From NCBI GenBank assembly GCA_017417465.1, contig JAFPZD010000263.1, positions 1-64,000 of the forward strand: a DNA stretch of 64,000 bases. The letters run 5' to 3'. Of the stretch, positions 1 to 64,000 are shown piece by piece; position 1 is the first letter of the stretch, and each line of letters starts with the position of its first letter. The notes beneath the pieces are model-generated. The model was not told where the DNA came from, made no database searches, and saw nothing but the letters and a program-made list of their open reading frames with translations. Source of the stretch: Prevotella sp. (GTDB taxonomy: Bacteria > Bacteroidota > Bacteroidia > Bacteroidales > Bacteroidaceae). A program made the position numbers and the translations under genes.

Positions 1-66
1 CCACCACCAATGTTCACCGCCTATCTCCACCGCCATTGTCCACCGCCAATGCTTGCCGCCGATGTT

Positions 67-144
67 CACCACCAATGCATGCCGCCGATGTTGGCCGCCA
101 ATGTTCACCACCAATGCATGCCGCCGATGTTGGCCGCCAATGTA
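67..144. repeat. 39-bp tandem duplication
   Basis: Two adjacent copies of a 39-bp unit (67-105 and 106-144) built from GCCGCCGATGTTGGCCGCC and CACCACCAATGCATG-like blocks. Shorter degenerate versions continue to the left edge of the window. No credible gene is present: the short ORFs here encode only repetitive Pro/Ala/His-rich peptide. Confidence 0.8.
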
Positions 145-368
145 GGGGCAGGCCCCGTGCCAGCCCGTTGGCCCGTCAGGGCCAGTGTGCCTTTAATTTT
201 TAAGACAACCCACACAACCTGAACAACTTATCCAACCACCGAATGAACAAAGACAACATCCTGGGCGCAGCGCCCATCCGCAACAACGCGGCGGCAGGGG
301 GAATACGATGCCTGGCACCTGACACTGGCCCTGTCGGGCCAACGGGCTGGCACGGGGCCTGCCCCTAC
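142..368. mobile_element. Hairpin element, class A copy 1 (MITE-like)
   Basis: The left arm 142-188 and right arm 322-368 are inverted repeats of 47 bp with one mismatch, enclosing a 133-bp core (189-321). The core contains GACAACCCACACAACC, ACTTATCCAACCACC and a small palindrome GGGCGCAGCGCCC. A core of exactly the same length and about 95 percent identity sits between much longer arms at 30306-30736. No transposase is encoded. Long terminal inverted repeats around a conserved non-coding core look like a non-autonomous transposable element, but a structured RNA gene is also possible. Mobility is inferred, not shown. Confidence 0.6.
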
Positions 369-372
369 ACTG

Positions 373-605
373 GCGGCATCGCCTGTACCCTGACACTGGC
401 CCTGTCGGGCCAACGGGCTGGCACAAAGGCTACGGGTAGGCGACGGAACGTCGGGAATGGGCCTGCCCCTACATTCGCGGCCAACATCCGCGGCCAACAT
501 CCGTGGCCAACATTGACGGCCAACACTGGCGACATCGCTTGGCACCTGACACCGGCCCGTGTAAAATCGTGTAGAACCGTGGCGACATCGCCTGGATGGA
601 GTATT
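373..605. repeat. Extra class A arms and outer-arm fragments
   Basis: Next to copy 1 the right arm occurs a second time (about 391-471) in the longer version that is otherwise found at 30595-30673. It is followed by GGCCAACATCCGTGG-type short repeats and one unit of the outer-arm sequence (TGGCACCTGACA ... CCGTGTAAAATCGTG) that is tandemly amplified at 2928-3358. No gene is supported. Confidence 0.65.
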
Positions 606-626
606 TAGTCCAGGTCAACTCCTTCT

Positions 627-1373
627 TTATTCGCCAAACAATTCTCTTATCACCAGGTCTTTATTGGTAATGAATGCCAGCATGTCACGATAGATATAGC
701 AATCATCGTAAGGTGTTGTTTTCAGTATTCCATTTTCTGCAACGAAGATTTCAGCATCAGGATAAGCGAGGATAACTGGCGAGTGTGTGGAAATAATGAT
801 TTGTGAACCAGAGTTGACAGCTTCTTTCATCCACACGAGGAAACGCAGTTGGTTCAAATAGGACAATGCTGCCTCAGGTTCGTCAAAGATAAAGAGTCCT
901 TTGCTTCTCAGCCTGTTTGTGAATAGTGACATGAAACTTTCGCCGTGCGATTGCTGATGTAGGCTGACGCCACCATAACTATACAGCATCATAGGGTCTT
1001 CCCCTGCAATTCTATCCACCTCGGAGGCTAGATTATAGAAACTCTCAGCACGGAAGAAGAAGGCGTTTCTGTATCCCAGGTCGGCTCTCACGGCGCGTAA
1101 TTCTTCATAGAGATTAGAGTGTGTCTCCTGTGTCCTGAAGTTGAAATTCTTACTTCCTCCCTCTGCATTAAGACCTAAAAGATTAGCGATGGCTTCGAGG
1201 AGCGTTGACTTTCCTGATCCATTATCTCCAACGATATACGTTACACTCTTTGAAAACTCCAACACTTTCAAATTGCGAACGATGGGGAGATTAAACGGAT
1301 ATGAGTCATCAACCGACGGAACATGTTCATTCCTAATCGCTCTTAAATAGATGTTTTGACCGTTAATATTCAC
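627..1373 (-). CDS. AAA/ABC-type ATPase (SMC/RecF-like)
   Basis: A 248-residue protein with the ordered motifs of an ABC-type ATP-binding domain: Walker A GDNGSGKS (residues 49-56), a signature-like QSHGESFMSL (141-150), Walker B LFIFDEPEA (160-168) and a switch histidine in STHSP (195-199). There is no membrane segment or transporter partner, and the domain is almost the entire protein. It resembles the stand-alone predicted ATPases of the RecF/SMC branch rather than a transporter subunit. The biological role is unknown. It stands alone on the minus strand, with repeat DNA on both sides, and no neighbouring nuclease or toxin was seen that would make it part of a defence pair. The ATPase call is firm; the process is not. 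Confidence 0.85.
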   Translation of the reverse strand: MNINGQNIYLRAIRNEHVPSVDDSYPFNLPIVRNLKVLEFSKSVTYIVGDNGSGKSTLLEAIANLLGLNAEGGSKNFNFRTQETHSNLYEELRAVRADLGYRNAFFFRAESFYNLASEVDRIAGEDPMMLYSYGGVSLHQQSHGESFMSLFTNRLRSKGLFIFDEPEAALSYLNQLRFLVWMKEAVNSGSQIIISTHSPVILAYPDAEIFVAENGILKTTPYDDCYIYRDMLAFITNKDLVIRELFGE

Positions 1374-1378
1374 GTTAG

Positions 1379-1688
1379 AAGTAGTTAGAAGTAGTTATTC
1401 AAGTTTCACAAGTTTTGCGTAAGTTCTGCACAGCCGATGCCGTAGGCATCAGACAATGGTAGCCAGCCATTTTAATGGCTGGTACACAGGGCTGGGGTAG
1501 CGAGCGTGCCGTAGGTACGCGACAAGGTTTGAATGCTGTCGCGTACCTACGGCACGCTTTTCTACCGCCCCTTTATACCAGCCATTAAAATGGCTGGCTA
1601 CCATTGTCATGCCCCTACGGGGCTTGCTGCGCATCGTTTTCATCGCTTGCGAAACTTGAGGTAGTTAGAGGTAGTTAGAAGTAGTTAG
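1379..1688. repeat. Nested palindromic element flanked by short tandem arrays
   Basis: Two nested perfect inverted repeats occur here. The outer pair is 33 bp (1452-1484 and 1576-1608, containing AGCCAGCCATTTTAATGGCT, itself a palindrome). The inner pair is 21 bp (1504-1524 and 1537-1557, containing CGTGCCGTAGGTACGCGACA). Outside them are GAAGTAGTTA-type tandem arrays at 1379-1398 and 1659-1688 and an imperfect TCAAGTTTC / GAAACTTGA pair. The structure resembles REP/BIME palindromes mobilised by Y1 transposases of the RAYT class, though no such gene is in the window. The 64-codon ORF across it simply translates the palindrome. Confidence 0.7.
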
Positions 1689-1690
1689 GG

Positions 1691-2344
1691 TCAGTGTGCC
1701 AGCACCGAGCCGTCGATGAGCTTAGGACAGATGGCGGCAAGGTCGCAGCGATCGCAGTGGGGACGCTGCGAGGTGCAGACATAGCGACCGTGGAGCAGCA
1801 GCCAGTGGTGGGCACGGGGAATGTCGGCTTCAGGAATGTTACGTACCAATGCCTGCTCAACCTTCAAGGGGGTGTTGTCACGCTTGGTGACCAACCCTAA
1901 ACGGTGGCTCACACGGTAGACATGCGTGTCGACTGCCATCGTCGCCTGTCCGAAAGCTACGGCTTGGATGACGTTCGCCGTCTTACGCCCTACGCCCGGC
2001 AGACGTAGCAGCTGGTTCATGTCCTGAGGCACCTCGCCATCGAAGTCGTTGACGAGCATGCGTGCCATCTCAACCAGGTGGCGCGCCTTGGAATTGGGGT
2101 AGCTGACGCTGCTGACATACTCCAGCACGTCGTCGGGCTCAGCCGCTGCCATGCTTTGCGGGGTGGGGTAGTGCCTGAAAAGCTCCGGCGTCACCTGGTT
2201 GACGCGCTTGTCGGTACACTGTGCGCTGAGTATCACCGCCACTAACAGCTGAAACACACTGCCGAACTCCAGTTCGGTGTTCACCTCTGGCATCTGCTGG
2301 CGAAAATGGTCCAGCACGAGCCTGTAACGTTCTGCTTTCTTCAT
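1691..2344 (-). CDS. nth: Endonuclease III
   Basis: Base-excision-repair DNA glycosylase/AP lyase that removes oxidised pyrimidines. The 217-residue protein has the helix-hairpin-helix LPGVGRKTANVI (115-126) with catalytic Lys121, the catalytic Asp139 in VDTHVYRVSHRL, and the C-terminal 4Fe-4S cluster loop with Cys190, Cys197, Cys200 and Cys206 in the expected C-x6-C-x2-C-x5-C spacing. Length is normal for the family. The start was placed at 2344 (MKKAERY) because the longer reading to 2383 would begin upstream of the promoter boxes at 2353-2384. That promoter leaves almost no 5' untranslated region. It is transcribed alone. Confidence 0.95.
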   Translation of the reverse strand: MKKAERYRLVLDHFRQQMPEVNTELEFGSVFQLLVAVILSAQCTDKRVNQVTPELFRHYPTPQSMAAAEPDDVLEYVSSVSYPNSKARHLVEMARMLVNDFDGEVPQDMNQLLRLPGVGRKTANVIQAVAFGQATMAVDTHVYRVSHRLGLVTKRDNTPLKVEQALVRNIPEADIPRAHHWLLLHGRYVCTSQRPHCDRCDLAAICPKLIDGSVLAH

Positions 2345-2352
2345 TGCGGCTG

Positions 2353-2384
2353 CAAAAATACGTAAAAAACACGAACTGGCCAAA
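2353..2384 (-). promoter_or_regulatory. Promoter of nth
   Basis: On the minus strand, TTTG (2381-2384) lies 20 nt before TATTTTTG (2353-2360), a full match to the Bacteroidota -33/-7 arrangement. The -7 box ends only 8 nt before the chosen ATG, so the transcript should be leaderless or nearly so. Confidence 0.7.
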
Positions 2385-2648
2385 TATTTACCGTATCATT
2401 TAGTCCAGACGTTTGGAGAAACTTGAATGGATACTGTTTACGTTGTCTAAATGTATCTTTTTTGATGTCTAAATGTATCATTTGCGAGGCGTAAATGGCA
2501 TGTTTGCGAATGTCGTTTTTACCACTGTGACGATAGTGACGATAGATATACTAACTTTTGTATAAAGGAAAACATTTAGTCTCGGGGTAAATAATTTCCT
2601 ATAAGGGAAAGTTGCAAAACTTATCGTCACTATCGTCACAGGCACATC
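2385..2648. other. Intergenic region with a 19-bp inverted repeat
   Basis: A/T-rich spacer without a gene. A perfect 19-bp inverted repeat, TGTGACGATAGTGACGATA at 2526-2544 and its complement at 2622-2640, encloses about 77 bp. The segment around 2484-2516 (TTTGCGAGGCGTAAATGGCAT) resembles the palindrome at 30104-30148. Confidence 0.6.
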
Positions 2649-2741
2649 TCAGAACGGCAGTTGCGACTCCTGAAACGTCGGAGTAGCGTTGTTGCCGTTC
2701 TCCTCGGTATCGTCAACCATAGCCAGCGTGACCTGAATCCA
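2649..2741 (-). pseudogene. Possible gene remnant with an SSB-like C-terminal tail
   Basis: A 30-codon minus-strand frame opened by a stop codon and lacking a convincing start. It ends in an acidic, Asn-rich stretch (MVDDTEENGNN) and a terminal ESQLPF. Acidic linkers ending in a Pro-Phe dipeptide are typical of single-stranded-DNA-binding proteins and related phage or mobile-element proteins. The upstream part, if it existed, is interrupted and merges into repeat DNA. This is a weak call from composition alone. Confidence 0.2.
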
Positions 2742-2819
2742 TCAGCGTGACGTTCTCCCCCCAGATGCGGAAAATTTACGTACTGTGCGGTTGGAAAAGC
2801 AGCGTCGGGCGGCCCTGGG

Positions 2820-2927
2820 CTGCCCGCCAATGTAGGGGCAGGCCTGTCGCGAAGATGCCACGGCAACACTGGCCCTGACGGGCCAACGGGCTGGCACGGG
2901 GCCTGCTCCTACATTGGCGGCCCCGCC
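2820..2927. repeat. Class A arm fragments
   Basis: Contains GCCAATGTAGGGGCAGGCC (from about 2826) followed by the inverted piece GGGCCAACGGGCTGGCAC and GGGGCCTGCTCCTAC (to about 2914). These are the inner arms of the class A hairpin element, here without the core between them. They lead directly into the 53-bp array. Confidence 0.7.
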
Positions 2928-3358
2928 TGGCACCTGACAATCGCCCGTGTAAAACCGTGTTGAACCGTGGCGGCCTCGCCTGGCACCTGACAATCGCCCG
3001 TGTAAAACCGTGTTGAACCGTGGCGGCATCGCCTGGCACCTGACAACCGCCCGTGTAAAACCGTGTTGAACCGTGGCGGCCTCGCCCGGCACCTGACAAC
3101 CGCCCGTGTAAAACCGTGTTGAACCGTGGCGGCCTCGCCCGGCACCTGACAATCGCCCGTGTAAAACCGTGTTGAACCGTGGCGGCCTCGCCCGGCACCT
3201 GACAACCGCCCGTGTAAAACCGTGTTGAACCGTGGCGGCCTCGCCTGGCACCTGACAACCACCCGTGTAAAATCGTGTTGAACCGTGGCGGCATCGCCTG
3301 GCACCTGACAACCGCCCGTGTAATACCGTGTTGAACCGTGGCGGCATCGCTTGGCACA
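2928..3358. repeat. 53-bp tandem repeat array, 8 units
   Basis: Eight consecutive 53-bp units start at 2928, 2981, 3034, 3087, 3140, 3193, 3246 and 3299, with a few bases of a ninth. Each reads TGGCACCTGACAAYCRCCCG, then TGTAAAACCGTGTTGAACCG, then TGGCGGCMTCGCC, with only a few substitutions between units. The unit equals the outer arm of the class A hairpin element (compare 30676-30730). Because 53 is not a multiple of three, all three minus-strand frames stay open through the array and give spurious ORFs of up to 364 codons. There are no unique spacers, so this is not a CRISPR array. Confidence 0.9.
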
Positions 3359-3359
3359 T

Positions 3360-3478
3360 CCGCCGCGTTGTTCAGGATGGGCGCTTGCGCCCAGTATATT
3401 GTCCTGTTTTTTTGCTGGTTGATAAGTTGTTCTTGTTGTTTGTGTTGTCTTAAAATAAAAGGCACACTGGCTGATTTG
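3360..3478 (-). repeat. Diverged class A core, inverted orientation
   Basis: Read on the minus strand this matches the core at 189-321 and 30462-30594, with CCAGTGTGCC, TTTTAAGACAAC, AACAACTTATC and the palindrome GGGCGCAAGCGCCC in the same order, but with many substitutions. The arm expected on the side nearer the sigma factor gene is missing. The stretch from here to 3561 is otherwise A/T-rich 5' sequence of the sigma operon. Confidence 0.65.
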
Positions 3479-3561
3479 ATTTCACCACGCCATACTATTA
3501 CTACTAAAAAAAATGCCTTTTCTTGTTTAATTTCGCGTCGTTCTTTCGTTATATAAGTAGA

Positions 3562-4059
3562 ATGACGCAAGAAGAGTTTACGCATATAGCCAGCGAAATG
3601 CGGCAGGATGCCGTTGTCGCAGCCCGGAAGTTCGGACTCGCGATGGACGATGCTGAGGACATTGCGCAGGACGTGATGCTGAAGCTGTGGTGCCTGCACA
3701 GGAATCTGGACGGTGTGGCTCATGCAAAGGCTCTGGCAGCAATAACGGCACGGCACGTTTGCATCGACCGATGGCGCACGTCGCACGGCCATGCAGAGCT
3801 GGACACGATGATGCCTGTCGCCGACGCGGACACGGCTGTTAGCCGTCTGGAGTATGCGGAACTGGAGCAATGGCTCAGTGAGCAGATAGACGCACTGCCC
3901 ACTACATCAAGAATCGTGCTGACGATGCGACAACTGGAACACCGCGAACTGAGCGAGATTGCCGACATCCTGGGCATCAGGCAGACGTCGGTGTCGACGC
4001 TGCTCGCACGGGCAAGAAACGAACTGAGGAACAAACTGAAAAGGAGGAACCAACGATGA
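3562..4059 (+). CDS. ECF-type RNA polymerase sigma factor
   Basis: A 165-residue sigma-70-family protein of the extracytoplasmic-function class. Region 2 covers roughly residues 16-75, with the core-binding/-10 helix around EDIAQDVMLKLW (32-43). Region 4 covers about 105-157, with a helix-turn-helix LSEIADILGIRQTSVSTLL (130-148). Regions 1 and 3 are absent, as expected. The start at 3562 gives the usual length; an in-frame ATG at 3523 would add 13 poorly conserved residues. The gene overlaps the next by four bases (ATGA), indicating translational coupling, and AAGGAGG (4041-4047) precedes that junction. The neighbour is a single-pass membrane protein, so this is probably a membrane-signalled sigma factor. 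Its regulon cannot be read from the window. Confidence 0.9.
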   Translation: MTQEEFTHIASEMRQDAVVAARKFGLAMDDAEDIAQDVMLKLWCLHRNLDGVAHAKALAAITARHVCIDRWRTSHGHAELDTMMPVADADTAVSRLEYAELEQWLSEQIDALPTTSRIVLTMRQLEHRELSEIADILGIRQTSVSTLLARARNELRNKLKRRNQR

Positions 4060-4769
4060 ATGAAATGTACGACAAGCAGGAAATAGCCCGACTCCTCGAC
4101 AGGTTTATGGCCGGCACGACCAGTCTGGACGAAGAGAGAATGCTGGCTGCATATTTCCGCACCCATGAGGCAGGTGACGAGTGGCAAGAGTATAAGGAAA
4201 TGTTCGCCCTGTTCGACAGCGGAGCAGTCGACATCGAGCCGGAGCCGGTTGTGGCGAAGCCCAAGACCGCCAGCCTCAGATGGCTCTTTGCCGCCATTGC
4301 TGCCAGCGTTCTGTTGCTGCTGACGATACACTTCAATGTCAGCGACACGGAAGCTCCACCCAGTGCGCCGCCGTTTGGTGGGATGCCGACAGGTCAGATT
4401 TACAATCAGACTGCAACAGATACAAGGGCCATCAGTCCGCTGACGACTACGGAGCACATTGCAAATGCTGGTACACAAAGCCGTCGGATGGCAACACCGA
4501 CCAAGCGGAAAAGGCAGGCTGAGCCGAGCGGAGCGCAGGGCGATATTTACTCCGCCATGCTGCCGGAAGTGGTCTTCTGTCCTGAACCCGATGTCATCCT
4601 GTTGCCACAGGTCGGCAAACAGCCCTCCTTCGTACTGGCCTGCAGGGTCGTGCTCCCTGGTGTGTCGGCTTGCGCTGACTCTACGACGTTTGCGCAGGGC
4701 ACTGAAGTGATGGTGGCTTGTGACGAGATAGAATATAACGATCAACCCTTTAAACATACATTATTATGA
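4056..4769 (+). CDS. Anti-sigma-factor-like single-pass membrane protein
   Basis: A 237-residue protein with a cytoplasmic N-terminus of Bacteroidota anti-sigma style (IARLLDRFMAGTTSLDEERM, residues 10-29, an acidic helical start common in proteins paired with ECF factors), one transmembrane helix at about 75-92, and a periplasmic region of about 140 residues with no recognised domain. It starts inside the stop of the sigma factor gene and itself overlaps the next gene by four bases. Position and topology make it the likely regulator of that sigma factor; there is no clear zinc-binding motif. Function is inferred from context. Confidence 0.6.
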   Translation: MNEMYDKQEIARLLDRFMAGTTSLDEERMLAAYFRTHEAGDEWQEYKEMFALFDSGAVDIEPEPVVAKPKTASLRWLFAAIAASVLLLLTIHFNVSDTEAPPSAPPFGGMPTGQIYNQTATDTRAISPLTTTEHIANAGTQSRRMATPTKRKRQAEPSGAQGDIYSAMLPEVVFCPEPDVILLPQVGKQPSFVLACRVVLPGVSACADSTTFAQGTEVMVACDEIEYNDQPFKHTLL

Positions 4770-6019
4770 AAAGAATTCTGATGACATGGGTCATGAGCCT
4801 GACGATGGCTTCGACCTTCGCACAAGTTTTTGAAGCCCCGGAGGTAATGGCCGAATATCCCGGGGGAGTGAACGCCATGATGACATTCCTGACGCAGACC
4901 CTGAAGTACCCTGCCGGGTGTGAGAAAGACCGAGTCGAGGGACGTGTGCTGCTGACGTTCATCGTCAACGAGGACGGCACTATCACTGACATGGAGGTCA
5001 TGCAGTCGCCCGACGACCGCCTGACCGCCGAGGCGAAGCGCGTGGTCAGCCTGATGCCAGTGTGGAAACCTGCCAAGAACAAGGGCAAGGTGGTGAAGAT
5101 GAAATACACGCTGCCGCTGATGTTCCGCCTGCCCGACGGCGCAAAGCAGGGCTTCGACAAGCAGGCGTGCGACTCCATAGCGCGACTCATAGCCGGGAAA
5201 AAGGAGAACCCGCACGGGCTTTACAAACTGCTGCGCTTCTCATACGAGAACGGGGCAGCCGACAAAGGACCGCACATTGACCAGTACAAATACTGCACGG
5301 ACAGCCTGACGCTGCAACTGCAGGTGCAAAAAGACGTATGGAACACGACGGCACAACAGCAGCCAGAGTTCTGGATGTCGATACTGAACCAGGACAGGCG
5401 ACCGCTGACATACACCGGCAACGTTGCTGACAAGGACATCAGCATCTTCGACAGCGACAACCGCGGCTTCAAGCTGCGCTGGCACAACACGATTATGAAC
5501 AACGAGTTCATGCCTATGGGCCAGTATATCACGGAGCTTTACGCGTCCGGCTATAAAATCAATGCCAACGTGCGCCGCGTCACAGACCTGCTGGCGATGA
5601 AGCTCCAGCAGCGCGAAGGAAACCGCTTCTTCGGCTGCTGGCGACGGGTTGGCGTGCTGACGAAGGTGGACGGACGGGACCTGCTGATGCCCGGCCACCA
5701 AGACCTCTACCAGATATTCGACCGCGATGTCTATCTGCACTTCTACGAGCTGATGGCCGACAGAATGTATGCCTACTGCATCATGCGCCCCATCACCTAC
5801 AAGAGTGACAACGTGCTGGTTCAATACGGCAGTGAGAGCCAGATAGAATGGATCGACGACAACACTTTCCACCTGCGCTTCGACCGTGGCGACGGAACCA
5901 TCGTCACCGAGCTGTGGAAACGCTCCGGCCTGCCAAAAACCTACCAGACGGCTTTCGGCACAAACGTGCCCATATACGAAGTGCCGACCAATCCGCTGCC
6001 AAACTATTTCGGAAGATAG
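4766..6019 (+). CDS. Secreted protein with TonB C-terminal-like domain
   Basis: A 417-residue protein with a signal peptide (residues 1-20, ending FAQ) followed by a TonB C-terminal-type domain at about 25-113: YPGGVNAMMTFL, then VEGRVLLTFIVNEDGTITD and the VWKPAKNKGK turn. The rest (about 120-417) is a separate domain rich in Trp and Tyr, with W-R and Y-x-I-F-D motifs; it resembles a lipocalin-like DUF of Bacteroidota but is not firmly identified. Unlike true TonB there is no N-terminal membrane anchor or proline-rich spacer, so it is probably a periplasmic or exported relative. It is the last gene of a three-gene overlapping operon with the ECF factor. Confidence 0.7.
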   Translation: MKRILMTWVMSLTMASTFAQVFEAPEVMAEYPGGVNAMMTFLTQTLKYPAGCEKDRVEGRVLLTFIVNEDGTITDMEVMQSPDDRLTAEAKRVVSLMPVWKPAKNKGKVVKMKYTLPLMFRLPDGAKQGFDKQACDSIARLIAGKKENPHGLYKLLRFSYENGAADKGPHIDQYKYCTDSLTLQLQVQKDVWNTTAQQQPEFWMSILNQDRRPLTYTGNVADKDISIFDSDNRGFKLRWHNTIMNNEFMPMGQYITELYASGYKINANVRRVTDLLAMKLQQREGNRFFGCWRRVGVLTKVDGRDLLMPGHQDLYQIFDRDVYLHFYELMADRMYAYCIMRPITYKSDNVLVQYGSESQIEWIDDNTFHLRFDRGDGTIVTELWKRSGLPKTYQTAFGTNVPIYEVPTNPLPNYFGR

Positions 6020-6149
6020 CATAAAGTTAGTAAATATAGCAATAAAACGAGTAGAAACCCGGGACAACGCTGGTGGCCGCAGTGATGCGCCCACCAGCGT
6101 TTTTCTATACACCACTTTGCACCAGAAAACAATCTTTTTTAGCGGAATG

Positions 6150-6181
6150 TTTGGCGGATTGGATAATAGTTCGTACCTTTG
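6150..6181 (+). promoter_or_regulatory. Promoter of the DUF2461 gene
   Basis: TTTG (6150-6153), 20-nt spacer, TACCTTTG (6174-6181), 22 nt before the ATG at 6204. It supports the short start for the downstream gene. Confidence 0.8.
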
Positions 6182-6203
6182 CGGGCGAATTTCGAAAACG
6201 ACA

Positions 6204-6902
6204 ATGGATAGCAAACGAATACTTAACTTTCTAAAGGCCGTCATGGCCAACAACAACCGCCCTTGGTTCCAGGCCCACCGTGCCGACTACGACGCTGCCA
6301 GAGCGGAGTTTGAGCGAGGCGTGCAACAGGCGCTGGAGCGTATCATTAGCTTCGACCCGTCGGTGGTCACACAGTCGGTGAAGGACTGCACCTACCGCTT
6401 CTATCGCGACACACGCTTCTCGCCCGACAAGTCGCCCTACAAGAACCACTTCGGCGCCTATATCAATGCCCATGGCAAGAAAGCCCTGCGCGGCGGCTAT
6501 TACATCCACTTGGAACCTGGCGGCTGCCTGCTGGCTGTAGGCAACTACTGGCTGCCGACTAACATCCTGACGGCTTGCCGTAACGAGATGATGGGCAACG
6601 AGGCTGCGTGGCTGCGATGCGTCGACACGCCCGACTTCCACCGTTACTTCGACGATGATGGCATCACGGGATGGGAAGGCCCACAGGGCTTCGGACTGAC
6701 GAAGCTGAAGACCTGTCCTGCCGGTTTTCCCCGCGACTATGCCCATGTGGGCTACCTGCGCCTGAAGGACTACTGTGCGTGGCACCGTGTGGCTGACAGC
6801 TTCTTCGAAGGTGACGGGTGGCTCGACGAGATGGAGCACGTCTTCCGCACGGCCAAGCCGATGATGGACTTCATGAATAGCGTCATAGACGACTATGAGT
6901 GA
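6204..6902 (+). CDS. DUF2461 domain protein
   Basis: A 232-residue protein matching the DUF2461 family along its length: N-terminal FLKAVMANNNRPWFQAHRADY, the central YRDTRFSPDKSPYKNHFGAY region (residues about 70-90), and GGYYIHLEPGGCLLAVG. The molecular function of the family is not established. An in-frame upstream extension to 5886 runs into the preceding gene and across the promoter, so it was rejected. The gene appears monocistronic and is followed by the serC promoter. Confidence 0.85.
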   Translation: MDSKRILNFLKAVMANNNRPWFQAHRADYDAARAEFERGVQQALERIISFDPSVVTQSVKDCTYRFYRDTRFSPDKSPYKNHFGAYINAHGKKALRGGYYIHLEPGGCLLAVGNYWLPTNILTACRNEMMGNEAAWLRCVDTPDFHRYFDDDGITGWEGPQGFGLTKLKTCPAGFPRDYAHVGYLRLKDYCAWHRVADSFFEGDGWLDEMEHVFRTAKPMMDFMNSVIDDYE

Positions 6903-6962
6903 GGTTGAGAAATGGGGAAATATGCTCAGAATTTGCGTTTTATGAAATTTTCACGGTTATTA

Positions 6963-6994
6963 TTTGCGCAGTTCAAAAATAAAGCGTAACTTCG
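6963..6994 (+). promoter_or_regulatory. Promoter of serC
   Basis: TTTG (6963-6966), 20-nt spacer, then TAACTTCG (6987-6994), a one-base variant of TAnnTTTG. The 5' untranslated region of about 95 nt to 7094 is A/T-rich; no riboswitch-like or leader-peptide pattern was seen in it. Confidence 0.6.
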
Positions 6995-7093
6995 CGCCCA
7001 AATTAGTAAGAAACATTGTAGCACAAAATCAGAATAACATAAAATGACAGCATGATAATGACGTTGTTTTAACCTTATTATTAATATTAATTT

Positions 7094-8161
7094 ATGAAAA
7101 AGTACAATTTCAATGCAGGTCCCTGCATTCTCGACCGTTCGGTCATCGAGAAGACAGCCCAGGCTATTCTGGACTTTAATGGTATCGGCCTTTCACTGGC
7201 TGAGATTAGTCACCGTTCAAAGGACTTCCAGCCCGTCATGGACGAGGCAGAGGCCTTAGTCAAGGAGCTTCTCGACGTGCCCGAGGGCTACAAAGTGCTC
7301 TTCCTGGGTGGCGGTGCCAGCCTGGAGTTCTGCATGGTGCCCTACAACTTCCTGAACAAGAAAGCTGCTTACCTGAACACTGGTGTTTGGGCAAAGAAGG
7401 CCATGAAAGAGGCCAAGCTGTTTGGCGAGGTTGTTGAAGTAGCTTCATCGGCCGATGCTAACTATACGTTCATCCCGAAGGGCTGGACCGTTCCTGAGGA
7501 TGTGGACTACTTCCACTTCACCAGCAACAACACCATCTACGGCACAGAGATTCGTCATGACTTCGACCTGAAGGTGCCCGTTGTCTGCGACATGTCGTCC
7601 GACATCTTCTCACGTCCCGTTGACGTGTCGAAATACATCTGCATCTATGGCGGTGCACAGAAGAACCTGTCGATGGCCGGTGTGACCATCATCATCGTGA
7701 AGGAAGATGCACTGGGCCACGTAGAGCGCCAGATTCCCACCATGCTGGACTATCGCACGCATGTGGAGAAAGGCTCGATGTTCAACACACCTCCCGTGGT
7801 GCCCGTCTACACCGCCCTTGAGAACCTGCGCTGGATGAAGGCTCAGGGTGGCGTGAAGGAGATGGAGCGCCGCGCCCTGGAGCGTGCCAAGATCGTGTAC
7901 GACGAGATTGACCGCAACAAGCTGTTCCGTGGCACTGTTGCCGAGGAGGACCGCTCGGTGATGAACCTCTGCTTCGTCATGAACGACGAGTACAAGGAGC
8001 TGGAGAAGGACTTCCTCGACTTCGCCACGTCGAAGGGTATGGTGGGCGTCAAGGGTCACCGCTCAGTGGGTGGCTTCCGCGCCAGCTGCTACAATGCCCA
8101 AACTGTCGAGGGCTGCAAGGCTCTGGTCGCCTGCATGCAGGAGTTCGAGAAGCTTCATTGA
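7094..8161 (+). CDS. serC: Phosphoserine aminotransferase
   Basis: Converts 3-phosphohydroxypyruvate and glutamate to O-phosphoserine in serine synthesis (and can act in pyridoxal phosphate synthesis). The 355-residue sequence starts with the family hallmark [13 protein letters not shown] and has the GGGASLEF phosphate-binding turn (72-79) and the pyridoxal-phosphate lysine Lys190 in [12 protein letters not shown]. Length is normal. It is co-oriented with serA, so the two enzymes that consume and produce phosphohydroxypyruvate form one transcription unit, interrupted by a four-helix-bundle ORF. Its stop codon lies inside the left arm of an inverted repeat array. Confidence 0.97.
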
Positions 8162-8582
8162 CCATTGACCATTGAGCATTGACCATTTTATGAAGTCAGA
8201 TAATCAAGTGCTGAACGACAGCAAGGCTTTTGCACTGCGCATTATCAAACTTTATAAATATCTGAAAGAGGAAAAACAAGTGTATGTGATTTCGCGTCAG
8301 ATACTACGCAGTGGAACCAGTATTGGCGCCAATGTGCGTGAGAGTGTCAATGCTCAGAGTCGGATGGATTTTATTAATAAACTTAACATTGCTCTAAAGG
8401 AAGCAAATGAAACTGAATATTGGCTGGAACTGCTTCATGAGTCCGACTACATGGATAGACGATTGTTTGAATCGTTCTATGACGATTGTGGCAAGATTGT
8501 AGCAACTTTGACCAAAATTATCAAGACGACTAAGTCATCTGATAATTAATGGTCAATGGTCAATGTTCAATGTTCAATGACA
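8156..8582. repeat. Inverted short-repeat arms enclosing the four-helix-bundle gene
   Basis: The left arm (about 8156-8189) is a run of 7-nt TTGACCA/TTGAGCA units; the right arm (about 8549-8580) is a run of TCAATGG/TCAATGT units. One arm is the reverse complement of the other over about 31 nt with three mismatches. In mRNA the arms would pair and place the whole ORF in the loop. The left arm begins in the serC stop codon and the right arm ends just before the serA start. Confidence 0.75.
8190..8549 (+). CDS. Four-helix bundle protein (S23/IVS-encoded family)
   Basis: A 119-residue all-helical protein of the four-helix bundle family first known from 23S rRNA intervening sequences: SKAFALRIIKLYKYL, then the hallmark ISRQILRSGTSIGANVRES (residues about 36-54), NKLNIALKEANETEYWLELL (about 65-84) and a C-terminal helix. 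Relatives include the Avd accessory proteins of diversity-generating retroelements, but no reverse transcriptase is near. The start at 8190 avoids reading the repeat arm. It separates serC from serA, two genes whose products act in consecutive steps, and is bounded by inverted arms, suggesting an inserted cassette. Its biochemical role is unknown. Confidence 0.85.
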   Translation: MKSDNQVLNDSKAFALRIIKLYKYLKEEKQVYVISRQILRSGTSIGANVRESVNAQSRMDFINKLNIALKEANETEYWLELLHESDYMDRRLFESFYDDCGKIVATLTKIIKTTKSSDN

Positions 8583-8585
8583 AAT

Positions 8586-9503
8586 ATGAAAGTTTTAGTT
8601 GCAACAGAAAAGCCCTTCGCAGCAGCTGCTGTTGAAGGCATACGCAAGGAAGTGGAAGCAGCCGGCCACGAGCTGGTGCTGCTCGAGAAGTATACAGAGA
8701 AGGCTCAGCTGCTCGACGCTGTGAAGGACGCTGACGCCATGATCATCCGTTCGGACAAGGTCGACGCTGAGGTGCTCGACGCTGCCAAGCAGTTGAAGAT
8801 TGTCGTGCGTGCCGGCGCTGGCTACGACAACATCGATCTCGCTGCCGCTACGGCACACAACGTGGTGGCTGAGAACACGCCGGGTCAGAACTCCAACGCT
8901 GTTGCCGAGCTGGTGTTTGGCATGCTCGTCATGGCCGTCCGTAATTTCTACAACGGCAAGAGCGGTTCTGAGCTGATGGGTAAGAAGCTGGGTATTCTGG
9001 CTTTCGGTAATGTAGGCCGCAACGTGGCCCGCATCGCCAAGGGCTTCGGCATGGATGTCTTTGCCTACGATGCCTATTGCCCCGCTGACGTCATTGAGGC
9101 TGCCGGTGTTCACGCCGTGGCTAATCAGGACGCCCTCTTCGAGCAGTGCGACGTGGTGTCGCTCCACATTCCTGCAACGCCCGAGACGAAGCAGAGCATC
9201 AACTATGCCCTCGTCGGCAAGATGAAGAAGGGTGGCATCCTGGTGAACACTGCCCGCAAGGAAGTCATCAATGAGCCTGAGCTCCTGAAGCTGATGGCTG
9301 AGCGCGAGGACCTGAAGTTCGTCACTGACATCATGCCCGATGCTAACGACGAGTTCAAGAAGTTCGAGGGCCGCTACTTCTCGACGCCTAAGAAGATGGG
9401 TGCCCAGACTGCCGAGGCCAACAACAATGCCGGCATGGCTGCTGCCCGCCAGATTAACGCCTTCTTCAAGGATGGCGATACGAAGTTCCAGGTGAACAAG
9501 TAG
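8586..9503 (+). CDS. serA: D-3-phosphoglycerate dehydrogenase
   Basis: First enzyme of serine synthesis. A 305-residue D-2-hydroxyacid dehydrogenase with an N-terminal catalytic domain (VVRAGAGYDNIDL), an NAD-binding Rossmann segment (LGILAFGNVGRNVARIAKGF), and the later VSLHIPATPETK and VNTARKEVINE segments of the family. There is no C-terminal ACT domain, so it is the short type that serine may not inhibit allosterically. The chosen ATG at 8586 gives MKVLVATEKPF; ATGs at 8577 and 8556 would only add repeat-arm sequence. It is the last gene of the serC unit and ends in an array-type inverted repeat. Confidence 0.93.
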   Translation: MKVLVATEKPFAAAAVEGIRKEVEAAGHELVLLEKYTEKAQLLDAVKDADAMIIRSDKVDAEVLDAAKQLKIVVRAGAGYDNIDLAAATAHNVVAENTPGQNSNAVAELVFGMLVMAVRNFYNGKSGSELMGKKLGILAFGNVGRNVARIAKGFGMDVFAYDAYCPADVIEAAGVHAVANQDALFEQCDVVSLHIPATPETKQSINYALVGKMKKGGILVNTARKEVINEPELLKLMAEREDLKFVTDIMPDANDEFKKFEGRYFSTPKKMGAQTAEANNNAGMAAARQINAFFKDGDTKFQVNK

Positions 9504-9509
9504 ATTTGT

Positions 9510-9668
9510 TTGAAGTAGTAAGAAGTAGTTTGAAGTAGCGAGAAGTCATTATTAAAGTCATTTCAAGTATAATCGTAGCGTAAAGACAATTGACTTTTAA
9601 CTACTTCTTACTACTTCTTACTACTTCAAACTATATTTTACTACTTCTAACTACTTCTTACTACTTCT
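9510..9668. repeat. GAAGTAGT arrays, inverted pair between convergent genes
   Basis: After serA come units of TTTGAAGTAGTAAGAAGTAG (about 9509-9541), and before the convergent phoH gene come the complementary units ACTACTTCTTACTACTTC (about 9599-9668). The two arrays can form a long hairpin on either strand and may act as a bidirectional terminator. The unit type matches the arrays around 1380 and 1660. Confidence 0.7.
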
Positions 9669-9671
9669 TCC

Positions 9672-10622
9672 TTACTCTGCAGCCCGTGCCTTGTCGTTGG
9701 CTTCATAGGCATTGACGATGCGGGTGACAAGCTTATGACGCACGATGTCTGTTTGGTCGAGGCGTACGACGCCGATACCCTCAATGTCGCTGAGCAGGTG
9801 CAGGGCCTCGATGAGTCCGCTGCGTTGCGAGTGGGGTAGGTCGATTTGTGAGGTGTCGCCGGTGATGATCATTTTCGTGTTCCAACCCATGCGTGTGAGG
9901 AACATGCGGAGTTGTGCAGGCGTGGTGTTCTGAGCCTCGTCGAGGATGACCACGGCATCGCTGAGTGTCCGTCCACGCATGAAGGCGAGAGGCGCAATCT
10001 GTATTTGGTGCTTCTCCATCATGTCCTGAAGCTTTACCTGCGGCAACATGTCCTCTAACGCATCATAGAGGGGCTGAAGGTAAGGGTCAATTTTGTCCTT
10101 CATGTCACCCGGTAGGAAGCCGAGCTTCTCGCCAGCTTCCACGGCGGGTCTTGAGAGAATAATCTTCTTTGCGACCTTTTCTTTTAATGCTTTGACAGCC
10201 AACGCGATGCTTAGGTAAGTCTTACCTGTTCCTGCAGGGCCAACGGCGAACACCATATCGTTCTGCTCATAGGCGTCGATGAGCAACTGCTGGTTTGCTG
10301 AACGCGCCTTGATAGCCCGTCCGGAAGTGGTGTAACAGACCACGCCATCGGGCACCTCACTACGTGTGCGCCGCCCTTTGACAATATCGAGAATGTCCTC
10401 TTCTTTCAAAGCGTTGAACGTCAGCACATGCTGGCGCATGCGCTCGGTGCTCTCCTCAAAGGCCGTCATCTGTTCCTCGTCGCCGATGATGCGCAGCACA
10501 TTGTCGCGCGCCACGATGCGCAGTTTCGGGAAGAGGGCCTTCAGCATCTGGAGGTGGCTGTTGCCCACGCCGTAGAACACGACGGGGTCGATGTCTTCAA
10601 GTACGATGTGTTTCTCTATCAA
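9672..10622 (-). CDS. PhoH-family ATPase
   Basis: A 316-residue PhoH-like protein, a predicted RNA-linked P-loop ATPase. Walker A GPAGTGKT (128-135) and Walker B VVILDEAQN are clear, followed by the superfamily-1-like GDTSQIDLP motif. The N-terminal KH-like part (about 1-70) precedes a linker and the ATPase core. The reading frame is open to 10805, but the promoter box TACCTTTG at 10653-10660 lies inside that extension. The likely start is therefore TTG at 10622 (LIEKHIVLED); no ATG lies in a suitable position. It is convergent with serA and divergent from the DUF5715 gene. The physiological role of bacterial PhoH is still unclear. Confidence 0.88.
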   Translation of the reverse strand: MIEKHIVLEDIDPVVFYGVGNSHLQMLKALFPKLRIVARDNVLRIIGDEEQMTAFEESTERMRQHVLTFNALKEEDILDIVKGRRTRSEVPDGVVCYTTSGRAIKARSANQQLLIDAYEQNDMVFAVGPAGTGKTYLSIALAVKALKEKVAKKIILSRPAVEAGEKLGFLPGDMKDKIDPYLQPLYDALEDMLPQVKLQDMMEKHQIQIAPLAFMRGRTLSDAVVILDEAQNTTPAQLRMFLTRMGWNTKMIITGDTSQIDLPHSQRSGLIEALHLLSDIEGIGVVRLDQTDIVRHKLVTRIVNAYEANDKARAAE

Positions 10623-10652
10623 TGCTACTTTGTTTTTGTTTCTAATTGGCCG

Positions 10653-10660
10653 CAAAGGTA
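10653..10660 (-). promoter_or_regulatory. -7 promoter box of phoH
   Basis: TACCTTTG on the minus strand, 30 nt before the proposed TTG start at 10622. No convincing -33 TTTG was found at the usual distance. It decides the start of the phoH gene. Confidence 0.6.
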
Positions 10661-10754
10661 CGAATTTTCTGCGAACTGAAGAAAGAAAGGAACATAAAAA
10701 AATAAAAACGGCCAACTTTTGAAGCCATTCCTTGCAAGTGTCGTGGAAAAAGCT

Positions 10755-10762
10755 TACCTTTG
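10755..10762 (+). promoter_or_regulatory. -7 promoter box of the DUF5715 gene
   Basis: TACCTTTG 20 nt before the ATG at 10782. It excludes the longer in-frame reading from 10719. Confidence 0.6.
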
Positions 10763-10781
10763 CAACGCAAAACGTGAGTAC

Positions 10782-11666
10782 ATGGCAACGAAACGCTTGA
10801 AACACCGTTATACTGAGGCTTTTGGCATCTTGGTCATCCTCTTGGCTTTGGCGCGCTGCGCCTATGACGCCAAGTGGAACCTACCATTGGTGGGCAAGAG
10901 TGAGGAAAAGACGGAAAAACCGGAGCCTCAGAAGAGCCTTGAAAACGCAGAAGAATCGAGAGCCCTGGACAATTCTGAAAGTCCCGAATCCCCTGAAAGC
11001 CCTGAAAGCCCTGAAAACTCTGAAAACTTAAACGCCACCGAGCAGCCGGCTACCCCAGTTGTTGCCGCTGCCTCCCACACCCGTTATGTACCTGATGGCG
11101 GTCCTTACCACCGCATTCTGAGCGTGAGTAGCTATCAGGAGTGTTTCCCCGATAGCAACGACGTACAGTTGGAGTCGGCACGTCGATGGGGCGTTACGCC
11201 TGTCCGCGACCGTGCTGATGCCGAGCTTCGTAAGGACGAGCTGGTCTTCATGGCCGCATCACCATATTACGCCGTGGCCCCACTTCATGCCAGCATTCCC
11301 TATTTGGTGCCTCGTGCTGCCGTGCTGCTCCACGACATTGGCCAGGCATTCTTCGACAGTCTTCAGGTGAAAGGCCTGCCGCTGCATCATTTCATCGTGT
11401 CGAGCGTACTGAGAAGCGAGGCCGATGTGCTTAAGTTACGCCGCGTGAACAGGAATGCCACCGAGCATTCGTGCCATCTCTACGGTACCACCTTCGACAT
11501 CAACTATAACCGCTATCAAAGTGTTGAGCATCCTGACCGCGAGCTTGTGGGTGGCGACCGTTTGAAGTGGGTGCTTAGTGAAGTGCTCGACGACATGCGC
11601 CGTCAAGGTCGTTGCTATGTGAAGTACGAGGTGCGCCAGCCCTGCTTCCATATCACTGTTCGGTGA
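10782..11666 (+). CDS. DUF5715 family protein
   Basis: A 294-residue protein with an N-terminal hydrophobic anchor (about 13-28), a low-complexity acidic linker built of Ser-Pro-Glu triplets (about 60-85) and a C-terminal globular domain. The domain contains HSCHLYGTTFDINYNRY (about 226-242) and a late CFHITVR, the His/Asp pattern of DUF5715, whose layout resembles LAS-type metallopeptidases (M15/VanY) acting on peptidoglycan. Peptidase activity is inferred only from that resemblance. The triplet linker is encoded by a short tandem repeat (CCTGAAAGC-like, 9 nt) that can change length in frame. Confidence 0.7.
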   Translation: MATKRLKHRYTEAFGILVILLALARCAYDAKWNLPLVGKSEEKTEKPEPQKSLENAEESRALDNSESPESPESPESPENSENLNATEQPATPVVAAASHTRYVPDGGPYHRILSVSSYQECFPDSNDVQLESARRWGVTPVRDRADAELRKDELVFMAASPYYAVAPLHASIPYLVPRAAVLLHDIGQAFFDSLQVKGLPLHHFIVSSVLRSEADVLKLRRVNRNATEHSCHLYGTTFDINYNRYQSVEHPDRELVGGDRLKWVLSEVLDDMRRQGRCYVKYEVRQPCFHITVR

Positions 11667-11737
11667 GTGGACATGCCGCATTGAAGTGTTAATTCGCGCG
11701 AATAAAGCGGTGACAACGTTTGTTTTCTGAGGAAAAG

Positions 11738-11769
11738 TTTGGTAATCTCGCTTTTTATTGCTATCTTTG
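11738..11769 (+). promoter_or_regulatory. Promoter of the glycoside hydrolase operon
   Basis: TTTG (11738-11741), 20-nt spacer, TATCTTTG (11762-11769), 40 nt before the ATG at 11810. Confidence 0.8.
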
Positions 11770-11809
11770 CCCCCACATAACGCAACTAATCAAAAAAAAC
11801 TATTACTAC

Positions 11810-14800
11810 ATGAAGAGAAACAAATTCCTAAAGCACGTGGTGCTCGCTGCGCTGTTGATGGTTGGCGCAATGAGCCTTGAAGCAGCTAATACGAAGACTC
11901 GTGTCGAGCAAGTGACGGCCACGGTTACAATTAACGAAGATGTTGACTACATCGTTGAATCGGAAACCCCTTTTGCCGATGGTGCCTTGGTCAACATCCA
12001 AAATACCGATCACGCCGTGCTCATCCTGGAGCAAGTGAAGCCCAGCGCTGCGCTGAAGCTTCTGGCTAACCATGTGCAGGTCAATGGCGCGAAGGCTTCG
12101 AATGGCAGTAACTGCCAGGTCAAGCTCTATAATCGTGGTTGCATCATCCTGCCCTACGGAAACAGCTGCAAGCCGCTGACCGTTTACTCAGAGCCTGACT
12201 TTGGTGGCGAGGTTGTCAATGACTTCGGCTTGGAAGACACGGGCGGCTACATGAACACGCTGACTGCCGCGAAGCTGGACAACCGCATCAGTTCGTTCCG
12301 CCTGAAGCGTGGCTACATGGTGACCTTTGCCAACGGCAAGGGTGGACGTGGCTACAGCCGTTGCTTTATTGCCGCTAACGCTGACCTGGAGGTGGCACAG
12401 CTGCCTGGCATTCTGGAGAACAGCATCTCGTCGTACCGCATCTTCAAGTGGTATGACACAGGCAAGCAGGCCCTGGCTAACGACACCCGTGCCGAAGTCG
12501 TCAATGCGCTGAACGTCACGTCGTGCTACTCGTTTGGACTGGGCGAGGACCGCGGTGTGGACTGCGAGTGTGTTCCTCATCACATCTACGAGGACTGGCC
12601 CTCGTCGTCGGCTTGTGGCGGTGTGACTTATTCGCCCCATCTGAAGACTAACAACGAGCCGGGTAACTCGGCTGACGACCACCCGCAGACTGTTGACGAA
12701 ATCCTGGCCAACTGGCAGAACCTGATGCGCACTGGCATGCGCCTCTGCTCGCCCTCCAGCCACGACGGTTCGCTGGGTCACCTTAGGGAATTCCTCGACA
12801 GCATCGATGCCCGAGGCTGGCGCTGTGACATCGTCGACCTGCACTGCTATTGGCCGGAATGGAACTTCTACAACAGTATCAAGGGCTGGGTGGACTCCTA
12901 CCACCGTCCCATCTGGATTTCAGAGTGGGTATGGGGCGCCTCCTGGAATAATAACGGCATCTTCGGCGAGGCAAAGGATGGCAATCGTGACAACCCTACC
13001 CAGGCGCAATTGAACAAGAACCGCGACGTGGTGAGCAACATCTGTAACGCCCTGAATGGCTATGACTACATTGAGCGCTACTTTTATTGGAATAGCGAGG
13101 CTAACTGCTCCAAACTGTATTACAACGGAAAGCTGACACCTGCGGGTGAGATGTACGCCCAGCTGAACTCGGGTGTGGGCTATAACGGCAAGTACGACTA
13201 TGCCCCACGCGTGCCGGCACAGAGAGACCCCGGTGCCTTGAGTATCACCTTCGACAAAAACACTGGAACGGCCACCCTTGAATGGCATGAGTACAATGGT
13301 GAGATGAACATCGGCATCTACGTCGACCGACAGTTGCCCGGCGAGGGCTGGACTGAGCTGGCCAGCATCGAGATGAAGGAGGGTGCTGCCGACTACACGT
13401 GGGTCGACGAGCAGGCCGTTGCCGGCTACAAATACCGTGTGCGCATCATCGATGCTAATAAAAAGGAACGCACGACGAAGGCTGTCATGGCAGCCAGCGA
13501 CGTGCTTGAGCCCGGTGACGTGGTGCTTCTTGACGGTGAGTCGCGCTACATCGGTGGTAACATCATCGTTAACGGTGACTTCGACATGGGCTTCTACGGA
13601 TGGACCAACGGTGAAGGCGCACCCCTCGACGAGCCCCTGTTCCAGGTGGTGCCCGTCGGTGGTATCGATGGCAGCAGCTATCTGCAGGCCTACGGCAATG
13701 GCAGCATCCGTACTGCTTCATCCGTAAAAACCGTCTTCAACCTGAAGCCTCAGACCGACTACTACGCCTCCGGTGCCAGCTGCAACTCGAGTTACTCGGC
13801 AACACTTGCCTTCACCACCGACGGCTCTTCGCTCGTTAGCGACCCGCTGGTATGTGCTCTCGACAACAGCTCCGGTGTCTGGAATACCAAGTTCAACGCC
13901 TTCAACAGTGGCGACTACACGCAGGTTATCGTTGCCCTGCGCTCGCTGCAAAGCAAGGCTCAGTTCGACAAGCTGCTCCTTGCTCAGCTCTTCGACACTC
14001 AGGAGGCAGCCATTGCCGACGGTGTGAAGTGCGCCAAGGCCAAGGGTGAGGCAATGGCCGACTACATCAGCCAGCTTGGATTAGAGATCGATTTTAGCGG
14101 CGACCTGCGTCAGCGGCTACAGGCCATAAGCGGCACCGATGCTCAGGCTCTTACAGACATCCAGCAGCTGCTGGCCGACGCTCTGAAAGCCATCGGCTAC
14201 GTGAGGCAGCTGAATCAGCTCAACAGTGATGTGCAGTACATACAAACGCTTGTGCCCATCAACAGCTATTTTCCTCGTGCATTAACTGAACCGATGACTG
14301 ATGGCGCAACCATTGCCAGCGTCCTGTCGTTCTTTGAGCAGATGTATGCCATCATCGATGAATATGTGCCACTGGCTACGGTCAGCGGTGCCGTGAAGTC
14401 ACCCCTGTTCACCAGCACAACTGGCTGGGAAACCAAAGTGGGAACCTTCACCGGTGGCGACCAGCGCACGAACGACAACGGTGAATACACGTTCTGGAAT
14501 GCTTGGTGGTCGGGACTCAGTGCTTCCGAGGGCACTGCCCGCACCATGGAGATTCGCCAGAAGATTGAGGGCCTGACGCATGGTCTTTACGCCGTTCGCT
14601 GTCTCGCAACAACTGAGCACTTCTGCCTGAGCGACCAGCACGCCTTCATCACGAACGGCACGCAGACTGCCAATTCGCCCGCCTTGACTGCCAACTACTT
14701 CGACCTGCCCACTGTGAGCAAGGACGACCGCTGGGAGACGCTGACCTCAATGCCCGTCTATGTGGACGAAGATGGTAGTGTCACCATAGGATTCACGGGT

Positions 14801-15514
14801 TCGAAAGAGGGCGCTACTGACAACAAGTGGACAAAGGTCGGCGATACCAGCAGCACTGGCGATAAGCGCGAGGGATGGTGGTGTGCCACCGCCTTCGAGT
14901 TGCTCCATGCACCGCTCTACCGTCTTACCGATGCCACACCTGGCGTCTGGAACGTCATCTGCCTGCCATACGCCATCACGCCCTCCGAGGGCTTGCACCT
15001 CTACCAGATTGCTGGTATCACTTCCGACCTGAAGAACCTCTGTCTTGAGGAGATCAGTAGTGTGGAGGGTGGCATGCCTTGCATCTACCGTGCTGACCAG
15101 GCCGTGGTCAACTTCTATGAGCACGGCGAAGTCGTCAAGTCGGAACAGACAGCTCCCGGCAATCTCGATGGCTATTTCTCGCGTACAGGTCGCGTCAAGG
15201 TGGGTGAGTACATGCTGATTGACGGTCAGTGGGTGCGTCAGGAGACGCGTAGTAACTATTTGCCCAAGTATTCGGCCACCATTAGCACTGCCGTGGGGCT
15301 GCGAATCATCAGTGACTGGACAGGTCTCACCATGCCCATCGTTGGTGCCGACGAGGAGTTGGGTGCCGAAGGCATCAGTCTGCCGACTCATGACAGCACC
15401 GATGGCGATGCAATCTACACCATTGGCGGACGGAGCGTGCGCGATGCTTCTTCTCAGCATGGACCTTATATCCGCGTCAGTGGCGGCAAGGCCACCAAAG
15501 TCATTTCCCATTAA
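11810..15514 (+). CDS. Large secreted glycoside hydrolase, GH128-like core with accessory domains
   Basis: A 1234-residue exported protein with a signal peptide (about 1-25, ending LEAA). After a beta-rich N-terminal region there is a TIM-barrel-like catalytic core at about 220-460, with a putative acid/base Glu283 in NNEPGN, HCYWPEW, and a putative nucleophile Glu372 in ISEWVWG. This NEP ... SEW pattern fits the clan GH-A glycosyl hydrolase catalytic core of the GH128 type, acting on beta-glucan-like polymers. A fibronectin-III-like domain follows (about 470-565), then a carbohydrate-binding-like beta-sandwich (about 583-715), a helical stretch and a second sandwich (about 860-1015). The C-terminus is an IYTIGGRSVRD-type tail. 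It lies 18 bp before a second hydrolase gene. Substrate is not determined. Confidence 0.7.
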   Translation: MKRNKFLKHVVLAALLMVGAMSLEAANTKTRVEQVTATVTINEDVDYIVESETPFADGALVNIQNTDHAVLILEQVKPSAALKLLANHVQVNGAKASNGSNCQVKLYNRGCIILPYGNSCKPLTVYSEPDFGGEVVNDFGLEDTGGYMNTLTAAKLDNRISSFRLKRGYMVTFANGKGGRGYSRCFIAANADLEVAQLPGILENSISSYRIFKWYDTGKQALANDTRAEVVNALNVTSCYSFGLGEDRGVDCECVPHHIYEDWPSSSACGGVTYSPHLKTNNEPGNSADDHPQTVDEILANWQNLMRTGMRLCSPSSHDGSLGHLREFLDSIDARGWRCDIVDLHCYWPEWNFYNSIKGWVDSYHRPIWISEWVWGASWNNNGIFGEAKDGNRDNPTQAQLNKNRDVVSNICNALNGYDYIERYFYWNSEANCSKLYYNGKLTPAGEMYAQLNSGVGYNGKYDYAPRVPAQRDPGALSITFDKNTGTATLEWHEYNGEMNIGIYVDRQLPGEGWTELASIEMKEGAADYTWVDEQAVAGYKYRVRIIDANKKERTTKAVMAASDVLEPGDVVLLDGESRYIGGNIIVNGDFDMGFYGWTNGEGAPLDEPLFQVVPVGGIDGSSYLQAYGNGSIRTASSVKTVFNLKPQTDYYASGASCNSSYSATLAFTTDGSSLVSDPLVCALDNSSGVWNTKFNAFNSGDYTQVIVALRSLQSKAQFDKLLLAQLFDTQEAAIADGVKCAKAKGEAMADYISQLGLEIDFSGDLRQRLQAISGTDAQALTDIQQLLADALKAIGYVRQLNQLNSDVQYIQTLVPINSYFPRALTEPMTDGATIASVLSFFEQMYAIIDEYVPLATVSGAVKSPLFTSTTGWETKVGTFTGGDQRTNDNGEYTFWNAWWSGLSASEGTARTMEIRQKIEGLTHGLYAVRCLATTEHFCLSDQHAFITNGTQTANSPALTANYFDLPTVSKDDRWETLTSMPVYVDEDGSVTIGFTGSKEGATDNKWTKVGDTSSTGDKREGWWCATAFELLHAPLYRLTDATPGVWNVICLPYAITPSEGLHLYQIAGITSDLKNLCLEEISSVEGGMPCIYRADQAVVNFYEHGEVVKSEQTAPGNLDGYFSRTGRVKVGEYMLIDGQWVRQETRSNYLPKYSATISTAVGLRIISDWTGLTMPIVGADEELGAEGISLPTHDSTDGDAIYTIGGRSVRDASSQHGPYIRVSGGKATKVISH

Positions 15515-15532
15515 CGCTTTTCAATAGACACA

Positions 15533-18208
15533 ATGACCACTAACAACATCCTTCTCTCCATCTCCCTCCTGCTTCCCCTGAGTGCCGCCGCCCAGCAGCG
15601 CTCAACGTCGAGTCTTTTCCTGCAGACGCAGCCCAAGAGCGATGTCACCATGCCTTTCAGCATCAATGGCGAGGGTGTGCGCTATACCCCCACTTGGGGC
15701 CTCGACCAAGCATGGATGAATGAGCAGAACCTACGCAAGGGCATCAACCACATGGGCATCGACAATGTGCGCATTGGCCGTTCGGCTTTCCGTATAACGC
15801 AAGCACTGAACGACGACGGCACATTGGCCAGCGACCCTTCAGCCGCATTGCGCAGGCGTAGCGAAACCTTCGACATCGTAGGCAAGGAGCTGCCCTTGGT
15901 ACTCACCTGCGATCAGGAGGCAGGCACCGATGCGTCCTATCTCACCAATGGCAATGCCAACGTCAACCGCTGGGCTGCCATGATTGTCGCTCACGTCAAT
16001 TGGCTCAGGCAGAACACAAAGCATCCAGTTGTCGGTGTGTCACCCTTCAACGAGCCTGACTACTGGACGAAGGAGGAGGGTGCCAATGCCAGCATCCAGC
16101 GCAATGTCGCCAAGGCTCTGCGCGACAATTACCCGAATATGTCAGATGTCAACATCGTCGGTGGCAACACGCTCAACAATGACAAGGCCTGGACATGGTT
16201 CTCGATGGGCAAAGACTACTATGAGTGGGGCAACACCCACCAGCTGGCTGGCTCGTTCGCCAACTATGCCGACTACTACAAGCGGTTGGCCGACTTGGGT
16301 AAGGTGGGCTACAACGACGAGATGCACAATACGGCCGAGGCGATGGTGGGTCTGGAATATGGCATGACCGTCGGCATCTGGTGGGGCTTCGACAGCCGTA
16401 CGCGTGGCGAGTTCTGTGAGTTTAGCACCAATGGTGAGCGTATCGCATACGCTGAACATCGTAACAACTGGACCGCTGCCAGTGTCTATCGCCACGACGA
16501 TGGTCGGGTGAAGGCATTCATCGGCTCGTCAGAGCGCCAGGCCTACACCACGAAGTACCAGCTGCTGTCGCCCGACCGCGACCTCTACTTCGATGGTGAG
16601 GGACCGCTGCGCAGCTTCACAAGGGAGCTGCCTGGTGGCACGGGCTATCAGAACGGTCAGACCAATGCCGAGTGTGTTATCGACATCACCTGGGGTGAGG
16701 ATGTGCCCCGCGTGGCTGTCACCGATGGCATCTACCGCATTTATAATCGCGCCACCACATCGGTCATCAGCGACAATGGCAATGGCAACATCGTTGTCAA
16801 CCGTTTCAAGAACTCAACCGCCGACAACCAGCTGTGGAACGTGCATCGCTGTGACCCACGCATTGGCGGTGACTACAGCTTCTACGACATCGAGCTGGCC
16901 ACCAACAGCAAGCTGCGCATGAACGTGTTGAACTTCTCGACGCAGAGTGGTGCCAACGTCATGCCCTGGTCGGCTAACGACAAGCCCTCGAGCAACGAGC
17001 AGTGGTATCTGGAGTATGCCGGCGAAGGCTTCTGGTACATACGCAACCGCGAGTCGGCTCTCTACCTGACATCGACTGGCACGTCGACATCGAGTGCTGT
17101 GAATGTCAATCAGCAGGAACTGCTCGACGAATCCAAACGCAACCGACAGCAATGGCGTTTCCTGCCACAGGACGTTAACTACGATGCTGTTGCACCCGCC
17201 ACGCCGGAGGACCTGACAGCCAACAGCCATCTGGCTGCCGTCACCCTGGCATGGAATGAGGTCAGCGATGCCGACATAGCTGGTTACCACGTGCTGCGCG
17301 CAGAGGCCGCCAGTGGCGAGTGGAGTACCATTGCACGTGGCGTCACTGCCAACACGTTCACCGACAACACGTGCCGTCAGGGCACTGCCTACCAATACAA
17401 GGTGAAGGCTATCGACCAGGCGCAGAACCTGTCGGAGGCATCAGCCAACGTCGAGGCAACACCCTCGGGCGACCGTGGACTGGTGGCCTGCTGGACCATG
17501 GAAGGTACGCTCGACGACGCTTCTACTAACATGATGGATGCTGTCAGCAGCGATAGTCCTGCTTTTGTCGATGGACAGAAGGATGGCAGTCAGGCCCTGC
17601 AGCTCACGGGCAACAGCTTTGTGCAGCTGCCTTACGAGGTGGCCGATGCCGATGAGCTGACCCTCTGCGCATGGGTGCGCTGGAGTGGCGGATCGGCGTG
17701 GCAGCGCCTCTTCGACTTCGGCAATGGCACCTCGCAGTACCTGTTCCTGACGCCCAGCAATGGTAGCGTCATGCGCTTGGCCGTCAAGAACGGCAGTGAC
17801 GAGCAGACGCTCGATGCGCCCAAGCTCGAGGCCAATGTATGGAAGCATGTCGCCGTCAGCATCGGTAGTCTGCGCACCACTGTCTATGTCGATGGTGAGG
17901 AGGTGGCCAGTACGACGTCCATCACGCTGCGCCCATCCGACCTGCGCACAACGTTGAACTACGTCGGACGCAGTCAGTTCAGCAACGATCCCTATTTCCG
18001 GGGAGCCATCGACGAGCTGAGCATCTATAACTATGCGCTGAGCGCCGACGAGGTGCGTCAGGCCATGGAGGGCTCACTCTCAGGCATTGACGATGTGAAG
18101 TCTAACTCAGAACCAGCTTCCGACATTTATTCGCTGGATGGCCGGCGTCAGCCTGTTCCCCAGCGTGGTTTGAACATCATTGGCACTCGCAAAGTGCTGT
18201 TGAAATAG
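15533..18208 (+). CDS. Secreted glycoside hydrolase (clan GH-A-like) with ricin-, FN3- and LamG-like domains
   Basis: An 891-residue protein with a signal peptide (about 1-20, ending AAAQQ). The N-terminal 380 residues look like a (beta/alpha)8 glycanase, with candidate acid/base Glu174 in SPFNEPDYW and candidate nucleophile Glu263 in YNDEMHNTAEA. It is followed by a ricin-type lectin-like repeat region (about 400-545, with QLWNVHRC and QQWRFLP), a fibronectin-III domain (about 558-645), a LamG/concanavalin-like domain (about 650-845, with VACWTMEGTLDD and AIDELSIYNYALS) and an IYSLDGRRQP-type C-terminal tail. I could not assign a GH family. It is transcribed with the preceding hydrolase and the UxaA-like gene. 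Confidence 0.65.
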   Translation: MTTNNILLSISLLLPLSAAAQQRSTSSLFLQTQPKSDVTMPFSINGEGVRYTPTWGLDQAWMNEQNLRKGINHMGIDNVRIGRSAFRITQALNDDGTLASDPSAALRRRSETFDIVGKELPLVLTCDQEAGTDASYLTNGNANVNRWAAMIVAHVNWLRQNTKHPVVGVSPFNEPDYWTKEEGANASIQRNVAKALRDNYPNMSDVNIVGGNTLNNDKAWTWFSMGKDYYEWGNTHQLAGSFANYADYYKRLADLGKVGYNDEMHNTAEAMVGLEYGMTVGIWWGFDSRTRGEFCEFSTNGERIAYAEHRNNWTAASVYRHDDGRVKAFIGSSERQAYTTKYQLLSPDRDLYFDGEGPLRSFTRELPGGTGYQNGQTNAECVIDITWGEDVPRVAVTDGIYRIYNRATTSVISDNGNGNIVVNRFKNSTADNQLWNVHRCDPRIGGDYSFYDIELATNSKLRMNVLNFSTQSGANVMPWSANDKPSSNEQWYLEYAGEGFWYIRNRESALYLTSTGTSTSSAVNVNQQELLDESKRNRQQWRFLPQDVNYDAVAPATPEDLTANSHLAAVTLAWNEVSDADIAGYHVLRAEAASGEWSTIARGVTANTFTDNTCRQGTAYQYKVKAIDQAQNLSEASANVEATPSGDRGLVACWTMEGTLDDASTNMMDAVSSDSPAFVDGQKDGSQALQLTGNSFVQLPYEVADADELTLCAWVRWSGGSAWQRLFDFGNGTSQYLFLTPSNGSVMRLAVKNGSDEQTLDAPKLEANVWKHVAVSIGSLRTTVYVDGEEVASTTSITLRPSDLRTTLNYVGRSQFSNDPYFRGAIDELSIYNYALSADEVRQAMEGSLSGIDDVKSNSEPASDIYSLDGRRQPVPQRGLNIIGTRKVLLK

Positions 18209-18259
18209 TCCATTTCAAATCTATTACTCCCATCAACTTCCATTAACTTCCCCAAAATC

Positions 18260-19768
18260 ATGCAAACTACATTCTTGAAAATTAATCCCGCCGACTCCGT
18301 CGTGGTCTGTCTCCAGCCGAAGCAGGCCGGCGACGTCATCGAGGTCGATGGCAAGCATGTAACGCTCCGTCAGGACACACCTGCCGGGCATAAAGTGCTC
18401 ATCAAAGATGTTCGTCAGGGTGACGACATCATCAAGTATGGCTATCCCATAGGTCACGCCCTCGAGGACATGAAGGCAGGTGACTGGGTGAACGAGCATA
18501 ACCTGAAAACCAATCTGAAGGGCACGCTGGAATACACCTATGCCCCGGTTGACGAGCAGCTTGCCATCCCGGTTGAGAACCGCACCTTCAAGGGTTTCGT
18601 CCGTAATAATGGTGACGTCGGCGTGCGCAACGAGATATGGATTGTGCCCACCGTGGGCTGCGTCAACGGCATCGCCGAACGCTTGGCAAACCAGTTCTCC
18701 AAGGAGATTGGTCTCGACGATCAATCTCAAAATAACATCGACGCCGTCCATGCCTGGCATCACAACTACGGTTGCTCGCAGCTCAGTGGCGACCATGAGA
18801 ACACACGCAAGGTGCTGCGCGACCTGGTGCTGCACCCCAATGCCGGTGGCGTGCTCGTGTTAGCGCTGGGGTGTGAGAACAACCAGCCCGACGAGTTTAT
18901 GAAGCTGCTGGGCGACTATGACCACGACCGCATACGCCTGCTTGTCACACAGCAGGTCGATGGTGATGAGGTGGAAGCTGGCATGGCTATCTTACGCGAT
19001 ATATATAGGTTCGCGCGCGAAGACCGTCGTACCGATGTGCCCGTCAGTCGTCTGCGCGTCGGCTTGAAGTGTGGCGGTAGTGACGGCTTCAGTGGCATCA
19101 CCGCTAACCCGCTGGTGGGCGAGTTCAGCGACTGGCTGGTGGCACAGGGTGGAACGAGCGTGCTCACTGAGGTGCCCGAGATGTTTGGTGCCGAGACCAT
19201 CCTGATGAACCGTTGCGAGACACGCGAACTGTTCGAGCAGACGGTCTCGATGATTAATAACTTTAAGGAGTACTTCTTGTCGCATGGTGAGCCCGTAGGT
19301 GAAAACCCGTCGCCTGGCAACAAGGCTGGCGGCATCTCAACACTTGAGGACAAGGCGCTCGGTTGCACACAGAAGTGTGGTCGCGCCCCTGTCAGTGGCG
19401 TCATGGAGTATGGCGACCGCTTGGAACATAATGGGCTGAACCTCTTGTCGGCACCAGGCAACGACCTTGTTGCTGCTACCGCACTGGCTTCCTGTGGCTG
19501 CCACATCGTGCTGTTCACCACGGGCCGTGGCACGCCTTTCGGCACCTTCGTTCCCACGATGAAGATTGCTACCAACCCCACGTTGGCACAGCGCAAACCT
19601 CAGTGGGTCGACTTCAACGCTGGCCAGCTCGTCACCGGACGTACCATGAAAGAGCTTGTACCTGAGTTCATCGACAAGGTGCTCAGCGTGGCCAGTGGCG
19701 AGCTTGCTCGTAACGAGGAGAATGGCTACCGTGAGATTTCAATCTTCAAGAACGGAGTAACATTGTAG
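18260..19768 (+). CDS. uxaA: Altronate dehydratase (UxaA family)
   Basis: A 502-residue protein with the two parts of UxaA: an N-terminal SAF-like domain (about 8-85, KVLIKDVRQGDDIIKYGYPI) and the large UxaA/GarD domain with FVRNNGDVGVRNEIWIVPT, HNYGCSQL, LKCGGSDGFSGITANP and the late ASCGCHIVLFTTGRG segment. UxaA converts D-altronate to 2-keto-3-deoxygluconate in galacturonate breakdown; a related sugar-acid substrate cannot be excluded. It follows two secreted hydrolases in the same direction, so the operon may join extracellular depolymerisation to uronate catabolism. The pectate lyase at 58985 fits the same diet. The 51-nt gap before it is CCATTAACTTCC-like short repeats. Confidence 0.85.
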   Translation: MQTTFLKINPADSVVVCLQPKQAGDVIEVDGKHVTLRQDTPAGHKVLIKDVRQGDDIIKYGYPIGHALEDMKAGDWVNEHNLKTNLKGTLEYTYAPVDEQLAIPVENRTFKGFVRNNGDVGVRNEIWIVPTVGCVNGIAERLANQFSKEIGLDDQSQNNIDAVHAWHHNYGCSQLSGDHENTRKVLRDLVLHPNAGGVLVLALGCENNQPDEFMKLLGDYDHDRIRLLVTQQVDGDEVEAGMAILRDIYRFAREDRRTDVPVSRLRVGLKCGGSDGFSGITANPLVGEFSDWLVAQGGTSVLTEVPEMFGAETILMNRCETRELFEQTVSMINNFKEYFLSHGEPVGENPSPGNKAGGISTLEDKALGCTQKCGRAPVSGVMEYGDRLEHNGLNLLSAPGNDLVAATALASCGCHIVLFTTGRGTPFGTFVPTMKIATNPTLAQRKPQWVDFNAGQLVTGRTMKELVPEFIDKVLSVASGELARNEENGYREISIFKNGVTL

Positions 19769-19777
19769 AAACTCCCA

Positions 19778-20551
19778 ATGCTCATTACCACGCGCAATTT
19801 CCTGAAGCTTCTCAGGGCAGGTGCTTTCGGCGAGGAATCGTCCATCGAACCCATGTCGGCATGGAAGTGGCAGCAGACCTACCAGCTGTCACTGCTCCAT
19901 GGCGTGGGCCATATTGCCTGGCAGGGCGTCGTACGGCTTCATGAACAGTTCTTCATGCAGCTGCCCGACGACCTGCGCCAGCAGTGGCAACAGGTGAAAG
20001 CACCCGTGGAGGGCACGCCCGTTGAGAGCAAGAAGTTGCGGCGTATCCTCGAGGATACGGGCTACACGTCGACGGCCTATGAGTTGCTCTGTCAGCAGTA
20101 CCACGTGGCACACCATTTCCTGAACGATGGCTTGTTCCTGCATGACCTGATCAGGATGGGGCAGTTCGTACGGCAACATTCCGATGACATCGAGTTCGAG
20201 CTGCTGTTGCGTTGGCAACGACAGTTAGGACTGGGACGCCTGACTGAGTTTGAGAACCTGCTGCTTGTGGAGCTGCTTGGATTCTTGCCTGACGAGTTGC
20301 TCCCACAGGAAACTGCCACCGATCGCCGTCTGCTACGCTATGTCATCAGAGATCTTGGCGACCTGTCGCGGCCACGGTCCACACAGTGGGCTTTCGAACA
20401 GTCTGGCGACATCTTTGTACATGCCAGCAATTCGTCGGCAATGCTCTGGCAGGCACGTCGCTCCATGCACTATTTCCGCTATTGTCCTGCGGAAAGTGTC
20501 ACTAACATCCTCACTTCCTTTGCCCGTTCACTTTCACAGATCGAAGAATAA
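19778..20551 (+). CDS. Protein of unknown function
   Basis: A 257-residue cytoplasmic protein lacking a signal peptide or membrane segment, rich in Gln, Trp, His and Leu, and predicted mostly helical. Features include WKWQQTYQLSLLHGVGHIAW (about 28-47) and a C-terminal SMHYFRYCPAESVTNIL. It lies 9 bp after uxaA and is probably its cotranscribed partner. I do not recognise the family. The HGVGHIAWQG region recalls large nucleotidyltransferase-like proteins, but no catalytic motif is visible. Confidence 0.6.
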   Translation: MLITTRNFLKLLRAGAFGEESSIEPMSAWKWQQTYQLSLLHGVGHIAWQGVVRLHEQFFMQLPDDLRQQWQQVKAPVEGTPVESKKLRRILEDTGYTSTAYELLCQQYHVAHHFLNDGLFLHDLIRMGQFVRQHSDDIEFELLLRWQRQLGLGRLTEFENLLLVELLGFLPDELLPQETATDRRLLRYVIRDLGDLSRPRSTQWAFEQSGDIFVHASNSSAMLWQARRSMHYFRYCPAESVTNILTSFARSLSQIEE

Positions 20552-20570
20552 TCGCTTCTGTTGAAAGGGA

Positions 20571-20683
20571 AAGTCCTCTCCTAGAAGTCTGCCAGTCCTC
20601 TCGGAGAAGTCTACCAGTCATCTCGGAGAAGTCTCCCAGACCTCTCGGAGAAGTCTGCCAGTCCTCTCGGAGCAAAGTTTCCC
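20571..20683. repeat. 22-bp tandem array, about 5 units
   Basis: Degenerate copies of AGTCCTCTCGGAGAAGTCTG (unit 22 bp), ending in a partial copy. Each unit contains the small palindrome TCTCGGAGA. It lies between convergent genes, downstream of the unknown gene and beyond the LRR-gene terminator. A 73-codon minus-strand ORF through it (repeating REDWQTS) is an artefact of the repeat. Confidence 0.8.
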
Positions 20684-20696
20684 CCTTGTAAATGCA

Positions 20697-20733
20697 CAAA
20701 AAATGGACGGCCACACTAAGCACGCCGTCCATT
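20697..20733 (-). terminator. Rho-independent terminator of the LRR-dockerin gene
   Basis: Perfect 10-bp stem AATGGACGGC / GCCGTCCATT (20702-20711 and 20724-20733) with a T-run on the minus strand, located just after the stop codon of the minus-strand gene. Confidence 0.8.
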
Positions 20734-20753
20734 CTAGTTGTTATGACAGGAAA

Positions 20754-22487
20754 TCATTTGCCAGCCATAATGTTGGTGATGGAAACGATGTCGCCGATTC
20801 CTACCTCGTTGTCACCATTCACATCACCACGGCTGACGATGTCTGTGTCAGTCTCCAAGCCAGCCATAATGTTGGTGATAGCCACAATGTCGCCGATGCC
20901 AATCTCACCATCGCCGTTCACGTCACCAGCCTTGTAGCTGATCACGATTGTGTAAGAGACAGCGGCAGGCGCCAAGCGGTAGTCGGTGGCAGCACCAGTG
21001 ACGGTAATCATTGCCGAGCCTACGCCAACGACTGTCAGCTCGCCAGTCTCAGCATTCACCTTTACGACGTCCTCGTTGCTCGATGTCCATGTCAGCTTGC
21101 CGTCATAGTCCTGCGAACGGGTCACGGTGGGAGTCGCAGGGGCTGGCTCGCCGTACTTTCCCTCTACGCGACTATCAGAAAGGCGGATGAAGGCCTGATG
21201 CTTGGTCCATGATGTGACGTTCAGCGTCACAGGCAAGTTGTTGTCCTTCGAATTATCCTCCATCCAGGGATAAGGCCACTTTGTATCGTACTCGTAGCCG
21301 CAGTCACTGCCCACAAGGTTGGGCGCATCGAGGCCGTTGTCGTAGAACACGAAGTAGCGAATGCCATCGACAAACACTTCCTTCGGCGTCTGAGCGATGC
21401 CCTTGGCACGCAGGTTCAGCACGCGACTAACATCCAGACGCTCATGCACCCGCAGACCAACCTCCGTAGGCGAGAGCTTCACGGCCTGTACCGTGGGCTG
21501 CTGGTTGTCGAGCCTTAGCATGTTATCGTCAGAATTGCCTTTCACCACGTCTTTCAGGTCGAGCCACATCAGGCGGTTGTTAAATGCCTGCACCTGACCG
21601 AGTACCGGACAGTTGTCGGCGATGAGCATCTGCAGCTTGTTGTTCTCGCAGTTAATGGCTCTGAGCTCAGGATTGTTCGTCAGATAAAGCGTGCCCAGCA
21701 CATTCTGGTCGCAAGTGATGTCGTTAAACTCTGTGCAGTCGTCGATGGTAATCGTCGTGATGTCGTTGTTCAGCATCATCAGTGTGCGGACGATGGGCAG
21801 ATGCTTTATCGTGAGCGTGCGGATGGTGGTATAGCGGATGTCGATGTTCTCCAAGGCATCACAGTTCTGCAGGTTCAGTGAGTTCAACTGGTCCAACACG
21901 TCCTCTCCGCCCATAATGCCGATGGCCTGAATGGCGGGATGGTTGCTGAAGTCGAGGTCGGTGATGCCCGTATGCTGCAACCATAATCCTATCAGGTTAG
22001 GCAACCGGCTGACGTCAAGCGATGTCAGTTTCGGGGTACTGTTCAGACTGATTTGTTTGACGCTGGCAGGCAGCGACAGTGACTGGACATTGGGGCAGAG
22101 CGTTAGTTCTAAGTCCGTAAACATCGTGTTCTTGCTAAAATCCAGAGCCGTGACGCCGTTGCAATCCATTAACGAAAATCGATAGAGCTTGGGGAACACG
22201 CTGGGGTCAATCTCCTGGATGCTTTCCTCCTCGGAATAGCCCCACAGGTGGAGTTCCTCCAGGTTCGTGAAATGCTCGGCACCCTTCAGGTTCAGTATGC
22301 CACCAGCATTGATGCTCCAAATAGTGGCCAGTTCCGCGTCGCTCAGCGTGCCGTTGCCGTCCTCATCGTACTGTGATGCATAGTTGCGCAGGTTCTCGTC
22401 GGGGAAGTTCGCCTCGTTGATCACCACGCTGGCCTGCGTTGTCATCATGGCGAAGGCTAACGCTGCTAAAATCGTTAATCTTTTCAT
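20754..22487 (-). CDS. Secreted leucine-rich-repeat protein with Big-2-like and dockerin-like domains
   Basis: A 577-residue exported protein, signal peptide about 1-19. It begins with an EF-hand-like segment YDEDGNGTLSDAEL (about 40-53), continues with irregular leucine-rich repeats (about 65-340), a bacterial Ig-like Big-2 region around WTSSNEDVVKVNAETG (about 460-475), and ends with two dockerin/F-hand calcium repeats DVNGDGEIGIGDI and DVNGDNEVGIGDI. In Bacteroidales such C-terminal paired repeats are common on cell-surface or secreted proteins and need not mean a cellulosome. The shorter of two nearby starts was chosen (MKRLTILAAL). It is monocistronic with its own promoter and terminator. 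Confidence 0.8.
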   Translation of the reverse strand: MKRLTILAALAFAMMTTQASVVINEANFPDENLRNYASQYDEDGNGTLSDAELATIWSINAGGILNLKGAEHFTNLEELHLWGYSEEESIQEIDPSVFPKLYRFSLMDCNGVTALDFSKNTMFTDLELTLCPNVQSLSLPASVKQISLNSTPKLTSLDVSRLPNLIGLWLQHTGITDLDFSNHPAIQAIGIMGGEDVLDQLNSLNLQNCDALENIDIRYTTIRTLTIKHLPIVRTLMMLNNDITTITIDDCTEFNDITCDQNVLGTLYLTNNPELRAINCENNKLQMLIADNCPVLGQVQAFNNRLMWLDLKDVVKGNSDDNMLRLDNQQPTVQAVKLSPTEVGLRVHERLDVSRVLNLRAKGIAQTPKEVFVDGIRYFVFYDNGLDAPNLVGSDCGYEYDTKWPYPWMEDNSKDNNLPVTLNVTSWTKHQAFIRLSDSRVEGKYGEPAPATPTVTRSQDYDGKLTWTSSNEDVVKVNAETGELTVVGVGSAMITVTGAATDYRLAPAAVSYTIVISYKAGDVNGDGEIGIGDIVAITNIMAGLETDTDIVSRGDVNGDNEVGIGDIVSITNIMAGK

Positions 22488-22518
22488 ACCATTCATGCAT
22501 TTTAATGTTTAGATGGTG

Positions 22519-22526
22519 CAAAGGTA
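22519..22526 (-). promoter_or_regulatory. -7 promoter box of the LRR-dockerin gene
   Basis: TACCTTTG on the minus strand, 31 nt before the ATG at 22487. No good -33 TTTG is seen at 20 nt. Confidence 0.55.
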
Positions 22527-22627
22527 CGAAAAAAATTCTTATTATCCTTCACAATGCGTGTCTTTTTGCTGTTTCATGACTAAAATTGCTCAATTTATGC
22601 TTTGGGTGCAAAAAAACTTCCGAATTG

Positions 22628-22659
22628 TTTGCGTGGTTCGCAAAAAAGTTGTACTTTTG
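22628..22659 (+). promoter_or_regulatory. Promoter of the aromatic amino acid operon
   Basis: TTTG (22628-22631), 20-nt spacer, TACTTTTG (22652-22659). Transcription should start near 22665, giving a leader of about 200 nt before the first enzyme gene and only about 20 nt before the leader-peptide ATG. Confidence 0.8.
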
Positions 22660-22684
22660 CAGGCGAAAATAGATTCCAGAGGAT

Positions 22685-22732
22685 ATGAAACAGTACGCTT
22701 CTTACTACTACTTCTATTTTTACTTCGCATAA
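22685..22732 (+). CDS. Tyr/Phe-rich leader peptide
   Basis: A 15-codon ORF encoding MKQYASYYYFYFYFA. Nine of 15 residues are aromatic (six Tyr, three Phe), with eight consecutive aromatic codons (22703-22726). It sits right after the promoter, 138 nt upstream of prephenate dehydratase, and is followed immediately by mutually exclusive hairpins and an intrinsic terminator. The arrangement is that of PheL/PheM-type leader peptides: scarcity of charged tRNA-Tyr or tRNA-Phe would stall the ribosome on the aromatic run and relieve termination. The peptide itself probably has no function. GAGG at 22679-22682, three bases before the ATG, may serve as a weak ribosome site. Confidence 0.85.
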   Translation: MKQYASYYYFYFYFA

Positions 22733-22792
22733 AAATGTGAAGCGGTAGGTAGCGTATATATAGTAAACGATAAGCATAAGCCCCGCTTCACA
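22723..22792 (+). promoter_or_regulatory. Attenuator: alternative hairpins 1:2 and 2:3
   Basis: Segment 1 (CTTCGCAT, 22723-22730, last leader codons) can pair with segment 2 (ATGTGAAG, 22735-22742) with one G-U pair. Segment 2 extended (TGTGAAGCGG, 22736-22745) is a perfect 10-bp complement of segment 3 (CCGCTTCACA, 22783-22792), which is also the left arm of the terminator. A ribosome stalled on the Tyr/Phe codons would cover segment 1 and free segment 2 for the antiterminator 2:3. A ribosome reaching the stop codon would cover segment 2 and let the terminator form. Pairing is read from the sequence; the mechanism is inferred from proteobacterial attenuators. Confidence 0.8.
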
Positions 22793-22814
22793 GAGTGTGA
22801 AGGCGGGGCTTTTT
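22778..22814 (+). terminator. Attenuator terminator upstream of pheA
   Basis: G/C-rich stem AAGCCCCGCTTCAC (22778-22791) with GTGAAGGCGGGGCTT (22797-22811), one bulged G, five-nt loop, followed directly by a T-run. It lies before the operon, so it must be conditional for the genes to be expressed. Confidence 0.9.
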
Positions 22815-22870
22815 AAGTGAAGAGTGAAGAGTGAAAAAGTGAAGACTGACAAAAGTATAATCGCAATAAT

Positions 22871-23713
22871 ATGAAACGAATAGCGATACAAGGCATTACG
22901 GGCTCGTTCCACGACATTGCCGCCCATCAGTTCTATGAGGGTGAACAGCTGCAGCTCATCTGCTGCAGCACCTTCGAGCAGGTGTTCGTCGAGATGAAGG
23001 CCGACCCCACGGTTATCGGCATGACGGCTATTGAGAACACCATCGCCGGCTCGCTGCTCCACAACTACGACCTGTTGCGCGAGAGCGGGGCAACGGTGGT
23101 GGGTGAGCACAAGCTACACATCACGCACTGCATCTGCTGTCTGCCCGACGACTCGTGGGAGACGGTCACTGAGGTGCACTCGCATCCCGTAGCCCTGATG
23201 CAGACGCGCCACTACTTAGAGGCTCATCCGAAGCTGCGCATCATTGAAACCGACGACACGGCGGGAGCTGCCAAGATGATTGCCGAGGGTGGTCACCGCG
23301 GATGGGCTGCCATCTGCCATGCGGAGGCTGCCCGCCTCTATGGCCTCAAGGTGCTGGAAGATGGCATCGAGGACAACAAGCACAACTTCACCCGTTTCCT
23401 CATTTGCAGTTCTCCTCAGAAAGCCGACATGCTGCGTCCGCTGACAGAGACCAACAAGTCGAGCATCGTCTTTTCACTGCCTCATGAGGAGGGCTCGCTC
23501 TCGCAGGTGCTCAGCATCCTGTCGTTCTACAAGATGAACCTCACCAAGATTCAGTCGTTGCCTATCATCGGTCACGAGTGGGAATATCTGTTCTACATCG
23601 ATGTGACCTACGACAACCTGACGCGCTACCGCCAGTCGATAGATGCCATCATTCCCTTAACACGCGAATTGCGCATCCTTGGAGAATATAAAAGCCACAC
23701 ACCCCAACATTAA
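22871..23713 (+). CDS. pheA: Prephenate dehydratase
   Basis: Converts prephenate to phenylpyruvate on the phenylalanine branch. A 280-residue monofunctional enzyme: the prephenate dehydratase domain (about 3-182) has VIGMTAIENTIAGSL and the catalytic-site motif NFTRF (Thr174-Arg175-Phe176). The C-terminal ACT regulatory domain (about 197-275) carries LTKIQSLP in the place where many homologues have a Phe-binding ESRP motif. Chorismate mutase activity is supplied by the DAHP synthase fusion two genes downstream. It is the first enzyme gene after the attenuator. A short-repeat array GTGAAGAGTGAAGAGTG (22817-22833) separates the terminator from the start codon. Confidence 0.95.
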   Translation: MKRIAIQGITGSFHDIAAHQFYEGEQLQLICCSTFEQVFVEMKADPTVIGMTAIENTIAGSLLHNYDLLRESGATVVGEHKLHITHCICCLPDDSWETVTEVHSHPVALMQTRHYLEAHPKLRIIETDDTAGAAKMIAEGGHRGWAAICHAEAARLYGLKVLEDGIEDNKHNFTRFLICSSPQKADMLRPLTETNKSSIVFSLPHEEGSLSQVLSILSFYKMNLTKIQSLPIIGHEWEYLFYIDVTYDNLTRYRQSIDAIIPLTRELRILGEYKSHTPQH

Positions 23714-23725
23714 TAACACGAAACT

Positions 23726-24895
23726 ATGATTCAACCAGCAGACAGGCTCAGCTTAGTGAGCGAATACTACTTCAGCCGCAAACTCAAGGAAGTGGCACAA
23801 ATGAATGCCGAGGGCAAGGACATCATTAGCCTGGCTATCGGAAGCCCCGACATGCCTCCTTCGCCGCAGACCATTGAAAAACTCTGCGAAGTGGCCCGCC
23901 GCCCTGACGCTCACGGCTATCAGCCCACCATGGGAACGCCGGAGCTGCGCCAGGCCATGGCCCGATTCTACAAGCGTTGGTACGATGTTGAGCTTGACCC
24001 TGCCCGTGAGGTGCTGCCGCTCATTGGTTCGAAGGAGGGCATCCTCCATGTCACGCTGGCTTTCGTCAATCCCGGCGACGCGGTGCTAGTGCCTAATCCG
24101 GGCTATCCCACCTACACATCGCTGAGCAAGCTGCTGGGTGCGAAGATTGTGAACTACAACCTACGCGAAGATAACGGCTGGCAGCCCGACTTCGATGCAC
24201 TTGAACAGATGGACTTGACGGGAGTCAAACTGATGTGGACGAACTATCCCAACATGCCCACGGGCGCTCCTGCCTCCATAGACACTTACCGGCAGTTGGT
24301 GGACTTCGCCCGCCGTCACGACATTGTTGTGGTGAACGACAATCCCTACAGCTTTATCCTTAACGAGCATCCCATTTCGTTGCTTCAAGTGCCCGGTGCC
24401 AAAGCGTGCTGCATAGAGTTCAACTCCATGTCGAAGTCGCACAACATGCCTGGCTGGCGTGTGGGACTTTGTGCCACGAATGCTGAGTTTATCTCCTGGA
24501 TTCTCAAGGTGAAGAGTAACATCGACTCTGGCACGTTCCGCGGCATTCAGTTGGCCGCTGCTCTAGCCTACGACAACAGAGAGGAGTGGCATCGTGAGGC
24601 CAACATCGCCACCTACCGTCGTCGCCGCCAGTATGCCGAGCAAATCATGCAGGCTTTAGGGTGTTCGTTCGATCCCGCTCAGGTGGGCATGTTCCTTTGG
24701 GGACGCATTCCCGACAACTATACCGATGCCGAGGAGCTTACCGAGCGTGTGCTCCATGAGGCCCGTGTCTTCATCACACCAGGCTTCATCTTCGGTTCGC
24801 GTGGTGAGCGTTACATCCGCATCTCACTTTGTGCAAAAGAAGAAAAAATCAGCGAGGCGCTGAAACGAATAAATAGCTCAACTTTCACAAGTTGA
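23726..24895 (+). CDS. Class I pyridoxal-phosphate aminotransferase, probably aromatic
   Basis: A 389-residue fold-type I aminotransferase with Lys237 in NSMSKSHNMPGWRVG as the Schiff-base lysine, the TNYPNMPTG loop (about 172-180) and NDNPYSF. Placed 12 bp after prephenate dehydratase and before DAHP synthase and prephenate dehydrogenase, it most likely transaminates phenylpyruvate and 4-hydroxyphenylpyruvate (or prephenate). The sequence alone resembles generic aspartate/LL-diaminopimelate-type aminotransferases, so the substrate rests on context. Confidence 0.85.
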   Translation: MIQPADRLSLVSEYYFSRKLKEVAQMNAEGKDIISLAIGSPDMPPSPQTIEKLCEVARRPDAHGYQPTMGTPELRQAMARFYKRWYDVELDPAREVLPLIGSKEGILHVTLAFVNPGDAVLVPNPGYPTYTSLSKLLGAKIVNYNLREDNGWQPDFDALEQMDLTGVKLMWTNYPNMPTGAPASIDTYRQLVDFARRHDIVVVNDNPYSFILNEHPISLLQVPGAKACCIEFNSMSKSHNMPGWRVGLCATNAEFISWILKVKSNIDSGTFRGIQLAAALAYDNREEWHREANIATYRRRRQYAEQIMQALGCSFDPAQVGMFLWGRIPDNYTDAEELTERVLHEARVFITPGFIFGSRGERYIRISLCAKEEKISEALKRINSSTFTS

Positions 24896-25000
24896 GTAAG
24901 GAGTTGAGGAGTAAGGAGTTGAGGAGGTAAAGTAGGATAGCAAATGCGAAACTTGAATAAATCGTGAAATAGTGAAATCGTCAAATAGTAAAATAACAAG
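24896..25000. repeat. Class C short tandem arrays between aminotransferase and DAHP synthase genes
   Basis: First GAGTAAGGAGTTGAGGAGTA-type units (24894-24938), then AATCGTGAAATAGTGAAATC-type units up to the ATG at 25001. The second block occupies the place of the ribosome-binding region. Confidence 0.75.
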
Positions 25001-26065
25001 ATGGAATTAGACTTACAACCCCTGAAACTGCCCAGCGACCAGGAACGGCCGTTTGTGATTGCAGGCCCCTGCTCAGCCGAGACCGAGGAGCAGGTGATGA
25101 CTACTGCCCGTGAACTTGCCATGAAAGGCTGTCATAACTTCCGGGCAGGCGTATGGAAACCACGCACGAAGCCCGGTGGCTTCGAAGGACACGGTGAGAA
25201 GGCGCTGCCGTGGCTACAGCAAGTTAAGAAAGAGACGAAGATGCTTGTCGCCACCGAGGTGGCCACGCCTGAACATGTGGAACTCGCCCTGAAGTACGAC
25301 ATCGACATCCTTTGGATTGGTGCCCGTACCAGTGCCAACCCCTTTGCTATGCAGGCCCTTGCCGATGCCCTGGCAGGTGTCGATGTGCCCGTCTTTGTGA
25401 AGAACCCCGTCAATCCCGACATCGAGCTGTGGATAGGTGCCATGGAGCGCCTGAACCAAGCTGGCGTCCGTCGGCTTGGCGCTATCCACCGCGGCTTCTC
25501 CAGCTACGACAAGAAGATTTACCGTAACCTGCCCATGTGGCAGATTCCCATAGAGTTGCACCGCCGCATCCCTGAGCTGCCCATCATCTGCGACCCGTCG
25601 CACATCGGTGGACGCCGTGAACTCATTGCTCCGCTGTGCCAGCAGGCCATGGACCTGGGCTTCGGTGGACTCATCGTCGAGAGCCACTGTGACCCCGACA
25701 ATGCCTGGAGCGACGCTAAGCAGCAGGTCACCCCAGACGTGCTCGACTACATTCTCTCGCTGCTCGTCATCCGTGACGAGCACACCACCACCGAGGGCAT
25801 CCAGCAGCTGCGTAAGCAGATTGACGAGCTCGACAACCAGATGATGGACGTGCTCACCAAGCGCATGGGGGTCTGTCGTGAGATTGGAACATACAAGAAG
25901 GAGCACAACATGACCGTGCTACAGACCTCACGCTACAACGAAATCCTCTCGAAGCGTGGTGCACAGGGCGCCCTCTGCAACATGTCGCCCGAGTTCGTTG
26001 CGAAGGTCTTCGAGCTGATTCACGAAGAGAGTGTGCGCCAGCAAATCGAGATAATCAATAAGTAA
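25001..26065 (+). CDS. Bifunctional DAHP synthase / chorismate mutase
   Basis: A 354-residue fusion. Residues about 5-255 form a type I-beta DAHP synthase (FVIAGPCSAETEEQ, GVWKPRTKPGGFEG, WIGARTSANPF, PIICDPSHIGGRRE, GLIVESHCDPD), the first step of the shikimate pathway. Residues about 263-350 form an AroQ-type chorismate mutase (IQQLRKQIDELDNQMMDVL, with CREIGTYKK). In related enzymes the mutase part mediates feedback by aromatic end products. The fusion fits the operon, where prephenate is made next to the enzymes that consume it. Start is after an array-type 5' region. Confidence 0.95.
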   Translation: MELDLQPLKLPSDQERPFVIAGPCSAETEEQVMTTARELAMKGCHNFRAGVWKPRTKPGGFEGHGEKALPWLQQVKKETKMLVATEVATPEHVELALKYDIDILWIGARTSANPFAMQALADALAGVDVPVFVKNPVNPDIELWIGAMERLNQAGVRRLGAIHRGFSSYDKKIYRNLPMWQIPIELHRRIPELPIICDPSHIGGRRELIAPLCQQAMDLGFGGLIVESHCDPDNAWSDAKQQVTPDVLDYILSLLVIRDEHTTTEGIQQLRKQIDELDNQMMDVLTKRMGVCREIGTYKKEHNMTVLQTSRYNEILSKRGAQGALCNMSPEFVAKVFELIHEESVRQQIEIINK

Positions 26066-26435
26066 AGGCCCAAACAAACCCAACAACCCACCCCCAAGAA
26101 CCCCAAGAACCCATCCCCAAGAACCCACCCCCAGCCCCTCCCCCAGGGAGGGGAGTCTGAATAGATTTGGAGGTGGCATAGGGGGGCTGAATGATTGGAG
26201 GTGGCATAGGGGGGGGCTGAATAGATTTGAAGGGTATAGGGGGGCTGAATAGATTTGGAGGTGGTATAGGGAGTCTGAATAGATTTGGAGGTTGCATTAA
26301 AATGAAACATATACATTAATTATATAAGAACAATTAACCCGCATAACTAACCAAACTCCCCTCCCTTGGGGAGGGGTAGGGGGTGGGTTTTGGGGGAATG
26401 GGTTCTTGGGTTATTGGTTATTGGCTTAGTCTATT
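26066..26435. repeat. Class B/C intercistronic repeat element between DAHP synthase and tyrA
   Basis: 370 bp without a gene. C-rich CCCAAGAACCCAC units and CCCCTCCCCCAGGGAGGGG open it; tandem units of about 30 bp (GGGGGCTGAATAGATTTGG, about 26150-26296) fill the middle; and CTCCCCTCCCTTGGGGAGGG plus GGGTTCTTGGGTTATTGG close it. The left and right margins are inverted relative to one another and abut the flanking stop and start codons. Confidence 0.75.
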
Positions 26436-27227
26436 ATGAAAATACTAGTATTAGGTGCAGGCAAGATGGGAAGCTTCTTCATCGACCTGCTTAGTTTCGA
26501 GCATGAAGTAGCCGTCTACGAGCGTGATCCACGCCGCATGCGGTTTACTTACAATTGTCAGCGGTTCACAACCATGGATGAGATTGAGGCTTTCAAGCCC
26601 GAATTGCTCATCAATGCTGTCACGCTGAAGTACACCATTCCTGTGTTCAAGGAGGTCATTCCGCATCTGCCCAAGGAGTGCATCATCAGCGACATCGCTT
26701 CAGTGAAGACCGACCTGAAGGAGTTCTACGAGTCGGCAGGTATGCGTTATGCCAGTAGTCACCCCATGTTCGGTCCCACGTTTGCCAACCTGAACCAGCT
26801 GCACGAGGAGAACGCCATCATCATCACCGAGGGCGACTTCATCGGACGCCTGTTCTTTAAGGATATCTACCAGAAGCTGGGGCTCAACATCTACGAATAC
26901 TCGTTCGAGGAGCACGACAAGACGGTGGCTTATTCGCTCAGCATCCCCTTCGTCTCGACCTTCGTCTTCGCTGCCGTCATGAAGCACCAGGACGCCCCGG
27001 GCACCACCTTCAAGCGTCATCTGCGCATCGCCAAGGGTGTTCTCAGTGAGGACGACTACCTGCTGCAGGAGATTCTCTTCAACCCTTATACTCATGACCA
27101 GGTGTCACAGATTCGCACCGAGCTGAAAGAACTTCTCGAGATCATCGACCGTCGCGACAACGATGGCATGAAGGCCTACCTTACAAAGATTCGTAATAAC
27201 GTCCGGCAGGACGTCGAGCGGCTCTAA
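26436..27227 (+). CDS. tyrA: Prephenate dehydrogenase
   Basis: NAD(P)-dependent conversion of prephenate to 4-hydroxyphenylpyruvate for tyrosine. A 263-residue protein with an N-terminal Rossmann fold (ILVLGAGKMGSFF, residues 3-15), the DIASVKTDLKEFY segment and SSHPMFGPTFANL (about 109-121), where the His is the expected catalytic residue. There is no ACT domain. It is the last enzyme of the attenuator-controlled operon and completes both aromatic branches. The ATG follows a TTATTGGTTATTGG short array. Confidence 0.9.
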   Translation: MKILVLGAGKMGSFFIDLLSFEHEVAVYERDPRRMRFTYNCQRFTTMDEIEAFKPELLINAVTLKYTIPVFKEVIPHLPKECIISDIASVKTDLKEFYESAGMRYASSHPMFGPTFANLNQLHEENAIIITEGDFIGRLFFKDIYQKLGLNIYEYSFEEHDKTVAYSLSIPFVSTFVFAAVMKHQDAPGTTFKRHLRIAKGVLSEDDYLLQEILFNPYTHDQVSQIRTELKELLEIIDRRDNDGMKAYLTKIRNNVRQDVERL

Positions 27228-27249
27228 TCACTCTTCACTATTCACTTTC

Positions 27250-28365
27250 ATGACTCTCCACGTCTTCAACCCCGAACACGACATAGCGCTGGCATCAGGC
27301 CTTTCCAACTTTACGGCGCCGCATGCTGCGCGGCAGCTGCGCTACGACCTTGGTTTCCTGCCTGCACTCTGGGCTGCCGAGGACGACCTCGTGCTGGTCG
27401 ACGACGTCGAGCATGCCCTCAAGTGCTATCAGCGGTTAGCCCGCGCCGTGAGGCGTCATCACATTCCCCCACTGCCAGTGACGACCCCTCGTTTTGTGTC
27501 AGCTGGCAAACGCGATGGTCTGTCAGGCGAGACGTCGCTCACTGCCGTCGACCCTTGGGGGTGGGACACAGCACTCAGCGCGAAGCTGCGCAGGGGTGGG
27601 GTAGGCGCTTGCCTGTTACCAACATCTGAACAGCTGGCAGCCGTCCGCGAGCTGTCCCACCGCCACACTGCCGCCCGCCTGCTGCCACTGCTGCGCCTGC
27701 CCGGCACTGTTGGCGAGGCTTTCGAGTGTCACGACATCAGTGCAGTCGAGCACCTGCTGACCCTTTACCCGCGACTGGTGCTGAAAGCCCCATGGAGCAG
27801 CAGTGGCCGTGGCCTCCGTTTTGTCGACGCATCCACCATGCAGTCGTCCCACGCCGTCCAGCTCCGTGGCTGGCTCACTAACATTTTGTCAACGCAGGGC
27901 AGCGTTATGGCCGAGCCTTACTACCCCAAGGTGTGCGACTTTGGCATGGAGTTCTACAGCAATGCCGATGACACCGTCAGCTACTGCGGTCTCTCGCTCT
28001 TCCACACCGCCAATGGCGCTTACACGGGTAATCTCCTTGCTACTGAGCAAGCCAAGCGCCAATCGCTAAGTCGCTATGTGTCAACCGATCTGCTCGATGC
28101 TGTTCAAGCAGAGATTTGCCGCTATCTACCTGGCATTCTCGCCGGCTCTTACTGTGGTCCCCTCGGCATTGACATGATGATTGTCTCTCCTTTACCTCCT
28201 TCATCTCCTTACTCCTTTCTTCTCCATCCCTGTGTAGAAATCAATCTTCGGCGCACCATGGGGCATGTCGCTTTGGCCTTAGTTCCCACTGACGACGACA
28301 TACGCCGTGTCATGCGCATCCATTTTATTCAGAACAACTATTACCTCAAAATCGAACAGTTATGA
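27250..28365 (+). CDS. ATP-grasp-like conserved protein
   Basis: A 371-residue protein of a Bacteroidales-conserved type starting LHVFNPEHDIALASG. The second half has ATP-grasp-like features: VLKAPWSSSGRGLRFV (about 177-192), a glycine-rich nucleotide loop, GSVMAEPYY, and VEINLRRTMGHVAL (metal-binding E-x-N and Arg) near the C-terminus. This suggests a carboxylate-amine ligase type reaction with unknown substrates. Residues about 314-328 (PLPPSSPYSFLL) look foreign: they are encoded by a pyrimidine-rich array identical in type to intergenic class C repeats, inserted in frame between DMMIV and HPCVEIN. It is separated from tyrA by a TTCACTATTCACTTTC array and overlaps the GH43 gene by four bases. 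Confidence 0.6.
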   Translation: MTLHVFNPEHDIALASGLSNFTAPHAARQLRYDLGFLPALWAAEDDLVLVDDVEHALKCYQRLARAVRRHHIPPLPVTTPRFVSAGKRDGLSGETSLTAVDPWGWDTALSAKLRRGGVGACLLPTSEQLAAVRELSHRHTAARLLPLLRLPGTVGEAFECHDISAVEHLLTLYPRLVLKAPWSSSGRGLRFVDASTMQSSHAVQLRGWLTNILSTQGSVMAEPYYPKVCDFGMEFYSNADDTVSYCGLSLFHTANGAYTGNLLATEQAKRQSLSRYVSTDLLDAVQAEICRYLPGILAGSYCGPLGIDMMIVSPLPPSSPYSFLLHPCVEINLRRTMGHVALALVPTDDDIRRVMRIHFIQNNYYLKIEQL

Positions 28366-30098
28366 AAAAACAAACGCTCACTCTCCGACTTTCAACTTTT
28401 GGCTTTCTCGTTTCCTGCCTCTTCCATTGCTCATCTGCCCTCGGACAGTACCGCTCCGAGGTGTGGTCACCCGACAATGGCGACGGCACCTACACCAACC
28501 CTGTCATCAACGCCGATTATAGCGACCCTGACGTCTGCGTCGGCGCTTCCGGCAAGGACTACTACCTGACGGCCTCCTCGTTCCAGTGCATCCCGGGCCT
28601 GCCCATCCTGCACAGCCGCGACTTGGTGAACTGGACCATCATTGGCTATGCCCTGCAGCGTCTGGAGCCTGCTGAGGTCTTTGATAAGCCTGCCCACGGT
28701 AAGGGTGTATGGGCACCCAGCATCCGCTACCACAACGGCTGGTATTACATCTACTGGGGCGACCCCGACTACGGCGTGTTCATGGTGCGTACGCAGAACC
28801 CCGCCGGACGCTGGGAGGACCCTGTGTGCGTTATTGCTGGTAAGGGCATGATCGACACCACGCCTCTCTGGGATGACGATGGCCGTTGCTATCTGGTAAA
28901 CGGTTGGGCAGGTAGTCGCGCTGAGTTCAAGAGTGTGCTCAGTGTACGTGAGCTCTCGGCCGATGGCACGCGTGCCATCAGCCAGCCCGTCATCGTGTTC
29001 GACGGCAACAACGAGCACCATACTGCCGAGGGTCCTAAGTTCTACAAGCGCGATGGCTGGTACTGGATTCTCTGTCCGGCCGGTGGTGTGAAGGATGGCT
29101 GGCAGCTGGCCATGCGTTCGCGCAATGTCTATGGCCCTTACGAGGCCAAGGTTGTCATGGCGCAGGGCAGCACCACCGTCAACGGCCCTCATCAGGGTGG
29201 ATGGGTGCATACCGCCCAGGGTGAGGACTGGTTCCTGCACTTTCAGGACAAGTATGAGTATGGGCGTGTTGTCCATCTGCAGCCTGTCACGTGGCGCGAC
29301 GGATGGCCTGTCATCGGTCGCGTGCCTAAGAAGGGCTATTGTGGTGAGCCGGTGCTGACATGGACAAAGCCGAAGACCAATTCTCAATTCTCCACTCTCA
29401 ATTCTCAATCCTCAGTCTCCAACCCCGTCGAGAGTGACGAGTTTAACGAGCCGTGCCTCGGCCTGCAGTGGCAGTGGCATGCCAACTACCAGCAGCAGTT
29501 TGGACAGCCTACACCCTACGGTTTCTTCCGCATGTATTGCCATAAGCTCAGCGAGCAGTTCGTGAGCCTTTGGGAGGCGCCTAACCTGTTGCTGCAGAAG
29601 ACGCCTGCCGATGCGTTTACGGCCACTGCCCATGTCACCATGTCGGCCAAGAAGGACGGCGACTGCGGTGGCATCATCATGATGGGACGTGACTACTCAG
29701 CGCTCGTCGTCTGCCGCACGGGCGACGGCTTCGAGCTGCAACAGCGCACCTGCTACGGTGCCGACAAGGGTAAAAAGGAGGTGGTGACGACGCTGGCTAC
29801 GCTGAAGGCTACGAGTCGCGATAAGGTGGATTATGATCCCGCCATCTACGAGGACATCTGCCTGCGCCTGACAGTGACGCCTGGTGGTGGTCCCGGCAGT
29901 GGAGACCCAGCGAAGGTGAACTTCGCCTATAGTCTTGACGGCAAGAAGTTCACCGCCGTCGGCGAGCAGTTCCGTATGCGCGAGGGCCAGTGGATTGGCG
30001 CCAAGTTCGGCTTCGTCGCCGTCCAGCCTGCCGGCAAGGGCGTTCGTGGCTGGCTCGATATCGACTGGATGCGTGTATCAGAAGTCAAAACGAAATAG
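28362..30098 (+). CDS. Glycoside hydrolase family 43 (beta-xylosidase/arabinofuranosidase type)
   Basis: A 578-residue exported enzyme, signal peptide about 1-28. The five-bladed propeller domain (about 40-330) shows the GH43 triad: Asp55 in DYSDPDV (base), Asp162 in MIDTTPLWDDDG (pKa modulator) and Glu220 in TAEGPKF (acid). A C-terminal beta-sandwich (about 360-575) begins at ESDEFNEPCLGLQWQWHAN, as in two-domain GH43 enzymes. The linker between them (about 340-353, SQFSTLNSQSS) is encoded by a TTCTCAATTCTC array of the class C type. It overlaps the preceding gene by ATGA. Likely acts on xylan or arabinan side chains. Confidence 0.9.
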   Translation: MKKQTLTLRLSTFGFLVSCLFHCSSALGQYRSEVWSPDNGDGTYTNPVINADYSDPDVCVGASGKDYYLTASSFQCIPGLPILHSRDLVNWTIIGYALQRLEPAEVFDKPAHGKGVWAPSIRYHNGWYYIYWGDPDYGVFMVRTQNPAGRWEDPVCVIAGKGMIDTTPLWDDDGRCYLVNGWAGSRAEFKSVLSVRELSADGTRAISQPVIVFDGNNEHHTAEGPKFYKRDGWYWILCPAGGVKDGWQLAMRSRNVYGPYEAKVVMAQGSTTVNGPHQGGWVHTAQGEDWFLHFQDKYEYGRVVHLQPVTWRDGWPVIGRVPKKGYCGEPVLTWTKPKTNSQFSTLNSQSSVSNPVESDEFNEPCLGLQWQWHANYQQQFGQPTPYGFFRMYCHKLSEQFVSLWEAPNLLLQKTPADAFTATAHVTMSAKKDGDCGGIIMMGRDYSALVVCRTGDGFELQQRTCYGADKGKKEVVTTLATLKATSRDKVDYDPAIYEDICLRLTVTPGGGPGSGDPAKVNFAYSLDGKKFTAVGEQFRMREGQWIGAKFGFVAVQPAGKGVRGWLDIDWMRVSEVKTK

Positions 30099-30103
30099 TT
30101 GCT

Positions 30104-30148
30104 TTCGCAAGTATGGCATTTGCGGGTCGTAAATGCCATACTTGCGAA
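30104..30148. repeat. 18-bp palindrome after the GH43 gene
   Basis: Perfect inverted repeat TTCGCAAGTATGGCATTT (30104-30121) and its complement (30131-30148) with a nine-base loop. No T-run follows, so it is not a standard terminator, though it lies at the end of the transcript. A related but degenerate sequence is at about 2484-2516. Confidence 0.7.
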
Positions 30149-30239
30149 TGTTTCCTTCGAAAAAAGTTTGAAAAAAGGGTCTCTAACGTCACTTATTAAA
30201 CTTATCTTCTTGTATACAGAGCGCAATTGCGCTTTTACG

Positions 30240-30305
30240 CAGTTTGTGGCATCGGTTCTACACGGTTTTTGTGGCATCGGTTCTACACGGTTTAACACGG
30301 TTTTT
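30240..30305. repeat. Extra outer-arm units of the class A element
   Basis: Two further copies of GTGGCATCGGTTCTACACGG lie directly upstream of the class A element, in the orientation of its left arm. They parallel the amplification of the same outer arm at 2928-3358. Confidence 0.75.
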
Positions 30306-30736
30306 TGTGGCATCGGTTCTACACGGTTTTACACGGGCAAGTGTCAGGTGTCAGGCGATGCCGCCAATGTTGGCCGCCGATGTAGGGGCAGGCCCATTCC
30401 CGAGCTACGCTCGCCTACCCGTAGCCTTTGTGCCAGCCCGTTGGCCCGTAAGGGCCAGTGTGCCTTTCATTTTTAAGACAACCCACACAACCTGAACAAC
30501 TTATCCAACCACCGAATGAACAAAGACAACATCCTGGGCGCAAGCGCCCATCCACAACAACGCGGCGGAGGGGGAAGACGATGCCTGGCACCTGACACTG
30601 GCCCTTCGGGCCAACGGGCTGGCACAAAGGCTACGGGTAGGCGACGGAACGTCGGGAATGGGCCTGCCCCTACACTGGCGGCATCGCCTGGCACCTGACA
30701 TTGGACCGTGTAAAACCGTGTAGAACCGATGCCACA
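30306..30736. mobile_element. Hairpin element, class A copy 2 (long arms)
   Basis: The left arm (30306-30461) and right arm (30595-30736) are inverted repeats of about 140-155 bp with limited mismatches. They start from TGTGGCATCGG/CCGATGCCACA at the outer ends and reach GGGCCAGTGT/ACACTGGCCC at the inner ends. The core 30462-30594 is 133 bp, the same length as in copy 1 and about 95 percent identical, with the palindrome GGGCGCAAGCGCCC. No ORF of plausible composition is present. As RNA it would fold into a very long hairpin. Confidence 0.7.
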
Positions 30737-30786
30737 ACAACCGTGCAAAACCGTTACTATTGATCATGAGTTCACACGATAGAATA

Positions 30787-31306
30787 ATGAAAGATTCGAA
30801 CTACCAAAAGGAATACTGGTGAATCGTCTAACCATTTCTATGGCAGTAATGACAACAAGGGATATTTCGTATTTGTTGCCATATTAGCCGCATTGTTTAT
30901 CATCGCCTTAGTCCTGATTTCTAATTTCCGCAGAAAGCGTGAAGAGCTACAGGCTCCACAGCAAGAACGGACGCTGCTGAAATATACGCCCCCGCCAATA
31001 ATCCATGAAGAAGCCTACCCGTCACCATCATCTCCAGTCATTACAACAGAAACGCCTCAGCGTATTGAGCCAGAAAAGCCATTAGAACCTGCCAAAACAG
31101 TCGAACAGGTTAAGATATCCCGATACTACGAAGAAGACTACGATACTGGATATGACGATGGTGAAGACGATGCTGTAAGTGGTAACGGCTATGGTGGGCA
31201 GTTTGATGATAGCTGTCCATATAAGGGCAAGAAACGTAAAGAGTACCAGGAGGGCTATGAAGAAGGCTATGAAGCCGGATACGATGACAATATGTCTCAG
31301 GAGTAA
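30787..31306 (+). pseudogene. Small single-pass membrane protein, apparently frameshifted near its start
   Basis: An ATG at 30787 gives MKDSNYQKEYW and a stop. The neighbouring frame continues without a good start codon as GESSNHFYGSNDNKGYFVF, then a transmembrane segment (VAILAALFIIALVLI), a basic stop-transfer (RRKREEL), a Pro-rich stretch and an acidic, Tyr/Gly-rich C-terminal region with EGYEEGYEAGYDD repeats. A one-base frameshift near 30813 would join the two. A TTG at 30893 could instead start a shorter 137-residue protein within the membrane helix. The family is not recognised. The gene lies between repeat clusters. Confidence 0.45.
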
Positions 31307-31440
31307 AGGAGTAGAGGAGTAAAGGAGGTAAAGTAGAATACCTCTGGCCTGCAGGAGTAGAAGAGGTGGTTTTTCAGAAGTAAAGGAGGGTATTTGTTCA
31401 GGAGTAATGGAGTAGAGGTGTAGAGGAGGTAGAGTAGAAT
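31307..31440. repeat. Class C array of GGAGTAAAGGAGTAGA units
   Basis: Runs of AGGAGTAAAGGAGGTAAAGT and close variants, in two blocks (31297-31340 and 31370-31440). The same unit type occurs at 24894-24938 and 46649-46712 and, inverted, inside the coding sequence at 28189-28233. Confidence 0.75.
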
Positions 31441-31603
31441 AGACCTGTCTCCCTCCCATCAATGCGCGAGCCAGAGTGTTTCTATATGTTTTCGACGATA
31501 TGATTCAACCCTTCATTTTTAGTGTATGTGGCTTTGTATCAAAAGGATATGGTGAAGGGTTCTGATGATGCCTCTTGTGAACGACTCAAGCCGCAAAAGA
31601 CAT
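31441..31603. other. Intergenic sequence without recognised gene
   Basis: About 160 bp of mixed sequence. CAACCCTTCA (about 31505) and TGAAGGGTT (about 31552) form a loose inverted pair. No gene was supported. Confidence 0.5.
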
Positions 31604-31635
31604 CGCCAGTGTAGGGGCCTGCCCCTACACTGGCG
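31604..31635. repeat. Minimal class A palindrome
   Basis: CGCCAGTGTAGGGGC (31604-31618) and its complement (31621-31635) with a two-base centre. This is the junction sequence of the class A arms without core, perhaps a deletion product. Confidence 0.7.
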
Positions 31636-31709
31636 GATAGGCTGCGAATCGGGGCAATAGGACAACTCGTCACGCACATAAATGGTTCCAAATAGCGATT
31701 ATTAGTTTT

Positions 31710-31796
31710 GCTGACGAAGGTCGGCAAATCTGCTGACGAAGGTCGGCAAATCTGCTGACGAAGGTCGGCAAATCTGCTGACGAACGTCAGCAATAT
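31710..31796. repeat. 22-bp iteron-like array, 4 units
   Basis: Three exact direct repeats of a 22-bp unit starting GCTGACGAAGGTCGGC (31710, 31732, 31754) and a fourth diverged copy at 31776 reading GCTGACGAACGTCAGC. Every unit contains a small hairpin GCTGAC-N4-GTCRGC; in the last unit it is perfect. No replication gene is nearby, so an origin role is unlikely, but repeated protein-binding sites or an RNA with serial hairpins are possible. Confidence 0.8.
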
Positions 31797-31916
31797 ATTA
31801 TTCTGTATTTCAGACAATTAGAAATGGGTGTTTTTGGAGTGTTAATAAGGGGCATTTCTTATTTGTATCTCGATATCATGAGTGCTGACAGTTACTCATC
31901 CAAAAGTTGCCAGTCG

Positions 31917-32220
31917 GCCAATATAGGGGCACAAGGTCAGTCTTGGCGAGAAAAATTATGGTTACACTGGCCCTGCCGGGCCATCGGGCTGGCACAAAGG
32001 CTACGGGTAGGCGAGCGTAGCTCGGGAATAGGCCTGCCCCTACACTGGCGGAATTGCCCGTACACTGGTGGAATTGCCCGTACATAGTGGCATCACACTC
32101 GGCGGAATCGCCCCTACTGGCGGAATTGCCCCTACATAGTGACATTGTTAATTGGTGGTACAAGATCAGTGTTCGCGAGATGGTTATGGTCACGCTGGCC
32201 TGATGGGCCAACGAATCATT
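31917..32220. repeat. Solo class A arms and short derived repeats
   Basis: A right arm without its partner (31963-32045: CACTGGCCCTGCCGGGCC ... CCTGCCCCTAC), then several GGCGGAATTGCCC(C/G)TAC units. Two related stretches beginning ACAAGRTCAGT (about 31931 and 32160) suggest a duplication. No gene. Confidence 0.65.
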
Positions 32221-32348
32221 CACCGGAACTGGCTTTTAATGAGATGTTTACGTAAGAAGTGAATGGTTTTTGGAATACTGATTGCCTTTTGTATTCGCTG
32301 TTCATTATTAGCGTTTATGCTGTTCACTTAGGTATTTGCTGCTTATTA

Positions 32349-35300
32349 TTAGCGCTTACGGCGATGGAAGAGATCGCCGAGGCCGTTGAAGTCGCGCTTC
32401 ATGATGAGTCCGATGCCCTGCGTGTTGAGCGAGGAACGGGTGAAGTAGCGGTCGTTGGTCTGGTTGTAGACCTTAAGGGCAAGGTTGCCGTTAGGGGTGA
32501 GTAGATAGCGGATGTCGAAGTCGCCGATGAACGAGGGGTTGGCTTGTGTGGCATTGTCGCGGTAGCCGAACTGCCCGTTGATGAGCAGACGGTTGTTGAG
32601 CATGCGTCCGCTGATAAGTCCTTCGTATTCGGCGTTATGCCACCCTTCGTTTCCAGTGGAGATGTTGGCACCGAAGTTCCAGTCGTTCGACTTAATGACT
32701 TGCGAGAGGAGCTCGTTGATTTGCGTGGAGACAGTGCCCGAGAGGAACGACTGCATGGCAAGCTCCGTCTGGCCATACTGCTGCTGTCCGGCATTGTTGG
32801 CGCCCTGTGTGTAGAAGCGCCCGATGCCAAGGAGGTAGACCACCTGCTGGTTGAGCTCCTGCTCACTGGCGATGATCGACCGTATCATCTGCTGCTCCTC
32901 AGCATTGACAGTGGGCATTTCAAGATCGAAGTCGACACGAGGCTGACCGGGCGTGCCCTGGATGTTCATCAGGCAGTTGACACGGACGGTATTGTTAGTG
33001 AACGAGTTGCCGATGTTCAGGTCGGAGAGCGACACACCGTTCACCGTATACTTGGCCAGCAGGTTTAGGCTTGCATCGTAGGGGTCACCACCAAAGACGA
33101 TAGAACCACCATCCTGGAACGTGAAGTTCTTCTTGATGATTTGCTGGATGGTGATGCCGTAGGTGCCGCGCTCCACTTGGTAGGTGCCAAACATCTGGAA
33201 CGGGCCTTTGTTGTAGAACTGGGCGCGGAGAATGCCCGTGCCGTTGAGGTTGATGTAGTCGCCGGTCTGCTGGTCCATCAGCACGCGCAGGGTGGCGTCG
33301 GGGGTGGCGTTGATGCGGAAGTTGATGTAGAGGTCGGAGGAGCTGTCCGGGGCAGGCGGGGCGGTGCCGGCAAATATGCCGGCCACCCGACCGACGGGGG
33401 CGACGGAGGCGGGGGCGGCAGAGGAGGAAGCGACGGAGACGGAGGAGGAGGGGGCGGCGGAGGCGGTGCCCCATGTTATAAACTCTTGGTTGGAGATGGC
33501 GTCGGGGTTAGCAGCGTTATAGGCGAAGAAAGAGTTGGCGTTCGGCGTGACATCGCAGTTGATGGTCACCTCGTTGGGACGACCGTGGATGTCAGCATGG
33601 CCAGTGGCATAAACGGTGCCGCAAATGGTGCCACCGTCGAAAGTGGGGAAGTCGTAGGCCAGCAGGTTACGGGCATCGACATCGAAGTCGAAGGTGAAAT
33701 CCTTCAGCGTCAGGTGATGGACACCTCCCGTCAGCAGACCTACATGCTCGTAACGGTCGTAGAGATGCCAATTGTCGAAGACCATCTCGTTGGGCAAGAA
33801 ACGGATGGTGTCGCCATGGAGCGTGTAAGTGGTGTTCAGGGGTGTGATATAAGCGGTCGCTTCGACAGCCATCTTGCCCGTGAGATTCATGCCACCGAGG
33901 GGGCCTGAGAGGAGCAGATGACCACGCGCCTTGCCATCGATGCTGCCGATGAAACTCTTCGTGACGTCGTGGATGAAGTCGACGGGCGTGTCCTGTGCTT
34001 CGATGTCGAGATGGATGTCGCTACGTGCCGGTGAGATATAGCCGTCGACGAGCGTGCGACTGTCGGCACCAGCATCAGCCATGGCGTGAATGTCGATTTG
34101 CTTGTCGTCGGTGTTCCAGGCCGCCTGGGCGTGGAGCGTGCCCATGTCGCCCTGCATGAACTTGAAATTGCTGACGTCGAGGTCGGCCCATGCTTGGAAA
34201 TTGTCGCCCAGGGGCTGAACAACGTAAGCACGGCCAGTGGCCAATCCGTCGAAGTCGACGGCGTGGAAGTTGACCAGGTCGAGGACGTAGCCCACGTCGA
34301 GGCCATGCATATCGATGACGAGGGTGTCACCCGCCTGACGCGATGCTACACCATCGATGATGAGGTGTTGATCGGCATGGTGCAGATTGAAGAAGTCGAC
34401 CACGACGAGCCCATCACTATAGAGGATGTCTGAAGGCTCCATCTCCCAGGTGGCCTCCTTCATGACGATGTGAGAGGGTAGCAGGCGTACGTGGGCTTCG
34501 GGCTTGCCAAGACTGTTGCGGTAGAGCTGGGCGATGGTGTTCATCTGTCCGTGCGACGTGCCATGGTTGTCCCACACGAGCGTCGTCGCAAGATTGTTGT
34601 CGCCAGCCATGGCTTGCAAGTGAAGGTTAAGGCGCTGACCGTCGTCGTTGACACGGGCCACCCGGATGTTGCACTGGGCGGTGTCGCCAAGGGTAGTCAG
34701 GTCGATCTGTCCGCCAGCATAGCGGCTGTCGCCATAGGTAAAGGCAGGCATGAGACCATTCAGGTCAATCTGCCGCGTCTCGTCGTTGACAAGGGCGTTG
34801 AGGTGGAGGGGACGATGGAGGGTCAGCGGCACGTCGAAGAGCTGTCGGAGCCACTCACTGTCGTTAAGGCGCAGGTCGGCCTCGAAGTTGTTCAGGGTGG
34901 CAACGGTTGTAGGTGGAAGTCCAGGCAGTGTTGGTAACTTCGACGCGATGAAGTTGGTGAAACTCTGCGGTAGCGTTGCCCAGTCGAACTGTCCAAAGAG
35001 CGTTGCCTCGCCGAAGTCGCCATCCATGCGCAGGTAGTGGAGCCCGTCGTCGTAGCCCGACTTTAGATGCAGATTGTCGAGGGCGAAGGTGGACGAGGGG
35101 ACATCGCCAGTGGCTGTGCGCCGCATCGTAAAGTCGTCGATATCGATGGTGCCCTCAAGGTCGTTTAGGGAACTGCCCGCGATGTCGGCATCGATGTCGC
35201 CACTGAAGGTGGCATCGCCCCAGCGGTCGGAGAGGTTAAGTGCCAGAGGTGCGATGTGGGCAATGCGCCCCAATAGGCGCACGTGCTTGGTGGCACTGGG

Positions 35301-36767
35301 CATTGCCGTTGCACTTCTCGTCTCGTAGGTCCCTTCGAGTTCGGCTTGCAGATTGCTGTCGTCTACCAAGAGGCGACCCGTGGTGCTGCCCTGCTGGTAG
35401 GTGGCGTCAAGCGTCAGGTTCTGGTAAGGGTAGCCACCAAAGTCGAAATGGCTAACGGTGCCTTCAGCATGGAGTGTCTGGCGGTCACCGCCGAGGCTGA
35501 GCTGTGTGGCGATGCGCCCAAGGCGGTCGTTGCTCAGCAGACGTCCCAGGTCAAGGCTGTCGGTAGACAAGGCCCCCGTGAACTGGCGGTCGTCGTCGAC
35601 GCTCAGGCGTGCCGACAGGTTGCCGACGTCACATTGCAGGTCGGCCATCGCCGCGATGCTGCCATCGTCATGACACTCGGCATCGCCCGTCAGATGGAGG
35701 TTCCCCGCACTGGTTAGCAGGTTGGCGATGCCGTCAGAGGACTCACCCGCAAGGTCAGTCAGTGTGCGCAGCAGGTCGTTATCGAGGTCGAGTGTCTCAA
35801 TGCCGACCTTCCAGCGCAGGCGCTGTCCGATGCCAGCGAGGGCGGCACGCCCCTGCAACTGGAGCGTGGCATCGTCGGCGAGGATGCTGAGCCGTGGCAC
35901 GTTCAGGTTTCGTCCACGCCCCTCAATGGCAGCGTCGAGGCGAAATGCCTGTGTAAGCTGCGACAGGCGCGGCACGAGAAAAGCCAGGTCGCGGGGCGCG
36001 ATGGTGGTGCCGTCGAGCGCACCGTCGACGGTGAGTGCATCGAGGGTGAACGGGTCGTCGTACGAAGCACGCAGTGTGTCGGCAACGAGGTTAGAGTGGG
36101 GCAGGGCAAGCTTGAAGCCGGTGAGCAGCGCCTGTCGGCGGTTAGCCTCCAAGTGGGCAGCGAAACGGTCGAGTTGCAACCCATGCTGTTCGCTGAGTGC
36201 GAGTCGCTTGACGTTGATGTTGAGCGAGTCGGGGCGTAGCACCTTCAGAGCGATGTGGGCGCTGATGCCACGGACGTCGACATCGTCGTAGCTGACACTG
36301 GAGTTGCGGATAATGAGCGAGTTGATGCGGAGGTCGACGCCACCCTGCTGCGTGCTGTCGGAGGGCGAGCTAAGGGCATCGAGCACAAATTGGTAATTGG
36401 GCGTGCGCAACGAGTCGTCAAGATGATAGAGACGGGCATGGACGCCAAAGAGCTGTGCTGAGGAGATGCTGACGCGCCCATCGAGCAGTAGCAGTAGCTG
36501 CAGGCGGGCCGTCAGACGGTCGGCCGTCAGGAGATGAGCCTGCTGGCGGTCGAGCACGTCGATGTCGTCGATAATGATGCGATTGAAGAATCCAAGATCG
36601 ACACGCCCGATGGTGACGTCGGTGCCTAGTTTGCTGCCAACGGCGGAGGAGAGCTGTCGCGCCATGAAATTCTGGACGGACGGCACACGAATAAGCACAA
36701 GCGCGAGCACGTGGATGGCAAGCACCACCCAAATGGTCCAACTGATGATGTGTTTTAGTCGTTTCAC
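32349..36767 (-). CDS. TamB-like translocation and assembly module protein
   Basis: A 1472-residue AsmA/TamB-type bridge protein. It has a single N-terminal membrane anchor (about 6-26), a very long repetitive beta-rich region of the kind that forms a hydrophobic groove spanning the periplasm, and a C-terminal TamB domain (about 1150-1472) with YNKGPFQMFGTYQVERGTY, VNCLMNIQGTPGQPRVDF and a final KVYNQTNDRYF ... MKRDF segment. Such proteins move lipids or help assemble outer-membrane proteins. A short Ala/Ser/Val/Pro-rich insert (about 1095-1130) is encoded by a G/C-rich stretch unlike its surroundings. It is monocistronic, divergent from nqrA. Confidence 0.88.
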   Translation of the reverse strand: MKRLKHIISWTIWVVLAIHVLALVLIRVPSVQNFMARQLSSAVGSKLGTDVTIGRVDLGFFNRIIIDDIDVLDRQQAHLLTADRLTARLQLLLLLDGRVSISSAQLFGVHARLYHLDDSLRTPNYQFVLDALSSPSDSTQQGGVDLRINSLIIRNSSVSYDDVDVRGISAHIALKVLRPDSLNINVKRLALSEQHGLQLDRFAAHLEANRRQALLTGFKLALPHSNLVADTLRASYDDPFTLDALTVDGALDGTTIAPRDLAFLVPRLSQLTQAFRLDAAIEGRGRNLNVPRLSILADDATLQLQGRAALAGIGQRLRWKVGIETLDLDNDLLRTLTDLAGESSDGIANLLTSAGNLHLTGDAECHDDGSIAAMADLQCDVGNLSARLSVDDDRQFTGALSTDSLDLGRLLSNDRLGRIATQLSLGGDRQTLHAEGTVSHFDFGGYPYQNLTLDATYQQGSTTGRLLVDDSNLQAELEGTYETRSATAMPSATKHVRLLGRIAHIAPLALNLSDRWGDATFSGDIDADIAGSSLNDLEGTIDIDDFTMRRTATGDVPSSTFALDNLHLKSGYDDGLHYLRMDGDFGEATLFGQFDWATLPQSFTNFIASKLPTLPGLPPTTVATLNNFEADLRLNDSEWLRQLFDVPLTLHRPLHLNALVNDETRQIDLNGLMPAFTYGDSRYAGGQIDLTTLGDTAQCNIRVARVNDDGQRLNLHLQAMAGDNNLATTLVWDNHGTSHGQMNTIAQLYRNSLGKPEAHVRLLPSHIVMKEATWEMEPSDILYSDGLVVVDFFNLHHADQHLIIDGVASRQAGDTLVIDMHGLDVGYVLDLVNFHAVDFDGLATGRAYVVQPLGDNFQAWADLDVSNFKFMQGDMGTLHAQAAWNTDDKQIDIHAMADAGADSRTLVDGYISPARSDIHLDIEAQDTPVDFIHDVTKSFIGSIDGKARGHLLLSGPLGGMNLTGKMAVEATAYITPLNTTYTLHGDTIRFLPNEMVFDNWHLYDRYEHVGLLTGGVHHLTLKDFTFDFDVDARNLLAYDFPTFDGGTICGTVYATGHADIHGRPNEVTINCDVTPNANSFFAYNAANPDAISNQEFITWGTASAAPSSSVSVASSSAAPASVAPVGRVAGIFAGTAPPAPDSSSDLYINFRINATPDATLRVLMDQQTGDYINLNGTGILRAQFYNKGPFQMFGTYQVERGTYGITIQQIIKKNFTFQDGGSIVFGGDPYDASLNLLAKYTVNGVSLSDLNIGNSFTNNTVRVNCLMNIQGTPGQPRVDFDLEMPTVNAEEQQMIRSIIASEQELNQQVVYLLGIGRFYTQGANNAGQQQYGQTELAMQSFLSGTVSTQINELLSQVIKSNDWNFGANISTGNEGWHNAEYEGLISGRMLNNRLLINGQFGYRDNATQANPSFIGDFDIRYLLTPNGNLALKVYNQTNDRYFTRSSLNTQGIGLIMKRDFNGLGDLFHRRKR

Positions 36768-36794
36768 CTCGTTGCAATTGACATTTTAAGAGTG

Positions 36795-36826
36795 CAAAAG
36801 TACGCATTTATTTCGAGACGACCAAA
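36795..36826 (-). promoter_or_regulatory. Promoter of the TamB-like gene
   Basis: Minus-strand TTTG (36823-36826), 20-nt spacer, TACTTTTG (36795-36802), 27 nt before the ATG at 36767. Confidence 0.8.
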
Positions 36827-36896
36827 TTTTCGGCCTAATTTGCGGTGGTGAGCGTCTTTTTTCCTCAAAAGCGGTGGTTGTTTGAAAAAAAATGAT

Positions 36897-36904
36897 TACC
36901 TTTG
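36897..36904 (+). promoter_or_regulatory. -7 promoter box of the nqr operon
   Basis: TACCTTTG 42 nt before the nqrA ATG at 36947. The TTTG at 36881 is too near to be a standard -33 box. It excludes the longer reading from 36902. Confidence 0.6.
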
Positions 36905-36946
36905 CGGCATATTTGTTTTTTCATAATTTATAAAACCATCAAAGCA

Positions 36947-38302
36947 ATGGCAAATGTAATTAAGCTACGTAAAGGCTTGGACATTCAGCTTCAAGGCAAG
37001 GCCGGAGAGAGCCGCATCGAACTGAAGTCGAACGGGCAGTATGCACTGGTTCCCGACGACTTCGAGGGCGTCACTCCGAAGGTGCTTGTGCATGAAGGTG
37101 ACATGATCAAGGCTGGAGAGCCCTTGTTCGTGAACAAGGCGTTCCCCGAGGTGAAGTTTGCCTCGCCCGTCAGCGGCAAAGTGACAGCGGTGGAGCGAGG
37201 TGAACGACGAAAAGTGCTCTGCGTCAAGGTGGATGCCGACAGCCAGCAGAGCTATGTGGACTTCGGTCGTAAAGACCCGTCGAAGCTCGATGGCGCAGCT
37301 GTCATCAGTGCGCTACTCGATGCAGGTATCTTTGGTTATATCAACCAGTTGCCGTATGCTGTCTCGACAAACCCTTCGGTAAAGCCGAAGGCCATCTTCG
37401 TGTCGGCCCTGCGTGACATGCCGCTGGCCTGCGACTTCGAAGTGGAAGTAAAGGGACAGGAGCAAGACTTCGTGACGGGCCTTGTGGCCCTGTCGCGCAT
37501 CGCCAAGGTACACGTCGGCATCGGTACCAACTCAAATCTCCAGTCACAGCTCTCAAACCTCAACGCCGTTGAGGTGACGGTGTTCGACGGCCCGTGTCCT
37601 GCCGGCAACGTGGGCGTGCAGGTGAACCATTTGGATCCTGTGAACAAAGGCGAGGTGGTGTGGACGATTGGCGACCCCACGACGGTGCTCTTCATTGGGC
37701 GACTCTTCAACAGCGGACGTGTTGACCTGCGTCGTCTGGTAGCTTTCTGCGGCAGCGAGGTAAAGCAGCCCGCCCATGTGGAAATGCGCGTCGGCCAGGA
37801 GTTGGCAACGCTGGTGAGCAACAGCTATGAGCAAGATCACCACGTGCGCATCATCAATGGCAACGTGCTGACGGGACGTCCCACAACGAAGGACGGCTAT
37901 CTTGGCGCCCATACCAGTGAGGTAACCATTATCCCCGAGGGTGACGACGTTGACGAGCTGGCTGGCTGGATTATGCCACGCCTGAAGCAGTTCTCGGTCA
38001 ACCGTAGCTACTTCTCATGGCTCTTCAACAAGCGCAAATATGCGCTCGATGCCCGTGTGAAAGGTGGTGAGCGTCACATGATCATGAGCGGCGAGTACGA
38101 CCGCGTGCTGCCGATGGACATCTACGCCGAATATCTTATCAAGGCCATCATTGCCGGCGACATCGACCGCATGGAGCAGCTGGGTATCTACGAGGTGGCT
38201 CCTGAGGACTTTGCCCTGGCGGAGTTTGTATGCTCGTCGAAGCTTGAGCTTCAGCGCATCGTCCGCGAAGGCCTGAACAACTTACGTAAAGAAAACGCAT
38301 AA
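36947..38302 (+). CDS. nqrA: Na+-translocating NADH:quinone reductase subunit A
   Basis: Peripheral subunit of the sodium-pumping NADH:ubiquinone/menaquinone oxidoreductase. 451 residues starting MANVIKLRKGLDIQLQG, with VHEGDMIKAGEPLF (biotinyl-lipoyl-like fold), VFDGPCPAGNVGVQVNHLDPV and GEYDRVLPMDIYAEYLIKAI, all typical of NqrA. A short stretch near residues 195-205 (NSNLQSQLSNLN) looks like extra Asn/Gln/Ser-rich sequence encoded by a TCTCAAA-type array and may be an in-frame insertion. First gene of nqrABCDEF. Confidence 0.95.
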   Translation: MANVIKLRKGLDIQLQGKAGESRIELKSNGQYALVPDDFEGVTPKVLVHEGDMIKAGEPLFVNKAFPEVKFASPVSGKVTAVERGERRKVLCVKVDADSQQSYVDFGRKDPSKLDGAAVISALLDAGIFGYINQLPYAVSTNPSVKPKAIFVSALRDMPLACDFEVEVKGQEQDFVTGLVALSRIAKVHVGIGTNSNLQSQLSNLNAVEVTVFDGPCPAGNVGVQVNHLDPVNKGEVVWTIGDPTTVLFIGRLFNSGRVDLRRLVAFCGSEVKQPAHVEMRVGQELATLVSNSYEQDHHVRIINGNVLTGRPTTKDGYLGAHTSEVTIIPEGDDVDELAGWIMPRLKQFSVNRSYFSWLFNKRKYALDARVKGGERHMIMSGEYDRVLPMDIYAEYLIKAIIAGDIDRMEQLGIYEVAPEDFALAEFVCSSKLELQRIVREGLNNLRKENA

Positions 38303-38308
38303 ACGACT

Positions 38309-39466
38309 ATGAAAGCATTAAGAAACTATCTGAACAAAATCAAGCCGAACTTCGAGCCAGAAGGCAAGCTGCATGCTTTCCGTAGTCTGTTCGACGGCTT
38401 TGAGACATTCCTGTTTGTGCCAAACACGACGTCCAAGACGGGCGTGAACATCCATGATGCCATCGACTCGAAGCGCATCATGTCCGTGGTGGTCATCGCA
38501 CTGATACCAGCCCTGCTGTTTGGTATGTACAACATTGGCTACCAGAACTATGCGGCAGCAGGCACGCTCGCCGACGCCTCGTTCTGGGAGCTGTTCTTCT
38601 TTGGCTTCCTCGCCGTGCTGCCCAAGATTCTGGTCAGCTACATCGTTGGCCTTGGCATTGAGTTCGCTTGGGCCCAGTGGAAGGGCGAGGAGATTCAGGA
38701 GGGTTTCCTCGTGAGTGGCATCCTCATCCCGATGATTATTCCCGTGAACTGTCCGCTGTGGATACTGGCCATCGCCGTTGCCTTTGCCGTCATCATCGGT
38801 AAGGAGATTTTCGGTGGAACGGGCATGAACATCTTCAACCCGGCACTTGTCTGCCGCGCATTCCTCTTCTTTGCCTATCCAACGAAGATGAGCGGTGACC
38901 AGGTGTGGGTTGCACAGGACAGCATCTTTGGGCTTGGCAACACGCTGCCCGACGGGTTCACACAGGCAACGCCGCTTGGCCAGATAGGCCAGGGCACTGA
39001 CGTGACGGCTTCGCTCTGCGACATGATTACGGGCTTCATCCCCGGCAGCATCGGCGAGACAAGTGTTATCGCCATCGCCATTGGCGCCCTGATTCTGTTG
39101 ACTACGGGTATCGCCTCATGGAAGACCATGCTGAGCGTCTTCGTGGGCGGCGCACTGACGGCTTGCCTCTTCGAACAGTCAGGGCAGTCGCTGATTCCCT
39201 GGTACGAGCACCTTGTGCTGGGCGGCTTCGCCTTTGGTGCCGTCTTCATGGCTACCGACCCTGTGACGTCGTGCCGCACTGAGACGGGTAAGTGGATCTA
39301 TGGCTTCATCATCGGTGCCATGGCCATCGTCATCCGCGTGATGAACCCCGGCTATCCCGAGGGCATGATGCTCGCCATCCTGCTGATGAACATGTTTGCT
39401 CCGACTATCGACCACTTCGTTGTGGAGCGTAACATTGCGAAGCGTCAAAAAAGACAACGAATTTAA
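38309..39466 (+). CDS. nqrB: Na+-NQR subunit B
   Basis: Integral membrane subunit that carries covalently bound FMN and riboflavin and forms part of the sodium channel. 385 residues with about ten hydrophobic helices, GTGMNIFNPALVCRAFLF, and the flavinylation site DGFTQATPLG, where Thr221 is the likely FMN attachment. It starts 6 bp after nqrA. Confidence 0.96.
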   Translation: MKALRNYLNKIKPNFEPEGKLHAFRSLFDGFETFLFVPNTTSKTGVNIHDAIDSKRIMSVVVIALIPALLFGMYNIGYQNYAAAGTLADASFWELFFFGFLAVLPKILVSYIVGLGIEFAWAQWKGEEIQEGFLVSGILIPMIIPVNCPLWILAIAVAFAVIIGKEIFGGTGMNIFNPALVCRAFLFFAYPTKMSGDQVWVAQDSIFGLGNTLPDGFTQATPLGQIGQGTDVTASLCDMITGFIPGSIGETSVIAIAIGALILLTTGIASWKTMLSVFVGGALTACLFEQSGQSLIPWYEHLVLGGFAFGAVFMATDPVTSCRTETGKWIYGFIIGAMAIVIRVMNPGYPEGMMLAILLMNMFAPTIDHFVVERNIAKRQKRQRI

Positions 39467-39481
39467 CGAATTTCACGAATT

Positions 39482-40123
39482 ATGGGAAAGTTAAATACAA
39501 ACAGCAACGCGTACATATTTATATATAGCGCCATTCTCGTCGTCGTCGTGGCCTTCCTGCTGGCTTTCGTATTCCAGATTCTGAAGCCTTTGCAGGATGC
39601 CAATGTGGCTCTTGACGTGAAGAAGCAGATTCTCTACTCGCTGAACATCCGCGGACTTGACGGCCAGGAGGCTGAGCAGAAGTATAGCGAAGTGGTAAAG
39701 ACAGAAGTTGAGAAAGACGGCGTCAAGTACTATGCATGCAACGTCGACGGCCAGACAAAGTATGTGTTCCCCTTGAAGGGCTTTGGATTGTGGGGCGGCA
39801 TCAGTGGCTTCGTTTCGGTCAACGATGACCTGAACACCATCTTTGGCGCCTACTTCAACCACGAGAGTGAAACCGCCGGCTTGGGTGCTGAGATCAAGGA
39901 CTCACAGGCATGGCAGGAGAAATTCCAGGGCAAGAAGGTGCTCGACGAGAGTGGCAATGCTGCCATCGCCGTCGTGAAAAAGGTTGAAAACCCTGCTTCC
40001 GAAGTTGACTGCGTGACGGGTGCCACCCTCACTTCCAATGGCGTCAGCGACATGCTCCGCGAGGGACTTGTAAAAGGTGTGAAACTCCTGCAGTCCTCAG
40101 CAAGTGAAACTACCGAAGAATAA
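39482..40123 (+). CDS. nqrC: Na+-NQR subunit C
   Basis: Membrane-anchored periplasmic flavoprotein subunit, 213 residues. One N-terminal transmembrane helix (about 11-33), an FMN-binding domain with GLWGGISGFVSVN, AGLGAEIKDSQAW, and the flavinylation motif VTGATLTSNGV, in which Thr182 should carry FMN. The maturation enzyme ApbE is not in the window. The 15-nt gap before it is CGAATTT/CGAATTA-type repeats. Confidence 0.96.
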   Translation: MGKLNTNSNAYIFIYSAILVVVVAFLLAFVFQILKPLQDANVALDVKKQILYSLNIRGLDGQEAEQKYSEVVKTEVEKDGVKYYACNVDGQTKYVFPLKGFGLWGGISGFVSVNDDLNTIFGAYFNHESETAGLGAEIKDSQAWQEKFQGKKVLDESGNAAIAVVKKVENPASEVDCVTGATLTSNGVSDMLREGLVKGVKLLQSSASETTEE

Positions 40124-40158
40124 ATAGTAAATTGTCAATTCGCAAATCGTAAATTACT

Positions 40159-40782
40159 ATGGCATTATTCAGTAAACAAAATAGAGAGGCTCTCACCAAT
40201 CCGTTGAACCTCGACCACCCCATATTGATTCAGGTATTGGGAATCTGCTCTGCGCTGGCAGTCACCAGCCAGCTGAAGCCGGCCATCGTCATGGGACTCG
40301 CCGTGACGGTGATTACGGCCTTTGCCAACGTTATCATCTCCGTGCTGCGTAACACCATCCCCAACCGCATTCGCATTGTGGTGCAACTGGTGGTTGTGGC
40401 AGCACTGGTGACCATCGTCAGCCAGATACTGAAGGCTTACGTCTACGACGTCAGCGTGCAGCTGTCGGTTTATGTCGGCCTTATCATCACTAACTGTATC
40501 CTCATGGGACGCCTCGAGGCGTTTGCCATGCAGAACAAGCCGTGGCCCTCGTTCCTCGACGGTGTTGGCAACGGCCTTGGCTATGCCATGATACTGGTTA
40601 TCGTGGGTGCCGTTCGTGAGTTCTTCGGTCGCGGCTCGCTGTTAGGTTTCCAGATCATCCCGCAGGGTGCCTACGACGCCGGCTACATCAACAATGGCAT
40701 GATGACCATGCCCGCCATGGCGCTGATTCTCGTGGGTATTGTGATTTGGGTACATCGTGCTTATTTCTACAAGGAAAAGTAA
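40159..40782 (+). CDS. nqrD: Na+-NQR subunit D
   Basis: Six-helix membrane subunit, 207 residues. Cys30 (VLGICSALAV) and Cys113 (ITNCILMGR) match the positions of the cysteines that, with NqrE, hold the intramembrane 2Fe-2S cluster. The 35-nt upstream gap is an AAATTGTCAATTCGCAAATC-type short array ending at the ATG. Confidence 0.96.
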   Translation: MALFSKQNREALTNPLNLDHPILIQVLGICSALAVTSQLKPAIVMGLAVTVITAFANVIISVLRNTIPNRIRIVVQLVVVAALVTIVSQILKAYVYDVSVQLSVYVGLIITNCILMGRLEAFAMQNKPWPSFLDGVGNGLGYAMILVIVGAVREFFGRGSLLGFQIIPQGAYDAGYINNGMMTMPAMALILVGIVIWVHRAYFYKEK

Positions 40783-40786
40783 GGTG

Positions 40787-40934
40787 AAAGCCCACCCAAG
40801 CTCTCCCGAAGGGAGGGATGTCTGAATAGACAAAGTGGTGGGATGTGACAAATTAAAGATATTATAAATTAAACAAAAGGAGCACCCAATATGTAACTAA
40901 ACATCCCTCCTTGGGGAGGGCTTGGGTGGGCTTT
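40787..40934. repeat. Class B inverted-repeat spacer between nqrD and nqrE
   Basis: Left margin 40787-40821 (AAAGCCCACCCAAGCTCTCC ... GGGAGGGATGT) and right margin 40901-40934 are inverted copies with few mismatches. It begins four bases after the nqrD stop and ends three bases before the nqrE ATG. Inside are TCTGAATAGA and AAAGGAGCACCCA. Confidence 0.85.
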
Positions 40935-40937
40935 AAT

Positions 40938-41564
40938 ATGGATCATTCAATTTCTTTATTCTTTAGGTCGATTTTCGTCGACAACATGATATTCGCCTTC
41001 TTCCTTGGCATGTGCTCCTACCTTGCCGTGTCGAAGACGGTGAAGACATCGCTCGGATTAGGACTCGCCGTTACCTTTGTGCTCACGGTGACCGTCCCCG
41101 TCAACTACCTGCTACAAACGAAGGTGCTGGGCCCCGGCTGCCTCGTCGAGGGTGTTGACCTGAGCTACCTTAGCTTTATCCTCTTCATTGGCGTCATCGC
41201 AGGTATGGTGCAGCTGGTCGAGATGGTGGTTGAACGCTACTCGCCGTCGCTCTATGCCGCCCTGGGCATCTTCCTGCCACTGATCGCCGTGAACTGTGCC
41301 ATCATGGGTGCCTCGCTGTTCATGCAGCAGCGCATCCTGCTCGACCCGCAGAACACGCAGGCCATCACGAGCATCTGGGATGCCATCGTCTATGGCTTCG
41401 GCTCCGGCATTGGCTGGACACTGGCCATCGTCTCGCTTGGCGCTATCCGCGAGAAGATGCAGTACTGTGACGTGCCCCGTCCCTTGCAGGGCCTTGGCAT
41501 CACGTTTATTGTGGTAGGACTCATGGCCATGGCTATGATGTGTTTCTCAGGACTAAACATCTGA
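40938..41564 (+). CDS. nqrE: Na+-NQR subunit E
   Basis: Six-helix membrane subunit homologous to NqrD, 208 residues starting [20 protein letters not shown]. Cys26 (LGMCSYLAV) and Cys120 (AVNCAIMG) complete the iron-sulfur site shared with NqrD. The start at 40938 fits the family; the upstream in-frame TTG at 40911 lies in the repeat arm. Confidence 0.96.
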
Positions 41565-41569
41565 AGGGT

Positions 41570-41721
41570 AAACCCACCCAAGCCCTCCCTAAAGGAGGAA
41601 TGTCTGGATAGATAAAAGAGGTGGGTAAAGGATAATTAATAAAATGTACAACACTTAATAAAAAGGAGCACCCAGCATGTAATCAAACATCCCTCCCTTG
41701 GGGAGGGCTTGGGTGGGCTTT
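41570..41721. repeat. Class B inverted-repeat spacer between nqrE and nqrF
   Basis: Same build as the element at 40787-40934: left margin 41570-41603, right margin 41687-41721 (ACATCCCTCCCTTGGGGAGG ... GGGTGGGCTTT), with AAAGGAGCACCCA inside. It starts five bases after the nqrE stop and stops two bases before the nqrF ATG. Confidence 0.85.
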
Positions 41722-41723
41722 AT

Positions 41724-42989
41724 ATGGTAGAATTTATAGCATATAGCATCGGAGTATTCCTCATCGTCATACTCCTCCTGGTGGCAATCCTGCTCGTAGC
41801 AAAGAAGTATCTCTCGCCATCGGGCAATGTGAATATTGTAATTAACGACGACCGCACCATCAGCGTCGATCAGGGCAACAACCTCATGCAGACACTCAAC
41901 GAGAACGGCATCTTCCTGCCGTCGGCATGCGGTGGAAAGGCCAGCTGCGGACAGTGCAAGGTGCAGGTGCTTGAGGGTGGCGGCGAGATTCTCGACTCGG
42001 AGCGTCCGCATTTCACCCGTAAGGAGATCAAGGCCCACTGGCGCCTTGGCTGTCAGACGAAGGTGAAGGGCGACCTGAAGATTCATGTCCCCGAGAGCAT
42101 CCTTGGCGTCAAAGAGTACGAGTGTACCGTCATCTCGAACAAGAACGTTGCTACCTTCATCAAGGAGTTCAAGGTGCAGCTGCCTCCGGGTGAGCACATG
42201 GACTTCATCCCTGGCTCGTACGCACAGATCAAGATTCCGCAGTTCGACTGCATCGACTACAACGACTACGACCGCGACCTCATCACACCCGAGTATGTTC
42301 CTTCGTGGGAGAAGTTCAAGATGTTCGACCTGAAGTGTAAGAACCCCGAACCCACCATCCGTGCCTACTCCATGGCCAACTATCCGGCTGAGGGCGACGT
42401 CTTCATGCTTACCGTGCGCATTGCAACACCTCCGTTCAAACCCGACAAGAGCGGCTTCATGGAGGTGAATCCCGGTATTGCATCCAGCTACATCTTCTCA
42501 CTGAAGCCCGGCGACAAGGTCATTATGAGTGGCCCCTTTGGCGACTTCCATCCTCACTTCGACTCGAAGCGTGAGATGATTTGGGTAGGCGGTGGCGCAG
42601 GTATGGCTCCGCTGCGTGCACAAATCATGCACATGACGAAGACGCTGCACACCACCGACCGTGAGATGCACTACTTCTATGGCGCACGTGCCCTGAACGA
42701 GGTGTTCTATCTCGACGATTTCCTCGGCTTGGAGAAGGAGTACCCCAACTTCCACTTCCACCTTGCCCTCGACCGTCCCGACCCTGCTGCCGATGCCGCT
42801 GGCGTGAAGTACACACCAGGCTTCGTCCATCAGGTGATGTACAACACGTACCTGAAGGATCACGAGGCCCCCGAGGATGTAGAGTACTACATGTGCGGCC
42901 CTGGCCCCATGTCGAACGCCGTCGTCCAGATGCTCGACTCGCTCGGCGTCGATCCCGAGTCAATCATGTACGACAATTTCGGAGGCTAA
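41724..42989 (+). CDS. nqrF: Na+-NQR subunit F
   Basis: NADH-oxidising subunit, 421 residues: an N-terminal transmembrane helix (about 5-26), a ferredoxin-like domain with 2Fe-2S ligands Cys69, Cys75, Cys78 and Cys110, an FAD-binding domain (RAYSMANYP) and an NADH-binding domain (GGGAGMAPLRAQI, YYMCGPGPM). It ends the operon. Its last 26 bases overlap the 3' end of the convergent prmA gene, and its terminator lies inside prmA. Confidence 0.97.
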   Translation: MVEFIAYSIGVFLIVILLLVAILLVAKKYLSPSGNVNIVINDDRTISVDQGNNLMQTLNENGIFLPSACGGKASCGQCKVQVLEGGGEILDSERPHFTRKEIKAHWRLGCQTKVKGDLKIHVPESILGVKEYECTVISNKNVATFIKEFKVQLPPGEHMDFIPGSYAQIKIPQFDCIDYNDYDRDLITPEYVPSWEKFKMFDLKCKNPEPTIRAYSMANYPAEGDVFMLTVRIATPPFKPDKSGFMEVNPGIASSYIFSLKPGDKVIMSGPFGDFHPHFDSKREMIWVGGGAGMAPLRAQIMHMTKTLHTTDREMHYFYGARALNEVFYLDDFLGLEKEYPNFHFHLALDRPDPAADAAGVKYTPGFVHQVMYNTYLKDHEAPEDVEYYMCGPGPMSNAVVQMLDSLGVDPESIMYDNFGG

Positions 42990-43836
42990 GGCAACACCAT
43001 TCTTCGTCCACCTTTTTAGCTGAGAGCTTGAGACCCAGGCTCTCAGCTTTTTCTGTGAGCATGGGTACGTCTGACTCGTAGAAGCCACTCAGCAGCAGCG
43101 TGCCCTGCGGAGCGAGCTTTCTGACGATGGCAGGCATGTCGGCCAGCAGGATGTTGCGGTTGATGTTCGCCACAATCACGTCGAACACGCCCTCCACCTT
43201 ATTTAATATAGTCACGTCGCCAAGCAGCGACACGAAACGATCGTCGACACGGTTAATGACAGCATTGTGGCGGGCATTGTCAACGCTCCACTCGTCGATG
43301 TCGTAGCCAACGGCTTCGCGGGCACCCAACCGCAACGCGGCGATGGCAAGAATACCCGTACCCGTGCCGCAGTCGAGCAGTCGCTTGCCATCGAGTGGAA
43401 GGCTTCGCAGTGCTGCTATCATCATGCGGGTGGTCGCATGGGTGCCAGTGCCGAAAGCCATGCGCGCATCAATCTCGATTGAGATGGCCGAAGGGTTAAG
43501 GTCGGCGGGGAGGTGGCGCCCGTCGTGAACGACGATGCTGTCGTCAACCACGATAGGCTCAAAGCCTTCCTGCTCCCATACCTCGTTCCAGTCGCGATCT
43601 TCCGCTTCCTCGACCTGATAACTGACCGTAGCGTCAGGGAAGGGTAGGGCAGCGAGCGCTGACTCCAGCAGCGCTTCGTCGAACAGTTGCCGCTGAATGT
43701 AACCCGTCAAGCCATTGTCGTGCTGCTCAAAAGTCTCAAAACCTGTCTCACCGGCAAGCGCCGATACGACGTCGCAGACGCTCTCGAACAGTTCTTCGGG
43801 CGCCTGAATGCTGAATTTTACTTCGTAATACTTCAT
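42964..43836 (-). CDS. prmA: Ribosomal protein L11 methyltransferase
   Basis: S-adenosylmethionine-dependent methylation of ribosomal protein L11. 290 residues: an N-terminal substrate-recognition domain, then the methyltransferase fold with GTGTHATTRMM, motif I LLDCGTGTGILAIAALRLGA and motif IV VIVANINRNIL. The start at 43836 (MKYYEVKFSIQ) was chosen because the longer reading to 43890 passes the promoter box at 43858-43865. The 3' end overlaps nqrF on the opposite strand and carries that operon's terminator in its C-terminal coding region. Confidence 0.93.
   Translation of the reverse strand: MKYYEVKFSIQAPEELFESVCDVVSALAGETGFETFEQHDNGLTGYIQRQLFDEALLESALAALPFPDATVSYQVEEAEDRDWNEVWEQEGFEPIVVDDSIVVHDGRHLPADLNPSAISIEIDARMAFGTGTHATTRMMIAALRSLPLDGKRLLDCGTGTGILAIAALRLGAREAVGYDIDEWSVDNARHNAVINRVDDRFVSLLGDVTILNKVEGVFDVIVANINRNILLADMPAIVRKLAPQGTLLLSGFYESDVPMLTEKAESLGLKLSAKKVDEEWCCLSLRNCRT
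43018..43052 (+). terminator. nqr operon terminator embedded in the prmA coding region
   Basis: Perfect 10-bp stem AGCTGAGAGC (43018-43027) / GCTCTCAGCT (43039-43048), 11-nt loop, followed by TTTTT on the plus strand. It starts 29 bp after the nqrF stop codon. In prmA the same bases encode the C-terminal KAESLGLKLSAKK region. On the minus strand the stem is followed by A residues, so prmA itself should not be terminated. Confidence 0.85.
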
Positions 43837-43857
43837 GTCAATGTTAAAATTTGCTTG

Positions 43858-43865
43858 CAAAGGTA
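43858..43865 (-). promoter_or_regulatory. -7 promoter box of prmA
   Basis: TACCTTTG on the minus strand, 21 nt before the ATG at 43836. Confidence 0.6.
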
Positions 43866-43907
43866 CAAAAAATAGGGAAAAACCTATCACGTTTTAGGGT
43901 TTTTCCG

Positions 43908-43938
43908 TATCTTTGCACGGGAAAAAGCAGTATTTTTG
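43908..43938 (+). promoter_or_regulatory. Two candidate -7 boxes before the aromatic-rich secreted protein
   Basis: TATCTTTG (43908-43915) and TATTTTTG (43931-43938) lie 55 and 32 nt before the ATG at 43971. Neither has a clear -33 partner at 20 nt; which is used cannot be decided. Confidence 0.5.
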
Positions 43939-43970
43939 CACCGTGTAAGAACAATTAAACTTCTGAAGAT

Positions 43971-44948
43971 ATGAAAAAGTGGACTTTCTTATTCATCATG
44001 TTGGGAGCATTCCAGCTCCCGGGTGCTGCACAGGACGATGACATGTACTTCATCCCGAGCAAGCAGAACGTTGCCAAAGAAAGGGCCGAAAGAGCTATGC
44101 CTACCGAAGCCTACTACAGCGGCAGCAACCGCTCCGTCGAGGAGTATAACCGTCGTGGCAGCAGCTACGAGGTACTGCCTGCCGATACTGGCGACATCAT
44201 CTCCTTCGCCCCCGTCGAGGGCATCTACCCCGACTCGACTGCCGACTATGCACTCACGCGCAAGATGGCACGCTGGGACGGCTACGAGCCTTCAGATGCC
44301 TACTGGCAGGGCTATGCCCAGGGACGTAACGACTCCTGGGGACGCTGGGGATGGCATTCACCTTGGTACTACTCCTACTACGGATGGTACGATCCCTGGT
44401 ACTACGACCCCTGGTATGGCTACTACGGTGGCTGGTGGGGTGGCTGGTACGACCCATGGTACTACGGCTGGGGATGGGGTTATCCCTACTACTCCTCCTA
44501 CTGGCATTACCCCTGGAACTACGGCTGGGGATGGGGCGGCTACTATTACGGCGGCAGCTATGCCGCTCGCTACAGCCCTGGTACGCACAATCACGGACGC
44601 ATCAGTGGCAGTGGCCCCTCGGGATTCAGCAACGGGCGCACCCACAGATACTCGGCAGGTACCTTCGGCGGACGTAACGTAGGATCATTCGGTGGCAGTC
44701 GCAACGCTGGTGTACGCACCACGACGACACGTGCGGCAACGACACGCCAGAGCGGCACCTACTCGAACTCTAACGGCAACTTCGGTGGCAGCCGCTCGTC
44801 AGGTTCAACCTACACGCCCACACGTAGCAGTAGCTCAAGTGGTGGCTTCAGCGGTGGCGGTGGTGGTGGCTCCTTCGGTGGCAGTCGCAGCTCCGGTGGC
44901 GGTGGCGGTAGTCGCAGTGGTGGCGGCTTCGGCAGCGGACGGAGATAA
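43971..44948 (+). CDS. Secreted Trp/Tyr/Gly-rich low-complexity protein
   Basis: 325 residues with a signal peptide (about 1-20, ending GAAQ). After a conventional segment (about 21-110) comes a stretch of about 90 residues dominated by Trp, Tyr, Gly and Asp-Pro (WYDPWYYDPWYGYYGGWWGG type), then a Gly/Ser/Arg/Thr-rich tail ending SGGGFGSGRR. Such composition suggests a surface or matrix protein, or an aromatic-rich domain that self-associates, but no family is recognised. It precedes a FadL-like porin gene, from which it is separated by a class B-like repeat spacer. Confidence 0.7.
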   Translation: MKKWTFLFIMLGAFQLPGAAQDDDMYFIPSKQNVAKERAERAMPTEAYYSGSNRSVEEYNRRGSSYEVLPADTGDIISFAPVEGIYPDSTADYALTRKMARWDGYEPSDAYWQGYAQGRNDSWGRWGWHSPWYYSYYGWYDPWYYDPWYGYYGGWWGGWYDPWYYGWGWGYPYYSSYWHYPWNYGWGWGGYYYGGSYAARYSPGTHNHGRISGSGPSGFSNGRTHRYSAGTFGGRNVGSFGGSRNAGVRTTTTRAATTRQSGTYSNSNGNFGGSRSSGSTYTPTRSSSSSGGFSGGGGGGSFGGSRSSGGGGGSRSGGGFGSGRR

Positions 44949-45097
44949 ACTACCCCTCCCGGCCTCCCCGAAAGGGAGGAGATGCCTCACGGGATTTCCG
45001 AAGGGAGGGGATAGTAAGCGAAAACCATCCCTGACTCCCCGAGGGGAGGAGAAAGTAAAGTGATAATTCCTAAACTCTTACCATAATAATGATAACA
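44949..45097. repeat. Class B-like G/C-rich spacer
   Basis: Contains CTCCCCGAAAGGGAGGAG, TTTCCGAAGGGAGGGG and CTCCCCGAGGGGAGGAG, three short hairpins of the class B type, then an A/T-rich 5' region before the next ATG. Confidence 0.65.
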
Positions 45098-46648
45098 ATG
45101 AAAAGATATTTCGCAATAGCCATGCTTGCACTCGCAGCAGTGCCCATGGCCGCACAAGAAACCTACGAGAACGCAAAACTTGCTGAGAACGATCTCAACG
45201 GTACCGCCCGCTACGTGGGCATGGGTGGCGCCATGGAGGCTCTCGGTGCCGACATCTCTACCATCTCATCCAACCCTGCCGGCATCGGTCTTTTCCGCAA
45301 GTCGCAGATTAACCTCACCGCTGGCGTCGTCAGCCAGCAGGATGGCAAAAGCTTCGGCGGTGGCCATAAAACCAATATGAGCTTCGACCAGATAGGCTTC
45401 GTATGGGCCTCACGCTCTGGCGAAAACGGCTTCCTGAACTTTGCGTTCAACTTCCACAAGTCGAAGAACTTCGACTACATTCTCTCGGCAGCCGACCGCC
45501 TGAGCAATGCCTCACAAAACAAGCTGACGTATGCCAAGCAGAAGAACGGGCTTCTTTTCCCCGCCAATAATAGTGGTGCGCCTGACTTCAACTCGCCGTA
45601 CGTTCAGTGCAACCAGCTCGATGACATCTACGCTCGATACATCAACTACGACACACGCGACAACACGTGGTACTACGAGAACGCGAATGGCTACACCATG
45701 GATCGCACGCATGCCGGCTACATTGGTGAGTACGACTTCAACCTCAGCGGCAACATCAACAACCGCGTGTACCTCGGCCTTACCGTCGGCATCCACGACG
45801 TGCATTACCGCCACTACGGCGAGTATGTCGAAAGCTTCGACGTCAACTCGCCCATCATGGTGCAGGACGACCGCAAGATCACCGGCTCTGGTGCCGACCT
45901 GAAGGCAGGCGTCATCTTCCGCCCCATCGAGTATTCGCCCTTCCGTATCGGCCTCTCCGTTAGCACGCCCACATGGTTCAATCTTGAGTCGTACAACTAC
46001 ACCACGCTCAGCGATCAGGGTGGCACCTCCGACCCCAACCACGAGAGCTACGAGTTCAAGCTCTATACCCCCTGGAAGTTCGGACTTAGCCTCGGACATA
46101 CCGTGGGCGACTACCTCGCACTGGGTGCCAGCTATGAGTTTACCGACTACGGCAATATGGACAGCCGCGAAGTGACGGGCACGCACTACGATTGGTGGAC
46201 GGACGATTACTATGACGACAGCGAGAGCGACGACGTCATGAACCGCCACACCTCGGAAACACTCCGTGGCGTCAGCACCCTCAAACTCGGTGCTGAGCTG
46301 CGCCCCTCACCAGAGCTTGCCGTGCGCCTGGGTTACAATTACGTGTCGCCGATGTACGAGAAGGAGGGCTTCAAGGATGGTTCGCTCAACAGCCTTGGCA
46401 GCTACTACAGCTCGGCTACCGACTTCACCAACTGGGAAGCTACCCACCGCATCACCTGTGGCCTTGGTTTCCAGATTGAGAAGGTCAACCTCTCACTGGC
46501 TTACCAGTACTCGGCTCAAAACGGCTATTTCGAGCCCTTCATGAGCTACTATGACAACGACTTTGCTGCCGACGATAACATCTCTGATGCCGTCAAGGTC
46601 AGCAAGAAGCGCCACCAGGTGCTCCTCACAGCTACCTATACTTTCTAA
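45098..46648 (+). CDS. Outer-membrane protein, OmpP1/FadL-like
   Basis: 516 residues with a signal peptide (about 1-19, MKRYFAIAMLALAAVPMAAQ). The mature N-terminus has the FadL-type ARYVGMGGAMEALGADISTISSNPAGIGLF region (about 40-69), where the hatch domain Asn-Pro-Ala is characteristic, followed by alternating aromatic beta-strands and a terminal aromatic residue (ATYTF). It is probably a 14-stranded barrel for uptake of hydrophobic compounds. In Bacteroidales these proteins are numerous and their substrates uncertain. Confidence 0.8.
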   Translation: MKRYFAIAMLALAAVPMAAQETYENAKLAENDLNGTARYVGMGGAMEALGADISTISSNPAGIGLFRKSQINLTAGVVSQQDGKSFGGGHKTNMSFDQIGFVWASRSGENGFLNFAFNFHKSKNFDYILSAADRLSNASQNKLTYAKQKNGLLFPANNSGAPDFNSPYVQCNQLDDIYARYINYDTRDNTWYYENANGYTMDRTHAGYIGEYDFNLSGNINNRVYLGLTVGIHDVHYRHYGEYVESFDVNSPIMVQDDRKITGSGADLKAGVIFRPIEYSPFRIGLSVSTPTWFNLESYNYTTLSDQGGTSDPNHESYEFKLYTPWKFGLSLGHTVGDYLALGASYEFTDYGNMDSREVTGTHYDWWTDDYYDDSESDDVMNRHTSETLRGVSTLKLGAELRPSPELAVRLGYNYVSPMYEKEGFKDGSLNSLGSYYSSATDFTNWEATHRITCGLGFQIEKVNLSLAYQYSAQNGYFEPFMSYYDNDFAADDNISDAVKVSKKRHQVLLTATYTF

Positions 46649-46846
46649 AGGAGTTGAGGAGTTGAGGAGTTGTGGAGGTAAAGTAGGATAGAAGGAGGTA
46701 AAGGAGTAGAGTAGACCTTCAACTATCAAAATGTTTTCCCCGCTTTTTCGGCTTCAGTCATTGAAGTTGGAAGAGCGGGGAAAGCTGTATGGAGATGGTT
46801 GCCACACCATTGCCGCCCAGTTAAGACATATTAACCGTTCGAGAGC
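46649..46846. repeat. Class C array and a hairpin before the GH2 gene
   Basis: GGAGTTGAGGAGTTGAGGAG-type units (46649-46712), then a stem TTTTCCCCGCT (46734-46744) with AGCGGGGAAA (46774-46783), whose interior also pairs (CTTCA / TGAAG). No T-run follows on the plus strand. Confidence 0.6.
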
Positions 46847-46876
46847 TTTGATAATAGAAAAAAATGATTAACTTTG
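46847..46876 (+). promoter_or_regulatory. Promoter of the GH2 gene
   Basis: TTTG (46847-46850), 18-nt spacer, TAACTTTG (46869-46876), 37 nt before the ATG at 46914. Confidence 0.65.
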
Positions 46877-46913
46877 CACTCTCAAAACGATTCCATATAA
46901 TACCGTCATGACA

Positions 46914-49835
46914 ATGAAACGCTTCCTGTTCACCCTGTCGCTCATCGTGTTTAATGTGTCACTCGCCTGCTCCCAGCAAATCATATCGCTGGCGGGCGGA
47001 TGGGATTTCCATCAGGGCGACTTGCCTACGGACGAAGGTCAGGCACCCTCGGCAAAACTGTTCGACGACTTCATCGTGCTGCCCGGCTCCATGCTGACCA
47101 ACGACAAGGGTGATCCCGTGTCGGTGACGACGCAGTGGACAGGTTCGCTTTACGATAGCAGCTTCTACTTCAACCCCTATATGGCCAAATATCGTGCTGA
47201 GGGTCGGCTGAAGCTGCCCTTCTTCCTCACCCCCGAGCGCCACTATGTCGGTGCGGCATGGTATCAACGTCAGGTTTACGTGCCTAAGACGTGGCGTCGA
47301 CAGCGCGTGATGCTCTATCTTGAGCGTCCGCATATCGAGACGACGGTTTACGTCAACGGGCGTGAGATAGGCCACCAGATGTCGCTCTCCACGCCCCATG
47401 TCTACGACGTGTCGTCGGCCTTAAAAGCCGGTCGGCAAAACATCATCACCATCCGCGTCTATAACGGCATTGAGAATGTCTGTGTCGGACAAGACTCCCA
47501 CAGCGTCACTGACCAGACGCAAGGCAACTGGAATGGCATCGTTGGACGCATGGAGCTGCAAGCACGGCCACGCCATATCAACATTCGCCAGGTGCGCGTC
47601 TATCCACATTTGGAAGCGCGTAGTGCGCGTGTCGTCGTCGATCTTGAGAACCACGTCAACGAGCTGCTGGGCGACGTGCATATCATGCAGGTGAAAGAGT
47701 ATGGCTTGGTGTACGAGGTTCGCCAGGTTGGACAACCCGACAGTGTGCCGCCAATCATCAGTGCCAAGAACAACTGGCGTGAGCTCAGTGGCAATCGCAT
47801 GACCTTCGACATCCCCATGACCAATGCCATGCGCCAGTGGGACGAGTTCTCGCCCATCGTCTACAGTTTGACAATCTATGCTGGCGACGACAGCTACACG
47901 ACGACCTTTGGCTTCCGCGACATCAAGATTGAGGGGCGGCAGATGCTCATCAACGGTCGACCGCTCTTCCTGCGAGGCACCGTGGAAAACTGCTGCTTCC
48001 CTGAGACAGGTTATCCGCCTACCGACGAGAGCGAGTGGGAGCGCATCTTCCGCACCTGTAAGGAGTGGGGGCTCAACCATGTGCGCTTCCATAGCTACTG
48101 TCCGCCCGAGGCAGCCTTCGCCGCTGCCGATAGGGTGGGCATCTACCTGCAACCTGAGGGCCCCTCGTGGCCTAACCATGGCGTCAAGCTTCACCGCGGT
48201 ATGACCATCGACCAGTATCTCATGGACGAGTCGAAGCGCATCGTCGACACCTACGGCAACCACCCCTCGTTCGTCATGATGGCAGCGGGCAACGAGCCGG
48301 CAGGCGACTGGGTGACCTACTGCAACTACTGGGTGCAGGGCATGCACGACTACGACTCCACGCGCGTCTACTGTGGTGCCAGCGTCGGTGGCGGATGGGC
48401 ATGGGACAGCGGCTCCGAGTATCATGTGAAGGGTGGGGCACGTGGCCTTAACTGGGATCGGCATGCACCGTCGTCGGACGACGACTATTACGACCAGATA
48501 CTTTTTCCGCGAAACTACAAGGACAGTGTGCCCAACAACACGCCCATTATTGCACACGAGCAGGGGCAGTGGTGTGTCTTCCCCGACCTGAAGGAGACAT
48601 CGCAGTATACGGGTGCCTACAAAGCCCGTAACTTCGAGATTTTCAAGGACCTGCTCAGCGACAACGGCATGGCTCCGATGGCCGAGAAGTTTCTCGCTGC
48701 CAGTGGGCGGCTGCAGGCGCTGTGCTATAAGTATGAGATAGAGCGCAACCTCCGCACAAAGGATTACGCGGGCTTCCAGCTGCTTAGCTTGAACGACTAC
48801 AGTGGGCAGGGGACAGCACTCGTAGGGCCGCTCAATGTGTACTGGCGCAAGAAGGGCTACGTCACCGCGCGTGAGTGGACAGAGGCCTGCTCGCCATTTG
48901 TCAATTTGGCGCACTTCCCCAAGTTCGTCTATGCCAACACCGATACGCTGCGGGTGCCCATCGAGGCGATGAATGCCCTTTGGGGAACACTCGTCGACTG
49001 CACCACCACCTACGAGCTGTGGCAGGGTGACACCCTCTTATATGCGGCCGACACGCTCTCGGTCATGCCCGTCCCCGTGGGGAAGAACCACCTGCTGGGC
49101 ACCATCACCTGCCCCCTGAACGACGTCACGAAACCCACGAAGATGACGCTCGTCGTCAGCAATGTGGCTCGTAACCACTGGGAATTGTGGGTGTATCCGA
49201 AGGAAGTCATGGCTGAGGCGCCTGAAACGATTTGTGTGGCCGACAGCCTTGATGCGCGAGCCGAGGAGGTGCTGCGGCAGGGAGGAACGGTGCTGCTGAC
49301 AGCTGCTGGCCGCGTCACGCTGGGCAGTGATGTCCGGCAGACTTATCTGCCCGTGTTCTGGAACACATCATGGTTCAAGATGCGCCCACCACACACCACC
49401 GGCGCCTATATCGACATCGCCCATCCTCTCTTCAACCACGACTTTCCCACCGACTACTGGGCGAACCTGAACTGGTGGGAGCTGCTCAACCGCGCACAGG
49501 TGATGAATCTGCGTGAGCTGCCCGCTGACTATCAGCCACCCATTCAACCCATCGACACGTGGCATGTCTCTCGCAAGCTCGGCATGCTCATTGAGGCGCG
49601 GGTGCTCAACGGACGTCTGCTGATGACGACGATGGATATTACCAGCGACCTTGACCACCGCCTTGTGGCTCGTCAGATGCGCCATGCTATCATCAGCTAT
49701 ATGCAGAGCTCTGACTTCCAACCCTCGCTGACCCTCACTCCCGAGGTTGTGCGCCACTTCTTCACTGAACAGGCTCCCGCCGTGAACATGTTCACCAACG
49801 ACTCTCCCGACGAGCTGAAGCCAAAGCTCAATTAG
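46914..49835 (+). CDS. Glycoside hydrolase family 2 protein
   Basis: 973 residues. The signal peptide ends SLACSQQ, which could be a lipobox (Cys at about 19). A jelly-roll sugar-binding domain (about 30-215, with AAWYQRQVYVPKTWRRQRV and VYVNGREIGHQMS), an immunoglobulin-like domain (about 216-340) and a TIM barrel (about 341-640) follow in GH2 order. The candidate acid/base is Glu461 in MMAAGNEPAGD and the candidate nucleophile Glu549 in IIAHEQGQW. The C-terminal 320 residues are beta-rich. GH2 members cleave beta-galactosides, glucuronides, mannosides and others; the exact specificity cannot be read. Confidence 0.85.
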   Translation: MKRFLFTLSLIVFNVSLACSQQIISLAGGWDFHQGDLPTDEGQAPSAKLFDDFIVLPGSMLTNDKGDPVSVTTQWTGSLYDSSFYFNPYMAKYRAEGRLKLPFFLTPERHYVGAAWYQRQVYVPKTWRRQRVMLYLERPHIETTVYVNGREIGHQMSLSTPHVYDVSSALKAGRQNIITIRVYNGIENVCVGQDSHSVTDQTQGNWNGIVGRMELQARPRHINIRQVRVYPHLEARSARVVVDLENHVNELLGDVHIMQVKEYGLVYEVRQVGQPDSVPPIISAKNNWRELSGNRMTFDIPMTNAMRQWDEFSPIVYSLTIYAGDDSYTTTFGFRDIKIEGRQMLINGRPLFLRGTVENCCFPETGYPPTDESEWERIFRTCKEWGLNHVRFHSYCPPEAAFAAADRVGIYLQPEGPSWPNHGVKLHRGMTIDQYLMDESKRIVDTYGNHPSFVMMAAGNEPAGDWVTYCNYWVQGMHDYDSTRVYCGASVGGGWAWDSGSEYHVKGGARGLNWDRHAPSSDDDYYDQILFPRNYKDSVPNNTPIIAHEQGQWCVFPDLKETSQYTGAYKARNFEIFKDLLSDNGMAPMAEKFLAASGRLQALCYKYEIERNLRTKDYAGFQLLSLNDYSGQGTALVGPLNVYWRKKGYVTAREWTEACSPFVNLAHFPKFVYANTDTLRVPIEAMNALWGTLVDCTTTYELWQGDTLLYAADTLSVMPVPVGKNHLLGTITCPLNDVTKPTKMTLVVSNVARNHWELWVYPKEVMAEAPETICVADSLDARAEEVLRQGGTVLLTAAGRVTLGSDVRQTYLPVFWNTSWFKMRPPHTTGAYIDIAHPLFNHDFPTDYWANLNWWELLNRAQVMNLRELPADYQPPIQPIDTWHVSRKLGMLIEARVLNGRLLMTTMDITSDLDHRLVARQMRHAIISYMQSSDFQPSLTLTPEVVRHFFTEQAPAVNMFTNDSPDELKPKLN

Positions 49836-49881
49836 CCTTCAGGTGTTGTGGAGGTATAGTGTTGTACAATATGTCAAGTTT

Positions 49882-50088
49882 TTAGCGCCCTCCGCCTGAG
49901 TGACGCCTTTCGCCAGTGTGCTGCCTTTCCTGTCTGCCGCCTGCGTGCTGCCCCCGTACCGGCTTGGGGGCCTCACGTTCCTTTGCAGTCGTCATGCGTC
50001 TCGTGCGCGCAAGTGAGACGTTGATTCGTGCATTGGGAATCGCCGTTTTTCGTGACGGGAAGCGCCACTGCCTGGCTTTCTGAACCAC
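49882..50088 (-). CDS. Possible small, very basic protein
   Basis: A 68-codon frame rich in Arg, Gln, Gly and His (ending QHTGERRHSGGGR). A -7 box TAACTTTG lies just upstream at 50093-50100, which would put the transcription start about at the ATG, so the true start may be the internal Met (MTTAKEREAPKP, 50088 minus 93 nt = 49995). No family is recognised. It could equally be a small RNA gene. Low confidence that it is translated. Confidence 0.3.
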   Translation of the reverse strand: MVQKARQWRFPSRKTAIPNARINVSLARTRRMTTAKEREAPKPVRGQHAGGRQERQHTGERRHSGGGR

Positions 50089-50092
50089 GGTG

Positions 50093-50100
50093 CAAAGTTA
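50093..50100 (-). promoter_or_regulatory. -7 promoter box
   Basis: TAACTTTG on the minus strand, upstream of the small basic ORF or of an untranslated RNA. Confidence 0.45.
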
Positions 50101-50317
50101 CGAAAAAGGTTTGCAGCCCTACGAATTTGTTAGTACCATTTAACTTTTTAGTGAGGAGTGAAATGTTTGCTACCGCCGTACCATCGGAAATACTGGTACG
50201 GCGCAGCCAACTATTCACTATTCACTCAAATGCAGTCATTTTAGTCATTAGTCATTAGTCAAAATCGACTTCACACTTCGCCATTCGTATATGGCGCAGC
50301 CAACTATTCACTATTCA
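50101..50317. repeat. Class C arrays with a 27-bp direct repeat
   Basis: GGCGCAGCCAACTATTCACT followed by ATTCACT occurs at 50200-50226 and again at 50293-50319, with TTAGTCATTAGTCATTAGTC (about 50241-50260) between. The second copy and the following TATAAACTATTCACTAAAAA run into the 3' end of tilS and supply its last codons and stop. Confidence 0.75.
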
Positions 50318-51670
50318 CTATAAACTATTCACTAAAAACCTGAGGCGAAGAGTTTGGCGCGTGTGAGAATCGATGCAGAAATGCGCATCAGGACGATGGC
50401 CGACGAGCCATAACAGGCGTTCGTTGGCATCAGTGACTACCAGTTGCCGGCGTCGTTCAGGTGCTGACAGATGGCGGTCAGTCAGGAAGTCGCTGACGAG
50501 CTTAGTGCCCCGCATGCCAAAGGGCTGAAAACGGTCACCCTGACGCACAGGACGTAATGTCAGCGGAAAAGCCACTTTCGAGGCATCAAGACAACACGTG
50601 TCTGGCTGGCGCTCAATCACAGCATCATCGATCTGCTCGATGCGTAGCCGATAGTGCGTATCGTAAACGTAAAGCCCAACGGCAGGAAGACGTAGGGTAG
50701 GGCGCTCCGTGAGCAACGGGGTGACGCATAGCTGCCCCTGGTGACTGAAAAGCAGGTGAGTAGGCGATGTCCACTCGCGCCCACTTTCCATTCGCGTCAG
50801 GCGCTGACTGACGGCCTCGATGGTAGGTGCATTGAAACCCAGCGGATGGAGCCATTCGAAGAGCAGGCTTTCGGGCGACGGCTCCTGCAGCAGTGCTGCC
50901 ATATCGACGGTAGTGATACTTAAGCCGTCTGATAACATCACATTATGTAGCAGGCTGTTAAGAGCACGCTGCACAGCATCATCATAGATCTTTGTCGCCT
51001 CACCGACACGACGAGCCGTCGTGAGCAAACTTTCGCGTACCGCAGGGTTGACGGTGCGTAAGGCAGGCAGAATGTTCAGTCGCAGATAGTTGCGGGCAAC
51101 ATCGTCTATGAGGTTAGTGGAGTCGGTGACGTACGACTGTCCTTGTTGTGTGAGCCACGCCACAATGTCGTCACGACTGACGCAGAGCAAGGGGCGCACA
51201 ATGTGCCCACGACGTGGCTGGATGCCCTGTAGGCCATGAATGCCCGTGCCGCGCAGCAGGTTCAGCAGAAGCGTCTCGGCAGAGTCGTCCTGATGGTGAG
51301 CCACACAGATGTCGTCGGCGCCAGTGTCACGCCGAAGCTGTTCAAAATAGGCATAGCGCAGTTGACGTGCCGCCATTTCAATGCTTACTTGATGTAGCTT
51401 AGCGTATGTGTCTGTATCGAAACATGTTAAGTGAAGCTTGACGGACAGATTTTCGCAAAGGTCTTTCACAAACTGCTCGTCGCGATGGCTCTCGTCACCA
51501 CGTAGCATGAAGTTGCAATGGACGGCCTCGACGTGATAGCCAAGCTGGCGCAGCACTAACAGCAGGCAGACGCTGTCAGCACCACCGCTGACAGCAATTA
51601 GATAGCGACCATCGCTACGCAGCAGCTTCTCGCGCTCAATGAATGTCCGTACGACCTCTGGTAGCATCAT
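50318..51670 (-). CDS. tilS: tRNA(Ile)-lysidine synthetase
   Basis: Modifies cytidine 34 of the AUA-reading tRNA-Ile to lysidine; essential for decoding. 450 residues: N-type ATP pyrophosphatase domain with P-loop SGGADS (28-33), the ICVAHHQDDSAETLLLNLLRGTG segment (about 135-157), then substrate-binding and C-terminal domains (LRPVRQGDRFQPFGMRGTKLVSDFLTD region). The last residues (FLVNSL) are encoded by a class C array and are probably not conserved. A -7 box TACCTTTG lies at 51796-51803, about 125 nt upstream, so the 5' untranslated region is made of repeat DNA. Confidence 0.95.
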   Translation of the reverse strand: MMLPEVVRTFIEREKLLRSDGRYLIAVSGGADSVCLLLVLRQLGYHVEAVHCNFMLRGDESHRDEQFVKDLCENLSVKLHLTCFDTDTYAKLHQVSIEMAARQLRYAYFEQLRRDTGADDICVAHHQDDSAETLLLNLLRGTGIHGLQGIQPRRGHIVRPLLCVSRDDIVAWLTQQGQSYVTDSTNLIDDVARNYLRLNILPALRTVNPAVRESLLTTARRVGEATKIYDDAVQRALNSLLHNVMLSDGLSITTVDMAALLQEPSPESLLFEWLHPLGFNAPTIEAVSQRLTRMESGREWTSPTHLLFSHQGQLCVTPLLTERPTLRLPAVGLYVYDTHYRLRIEQIDDAVIERQPDTCCLDASKVAFPLTLRPVRQGDRFQPFGMRGTKLVSDFLTDRHLSAPERRRQLVVTDANERLLWLVGHRPDAHFCIDSHTRQTLRLRFLVNSL

Positions 51671-51865
51671 TTGTATAATTGAGAATTGAGAAATGAGAAT
51701 TTATCGAATTGAGAATTGAGAAATGAGAATTGAGAATTTTGAATTGAGAATTTTGAATTGAGAATTATAGTAACACTGCAATGACTCACTGATAGCAAAG
51801 GTAATCATAATTTTCAATTTCCAATTCTCAATTCCTAATTCTAAATTCTCATTTCTCAATTCCCT
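51671..51865. repeat. GAGAATTGAGAATT arrays, inverted pair, with tilS promoter
   Basis: AATTGAGAATTGAGAAATGA units fill 51676-51765. The complementary type (TCAATTTCCAATTCTCAATTC) fills 51814-51862. Between them is the minus-strand -7 box TACCTTTG (51796-51803) for tilS. The two blocks can pair as a long A/U-rich hairpin. Confidence 0.75.
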
Positions 51866-53059
51866 TCACTCCACATAGAGCACAAGGCCCTTGAGGTATT
51901 CACCTTCGGGGTGGTAGATGTTGATGGGGTGATCGGCAGGTTGGTGCAGCTGATGGAGTATGCGCACCTTGCGTCGTGCCTGTGCGGCAGCCGTGAAGAC
52001 AGCATTACGGAAATGGTCTTTCGTGACCACCTGCGAACAGGAGAAAGTAAACAAAATGCCTCCTTTAGCAATCTTCTCGAACGCTTTGTTATTCAAGCGC
52101 GTATAACCTTTCAGTGCATTGTGTAGAGCCGCCCTGTGCTTGGCGAAAGCCGGTGGGTCGAGAATGATGAGATCGTAAGCCTCCGAGCCCTCACCAGACG
52201 CTTTCTCCAAGAACCGGAAAGCATCCTCGCAGAATGCCTCATGGCGGTTGTCGTCGGGGAAATTGAGCGCCACGTTTTGGCGTGTCAGCTCAATTGCCTT
52301 TGCTGAGCTGTCGACGGAGTGGACGAGCTGTGCGCCCCCACGCACGGCATAGACAGAGAATCCGCCCGTGTAGCAGAACATGTTCAGCACGCGCCGGTCA
52401 TGAGCGTAGTGCTCGACGAGCAAGCGATTGTCACGCTGGTCGACAAAGAATCCCGTCTTCTGGCCTTTCAGCCAGTCGATATAGAACTGCAAACCGTTCT
52501 CCATAGCCGTGTTTTCGATGCTGTTTCCAACGATGAAACCGTCGGAATTTGCCATAAATGGCAGTGTCGTCTCGCTCTTATAATAGATGCTGCTGAGGTT
52601 GTCGCCCATCACGTCCATGAGCGCTTTGGCGATGGCGTGGCGCGCGTTGTGCATGCCGATGCTGTGAGCTTGCATAACAGCCGTCTGGCCGTAGATGTCG
52701 ATGATAAGCCCTGGCAGGTGGTCGCCTTCGCCATGCACCAGTCGGTAGGCAGTGGTGCGTGCGGTGGGCGAGGGGAGTGCGAGGCCCAGTGCTTGTCGCA
52801 TCTGGAGTGCTGAGGCAAGGCGAGCTGCCCAGAAGTTATCGTCGATGGGGACATCGTCGAAACTGAGCACACGGACGGCAATAGAGCCTTGCTGGTAGTG
52901 CCCATTTGCGATGAAATCGGCATTTTCTGATACTACGCGGACGATTTCGCCCTCCTCAATGCCGTTGTCGGCATGTTTCACGGCTCCTGAAAATATCCAG
53001 GGATGGAAGCGCAACAGGCTCTCTTCCTTGCCGCGCTTCAGCTGAATGGTCTTATACAT
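51866..53059 (-). CDS. rlmI: 23S rRNA methyltransferase, RlmI-like
   Basis: 397 residues: an N-terminal PUA RNA-binding domain (about 2-80, RFHPWIFSGAVKHADNGIEEGE), a middle domain (LPGLIIDIYG) and a Rossmann methyltransferase with MFCYTGGFSVYAVRGGA (about 225-241) and the catalytic-region motif LIILDPPAFAK (about 292-302). This layout is that of RlmI (cytosine-5 methylation of 23S rRNA) and its YccW relatives. The start overlaps the upstream exonuclease gene by eight bases, so the two are cotranscribed. Confidence 0.88.
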   Translation of the reverse strand: MYKTIQLKRGKEESLLRFHPWIFSGAVKHADNGIEEGEIVRVVSENADFIANGHYQQGSIAVRVLSFDDVPIDDNFWAARLASALQMRQALGLALPSPTARTTAYRLVHGEGDHLPGLIIDIYGQTAVMQAHSIGMHNARHAIAKALMDVMGDNLSSIYYKSETTLPFMANSDGFIVGNSIENTAMENGLQFYIDWLKGQKTGFFVDQRDNRLLVEHYAHDRRVLNMFCYTGGFSVYAVRGGAQLVHSVDSSAKAIELTRQNVALNFPDDNRHEAFCEDAFRFLEKASGEGSEAYDLIILDPPAFAKHRAALHNALKGYTRLNNKAFEKIAKGGILFTFSCSQVVTKDHFRNAVFTAAAQARRKVRILHQLHQPADHPINIYHPEGEYLKGLVLYVE

Positions 53060-53684
53060 TGCTGTCTTCGGGTTGAATGACGAGTTGATAATCTTTGGTT
53101 GTAAGGAGCCGCGTCAGCTCCTTGTAGAGTTGCAGGCATGCCCAGGCGTCGGTGGCCGCATAGAGCTTCTGCTTGTCGTTGAGCACGTCGGCTTCCCAGT
53201 TGCTCAGTTGCTGGCGCTTGCTGATTTTGCGTTCAAAGAGGTTGGCATAGAGCTTCTGAAGGCTTTGATCTTCGATTCCGAGCTCCCTGACGTACGTCTG
53301 GATGTCGATAAATGTGCCTGCATTGAACTTGTCAAGCCGGTGCAGGGCAATCAAGTCGTCGTGCCACGACAATCCGATTTTCTTGACGGTGGTGTCTTCC
53401 AAGAGCCGTTTCAGGGCAGGCGTCATGCCCGTGTGGTTCAGTCGGAAGAGGAAGCAGGTGTCCTCAGTGGCAACTTGGAGCAGCGCCACCGTGTTCTGCT
53501 GTCCACGCTTGAACGACGGTTTCGTCTCAGTGTCTAACCCCAGCATGGGTTGCGCCAGGAGGTAGCGCACTGCTTTTTCGGTTTCACCCGATGTCAGTAT
53601 GACGATGATTCGCCCCTCGAATTGTGCCACTTCGAGGTCACTGATCAGGTGTTTGTCGTACTTATTATAGATGATTTTGGTCAT
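53052..53684 (-). CDS. 3'-5' exonuclease, RNase D-like (DEDDy)
   Basis: 210 residues containing one DEDD exonuclease domain: Asp51/Glu53 in LGLDTETKP, Asp109/Asp110 in LSWHDDLIAL and the YxxxD motif Tyr175/Asp179 in YAATDAWACLQLY. It lacks the HRDC domains of full RNase D, so it is the short Bacteroidota form, with probable action on structured RNA ends. First gene of a two-gene unit with rlmI, both acting on RNA. Promoter box at 53705-53712. Confidence 0.88.
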   Translation of the reverse strand: MTKIIYNKYDKHLISDLEVAQFEGRIIVILTSGETEKAVRYLLAQPMLGLDTETKPSFKRGQQNTVALLQVATEDTCFLFRLNHTGMTPALKRLLEDTTVKKIGLSWHDDLIALHRLDKFNAGTFIDIQTYVRELGIEDQSLQKLYANLFERKISKRQQLSNWEADVLNDKQKLYAATDAWACLQLYKELTRLLTTKDYQLVIQPEDSNV

Positions 53685-53704
53685 GATATTTCGTTTTCGA
53701 GGTG

Positions 53705-53712
53705 CAAAAATA
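53705..53712 (-). promoter_or_regulatory. -7 promoter box of the exonuclease-rlmI unit
   Basis: TATTTTTG on the minus strand, 20 nt before the ATG at 53684; no clear -33 box. Confidence 0.55.
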
Positions 53713-53755
53713 CAAAAAAAATGTGATTTTCTTGCTGTATCTGAAATATTTCAAG

Positions 53756-53763
53756 TAATTTTG
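53756..53763 (+). promoter_or_regulatory. -7 promoter box of ftsK
   Basis: TAATTTTG 29 nt before the ATG at 53793. CTTG at 53731-53734 is a one-mismatch -33 candidate at 21 nt. Confidence 0.55.
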
Positions 53764-53792
53764 CAGACAATTTAACGAATCGACCGCATAAA

Positions 53793-56234
53793 ATGGCTAA
53801 GAAAAAGAAGAAAACGGCCCCCAAGGAGCACCGTCCGTCGCTGATGGAATCGCTTGGCATCGACCATATCATTGACATTTTCCAGAACGAGCGTCTGTTT
53901 TTTTTCATCGGCGTGCTGATGTTTGCCGTGTCAGTGTGCATGGCGCTCTCGTTCTTCTCGTTTTTCACGACTGGTGCTGCTGACCAGAGCATCATCGAGA
54001 ACCTGCGTAGTGGCGACATGCTGAACGAGCAGCATCAGTTCCGCAACATTTGTGGCTCAATAGGCGCCCGTACCTCCTATTTCTTTATGAAGGAGGGCTT
54101 CGGTGTGGCAGCGTTCGCCATTCCCGCGTTCCTGTTCCTCTGGTCGCTGAAGCTGATGAAGGCCTACCAGGCGAAGCTTATGAAGTGGTTCATGTGCCTC
54201 ATGCTGGTGATGATATGGTCGTCGATAGCCCTGGCACGCTACCTGTCGTTTGCCGATGTACACTTCTGTCTTGGTGGTGACTGTGGTGCCCGTGTAGGGC
54301 ATTGGGTTGAGGGCTTCGTGGGCGCACCCGGCTTGCTGGCTTTGCTGGCCGTGCTGGCTATTGCCTTCCTGATGTACCTCAGCTCTGAGACGGTTATCTT
54401 CATCCGTAAGCTGCTGAATCCCGTGAAGTTCTTCACTGACCGCGTGAAGTTCACCGTCACCAACGATGCGCCGCAAACCGACGACCTGCCCAACGAAACG
54501 GAGGAAGAGGCGCACAACGTGTTCGACAACCCAGAGCCGGAAACCGTCGAGTGGAAAGGTGAGAAGCTCGACGAGCCCCATGTGCCCACACCAACGGAAG
54601 CCGTCGCCCCGGCAGCCAAAAAGACGCCTGCCGACCCGGCATTGGACATTGTGGCGGCTGGCGAGGAGGAGAAGGCCGACGGCAAGGTTGCTGTTGCTGC
54701 TGAGCAGCTGGAGCCCTACGACCCCAAGCGAGACTTGGAGTTCTACAAGTATCCGACGCTCGACTTGCTGAAATCTTACGAGGACGATGGCAAGCCTTAT
54801 ATCGACATGAGCGAGCAGACGGCCAACAAGAACCGCATTGTCGACGTGCTACGTAACTTCGGCATCGAGATTTCGAGCATCAAGGCCACCGTTGGCCCTA
54901 CCATCACCCTCTACGAGATCACGCCTGCACAGGGTGTGCGCATCTCGAAAATCCGTAACCTCGAAGACGACATTGCCCTGAGCCTCAAGGCCCTCGGCAT
55001 TCGTATCATTGCGCCCATCCCTGGCAAGGGGACCATCGGCATCGAGGTGCCTAACGAGAAGAAGAACATTGTGTCGATGCGCAGTGTGCTCGACTCGAAG
55101 AAGTTCCAGGAGACGACGATGGATCTGCCCTGTGCCATGGGTAAGACCATCACCAACGAAGTGTTCATGTTCGACCTTGCCAAGGCGCCCCACCTGCTTG
55201 TTGCCGGTGCTACGGGTCAAGGTAAGTCGGTCGGCTTGAACGCTATCCTCACGTCGCTGCTTTACAAGAAGCACCCGGCCGAGCTGAAGATTGTGCTCGT
55301 CGACCCGAAGATGGTGGAGTTCAGCATCTACGGCAGCATCGCCAACCACTTCTTGGCCAAGGTGCCCGACGACAATGCCTCGCCCATCATCACCGATACC
55401 AGCAAGGTCATCCGCACGCTGCAAAGCCTCTGCGTCGAGATGGATTCCCGCTACGAGTTGCTCATGGAGGCAGGCGAACGTAACATCAAGGATTACAACC
55501 GCAAATTCATTGCCCGCAAGCTGAATCCTGAGAAGGGCCACAAGTACATGCCTTACATCGTGGTGGTCATCGACGAGTATGGTGACCTCATCATGACTGC
55601 CGGCAAGGAGATTGAGCTGCCCATTGCGCGCATTGCCCAGAAGGCGCGTGCCGTAGGCATCCACATGATTATTGCCACACAGCGACCGACGACCAACATC
55701 ATCACGGGTACCATCAAGGCCAACTTCCCTGCCCGCATCGCCTTCAAGGTGAGCCAGGGCATCGACTCGAAGACCATTCTCGACCGCATGGGCGCCCAGC
55801 AGCTCATTGGCCGTGGCGACATGCTCTATTTGTCTGGCAACGATCCTGTGCGCGTGCAATGTGCGTTTGTCGACACGCCCGAGGTCGACGACATCAACCA
55901 GTTCATTGCCGCACAGCAGGGCTACCTTGAGCCTTTCGAGCTGCCTGAGCCGGTGATTGAGGGCGATGGCGGTGGTGAGGGCAGCAGTAACGATGCCGAC
56001 CTGAGTCACCTTGACCCGATGTTCGACGATGCCGCCCGCCTCATTGTCTCAACGCAGCAGGGCTCAACAAGTCTCATCCAGCGTAAGTTCTCTATTGGCT
56101 ACAACCGCGCCGGTCGTCTGATGGATCAGCTTGAAAAGGCAGGCATCGTAGGACAGGCACATGGCTCGAAGCCGCGTGAGGTGCTTATCCAAGACGAACT
56201 GAGCCTTGACCAGCTCATCGCATCGCTGCGATAG
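53793..56234 (+). CDS. ftsK: DNA translocase FtsK/SpoIIIE
   Basis: Septal DNA pump for chromosome segregation. 813 residues: a basic N-terminus, four transmembrane helices (about 36-205), an acidic/Pro-rich linker (about 225-310), then the motor with Walker A GATGQGKS (472-479), Walker B VVVIDEYGDLI, and the ATQRPTTNIITG segment. The C-terminal gamma domain (about 748-813, STQQGSTSLIQRKFSIGYNR) is a winged helix that reads chromosome polarity sequences. All parts are present and the length is normal. Monocistronic or followed by the LolA-like gene. Confidence 0.96.
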   Translation: MAKKKKKTAPKEHRPSLMESLGIDHIIDIFQNERLFFFIGVLMFAVSVCMALSFFSFFTTGAADQSIIENLRSGDMLNEQHQFRNICGSIGARTSYFFMKEGFGVAAFAIPAFLFLWSLKLMKAYQAKLMKWFMCLMLVMIWSSIALARYLSFADVHFCLGGDCGARVGHWVEGFVGAPGLLALLAVLAIAFLMYLSSETVIFIRKLLNPVKFFTDRVKFTVTNDAPQTDDLPNETEEEAHNVFDNPEPETVEWKGEKLDEPHVPTPTEAVAPAAKKTPADPALDIVAAGEEEKADGKVAVAAEQLEPYDPKRDLEFYKYPTLDLLKSYEDDGKPYIDMSEQTANKNRIVDVLRNFGIEISSIKATVGPTITLYEITPAQGVRISKIRNLEDDIALSLKALGIRIIAPIPGKGTIGIEVPNEKKNIVSMRSVLDSKKFQETTMDLPCAMGKTITNEVFMFDLAKAPHLLVAGATGQGKSVGLNAILTSLLYKKHPAELKIVLVDPKMVEFSIYGSIANHFLAKVPDDNASPIITDTSKVIRTLQSLCVEMDSRYELLMEAGERNIKDYNRKFIARKLNPEKGHKYMPYIVVVIDEYGDLIMTAGKEIELPIARIAQKARAVGIHMIIATQRPTTNIITGTIKANFPARIAFKVSQGIDSKTILDRMGAQQLIGRGDMLYLSGNDPVRVQCAFVDTPEVDDINQFIAAQQGYLEPFELPEPVIEGDGGGEGSSNDADLSHLDPMFDDAARLIVSTQQGSTSLIQRKFSIGYNRAGRLMDQLEKAGIVGQAHGSKPREVLIQDELSLDQLIASLR

Positions 56235-56383
56235 TGAAATCGTTAAACCGAGATAATATGATGGCGATATGACGTTGTGGCGTTAAACCGTAATAGTGCC
56301 TGATCGTCAAAAAAATTGTGAATTAGTGAAATAGTCAAATAGTCAAATCAAATTGTGAAATCGTTAAATCGTGAAATAGTCAA
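56235..56383. repeat. Class C array upstream of the LolA-like gene
   Basis: GTGAAATCGTTAAA, GTGAATTAGTGAAATAGTCA and GTCAAATAGTCAAATC units up to the ATG at 56384. No promoter box was seen. Confidence 0.75.
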
Positions 56384-56986
56384 ATGAAAAAGATTGCTTT
56401 TCTGTTGTCGCTGATTGTGTTCAGCACCTCATTTTGTGTAGCACAAACCGCCCGCCAGGTACTCGACAAGTGCGCTGCCACTGTCAGTGCGAAAGATGGC
56501 GTGCAAGCCAAGTTCACCATGCAGAGCGCACAGTACGGCTCGACGAGTGGCACCATAGCCGTAAAGGGTCGCATGTTTCAGGCTTCCACCCCCGTCTCGT
56601 CCATGTGGTTCGACGGCAAGACGCTGTGGACGTACATGTCGAAGAACGACGAGGTGAACGTCACGACGCCCTCTGAGTCGCAGCTACAAGCCCTTAACCC
56701 GTATAACTTCATCAACCTGTACAAACAGGGCTTCAAGTACACTATGACGAAGTCGGGCACGGCATTCAACGTCCATCTCACCGCTACTGACCAGAAGCGC
56801 AAGATCCGTGAGCTCTTCATCACCGTCGACCAAAAGACCTATCATCCCACTGAGGTGAAGATGCTGCAGAACCAGAAGTGGACGACGTTCACCATCAGTG
56901 ACCTGAAAGCGCAGCAGCTCAGCGATGCAATGTTCCGCTTCAACTCCAAGGATTTCCCTTCTGCCGAGGTTATCGACCTGCGGTAA
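56384..56986 (+). CDS. LolA-like outer-membrane lipoprotein carrier
   Basis: 200 residues with a signal peptide (about 1-20, ending VAQ). The mature part matches the LolA fold: ARQVLDKCAATVSAKDGVQAKF, GRMFQASTPVSSMWFDGKTLWTY (about 60-82) and the KTYHPTEVKML strand. In the periplasm such proteins ferry lipoproteins from LolCDE to the outer membrane. Bacteroidota have several paralogues, so this may be a relative with another lipid cargo. It is followed by a DUF5687 membrane protein. Confidence 0.85.
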   Translation: MKKIAFLLSLIVFSTSFCVAQTARQVLDKCAATVSAKDGVQAKFTMQSAQYGSTSGTIAVKGRMFQASTPVSSMWFDGKTLWTYMSKNDEVNVTTPSESQLQALNPYNFINLYKQGFKYTMTKSGTAFNVHLTATDQKRKIRELFITVDQKTYHPTEVKMLQNQKWTTFTISDLKAQQLSDAMFRFNSKDFPSAEVIDLR

Positions 56987-57019
56987 GTGTCTGATTGTTT
57001 GACTTTTGAATCCTGAGTC

Positions 57020-58519
57020 TTGAATAGAATAACCCTGTTTCGACTGCTGCGCCGTAACAATAAGTTGGGCGTACGACGCAACCCCGCCTTTGAGCAGAGC
57101 GTGGTTGCCAAAGTGCTGATGTACATCGGTGCTGGCATGATGTGCCTCTACCTGATCATGTTCGCCGTGATCTTCTCGGGGCTTGCCAACGACGAGGCAG
57201 AACCTGCCATGTGGCTGGTCATCATGCCCCTGCTGATGTGCATCGACTTCGGTTTGCGCTTCGTCGTTCAGCAGACGCCGCTGATGCTTGTCAAGCCTTA
57301 CATGCTGTTGCCCCTGCCCGTTCACAGTGTTATCGAGACGTTCCTGCTGACATCGCTGCTCAGTGGCTACAACTGGACGTGGCTCTGCTTCTTCGTGCCT
57401 TACTGCTTCATCGTGCTTTGCGGTTGTGCTACTTTCGGAGCCACGCTTGTGGTGCTGATCAGTGGCATATTCATCGTCATGGCCAACAGTCAGTGGTTCC
57501 TGCTTGTCCGCACGCTGACGCGCCGTTCGCTCTTTTGGTGGTTGCTGCCACTGGCCGTCTATGCTGTCTACTTCGTGCCGCTGTTTGCCATGAAGGACGC
57601 CAACAACACCCCCTTCGACAATGCGATGGACGCATTCGTCGCCTTTGGCTCCACGTGGTGGTTCGTGCTCGTCTGTGCTGCCGTATTGGTTGCACTGCTG
57701 ATGCTCAACCGCTGGATGCAGTTCCGTTATGTCTACGACGAGATCTCACGCGAGGAGCGCCGTGAGGGCGCCATGAAGCGCGTGGCACAGTTCACGTTCC
57801 TCGAGCGCTACGGACAAACGGGCGAGTACTTGAAGCTTGAACTGAAGTCTATTTTAAGAAATAAAGCGGTACGCGCGCGCGTGCTGATGAGCCTTGGCCT
57901 TATTGTCATGCTCACGCTGCTCATTGCCTATACCGACATGTACGACGGCAAGATGATGCTCAACTTCTGGTGCTACTACTGCTTCGCCATCTACGGCATG
58001 ACGGCGCTGGTGAAGGTCATGGGCCCCGAGGGCAACTACATCGACCTGCTGATGGTTCACGAAGAGAACATCCTGTCGCTGCTCAAGGCGAAGTACTACT
58101 TCCACGTCTGCATCCTCGTGGTGCCCCTGCTGCTCATGCTCCCCGCTGTCATCGCGGGCAAGTTCTCGATTCTCATGATGGCGGCTTACATGCTGCTCAG
58201 CAGTGGCGTGCTCTATTGCGTGCTTTTCCAGTTGGCCGTCTACAACAAGCAGACGATTCCGCTCAACGCCAAGATTACGGGCAAGAACAATGTTGAGAAC
58301 GGCTTCCAGCTACTCATTGAGATGCTGGCCATGTTTGCGCCTCTGGTGCTGGTGGCCGTCATGATCCTGCTCTTCGAAGAGTCGACTGCCTACATCGTCT
58401 TGGCCATCCTCGGCTTGCTGTTCACACTCGCTCACCCCCTATGGCTACGCAATGTCTACCGCCGCATGATGAAGCGCAAATACACTAATCTTGAAGGTTT
58501 TCATGCTACGCGTTCCTAA
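57020..58519 (+). CDS. DUF5687 multi-pass membrane protein
   Basis: 499 residues with about 12 hydrophobic helices, matching DUF5687, a Bacteroidota family resembling ABC-2-type permeases. The only start that keeps the basic N-terminal helix (FRLLRRNNKLGVRRNP) is TTG at 57020; internal ATGs would remove it. Family members often lie beside an ABC ATPase, but none is here, so the partner must be elsewhere. Substrate unknown. Confidence 0.75.
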   Translation: MNRITLFRLLRRNNKLGVRRNPAFEQSVVAKVLMYIGAGMMCLYLIMFAVIFSGLANDEAEPAMWLVIMPLLMCIDFGLRFVVQQTPLMLVKPYMLLPLPVHSVIETFLLTSLLSGYNWTWLCFFVPYCFIVLCGCATFGATLVVLISGIFIVMANSQWFLLVRTLTRRSLFWWLLPLAVYAVYFVPLFAMKDANNTPFDNAMDAFVAFGSTWWFVLVCAAVLVALLMLNRWMQFRYVYDEISREERREGAMKRVAQFTFLERYGQTGEYLKLELKSILRNKAVRARVLMSLGLIVMLTLLIAYTDMYDGKMMLNFWCYYCFAIYGMTALVKVMGPEGNYIDLLMVHEENILSLLKAKYYFHVCILVVPLLLMLPAVIAGKFSILMMAAYMLLSSGVLYCVLFQLAVYNKQTIPLNAKITGKNNVENGFQLLIEMLAMFAPLVLVAVMILLFEESTAYIVLAILGLLFTLAHPLWLRNVYRRMMKRKYTNLEGFHATRS

Positions 58520-58540
58520 TATAATGTCAACAAAAACGAT

Positions 58541-58975
58541 ATGAAACGATTCCTTATGTTTGCCACCGCATTGCTGATGTGCTGTGGCATGGCCTTTAGC
58601 GCACAGCAAGGCCCGTCAGTCACTGTCAATGGTGAAGTGTTGGAGAAGCAGGTCGTCAGCCTTACTTTCTCAGGTAATAACGTTGTGCTCCATTTCATCG
58701 ACGGTAGCGAGCTGTCTGCCGACATGCAGGAACTGGTGCTCCTGTTCGAGAAAGGCACGTCAACGGCCATCGAGGTGCTGAAGACGCCTGTCACCGACCG
58801 ATTCCTGCTGGAGGGTCTTCCAGTGGGAACGCCCGTTACGATCTACGACGCCCAGGGAAAGATTGTCATGACGACAAAGACGCCCGCGGCGTCTCTACTC
58901 AACGTTCAGTCGCTTCGCAGCGGCATCTATCTCTTAAAGGCCGATGGCCATTTTGTCAAGTTCATTAAGCGTTAA
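58541..58975 (+). CDS. Small secreted protein with a C-terminal sorting-domain-like module
   Basis: 144 residues, signal peptide about 1-20. The N-terminal half has a VEKQVVSLTFSGNNVVLHF-like beta segment. The second half (about 75-144) resembles the C-terminal sorting or adhesion module of exported Bacteroidota proteins: VTIYDAQGKIVMTT, then LRSGIYLLKADGHFVKFIKR. It has no other domain. It starts 21 bp after the DUF5687 gene and ends 9 bp before the pectate lyase, so it may be cotranscribed with the lyase. Confidence 0.6.
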   Translation: MKRFLMFATALLMCCGMAFSAQQGPSVTVNGEVLEKQVVSLTFSGNNVVLHFIDGSELSADMQELVLLFEKGTSTAIEVLKTPVTDRFLLEGLPVGTPVTIYDAQGKIVMTTKTPAASLLNVQSLRSGIYLLKADGHFVKFIKR

Positions 58976-58984
58976 GCCACAGTC

Positions 58985-61291
58985 ATGAAGAAGTTATTAA
59001 TTTGTGCTTTCACACTCCTGTCAGCACTGGTCGCTGCCCAAGGGCAAACCGACCATTCCGTAGCACGTAACACCAAAGTGAACCAGGCAGAACTCCTGCT
59101 TCACGACAATCAGGTGAAATATTACGATACCGACGGCATCGAACATATCGACCTGAACGGCAACGACGTGACCGTCAACATCGCTCAGCAGCAGGACGTC
59201 TATCAAGGTGGCGTCAGTCGTCTCTCATTTATTAAAGGTGCTAACGCCCTGACCGTTATTGAGGCAAATGGATGGCTTGAGTCAGCATACGTTAAGTTCT
59301 CGCTGATGGAAGCAGCCACCAACTATCATGTCTACGTCAAGGGTGACAATAGTTTTGCCGACTGGACACGAATCGACGCCGAGCTCGTCAGGAACTACGG
59401 CGACTATGGACGTGCCGACATGGTAGGACTGCCTGCTGGCAGCTACCAGCTGAAGGTCGTCCCCGTCGTTGGCGATGAAGAGCAAACTGACCTTGCTGCC
59501 GTGACCGACGATCTCACCGTGCGCAGCTACGACCGTGCCGGCTATGCCCACTTCAACTATAGTGCCGGCGTGGGTGCCTACAACAACGATGGTTCACTGA
59601 AGCAGGGTGCCAAGGTGTTCTACGTCACTGCCAAGAGCGCAAAGACGATCACCACCAACGTCAATGGTGCCACGGAAAATCCCTGCGTGGGCATCCAGGC
59701 AATCCTCGCTGCCTATGAAAAGGGCAAGGACACCACGCCCATCGCATTCCGCTTTATCGGCGTCGTGCACCCCGACGACCTTGACTACCTGGGCAGCTCG
59801 GCTGAAGGCCTTCAGGTGAAGGGGCGCAGGGCCGACTCTGAACTCAATCTCACCTTCGAGGGCATTGGTGACGATGCCACCCTTTACGGTTTCGGCTTCC
59901 TGGTGCGCAATGCCAAGAGCGTCGAGTTCCGTAACCTCGCTTTCATGCGCTTCATGGACGACGGTATCTCGTTAGACACCGACAACTCGAACGTCTGGGT
60001 TCACAACATCGACTTCTTCTACGGCAAGCACGGCTCAGGCGATCACGTCAAGGGCGACGGTGCCGCCGATGCCAAGAGCGACACGAAGTTTCTCACGATC
60101 AGCTATTGCCGCTACTGGGATTGCGGAAAGAGCAGCATGTTCGGTATGAAGGACGAGTCGGGACCTAACTACATCAGCTTCCACCACAACTGGTTCGACC
60201 ACAGCGACTCGCGTCATCCCCGTGTGCGCACCATGTCCGTACACGTGTGGAACAACTACTTCGACAACTGTGCCAAGTATGGTGTCGGTGCCTGTAGCGG
60301 CAGCAGCGTTTTCGTTGAGAACAACTATTTCCTGAAGACCAAGAAGCCCATCCTCTCGTCGCTTCAGGGCACTGACGGGTTGGGCAGCGGCACCTTCTCA
60401 GACGAGCAGCCGGGCTTCATCAAGGCCTACGGCAACTATTTTGACCGCTCGGCCAAGAACTTCAGTTACTACACCCAGAAAGCGCCTGCTTCGACTGGTT
60501 ACGATACCTACGAGACGGCTACCCGCGACGAGCAGGTGCCTGCCTCAGCCATGACGACGACGGTCACGAAGATTAAGGACGGCAAGGAGGTGACCATGGT
60601 TGCAGCAGGCAAGTTCGACTATAACAACTTCGATACCAATCCGCAGCTGATCTACCAATACACGCCCGACGATGCTGCCGATGTGCCCACCGTCGTTACG
60701 GGGTATTATGGTGCAGGACGCCTTAACCATGGCGACATAAGCTACACCTTCGCTGACAACGTTGGAAACGATGATACTGACTCTGACTACGACACGCAAC
60801 TCGCTGCGCTGATCGACAACTACAAGTCGGCTCTTGTGTCCATCTTCGGCGAAAATGCCGGAAGTGGCGAAGAACCTGGTGGTGGCGAAGAACCTGGTGG
60901 TGGTGAAGAACCCGGTGGCGACGCCCCCGACGTACAACCCACCGACGACGTCATCCTCTGTACTTTCGACAAGAGCGGCACACCCTCGTCATCGCTCTTT
61001 ACCGTCTCAGGCAACGGCTCAAGCACGAAGGGACAGGCCACCGTCGACGGGCAGACGCTCACCACATGCCTGAAGATGGAGAGCGCCACCAGCATCCGCT
61101 TCACACTCACGCAAGCCATGAAGATGACGCTCTACTTTGCCGACACCGAAGTTGCCAGCATCAAGATTGACGGTGTGAAGATTCAAGGCACTTCCAGCAC
61201 TTACACCACCACACTCGATGCCGGTGCCCATGAGCTCACGAAGGACAAGTCGGTCAACCTCTTTGCCATCAAACTGGAGCCTATAAAGTGA
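58985..61291 (+). CDS. Pectate lyase, polysaccharide lyase family 1, multidomain
   Basis: 768 residues, signal peptide about 1-20. A beta-sandwich N-terminal domain (about 85-180) precedes the right-handed beta-helix of PL1 (about 205-560), with WVHNIDFFYGKHGSGDHVKG, DESGPNYISFHHNWFDHSDS and the catalytic RxPxxR motif at Arg410-Arg415 (RHPRVR). Calcium-dependent cleavage of polygalacturonate is expected. A GEEPGG repeat linker (about 626-645) leads to a C-terminal beta domain (about 655-768) of carbohydrate-binding appearance. With the UxaA-like enzyme at 18260 it points to pectin use. Confidence 0.9.
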   Translation: MKKLLICAFTLLSALVAAQGQTDHSVARNTKVNQAELLLHDNQVKYYDTDGIEHIDLNGNDVTVNIAQQQDVYQGGVSRLSFIKGANALTVIEANGWLESAYVKFSLMEAATNYHVYVKGDNSFADWTRIDAELVRNYGDYGRADMVGLPAGSYQLKVVPVVGDEEQTDLAAVTDDLTVRSYDRAGYAHFNYSAGVGAYNNDGSLKQGAKVFYVTAKSAKTITTNVNGATENPCVGIQAILAAYEKGKDTTPIAFRFIGVVHPDDLDYLGSSAEGLQVKGRRADSELNLTFEGIGDDATLYGFGFLVRNAKSVEFRNLAFMRFMDDGISLDTDNSNVWVHNIDFFYGKHGSGDHVKGDGAADAKSDTKFLTISYCRYWDCGKSSMFGMKDESGPNYISFHHNWFDHSDSRHPRVRTMSVHVWNNYFDNCAKYGVGACSGSSVFVENNYFLKTKKPILSSLQGTDGLGSGTFSDEQPGFIKAYGNYFDRSAKNFSYYTQKAPASTGYDTYETATRDEQVPASAMTTTVTKIKDGKEVTMVAAGKFDYNNFDTNPQLIYQYTPDDAADVPTVVTGYYGAGRLNHGDISYTFADNVGNDDTDSDYDTQLAALIDNYKSALVSIFGENAGSGEEPGGGEEPGGGEEPGGDAPDVQPTDDVILCTFDKSGTPSSSLFTVSGNGSSTKGQATVDGQTLTTCLKMESATSIRFTLTQAMKMTLYFADTEVASIKIDGVKIQGTSSTYTTTLDAGAHELTKDKSVNLFAIKLEPIK

Positions 61292-61331
61292 AAAGTGCCC
61301 TCAATTCCTCACGGTTAGCATAAGAAATACC

Positions 61332-61407
61332 CTGCGAAACAGCTAAAAAACAGCTAAAAACAACATTTTTGGCAAAAAAGTAATTGAAAAGTTTGGCTGT
61401 TTCGCAG
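61332..61407. repeat. 12-bp inverted repeat at the tRNA promoter
   Basis: CTGCGAAACAGC (61332-61343) and its complement (61396-61407), with GCTAAAAAACAGCTAAAAA between. The right arm overlaps the spacer just after the -33 box of the tRNA promoter. Confidence 0.6.
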
Positions 61408-61423
61408 AAAAGTATTACCTTTG
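61392..61423 (+). promoter_or_regulatory. Promoter of tRNA-Lys
   Basis: TTTG (61392-61395), 20-nt spacer, TACCTTTG (61416-61423), 32 nt before the mature tRNA. Confidence 0.8.
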
Positions 61424-61455
61424 CACCCGCAAAACAAAAAGCTCCGTGAGAGGAT

Positions 61456-61528
61456 GCACCCTTAGCTCAGTTGGTAGAGCACCTGACTCTTAATCAGGGT
61501 GTCCAGGGTTCGAGCCCCTGAGGGTGTA
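61456..61528 (+). tRNA. tRNA-Lys (anticodon CTT)
   Basis: 73 nt forming a full cloverleaf: acceptor GCACCCT / AGGGTGT, D-arm GCTC ... GAGC with AGTTGGTA loop, anticodon stem CCTGA / TCAGG with loop CTCTTAA (anticodon CTT), and T-arm CAGGG / CCCTG with TTCGAGC. Discriminator A; CCA is not encoded. It has its own promoter and terminator. Confidence 0.97.
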
Positions 61529-61530
61529 CG

Positions 61531-61577
61531 AAGCGAAAGCGACAGACAGTTAATGTTTGCCGCTTTCGCTTTTTTTA
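61531..61577 (+). terminator. Terminator of tRNA-Lys
   Basis: Perfect 11-bp stem AAGCGAAAGCG (61531-61541) / CGCTTTCGCTT (61561-61571), 19-nt loop, followed by a T-run; begins two bases after the tRNA. Confidence 0.9.
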
Positions 61578-61586
61578 TTCCATTCT

Positions 61587-61618
61587 TTTGGTCGTTCTCA
61601 AAAAAATGCTTATCTTTG
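61587..61618 (+). promoter_or_regulatory. Promoter of the DUF3078 gene
   Basis: TTTG (61587-61590), 20-nt spacer, TATCTTTG (61611-61618); the 5' untranslated region is about 85 nt. Confidence 0.8.
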
Positions 61619-61710
61619 CAGTCAGTTCGTCGGGGGCGAAGCCGCAACCGACGATATTGGAACACAAACATGACGAATCTGAATAGTAGAAACCAAACAA
61701 ATAAGAAACG

Positions 61711-62952
61711 ATGAAAACGAAGAAAATTGCATTGACACTTGCGGCAACCACCGTGCTGAGCATGGCTGCCGCGCAGACAAACAGTCAGACTACACAGAGC
61801 AACGGGCAGTACTACCGGCTTTTTGCCCCGCTGACATTCTATCACTCCGTAGCCGGCAACCAATTATCGCTCGACGAGCATGATCAAGATGCGACAGACG
61901 AGGCCATCGACCAGGCACTGCTGAACGTTTATCTGACGCGCCCTGACCTTGTAGAGGTGACGGAAACTGAGCAGCAAGAGTCGGGCTCACTACGCCACGA
62001 CGTCATCGACCAACCCATCGTTCAGAATGTCGACATCGTCGAACAAGCCGAGCAAATGGCTCCTTCGATGGAGGTTATACCTGCGTTGCCCGAAGCAGAG
62101 GTGGAAGTCACGAAGCCTAAGTTCTGGACACGTAAGGGCGATGGCTTCCTGCAGTTCATGCAGAACTACGTCAGTGGCAACTGGTACAAGGGCGGTGAGT
62201 CGAACTACTCGGCTGTGGGGAGCCTCACGCTTGAAGCCAACTACGACAACAAGGCGAAATGGAAGTGGGACAACAAACTGGAGATGAAGCTGGGCTTCCA
62301 AACATCGCGCACCGACAGCGTCCACAAGTTCAAGGCTAATGAGGACCTGTTGCGCTACACTGGCAAGGTCGGCCTGCAGGCTGCCAACAAGTGGTACTAC
62401 ACGTTGCAGCTGCTGGCTTACACCCAGTTCGCCCGCGGTTTTAAGTCAAACGACATCCGCACGTACTCTGACTTCTTCTCACCCTTCAACTTCAACGTTG
62501 GTCTTGGTATGGAATACAAGGTGGAGGCGTTCGACAAGAAGCTGACGGGTTCGGTTAACTTGGCGCCCATTGCCGTGAACTACCGCTATGTGGATCGCAC
62601 GCTGTTCCGTACGAAGAACGACCCGAAGGTGGCTGAGTTCCAGTGGTATCCCGATCGCTACGGTATCGACGATGGCAAGCACCACCTAACCGACCTCGGT
62701 TCGCAGGTGACGGCTTCGTTAGAATGGAAGATGAGCGACGTGGTGACGTGGAAGACGCGTTTCTACGCTTTCACCAGCTACCACCGCGCTGAGATGGAGT
62801 GGGAGAACACGTTCCAGCTGCGGGTGTCGAAGTATATCACGGCTAACATATTCCTGTTCCCCCGTTTCGACGACTCGAACAAGTGGGACGACGATCTGGG
62901 CTACTGGCAGTTCAAGGAGTACTCCTCACTGGGCTTTGCCTACACATTCTAA
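61711..62952 (+). CDS. DUF3078 outer-membrane protein
   Basis: 413 residues, signal peptide about 1-21 (MAAAQ). A variable acidic region (about 40-135) is followed by the DUF3078 module: FWTRKGDGFLQFMQNYVSGN (about 137-156), GSLTLEANYDNKAKWKWDN, NEDLLRYTGKVGLQAANKWY, and beta-strands ending with FAYTF, as in outer-membrane barrels. Function of the family is not established. It has its own promoter and is convergent with glutamate dehydrogenase. Confidence 0.85.
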   Translation: MKTKKIALTLAATTVLSMAAAQTNSQTTQSNGQYYRLFAPLTFYHSVAGNQLSLDEHDQDATDEAIDQALLNVYLTRPDLVEVTETEQQESGSLRHDVIDQPIVQNVDIVEQAEQMAPSMEVIPALPEAEVEVTKPKFWTRKGDGFLQFMQNYVSGNWYKGGESNYSAVGSLTLEANYDNKAKWKWDNKLEMKLGFQTSRTDSVHKFKANEDLLRYTGKVGLQAANKWYYTLQLLAYTQFARGFKSNDIRTYSDFFSPFNFNVGLGMEYKVEAFDKKLTGSVNLAPIAVNYRYVDRTLFRTKNDPKVAEFQWYPDRYGIDDGKHHLTDLGSQVTASLEWKMSDVVTWKTRFYAFTSYHRAEMEWENTFQLRVSKYITANIFLFPRFDDSNKWDDDLGYWQFKEYSSLGFAYTF

Positions 62953-62983
62953 TAGCCGCTTTGGGGTATAAACCAACCTAAAA

Positions 62984-63019
62984 AGGGGGCCGCCTGGCAT
63001 CATTGCCGGACGGCCCCCT
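62984..63019. terminator. Bidirectional hairpin between convergent genes
   Basis: AGGGGGCCG (62984-62992) / CGGCCCCCT (63011-63019) with an inner GGCA/TGCC pair. Flanking A-run on the left favours termination of the minus-strand gene; it probably also ends the DUF3078 transcript. Confidence 0.7.
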
Positions 63020-63056
63020 GGGTTGTGTAATATAGTATCTTTGTGTTGGTTGACGA

Positions 63057-64000
63057 TCAGACGATACCTTGTGCCATCATGGCCTTGGCAACCTTGATGA
63101 AGCCAGCGATGTTTGCGCCCTTGACGTAGTTGATGTAGCCGTCGGGTTGCGTGCCATACTTGACGCAGTTCTCATGGATGTCGTTCATGATGCGCTTCAG
63201 GTAGTCGTCGACCTCCTTGGCTGTCCACGACAGGCGCTCAGAGTTCTGGCTCATTTCAAGACCACTGACGCTGACGCCACCGGCATTGCTGGCCTTGCCA
63301 GGCGCATAAAGCAACTTGGCATCCTGGAAGATCTTGATAGCCTCGGGAAGCGACGGCATGTTGGCACCCTCGGCAACGGCGATGACACCATTCTTCACCA
63401 GGGCGGCTGCCTCTTCACCGTTGATCTCGTTCTGCGTAGCACAAGGCAGTGCGATGTCAGCCACCTCGTACCAAGGACGCTTGCCCTCGTGATACTGTGC
63501 CGTGGGGTACTCCTCGACATACTCGCGGATGCGGCCACGCTCAATATTCTTCAGCTCCATGATGAAGTCAAGCTTCTCGCGGTCGATGCCGTCGGGATCG
63601 TAGATGTAACCGTCGGAGTCGCTCATGGTGAGCACCTTGGCGCCCAGCTGGAGGCACTTCTCGGCAGCATACTGGGCAACGTTGCCGGCACCCGAAATGA
63701 GTACACGCTTGCCAGCGAGCTCAATGCCACGGGTAGCCAGCATCGACGTCAGGAAGTAGACGCAGCCGTAACCAGTAGCCTCGGGACGGATGAGCGACCC
63801 GCCGAAAGGAATGCCCTTGCCCGTGAGGACGCCCTGGAACTGGTGGGTGAGCTTCTTGTACTGACCGAACAGGTAGCCTACCTCGCGGCCACCAACGCCG
63901 ATGTCACCAGCGGGGACATCCTCGTCAGGACCAATGACGCGATAGAGCTCGTTCATGAAGGCCTGGCAGAAGCGCATCACTTCGGCGTCGCTCTTGCCAC
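63057..64000 (-). CDS. gdhA: Glutamate dehydrogenase (partial, 3' part)
   Basis: About 314 C-terminal residues; the start lies beyond the right edge. It carries RFCQAFMNELYRVIGPDEDVPAGDIG near the edge, then GGREVGYLFGQYKKLTHQF and the Rossmann segment KRVLISGAGNVAQYAAEKCL of a hexameric, probably NADP-linked glutamate dehydrogenase. NAGGVSVSGLEMSQNSERLSW and IAGFIKVAKAMMAQG close the protein as in the bacterial small-hexamer class. It assimilates ammonia into glutamate. The SGAGN motif and length fit a complete gene that simply continues outside the window. Confidence 0.95.
   Translation of the reverse strand, partial: GKSDAEVMRFCQAFMNELYRVIGPDEDVPAGDIGVGGREVGYLFGQYKKLTHQFQGVLTGKGIPFGGSLIRPEATGYGCVYFLTSMLATRGIELAGKRVLISGAGNVAQYAAEKCLQLGAKVLTMSDSDGYIYDPDGIDREKLDFIMELKNIERGRIREYVEEYPTAQYHEGKRPWYEVADIALPCATQNEINGEEAAALVKNGVIAVAEGANMPSLPEAIKIFQDAKLLYAPGKASNAGGVSVSGLEMSQNSERLSWTAKEVDDYLKRIMNDIHENCVKYGTQPDGYINYVKGANIAGFIKVAKAMMAQGIV

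Follow-up and report, generated by a model that had tools for sequence, protein, structure and literature searches.

The phenylalanine leader pheL combines a leader peptide rich in codons for the product amino acid with a 1:2:3:4 layout of pairing segments, with pheA downstream. One leader can also sense several amino acids, as in the enteric thrL (Thr and Ile) and ilvL (Ile, Leu, and Val). According to excerpts of the papers cited in this paragraph, leader-peptide systems had been recorded by 2010 from Proteobacteria and Actinobacteria only, with Firmicutes then added (PMC2965389), and no leader-peptide element was found at Phe or Tyr operons of Actinobacteria (PMC1262725). Short open reading frames (ORFs) "reminiscent of leader peptides" occur in Bacteroides thetaiotaomicron (PMC7366714), and Bacteroid-trp (RF01692) is a listed cis-regulatory motif in Bacteroidetes (PMC2864571). 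In Flavobacterium psychrophilum, a conserved structured 5' element, present also in other Flavobacteriaceae, lies upstream of pheA; it has no Rfam hit and comes from a 2021 transcriptome study that also gives "strong clues" that amino-acid operons are preceded by leader-peptide attenuators (PMC9723704). Upstream ORF (uORF) motifs with Phe and Tyr codons are described at shikimate genes (PMC6429828), as is uORFC-13-1 at aroF (PMC8632094). Here, we report an element upstream of pheA in a 64,000-nucleotide stretch of Prevotella sp. DNA (the window) which, judged from its parts, their conservation, and their alternative pairings, we hold with high confidence to be a ribosome-mediated transcription attenuator of a Phe/Tyr operon.

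A sequence-only reading of the window had claimed a consensus promoter, a 15-residue leader peptide with eight successive aromatic codons (six Tyr and three Phe in all), alternative helices ending in a strong terminator upstream of prephenate dehydratase, and downstream genes for both Phe and Tyr (Table 1). The leader proved exact on reading and translation, with 6 Tyr and 3 Phe among its 15 residues, and a promoter of the Bacteroidota type (TTTG plus TAnnTTTG) was found before it. The segment 1:2 helix (22723-22730 with 22735-22742) was correctly placed and has 8 bp with one G-U pair, the 2:3 helix (22736-22745 with 22783-22792) is indeed a perfect 10-bp complement, and sequence and folding both bear out the 3:4 terminator at 22778-22814 (15 pairs within 22778-22811; U-run, 22810-22814), ~60 nt upstream of pheA. 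Pfam identifies the downstream genes as pheA, an aminotransferase, DAHP synthase/chorismate mutase, and tyrA. A codon pattern, TWY repeated seven times, was used to search the whole 4.42-Mb genome for Phe/Tyr runs; runs of at least seven codons were found in the leader only (two overlapping matches). An alternative scan pattern, CAYCAYCAYCAY, was dropped as too frequent to be useful.

Table 1. Coordinates (window numbering) of the leader element and the operon that follows it
Feature	Position	Strand	Basis or comment
-33-like promoter element TTTG	22628..22631	+	sequence
-7-like promoter element TAnnTTTG (TACTTTTG)	22652..22659	+	sequence, TAnnTTTG search
Leader peptide ORF MKQYASYYYFYFYFA	22685..22732	+	15 residues, TAA stop at 22730-22732; sequence read and translation
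Control codons YYYFYFYF, eight Tyr/Phe in series	22703..22726	+	lone (TWY)7 site of genome
Segment 1	22723..22730	+	pairs with 22735-22742
Segment 2, partner of 1 or of 3	22735..22745	+	22736-22745 complements 22783-22792
Segment 3 plus loop, terminator 5' arm, includes antiterminator 3' arm	22778..22795	+	folding
Segment 4 plus U-run, intrinsic terminator	22796..22814	+	sequence, folding, 3:4 covariation
pheA, prephenate dehydratase	22871..23713	+	PF00800, E 1.2e-53
Class I/II aminotransferase	23726..24895	+	PF00155
DAHP synthase fused to chorismate mutase	25001..26065	+	PF00793 and PF01817
tyrA, prephenate dehydrogenase	26436..27227	+	PF02153, 42.2 bits (cut-off, 26.5)

The two promoter elements (22628-22631 and 22652-22659) have 20 nt between them, and we take the TTTG to be the -33 part of the Bacteroidota promoter consensus. 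TAnnTTTG is given as the sigma-A consensus in the part of PMC9723704 cited here. Within the 80 nt that precede the leader start, it occurred in 75/75 Prevotella-group, 44/55 order, 18/33 class, and 0/4 other-class leaders, against a background of 4 to 6% in shuffles. A simple pattern scan of the plus strand listed no promoter here, the scanned promoter being of the sigma-70 type, and did not list the leader terminator, which is evident by folding.

Upstream regions of 200 pheA genes were compared, comprising 81 from the Prevotella group (the window plus 80 loci, the latter drawn from 553 relatives), 59 from the order, 40 from other orders of the class, and 20 from other classes of the phylum. 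All counts are restricted to genomes with a PheA match (order search, 81/197; class/phylum search, 214/247). For the order set, 60 of 80 nonwindow matches were taken, omitting the 17 weakest and G132, G194, and G012; one locus with only 15 nt upstream (L106) was then removed, leaving 59. The class set took 40 of 54 matches; 10 of the 14 omitted members came from genera already sampled, and the other four from genera g178 (three genomes, in which PheA is weak) and g207 (a single genome). The other-class set took 20 of 157 matches from the upper ranking, not strictly the best 20. Class and other-class loci were picked before the upstream sequence was inspected. Family and genus searches found PheA in 219/251 and 78/100 genomes, respectively, and the 200 regions include upstream regions from neither. 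To count as a leader, an ORF could have no more than 60 codons and needed at least six aromatic residues in eight.

Conservation upstream of pheA, which had been proposed as the check on the element, was found: an aromatic leader ORF is present in 167/200 regions (window included), 164 of the leaders having both Phe and Tyr codons, and both the 3:4 and 1:2 hairpins covary. By group, the leader occurs in 75/81 Prevotella-group, 55/59 order, 33/40 class, and 4/20 other-class regions, the remaining 16 of the last group showing none. The same rule found leaders in 3/682 regions upstream of other ORFs at the same loci (mechanical ORFs of at least 150 codons) and in 20/2,000 dinucleotide shuffles; the stricter requirement of at least seven aromatic residues in eight gave 155/200 pheA regions versus 1/682 controls and 0/2,000 shuffles. 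On these rates and the genome-wide uniqueness of the (TWY)7 site, a chance origin of the leader ORF was rejected. Leader plus terminator, by the rule of the analysis, was found in 161/200 regions; the six leaders without a terminator by that rule are all from the Prevotella group, and in most of them a hairpin is visible by eye. The 167 leaders include 151 distinct peptides and 156 distinct core sequences.

The six Prevotella-group misses comprise three loci where pheA stands without the other three genes downstream (L022, L041, and L049), one with only 117 nt upstream (L055), and two where the operon is kept and the leader is absent (L035 and L075). The order-set misses are L092, L097, L103, and L129, the last of which reaches five in eight, as do four of the seven class misses (L156, L165, L166, and L168). 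In the other three class misses (L167, L170, and L183), the best short ORF resembles the 3' end of the preceding gene, which by eye looks like an EPSP synthase gene. The four other-class loci with a leader (L185 to L188) are the four best other-class PheA matches in the class/phylum search, so the leader may move along with a particular PheA lineage.

In the window, all four operon proteins have Pfam matches above the cut-offs; their NCBIfam matches agree in kind (including those to prephenate dehydrogenase models), all falling below their cut-offs. The gene order pheA-aminotransferase-DAHP synthase/chorismate mutase-tyrA was found at 64/80 close-relative loci, with only the first two or three genes in order at 13 more within the DNA examined. 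The leader is present at 74/77 close-relative loci with an aminotransferase gene after pheA (exceptions, L035, L055, and L075) and at 0/3 where pheA lacks that gene downstream.

Several other features were seen around the operon. Between tyrA and the DAHP synthase/chorismate mutase gene lies a gap of 370 nt in which a 30-bp unit is repeated five times in tandem (26149-26297), with four TAGATTTG (TAnnTTTG-like) boxes; this array may hold extra promoter-like sites for tyrA or be a mobile repeat. Immediately 3' of tyrA, a 371-residue protein is encoded at 27250-28365 (plus strand), with no Pfam or NCBIfam match at an E value of 0.001. Further along, three mechanical ORFs (30244-30495, plus; 30473-30748, minus; 31876-32223, minus) share LPVAFVPARWP by eye, which suggests dispersed repeats.

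Across all 167 leaders there are 748 Phe, 683 Tyr, and 34 Trp codons. Three leaders are Phe only (L090, L108, and L134), and none is Tyr only. Among the 75 Prevotella-group leaders, 2 of the 375 codons in the last five positions are nonaromatic; four of these positions show synonymous change or Phe/Tyr exchange, and the penultimate codon is TAC in 75/75. In the 92 leaders from outside the Prevotella group, all of the last six positions mix Phe and Tyr, with 82 to 92 of the 92 codons per position encoding Phe, Tyr, or Trp. Since leaders were selected for aromatic content, the Phe/Tyr and synonymous exchanges are the informative part, and judging from them, the coding of the run is conserved beyond mere sequence. 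Trp codons were seen in some leaders (L117, L125, L131, and L148), through which the shared DAHP synthase step might respond to Trp shortage as well.

The leader might instead sense one amino acid only, for instance Phe, the other being tolerated as slowly decoded or chemically similar. The Phe-only leaders, the Trp codons in some others, and shifts of the Phe:Tyr ratio between groups (262:355, 312:191, and 153:119) fit such a sensor, which we nevertheless regard as unlikely, given that nearly all leaders keep both amino acids, that Tyr-only leaders are lacking, and that the operon has both Phe and Tyr branches. Sensing of the peptide itself, in the manner of TnaC, an arrest peptide sensed by its amino-acid sequence and not by codon starvation, would account for a strongly conserved aromatic core, an invariant penultimate TAC in the Prevotella group, and a CEA tail conserved in most close relatives. 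Phe and Tyr are freely exchanged, however, the peptides differ widely from locus to locus (151 distinct among 167), and the conserved tail follows from its encoding segment 2; we consider an arrest peptide very improbable. The favored reading is codon-based sensing of both amino acids.

Covariation was assessed in an alignment of 66 rows (the window plus 65 close relatives, after removal of duplicates and of loci that lacked a leader or a terminator), counting cells, which are counts of sequences, not events. The 3:4 terminator had 50 cells changed on both sides versus 15.9 in shuffles (0/500 reaching this); these changes fall in 5 pairs, a number that is not unusual (144/500 shuffles). The 1:2 hairpin was paired in 98.5% of cells, with 15 both-side-changed cells versus 2.5 in shuffles (0/500), of which 14 fall in the loop-closing pair. 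Nine pairs of the 2:3 helix were intact in 99.0% of cells, and three sequences had a replacement at one pair; being almost invariant, the helix shows nearly no covariation in close relatives. In the 92 distant relatives, mean 2:3 pairing energies were -13.5 kcal/mol for a leader's own partner, -8.9 for swapped partners, and -5.7 for shuffled ones. The own pairing was better than the average over foreign partners in 90 of the 92, ranked in the top tenth in 59 and best in 11, and was equalled by at most 5/100 shuffles in 84. Triple counts from self-predicted pairs lean towards pairing and were excluded as evidence.

Outside the Prevotella group, a duplex test of 1:2 with the whole ORF gave no excess over shuffles, and a second test was weakly above them (mean z, about -1.4). 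The longer 1:2 hairpin of the window MFE structure was not conserved above shuffles. Segment 2 keeps a tight spacing from the last aromatic codon, with a median of 9 nt (10 to 90% range, 8 to 13; n = 161). In the window, the stop codon lies upstream of segment 2, and among the 161 leaders, it lies after segment 2 in 115, inside it in 21, and before it in 25; in most leaders, the peptide tail is therefore segment 2 read as codons, as with the Prevotella-group tail ..CEAGSRM and similar tails, in which CEA is encoded in most close relatives.

The RNA from 22664 to 22824 folds at -46.4 kcal/mol (z, -3.5; 0/200 shuffles equal or better). Without segment 4 (22664-22795), the MFE structure contains the 2:3 pairing, at ordinary stability (z, -1.06; 28/200 shuffles as good). 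At gathering score, the families of Rfam 15 matched the 64-kb window only at a tRNA (61456-61528), and a T-box or riboswitch of those families was rejected there.

In the mechanism we propose, RNA polymerase would start ~20 nt before the 15-codon leader, as judged from the promoter. With charged tRNA-Phe or tRNA-Tyr scarce, the leading ribosome would stall in the Tyr/Phe run, leaving segment 2 free to pair with 3, so that no terminator would form and the operon from pheA to tyrA would be transcribed. With both plentiful, a ribosome at the stop codon would cover segment 2, 3:4 would form, and transcription would end near 22814. The interleaving of Phe and Tyr codons makes a response to shortage of either amino acid the likeliest outcome. 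Conservation and pairing support the attenuator reading; transcription start, leader translation, stalling, termination, and the starvation response are what we infer from it.

Ribosome states were modeled by masking a footprint that reaches from ~16 nt before the A site to ~13 nt past it. Across 161 leaders, a stall at the last aromatic codon left a mean of 92% of segment 2 free, and stalls at earlier codons left 99 to 100%. For the window RNA ending at 22795, stalls at three positions in the run gave an antiterminator probability of 1.00 and a stall at the last Phe codon one of 0.80, compared with 0.00 for a ribosome at the stop codon. In the RNA to 22818, the terminator was favored in every ribosome state tested, so in this model the decision would have to be kinetic, made before segment 4 is present; such a decision during transcription is usual for attenuators. 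For RNA to 22795 with no ribosome, 2:3 had a mean probability of 0.74, although the MFE structure was without these pairs. Leader translation would accordingly matter for termination, with 1:2 as a partial guard only. At the stop codon, a ribosome would cover 50% or more of segment 2 in 134/161 leaders and 90% or more in only 52/161.

Several features of an attenuator are found together. A short ORF has a run of codons for the product amino acids of the operon, and an intrinsic terminator stands between this ORF and the first gene. In the window, 2:3 and the terminator are mutually exclusive, with segment 2 free under a modeled stall and covered by a ribosome at the stop codon (masking at the stop is partial in many relatives). 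The Prevotella group also has the protector hairpin 1:2, which is not essential to the class of attenuators.

Two further explanations concern the region between the leader and its neighbors. The leader could act on pheA by translational coupling or reinitiation, not termination, as leader genes in Bacteroidetes peak 11 to 14 bp before the next gene (in the portion of PMC4833913 cited here). We give this hardly any credence, since the leader stop codon and pheA are 138 nt apart with the terminator between them, and an intervening terminator accompanies 161/167 leaders. It is similarly hard to believe that the hairpin merely ends the upstream gene, or that the ORF encodes a small membrane protein with no regulatory role. 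In favor of these are the intergenic position and a short, hydrophobic peptide. Against them, hairpin, ORF, and spacing are conserved jointly before pheA, and the upstream gene (20754-22496), encoded on the opposite strand, points away, for which reason the hairpin was rejected as its terminator. The protein encoded by this divergent gene ends in two dockerin-like repeats (DVNGDGEIGIGDIVAITNIMAG), seen by eye.

Attenuation by the mixed leader remains our interpretation, and the element is very probably, on comparative grounds, a genuine sensor switch of the classic type with mixed Phe/Tyr input, placed before pheA in most relatives examined. With somewhat less assurance, we think it probable that the single mixed leader was the ancestral either-or sensor of the class, that every aromatic codon is a usable stall point leaving segment 2 free, that the leader sets the joint output of the Phe and Tyr operon, and that the hairpins have repeatedly undergone coordinated changes of their nucleotide sequences.

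Comparable leaders were sought elsewhere in the same genome. No convincing His-rich leader was found within ~1.5 kb at its two hisG genes, and no convincing Trp-rich one within ~1.5 kb near trpE, the latter being a weak test because trpE is not necessarily the first trp gene. The two hisG copies lie on separate contigs, C233 (L227) and C217 (L228); with an estimated contamination of 5.5%, part of the assembly may be foreign.

The class is prominent in guts and elsewhere, and in most of its examined pheA-bearing members, aromatic amino-acid synthesis would be under a conserved regulator that precedes pheA and can be read from its codons. The phylum is thought to use Shine-Dalgarno pairing little. 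The 156 distinct cores, with their altered control codons and pairing segments, offer material for testing rules of attenuation, namely, codon choice, spacing, stop position, dual sensing, and translation starts.

In comparison with known systems, the element shares with pheL (RF01859) a leader peptide rich in product codons, the 1:2:3:4 layout, and pheA downstream, and differs from it in its mixed Phe/Tyr codons and four-gene Phe and Tyr operon. The Phe_leader model (RF01859) scored 18 bits in the window against a cut-off of 55, and other leader families were comparably weak there (Leu, 19 of 50 bits; Thr, 16.3 of 55). Sensing of several amino acids is held in common with thrL and ilvL; pathway and lineage differ. 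Bacteroid-trp (RF01692; cut-off, 49 bits), a separate family located by name at trp genes, had no match in the window (gathering score) or in the genome, while the control search of a Bacteroides ihuae genome gave one. The uORFs of PMC6429828 and PMC8632094 resemble the leader here in being short, in containing aromatic codons, and in preceding genes of the aromatic pathway, as far as the cited parts of both papers go. The genomes named in the former (HIMB5, B. cicadellinicola, Arcobacter sp. L, and T. lienii) are not Bacteroidota, and in the main texts, pheA is absent from PMC6429828 and "Bacteroid-" from PMC8632094. In the open-licence literature searched, looking for tyrosine codons together with a leader peptide gave no paper, and no mixed Phe/Tyr leader was found described for Bacteroidota; older subscription papers could contain such a description.

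The nearest described relative is the F. psychrophilum pheA element, which has phylum and gene in common with the element here and is possibly the same one; its main-text description names no peptide, codons, or Tyr (PMC9723704). The sequence-only reading had suggested that a Tyr/Phe attenuator might be new to the phylum. That novelty is smaller than first thought, because a conserved Flavobacterium pheA 5' element and clues for attenuation were already published, in the part of PMC9723704 cited here; what stands of the claim is the mixed Phe/Tyr leader, for which the open-licence papers searched gave no earlier description in Bacteroidota. The distinctive feature, set against these systems, is a mixed Phe/Tyr input maintained across the sampled class.
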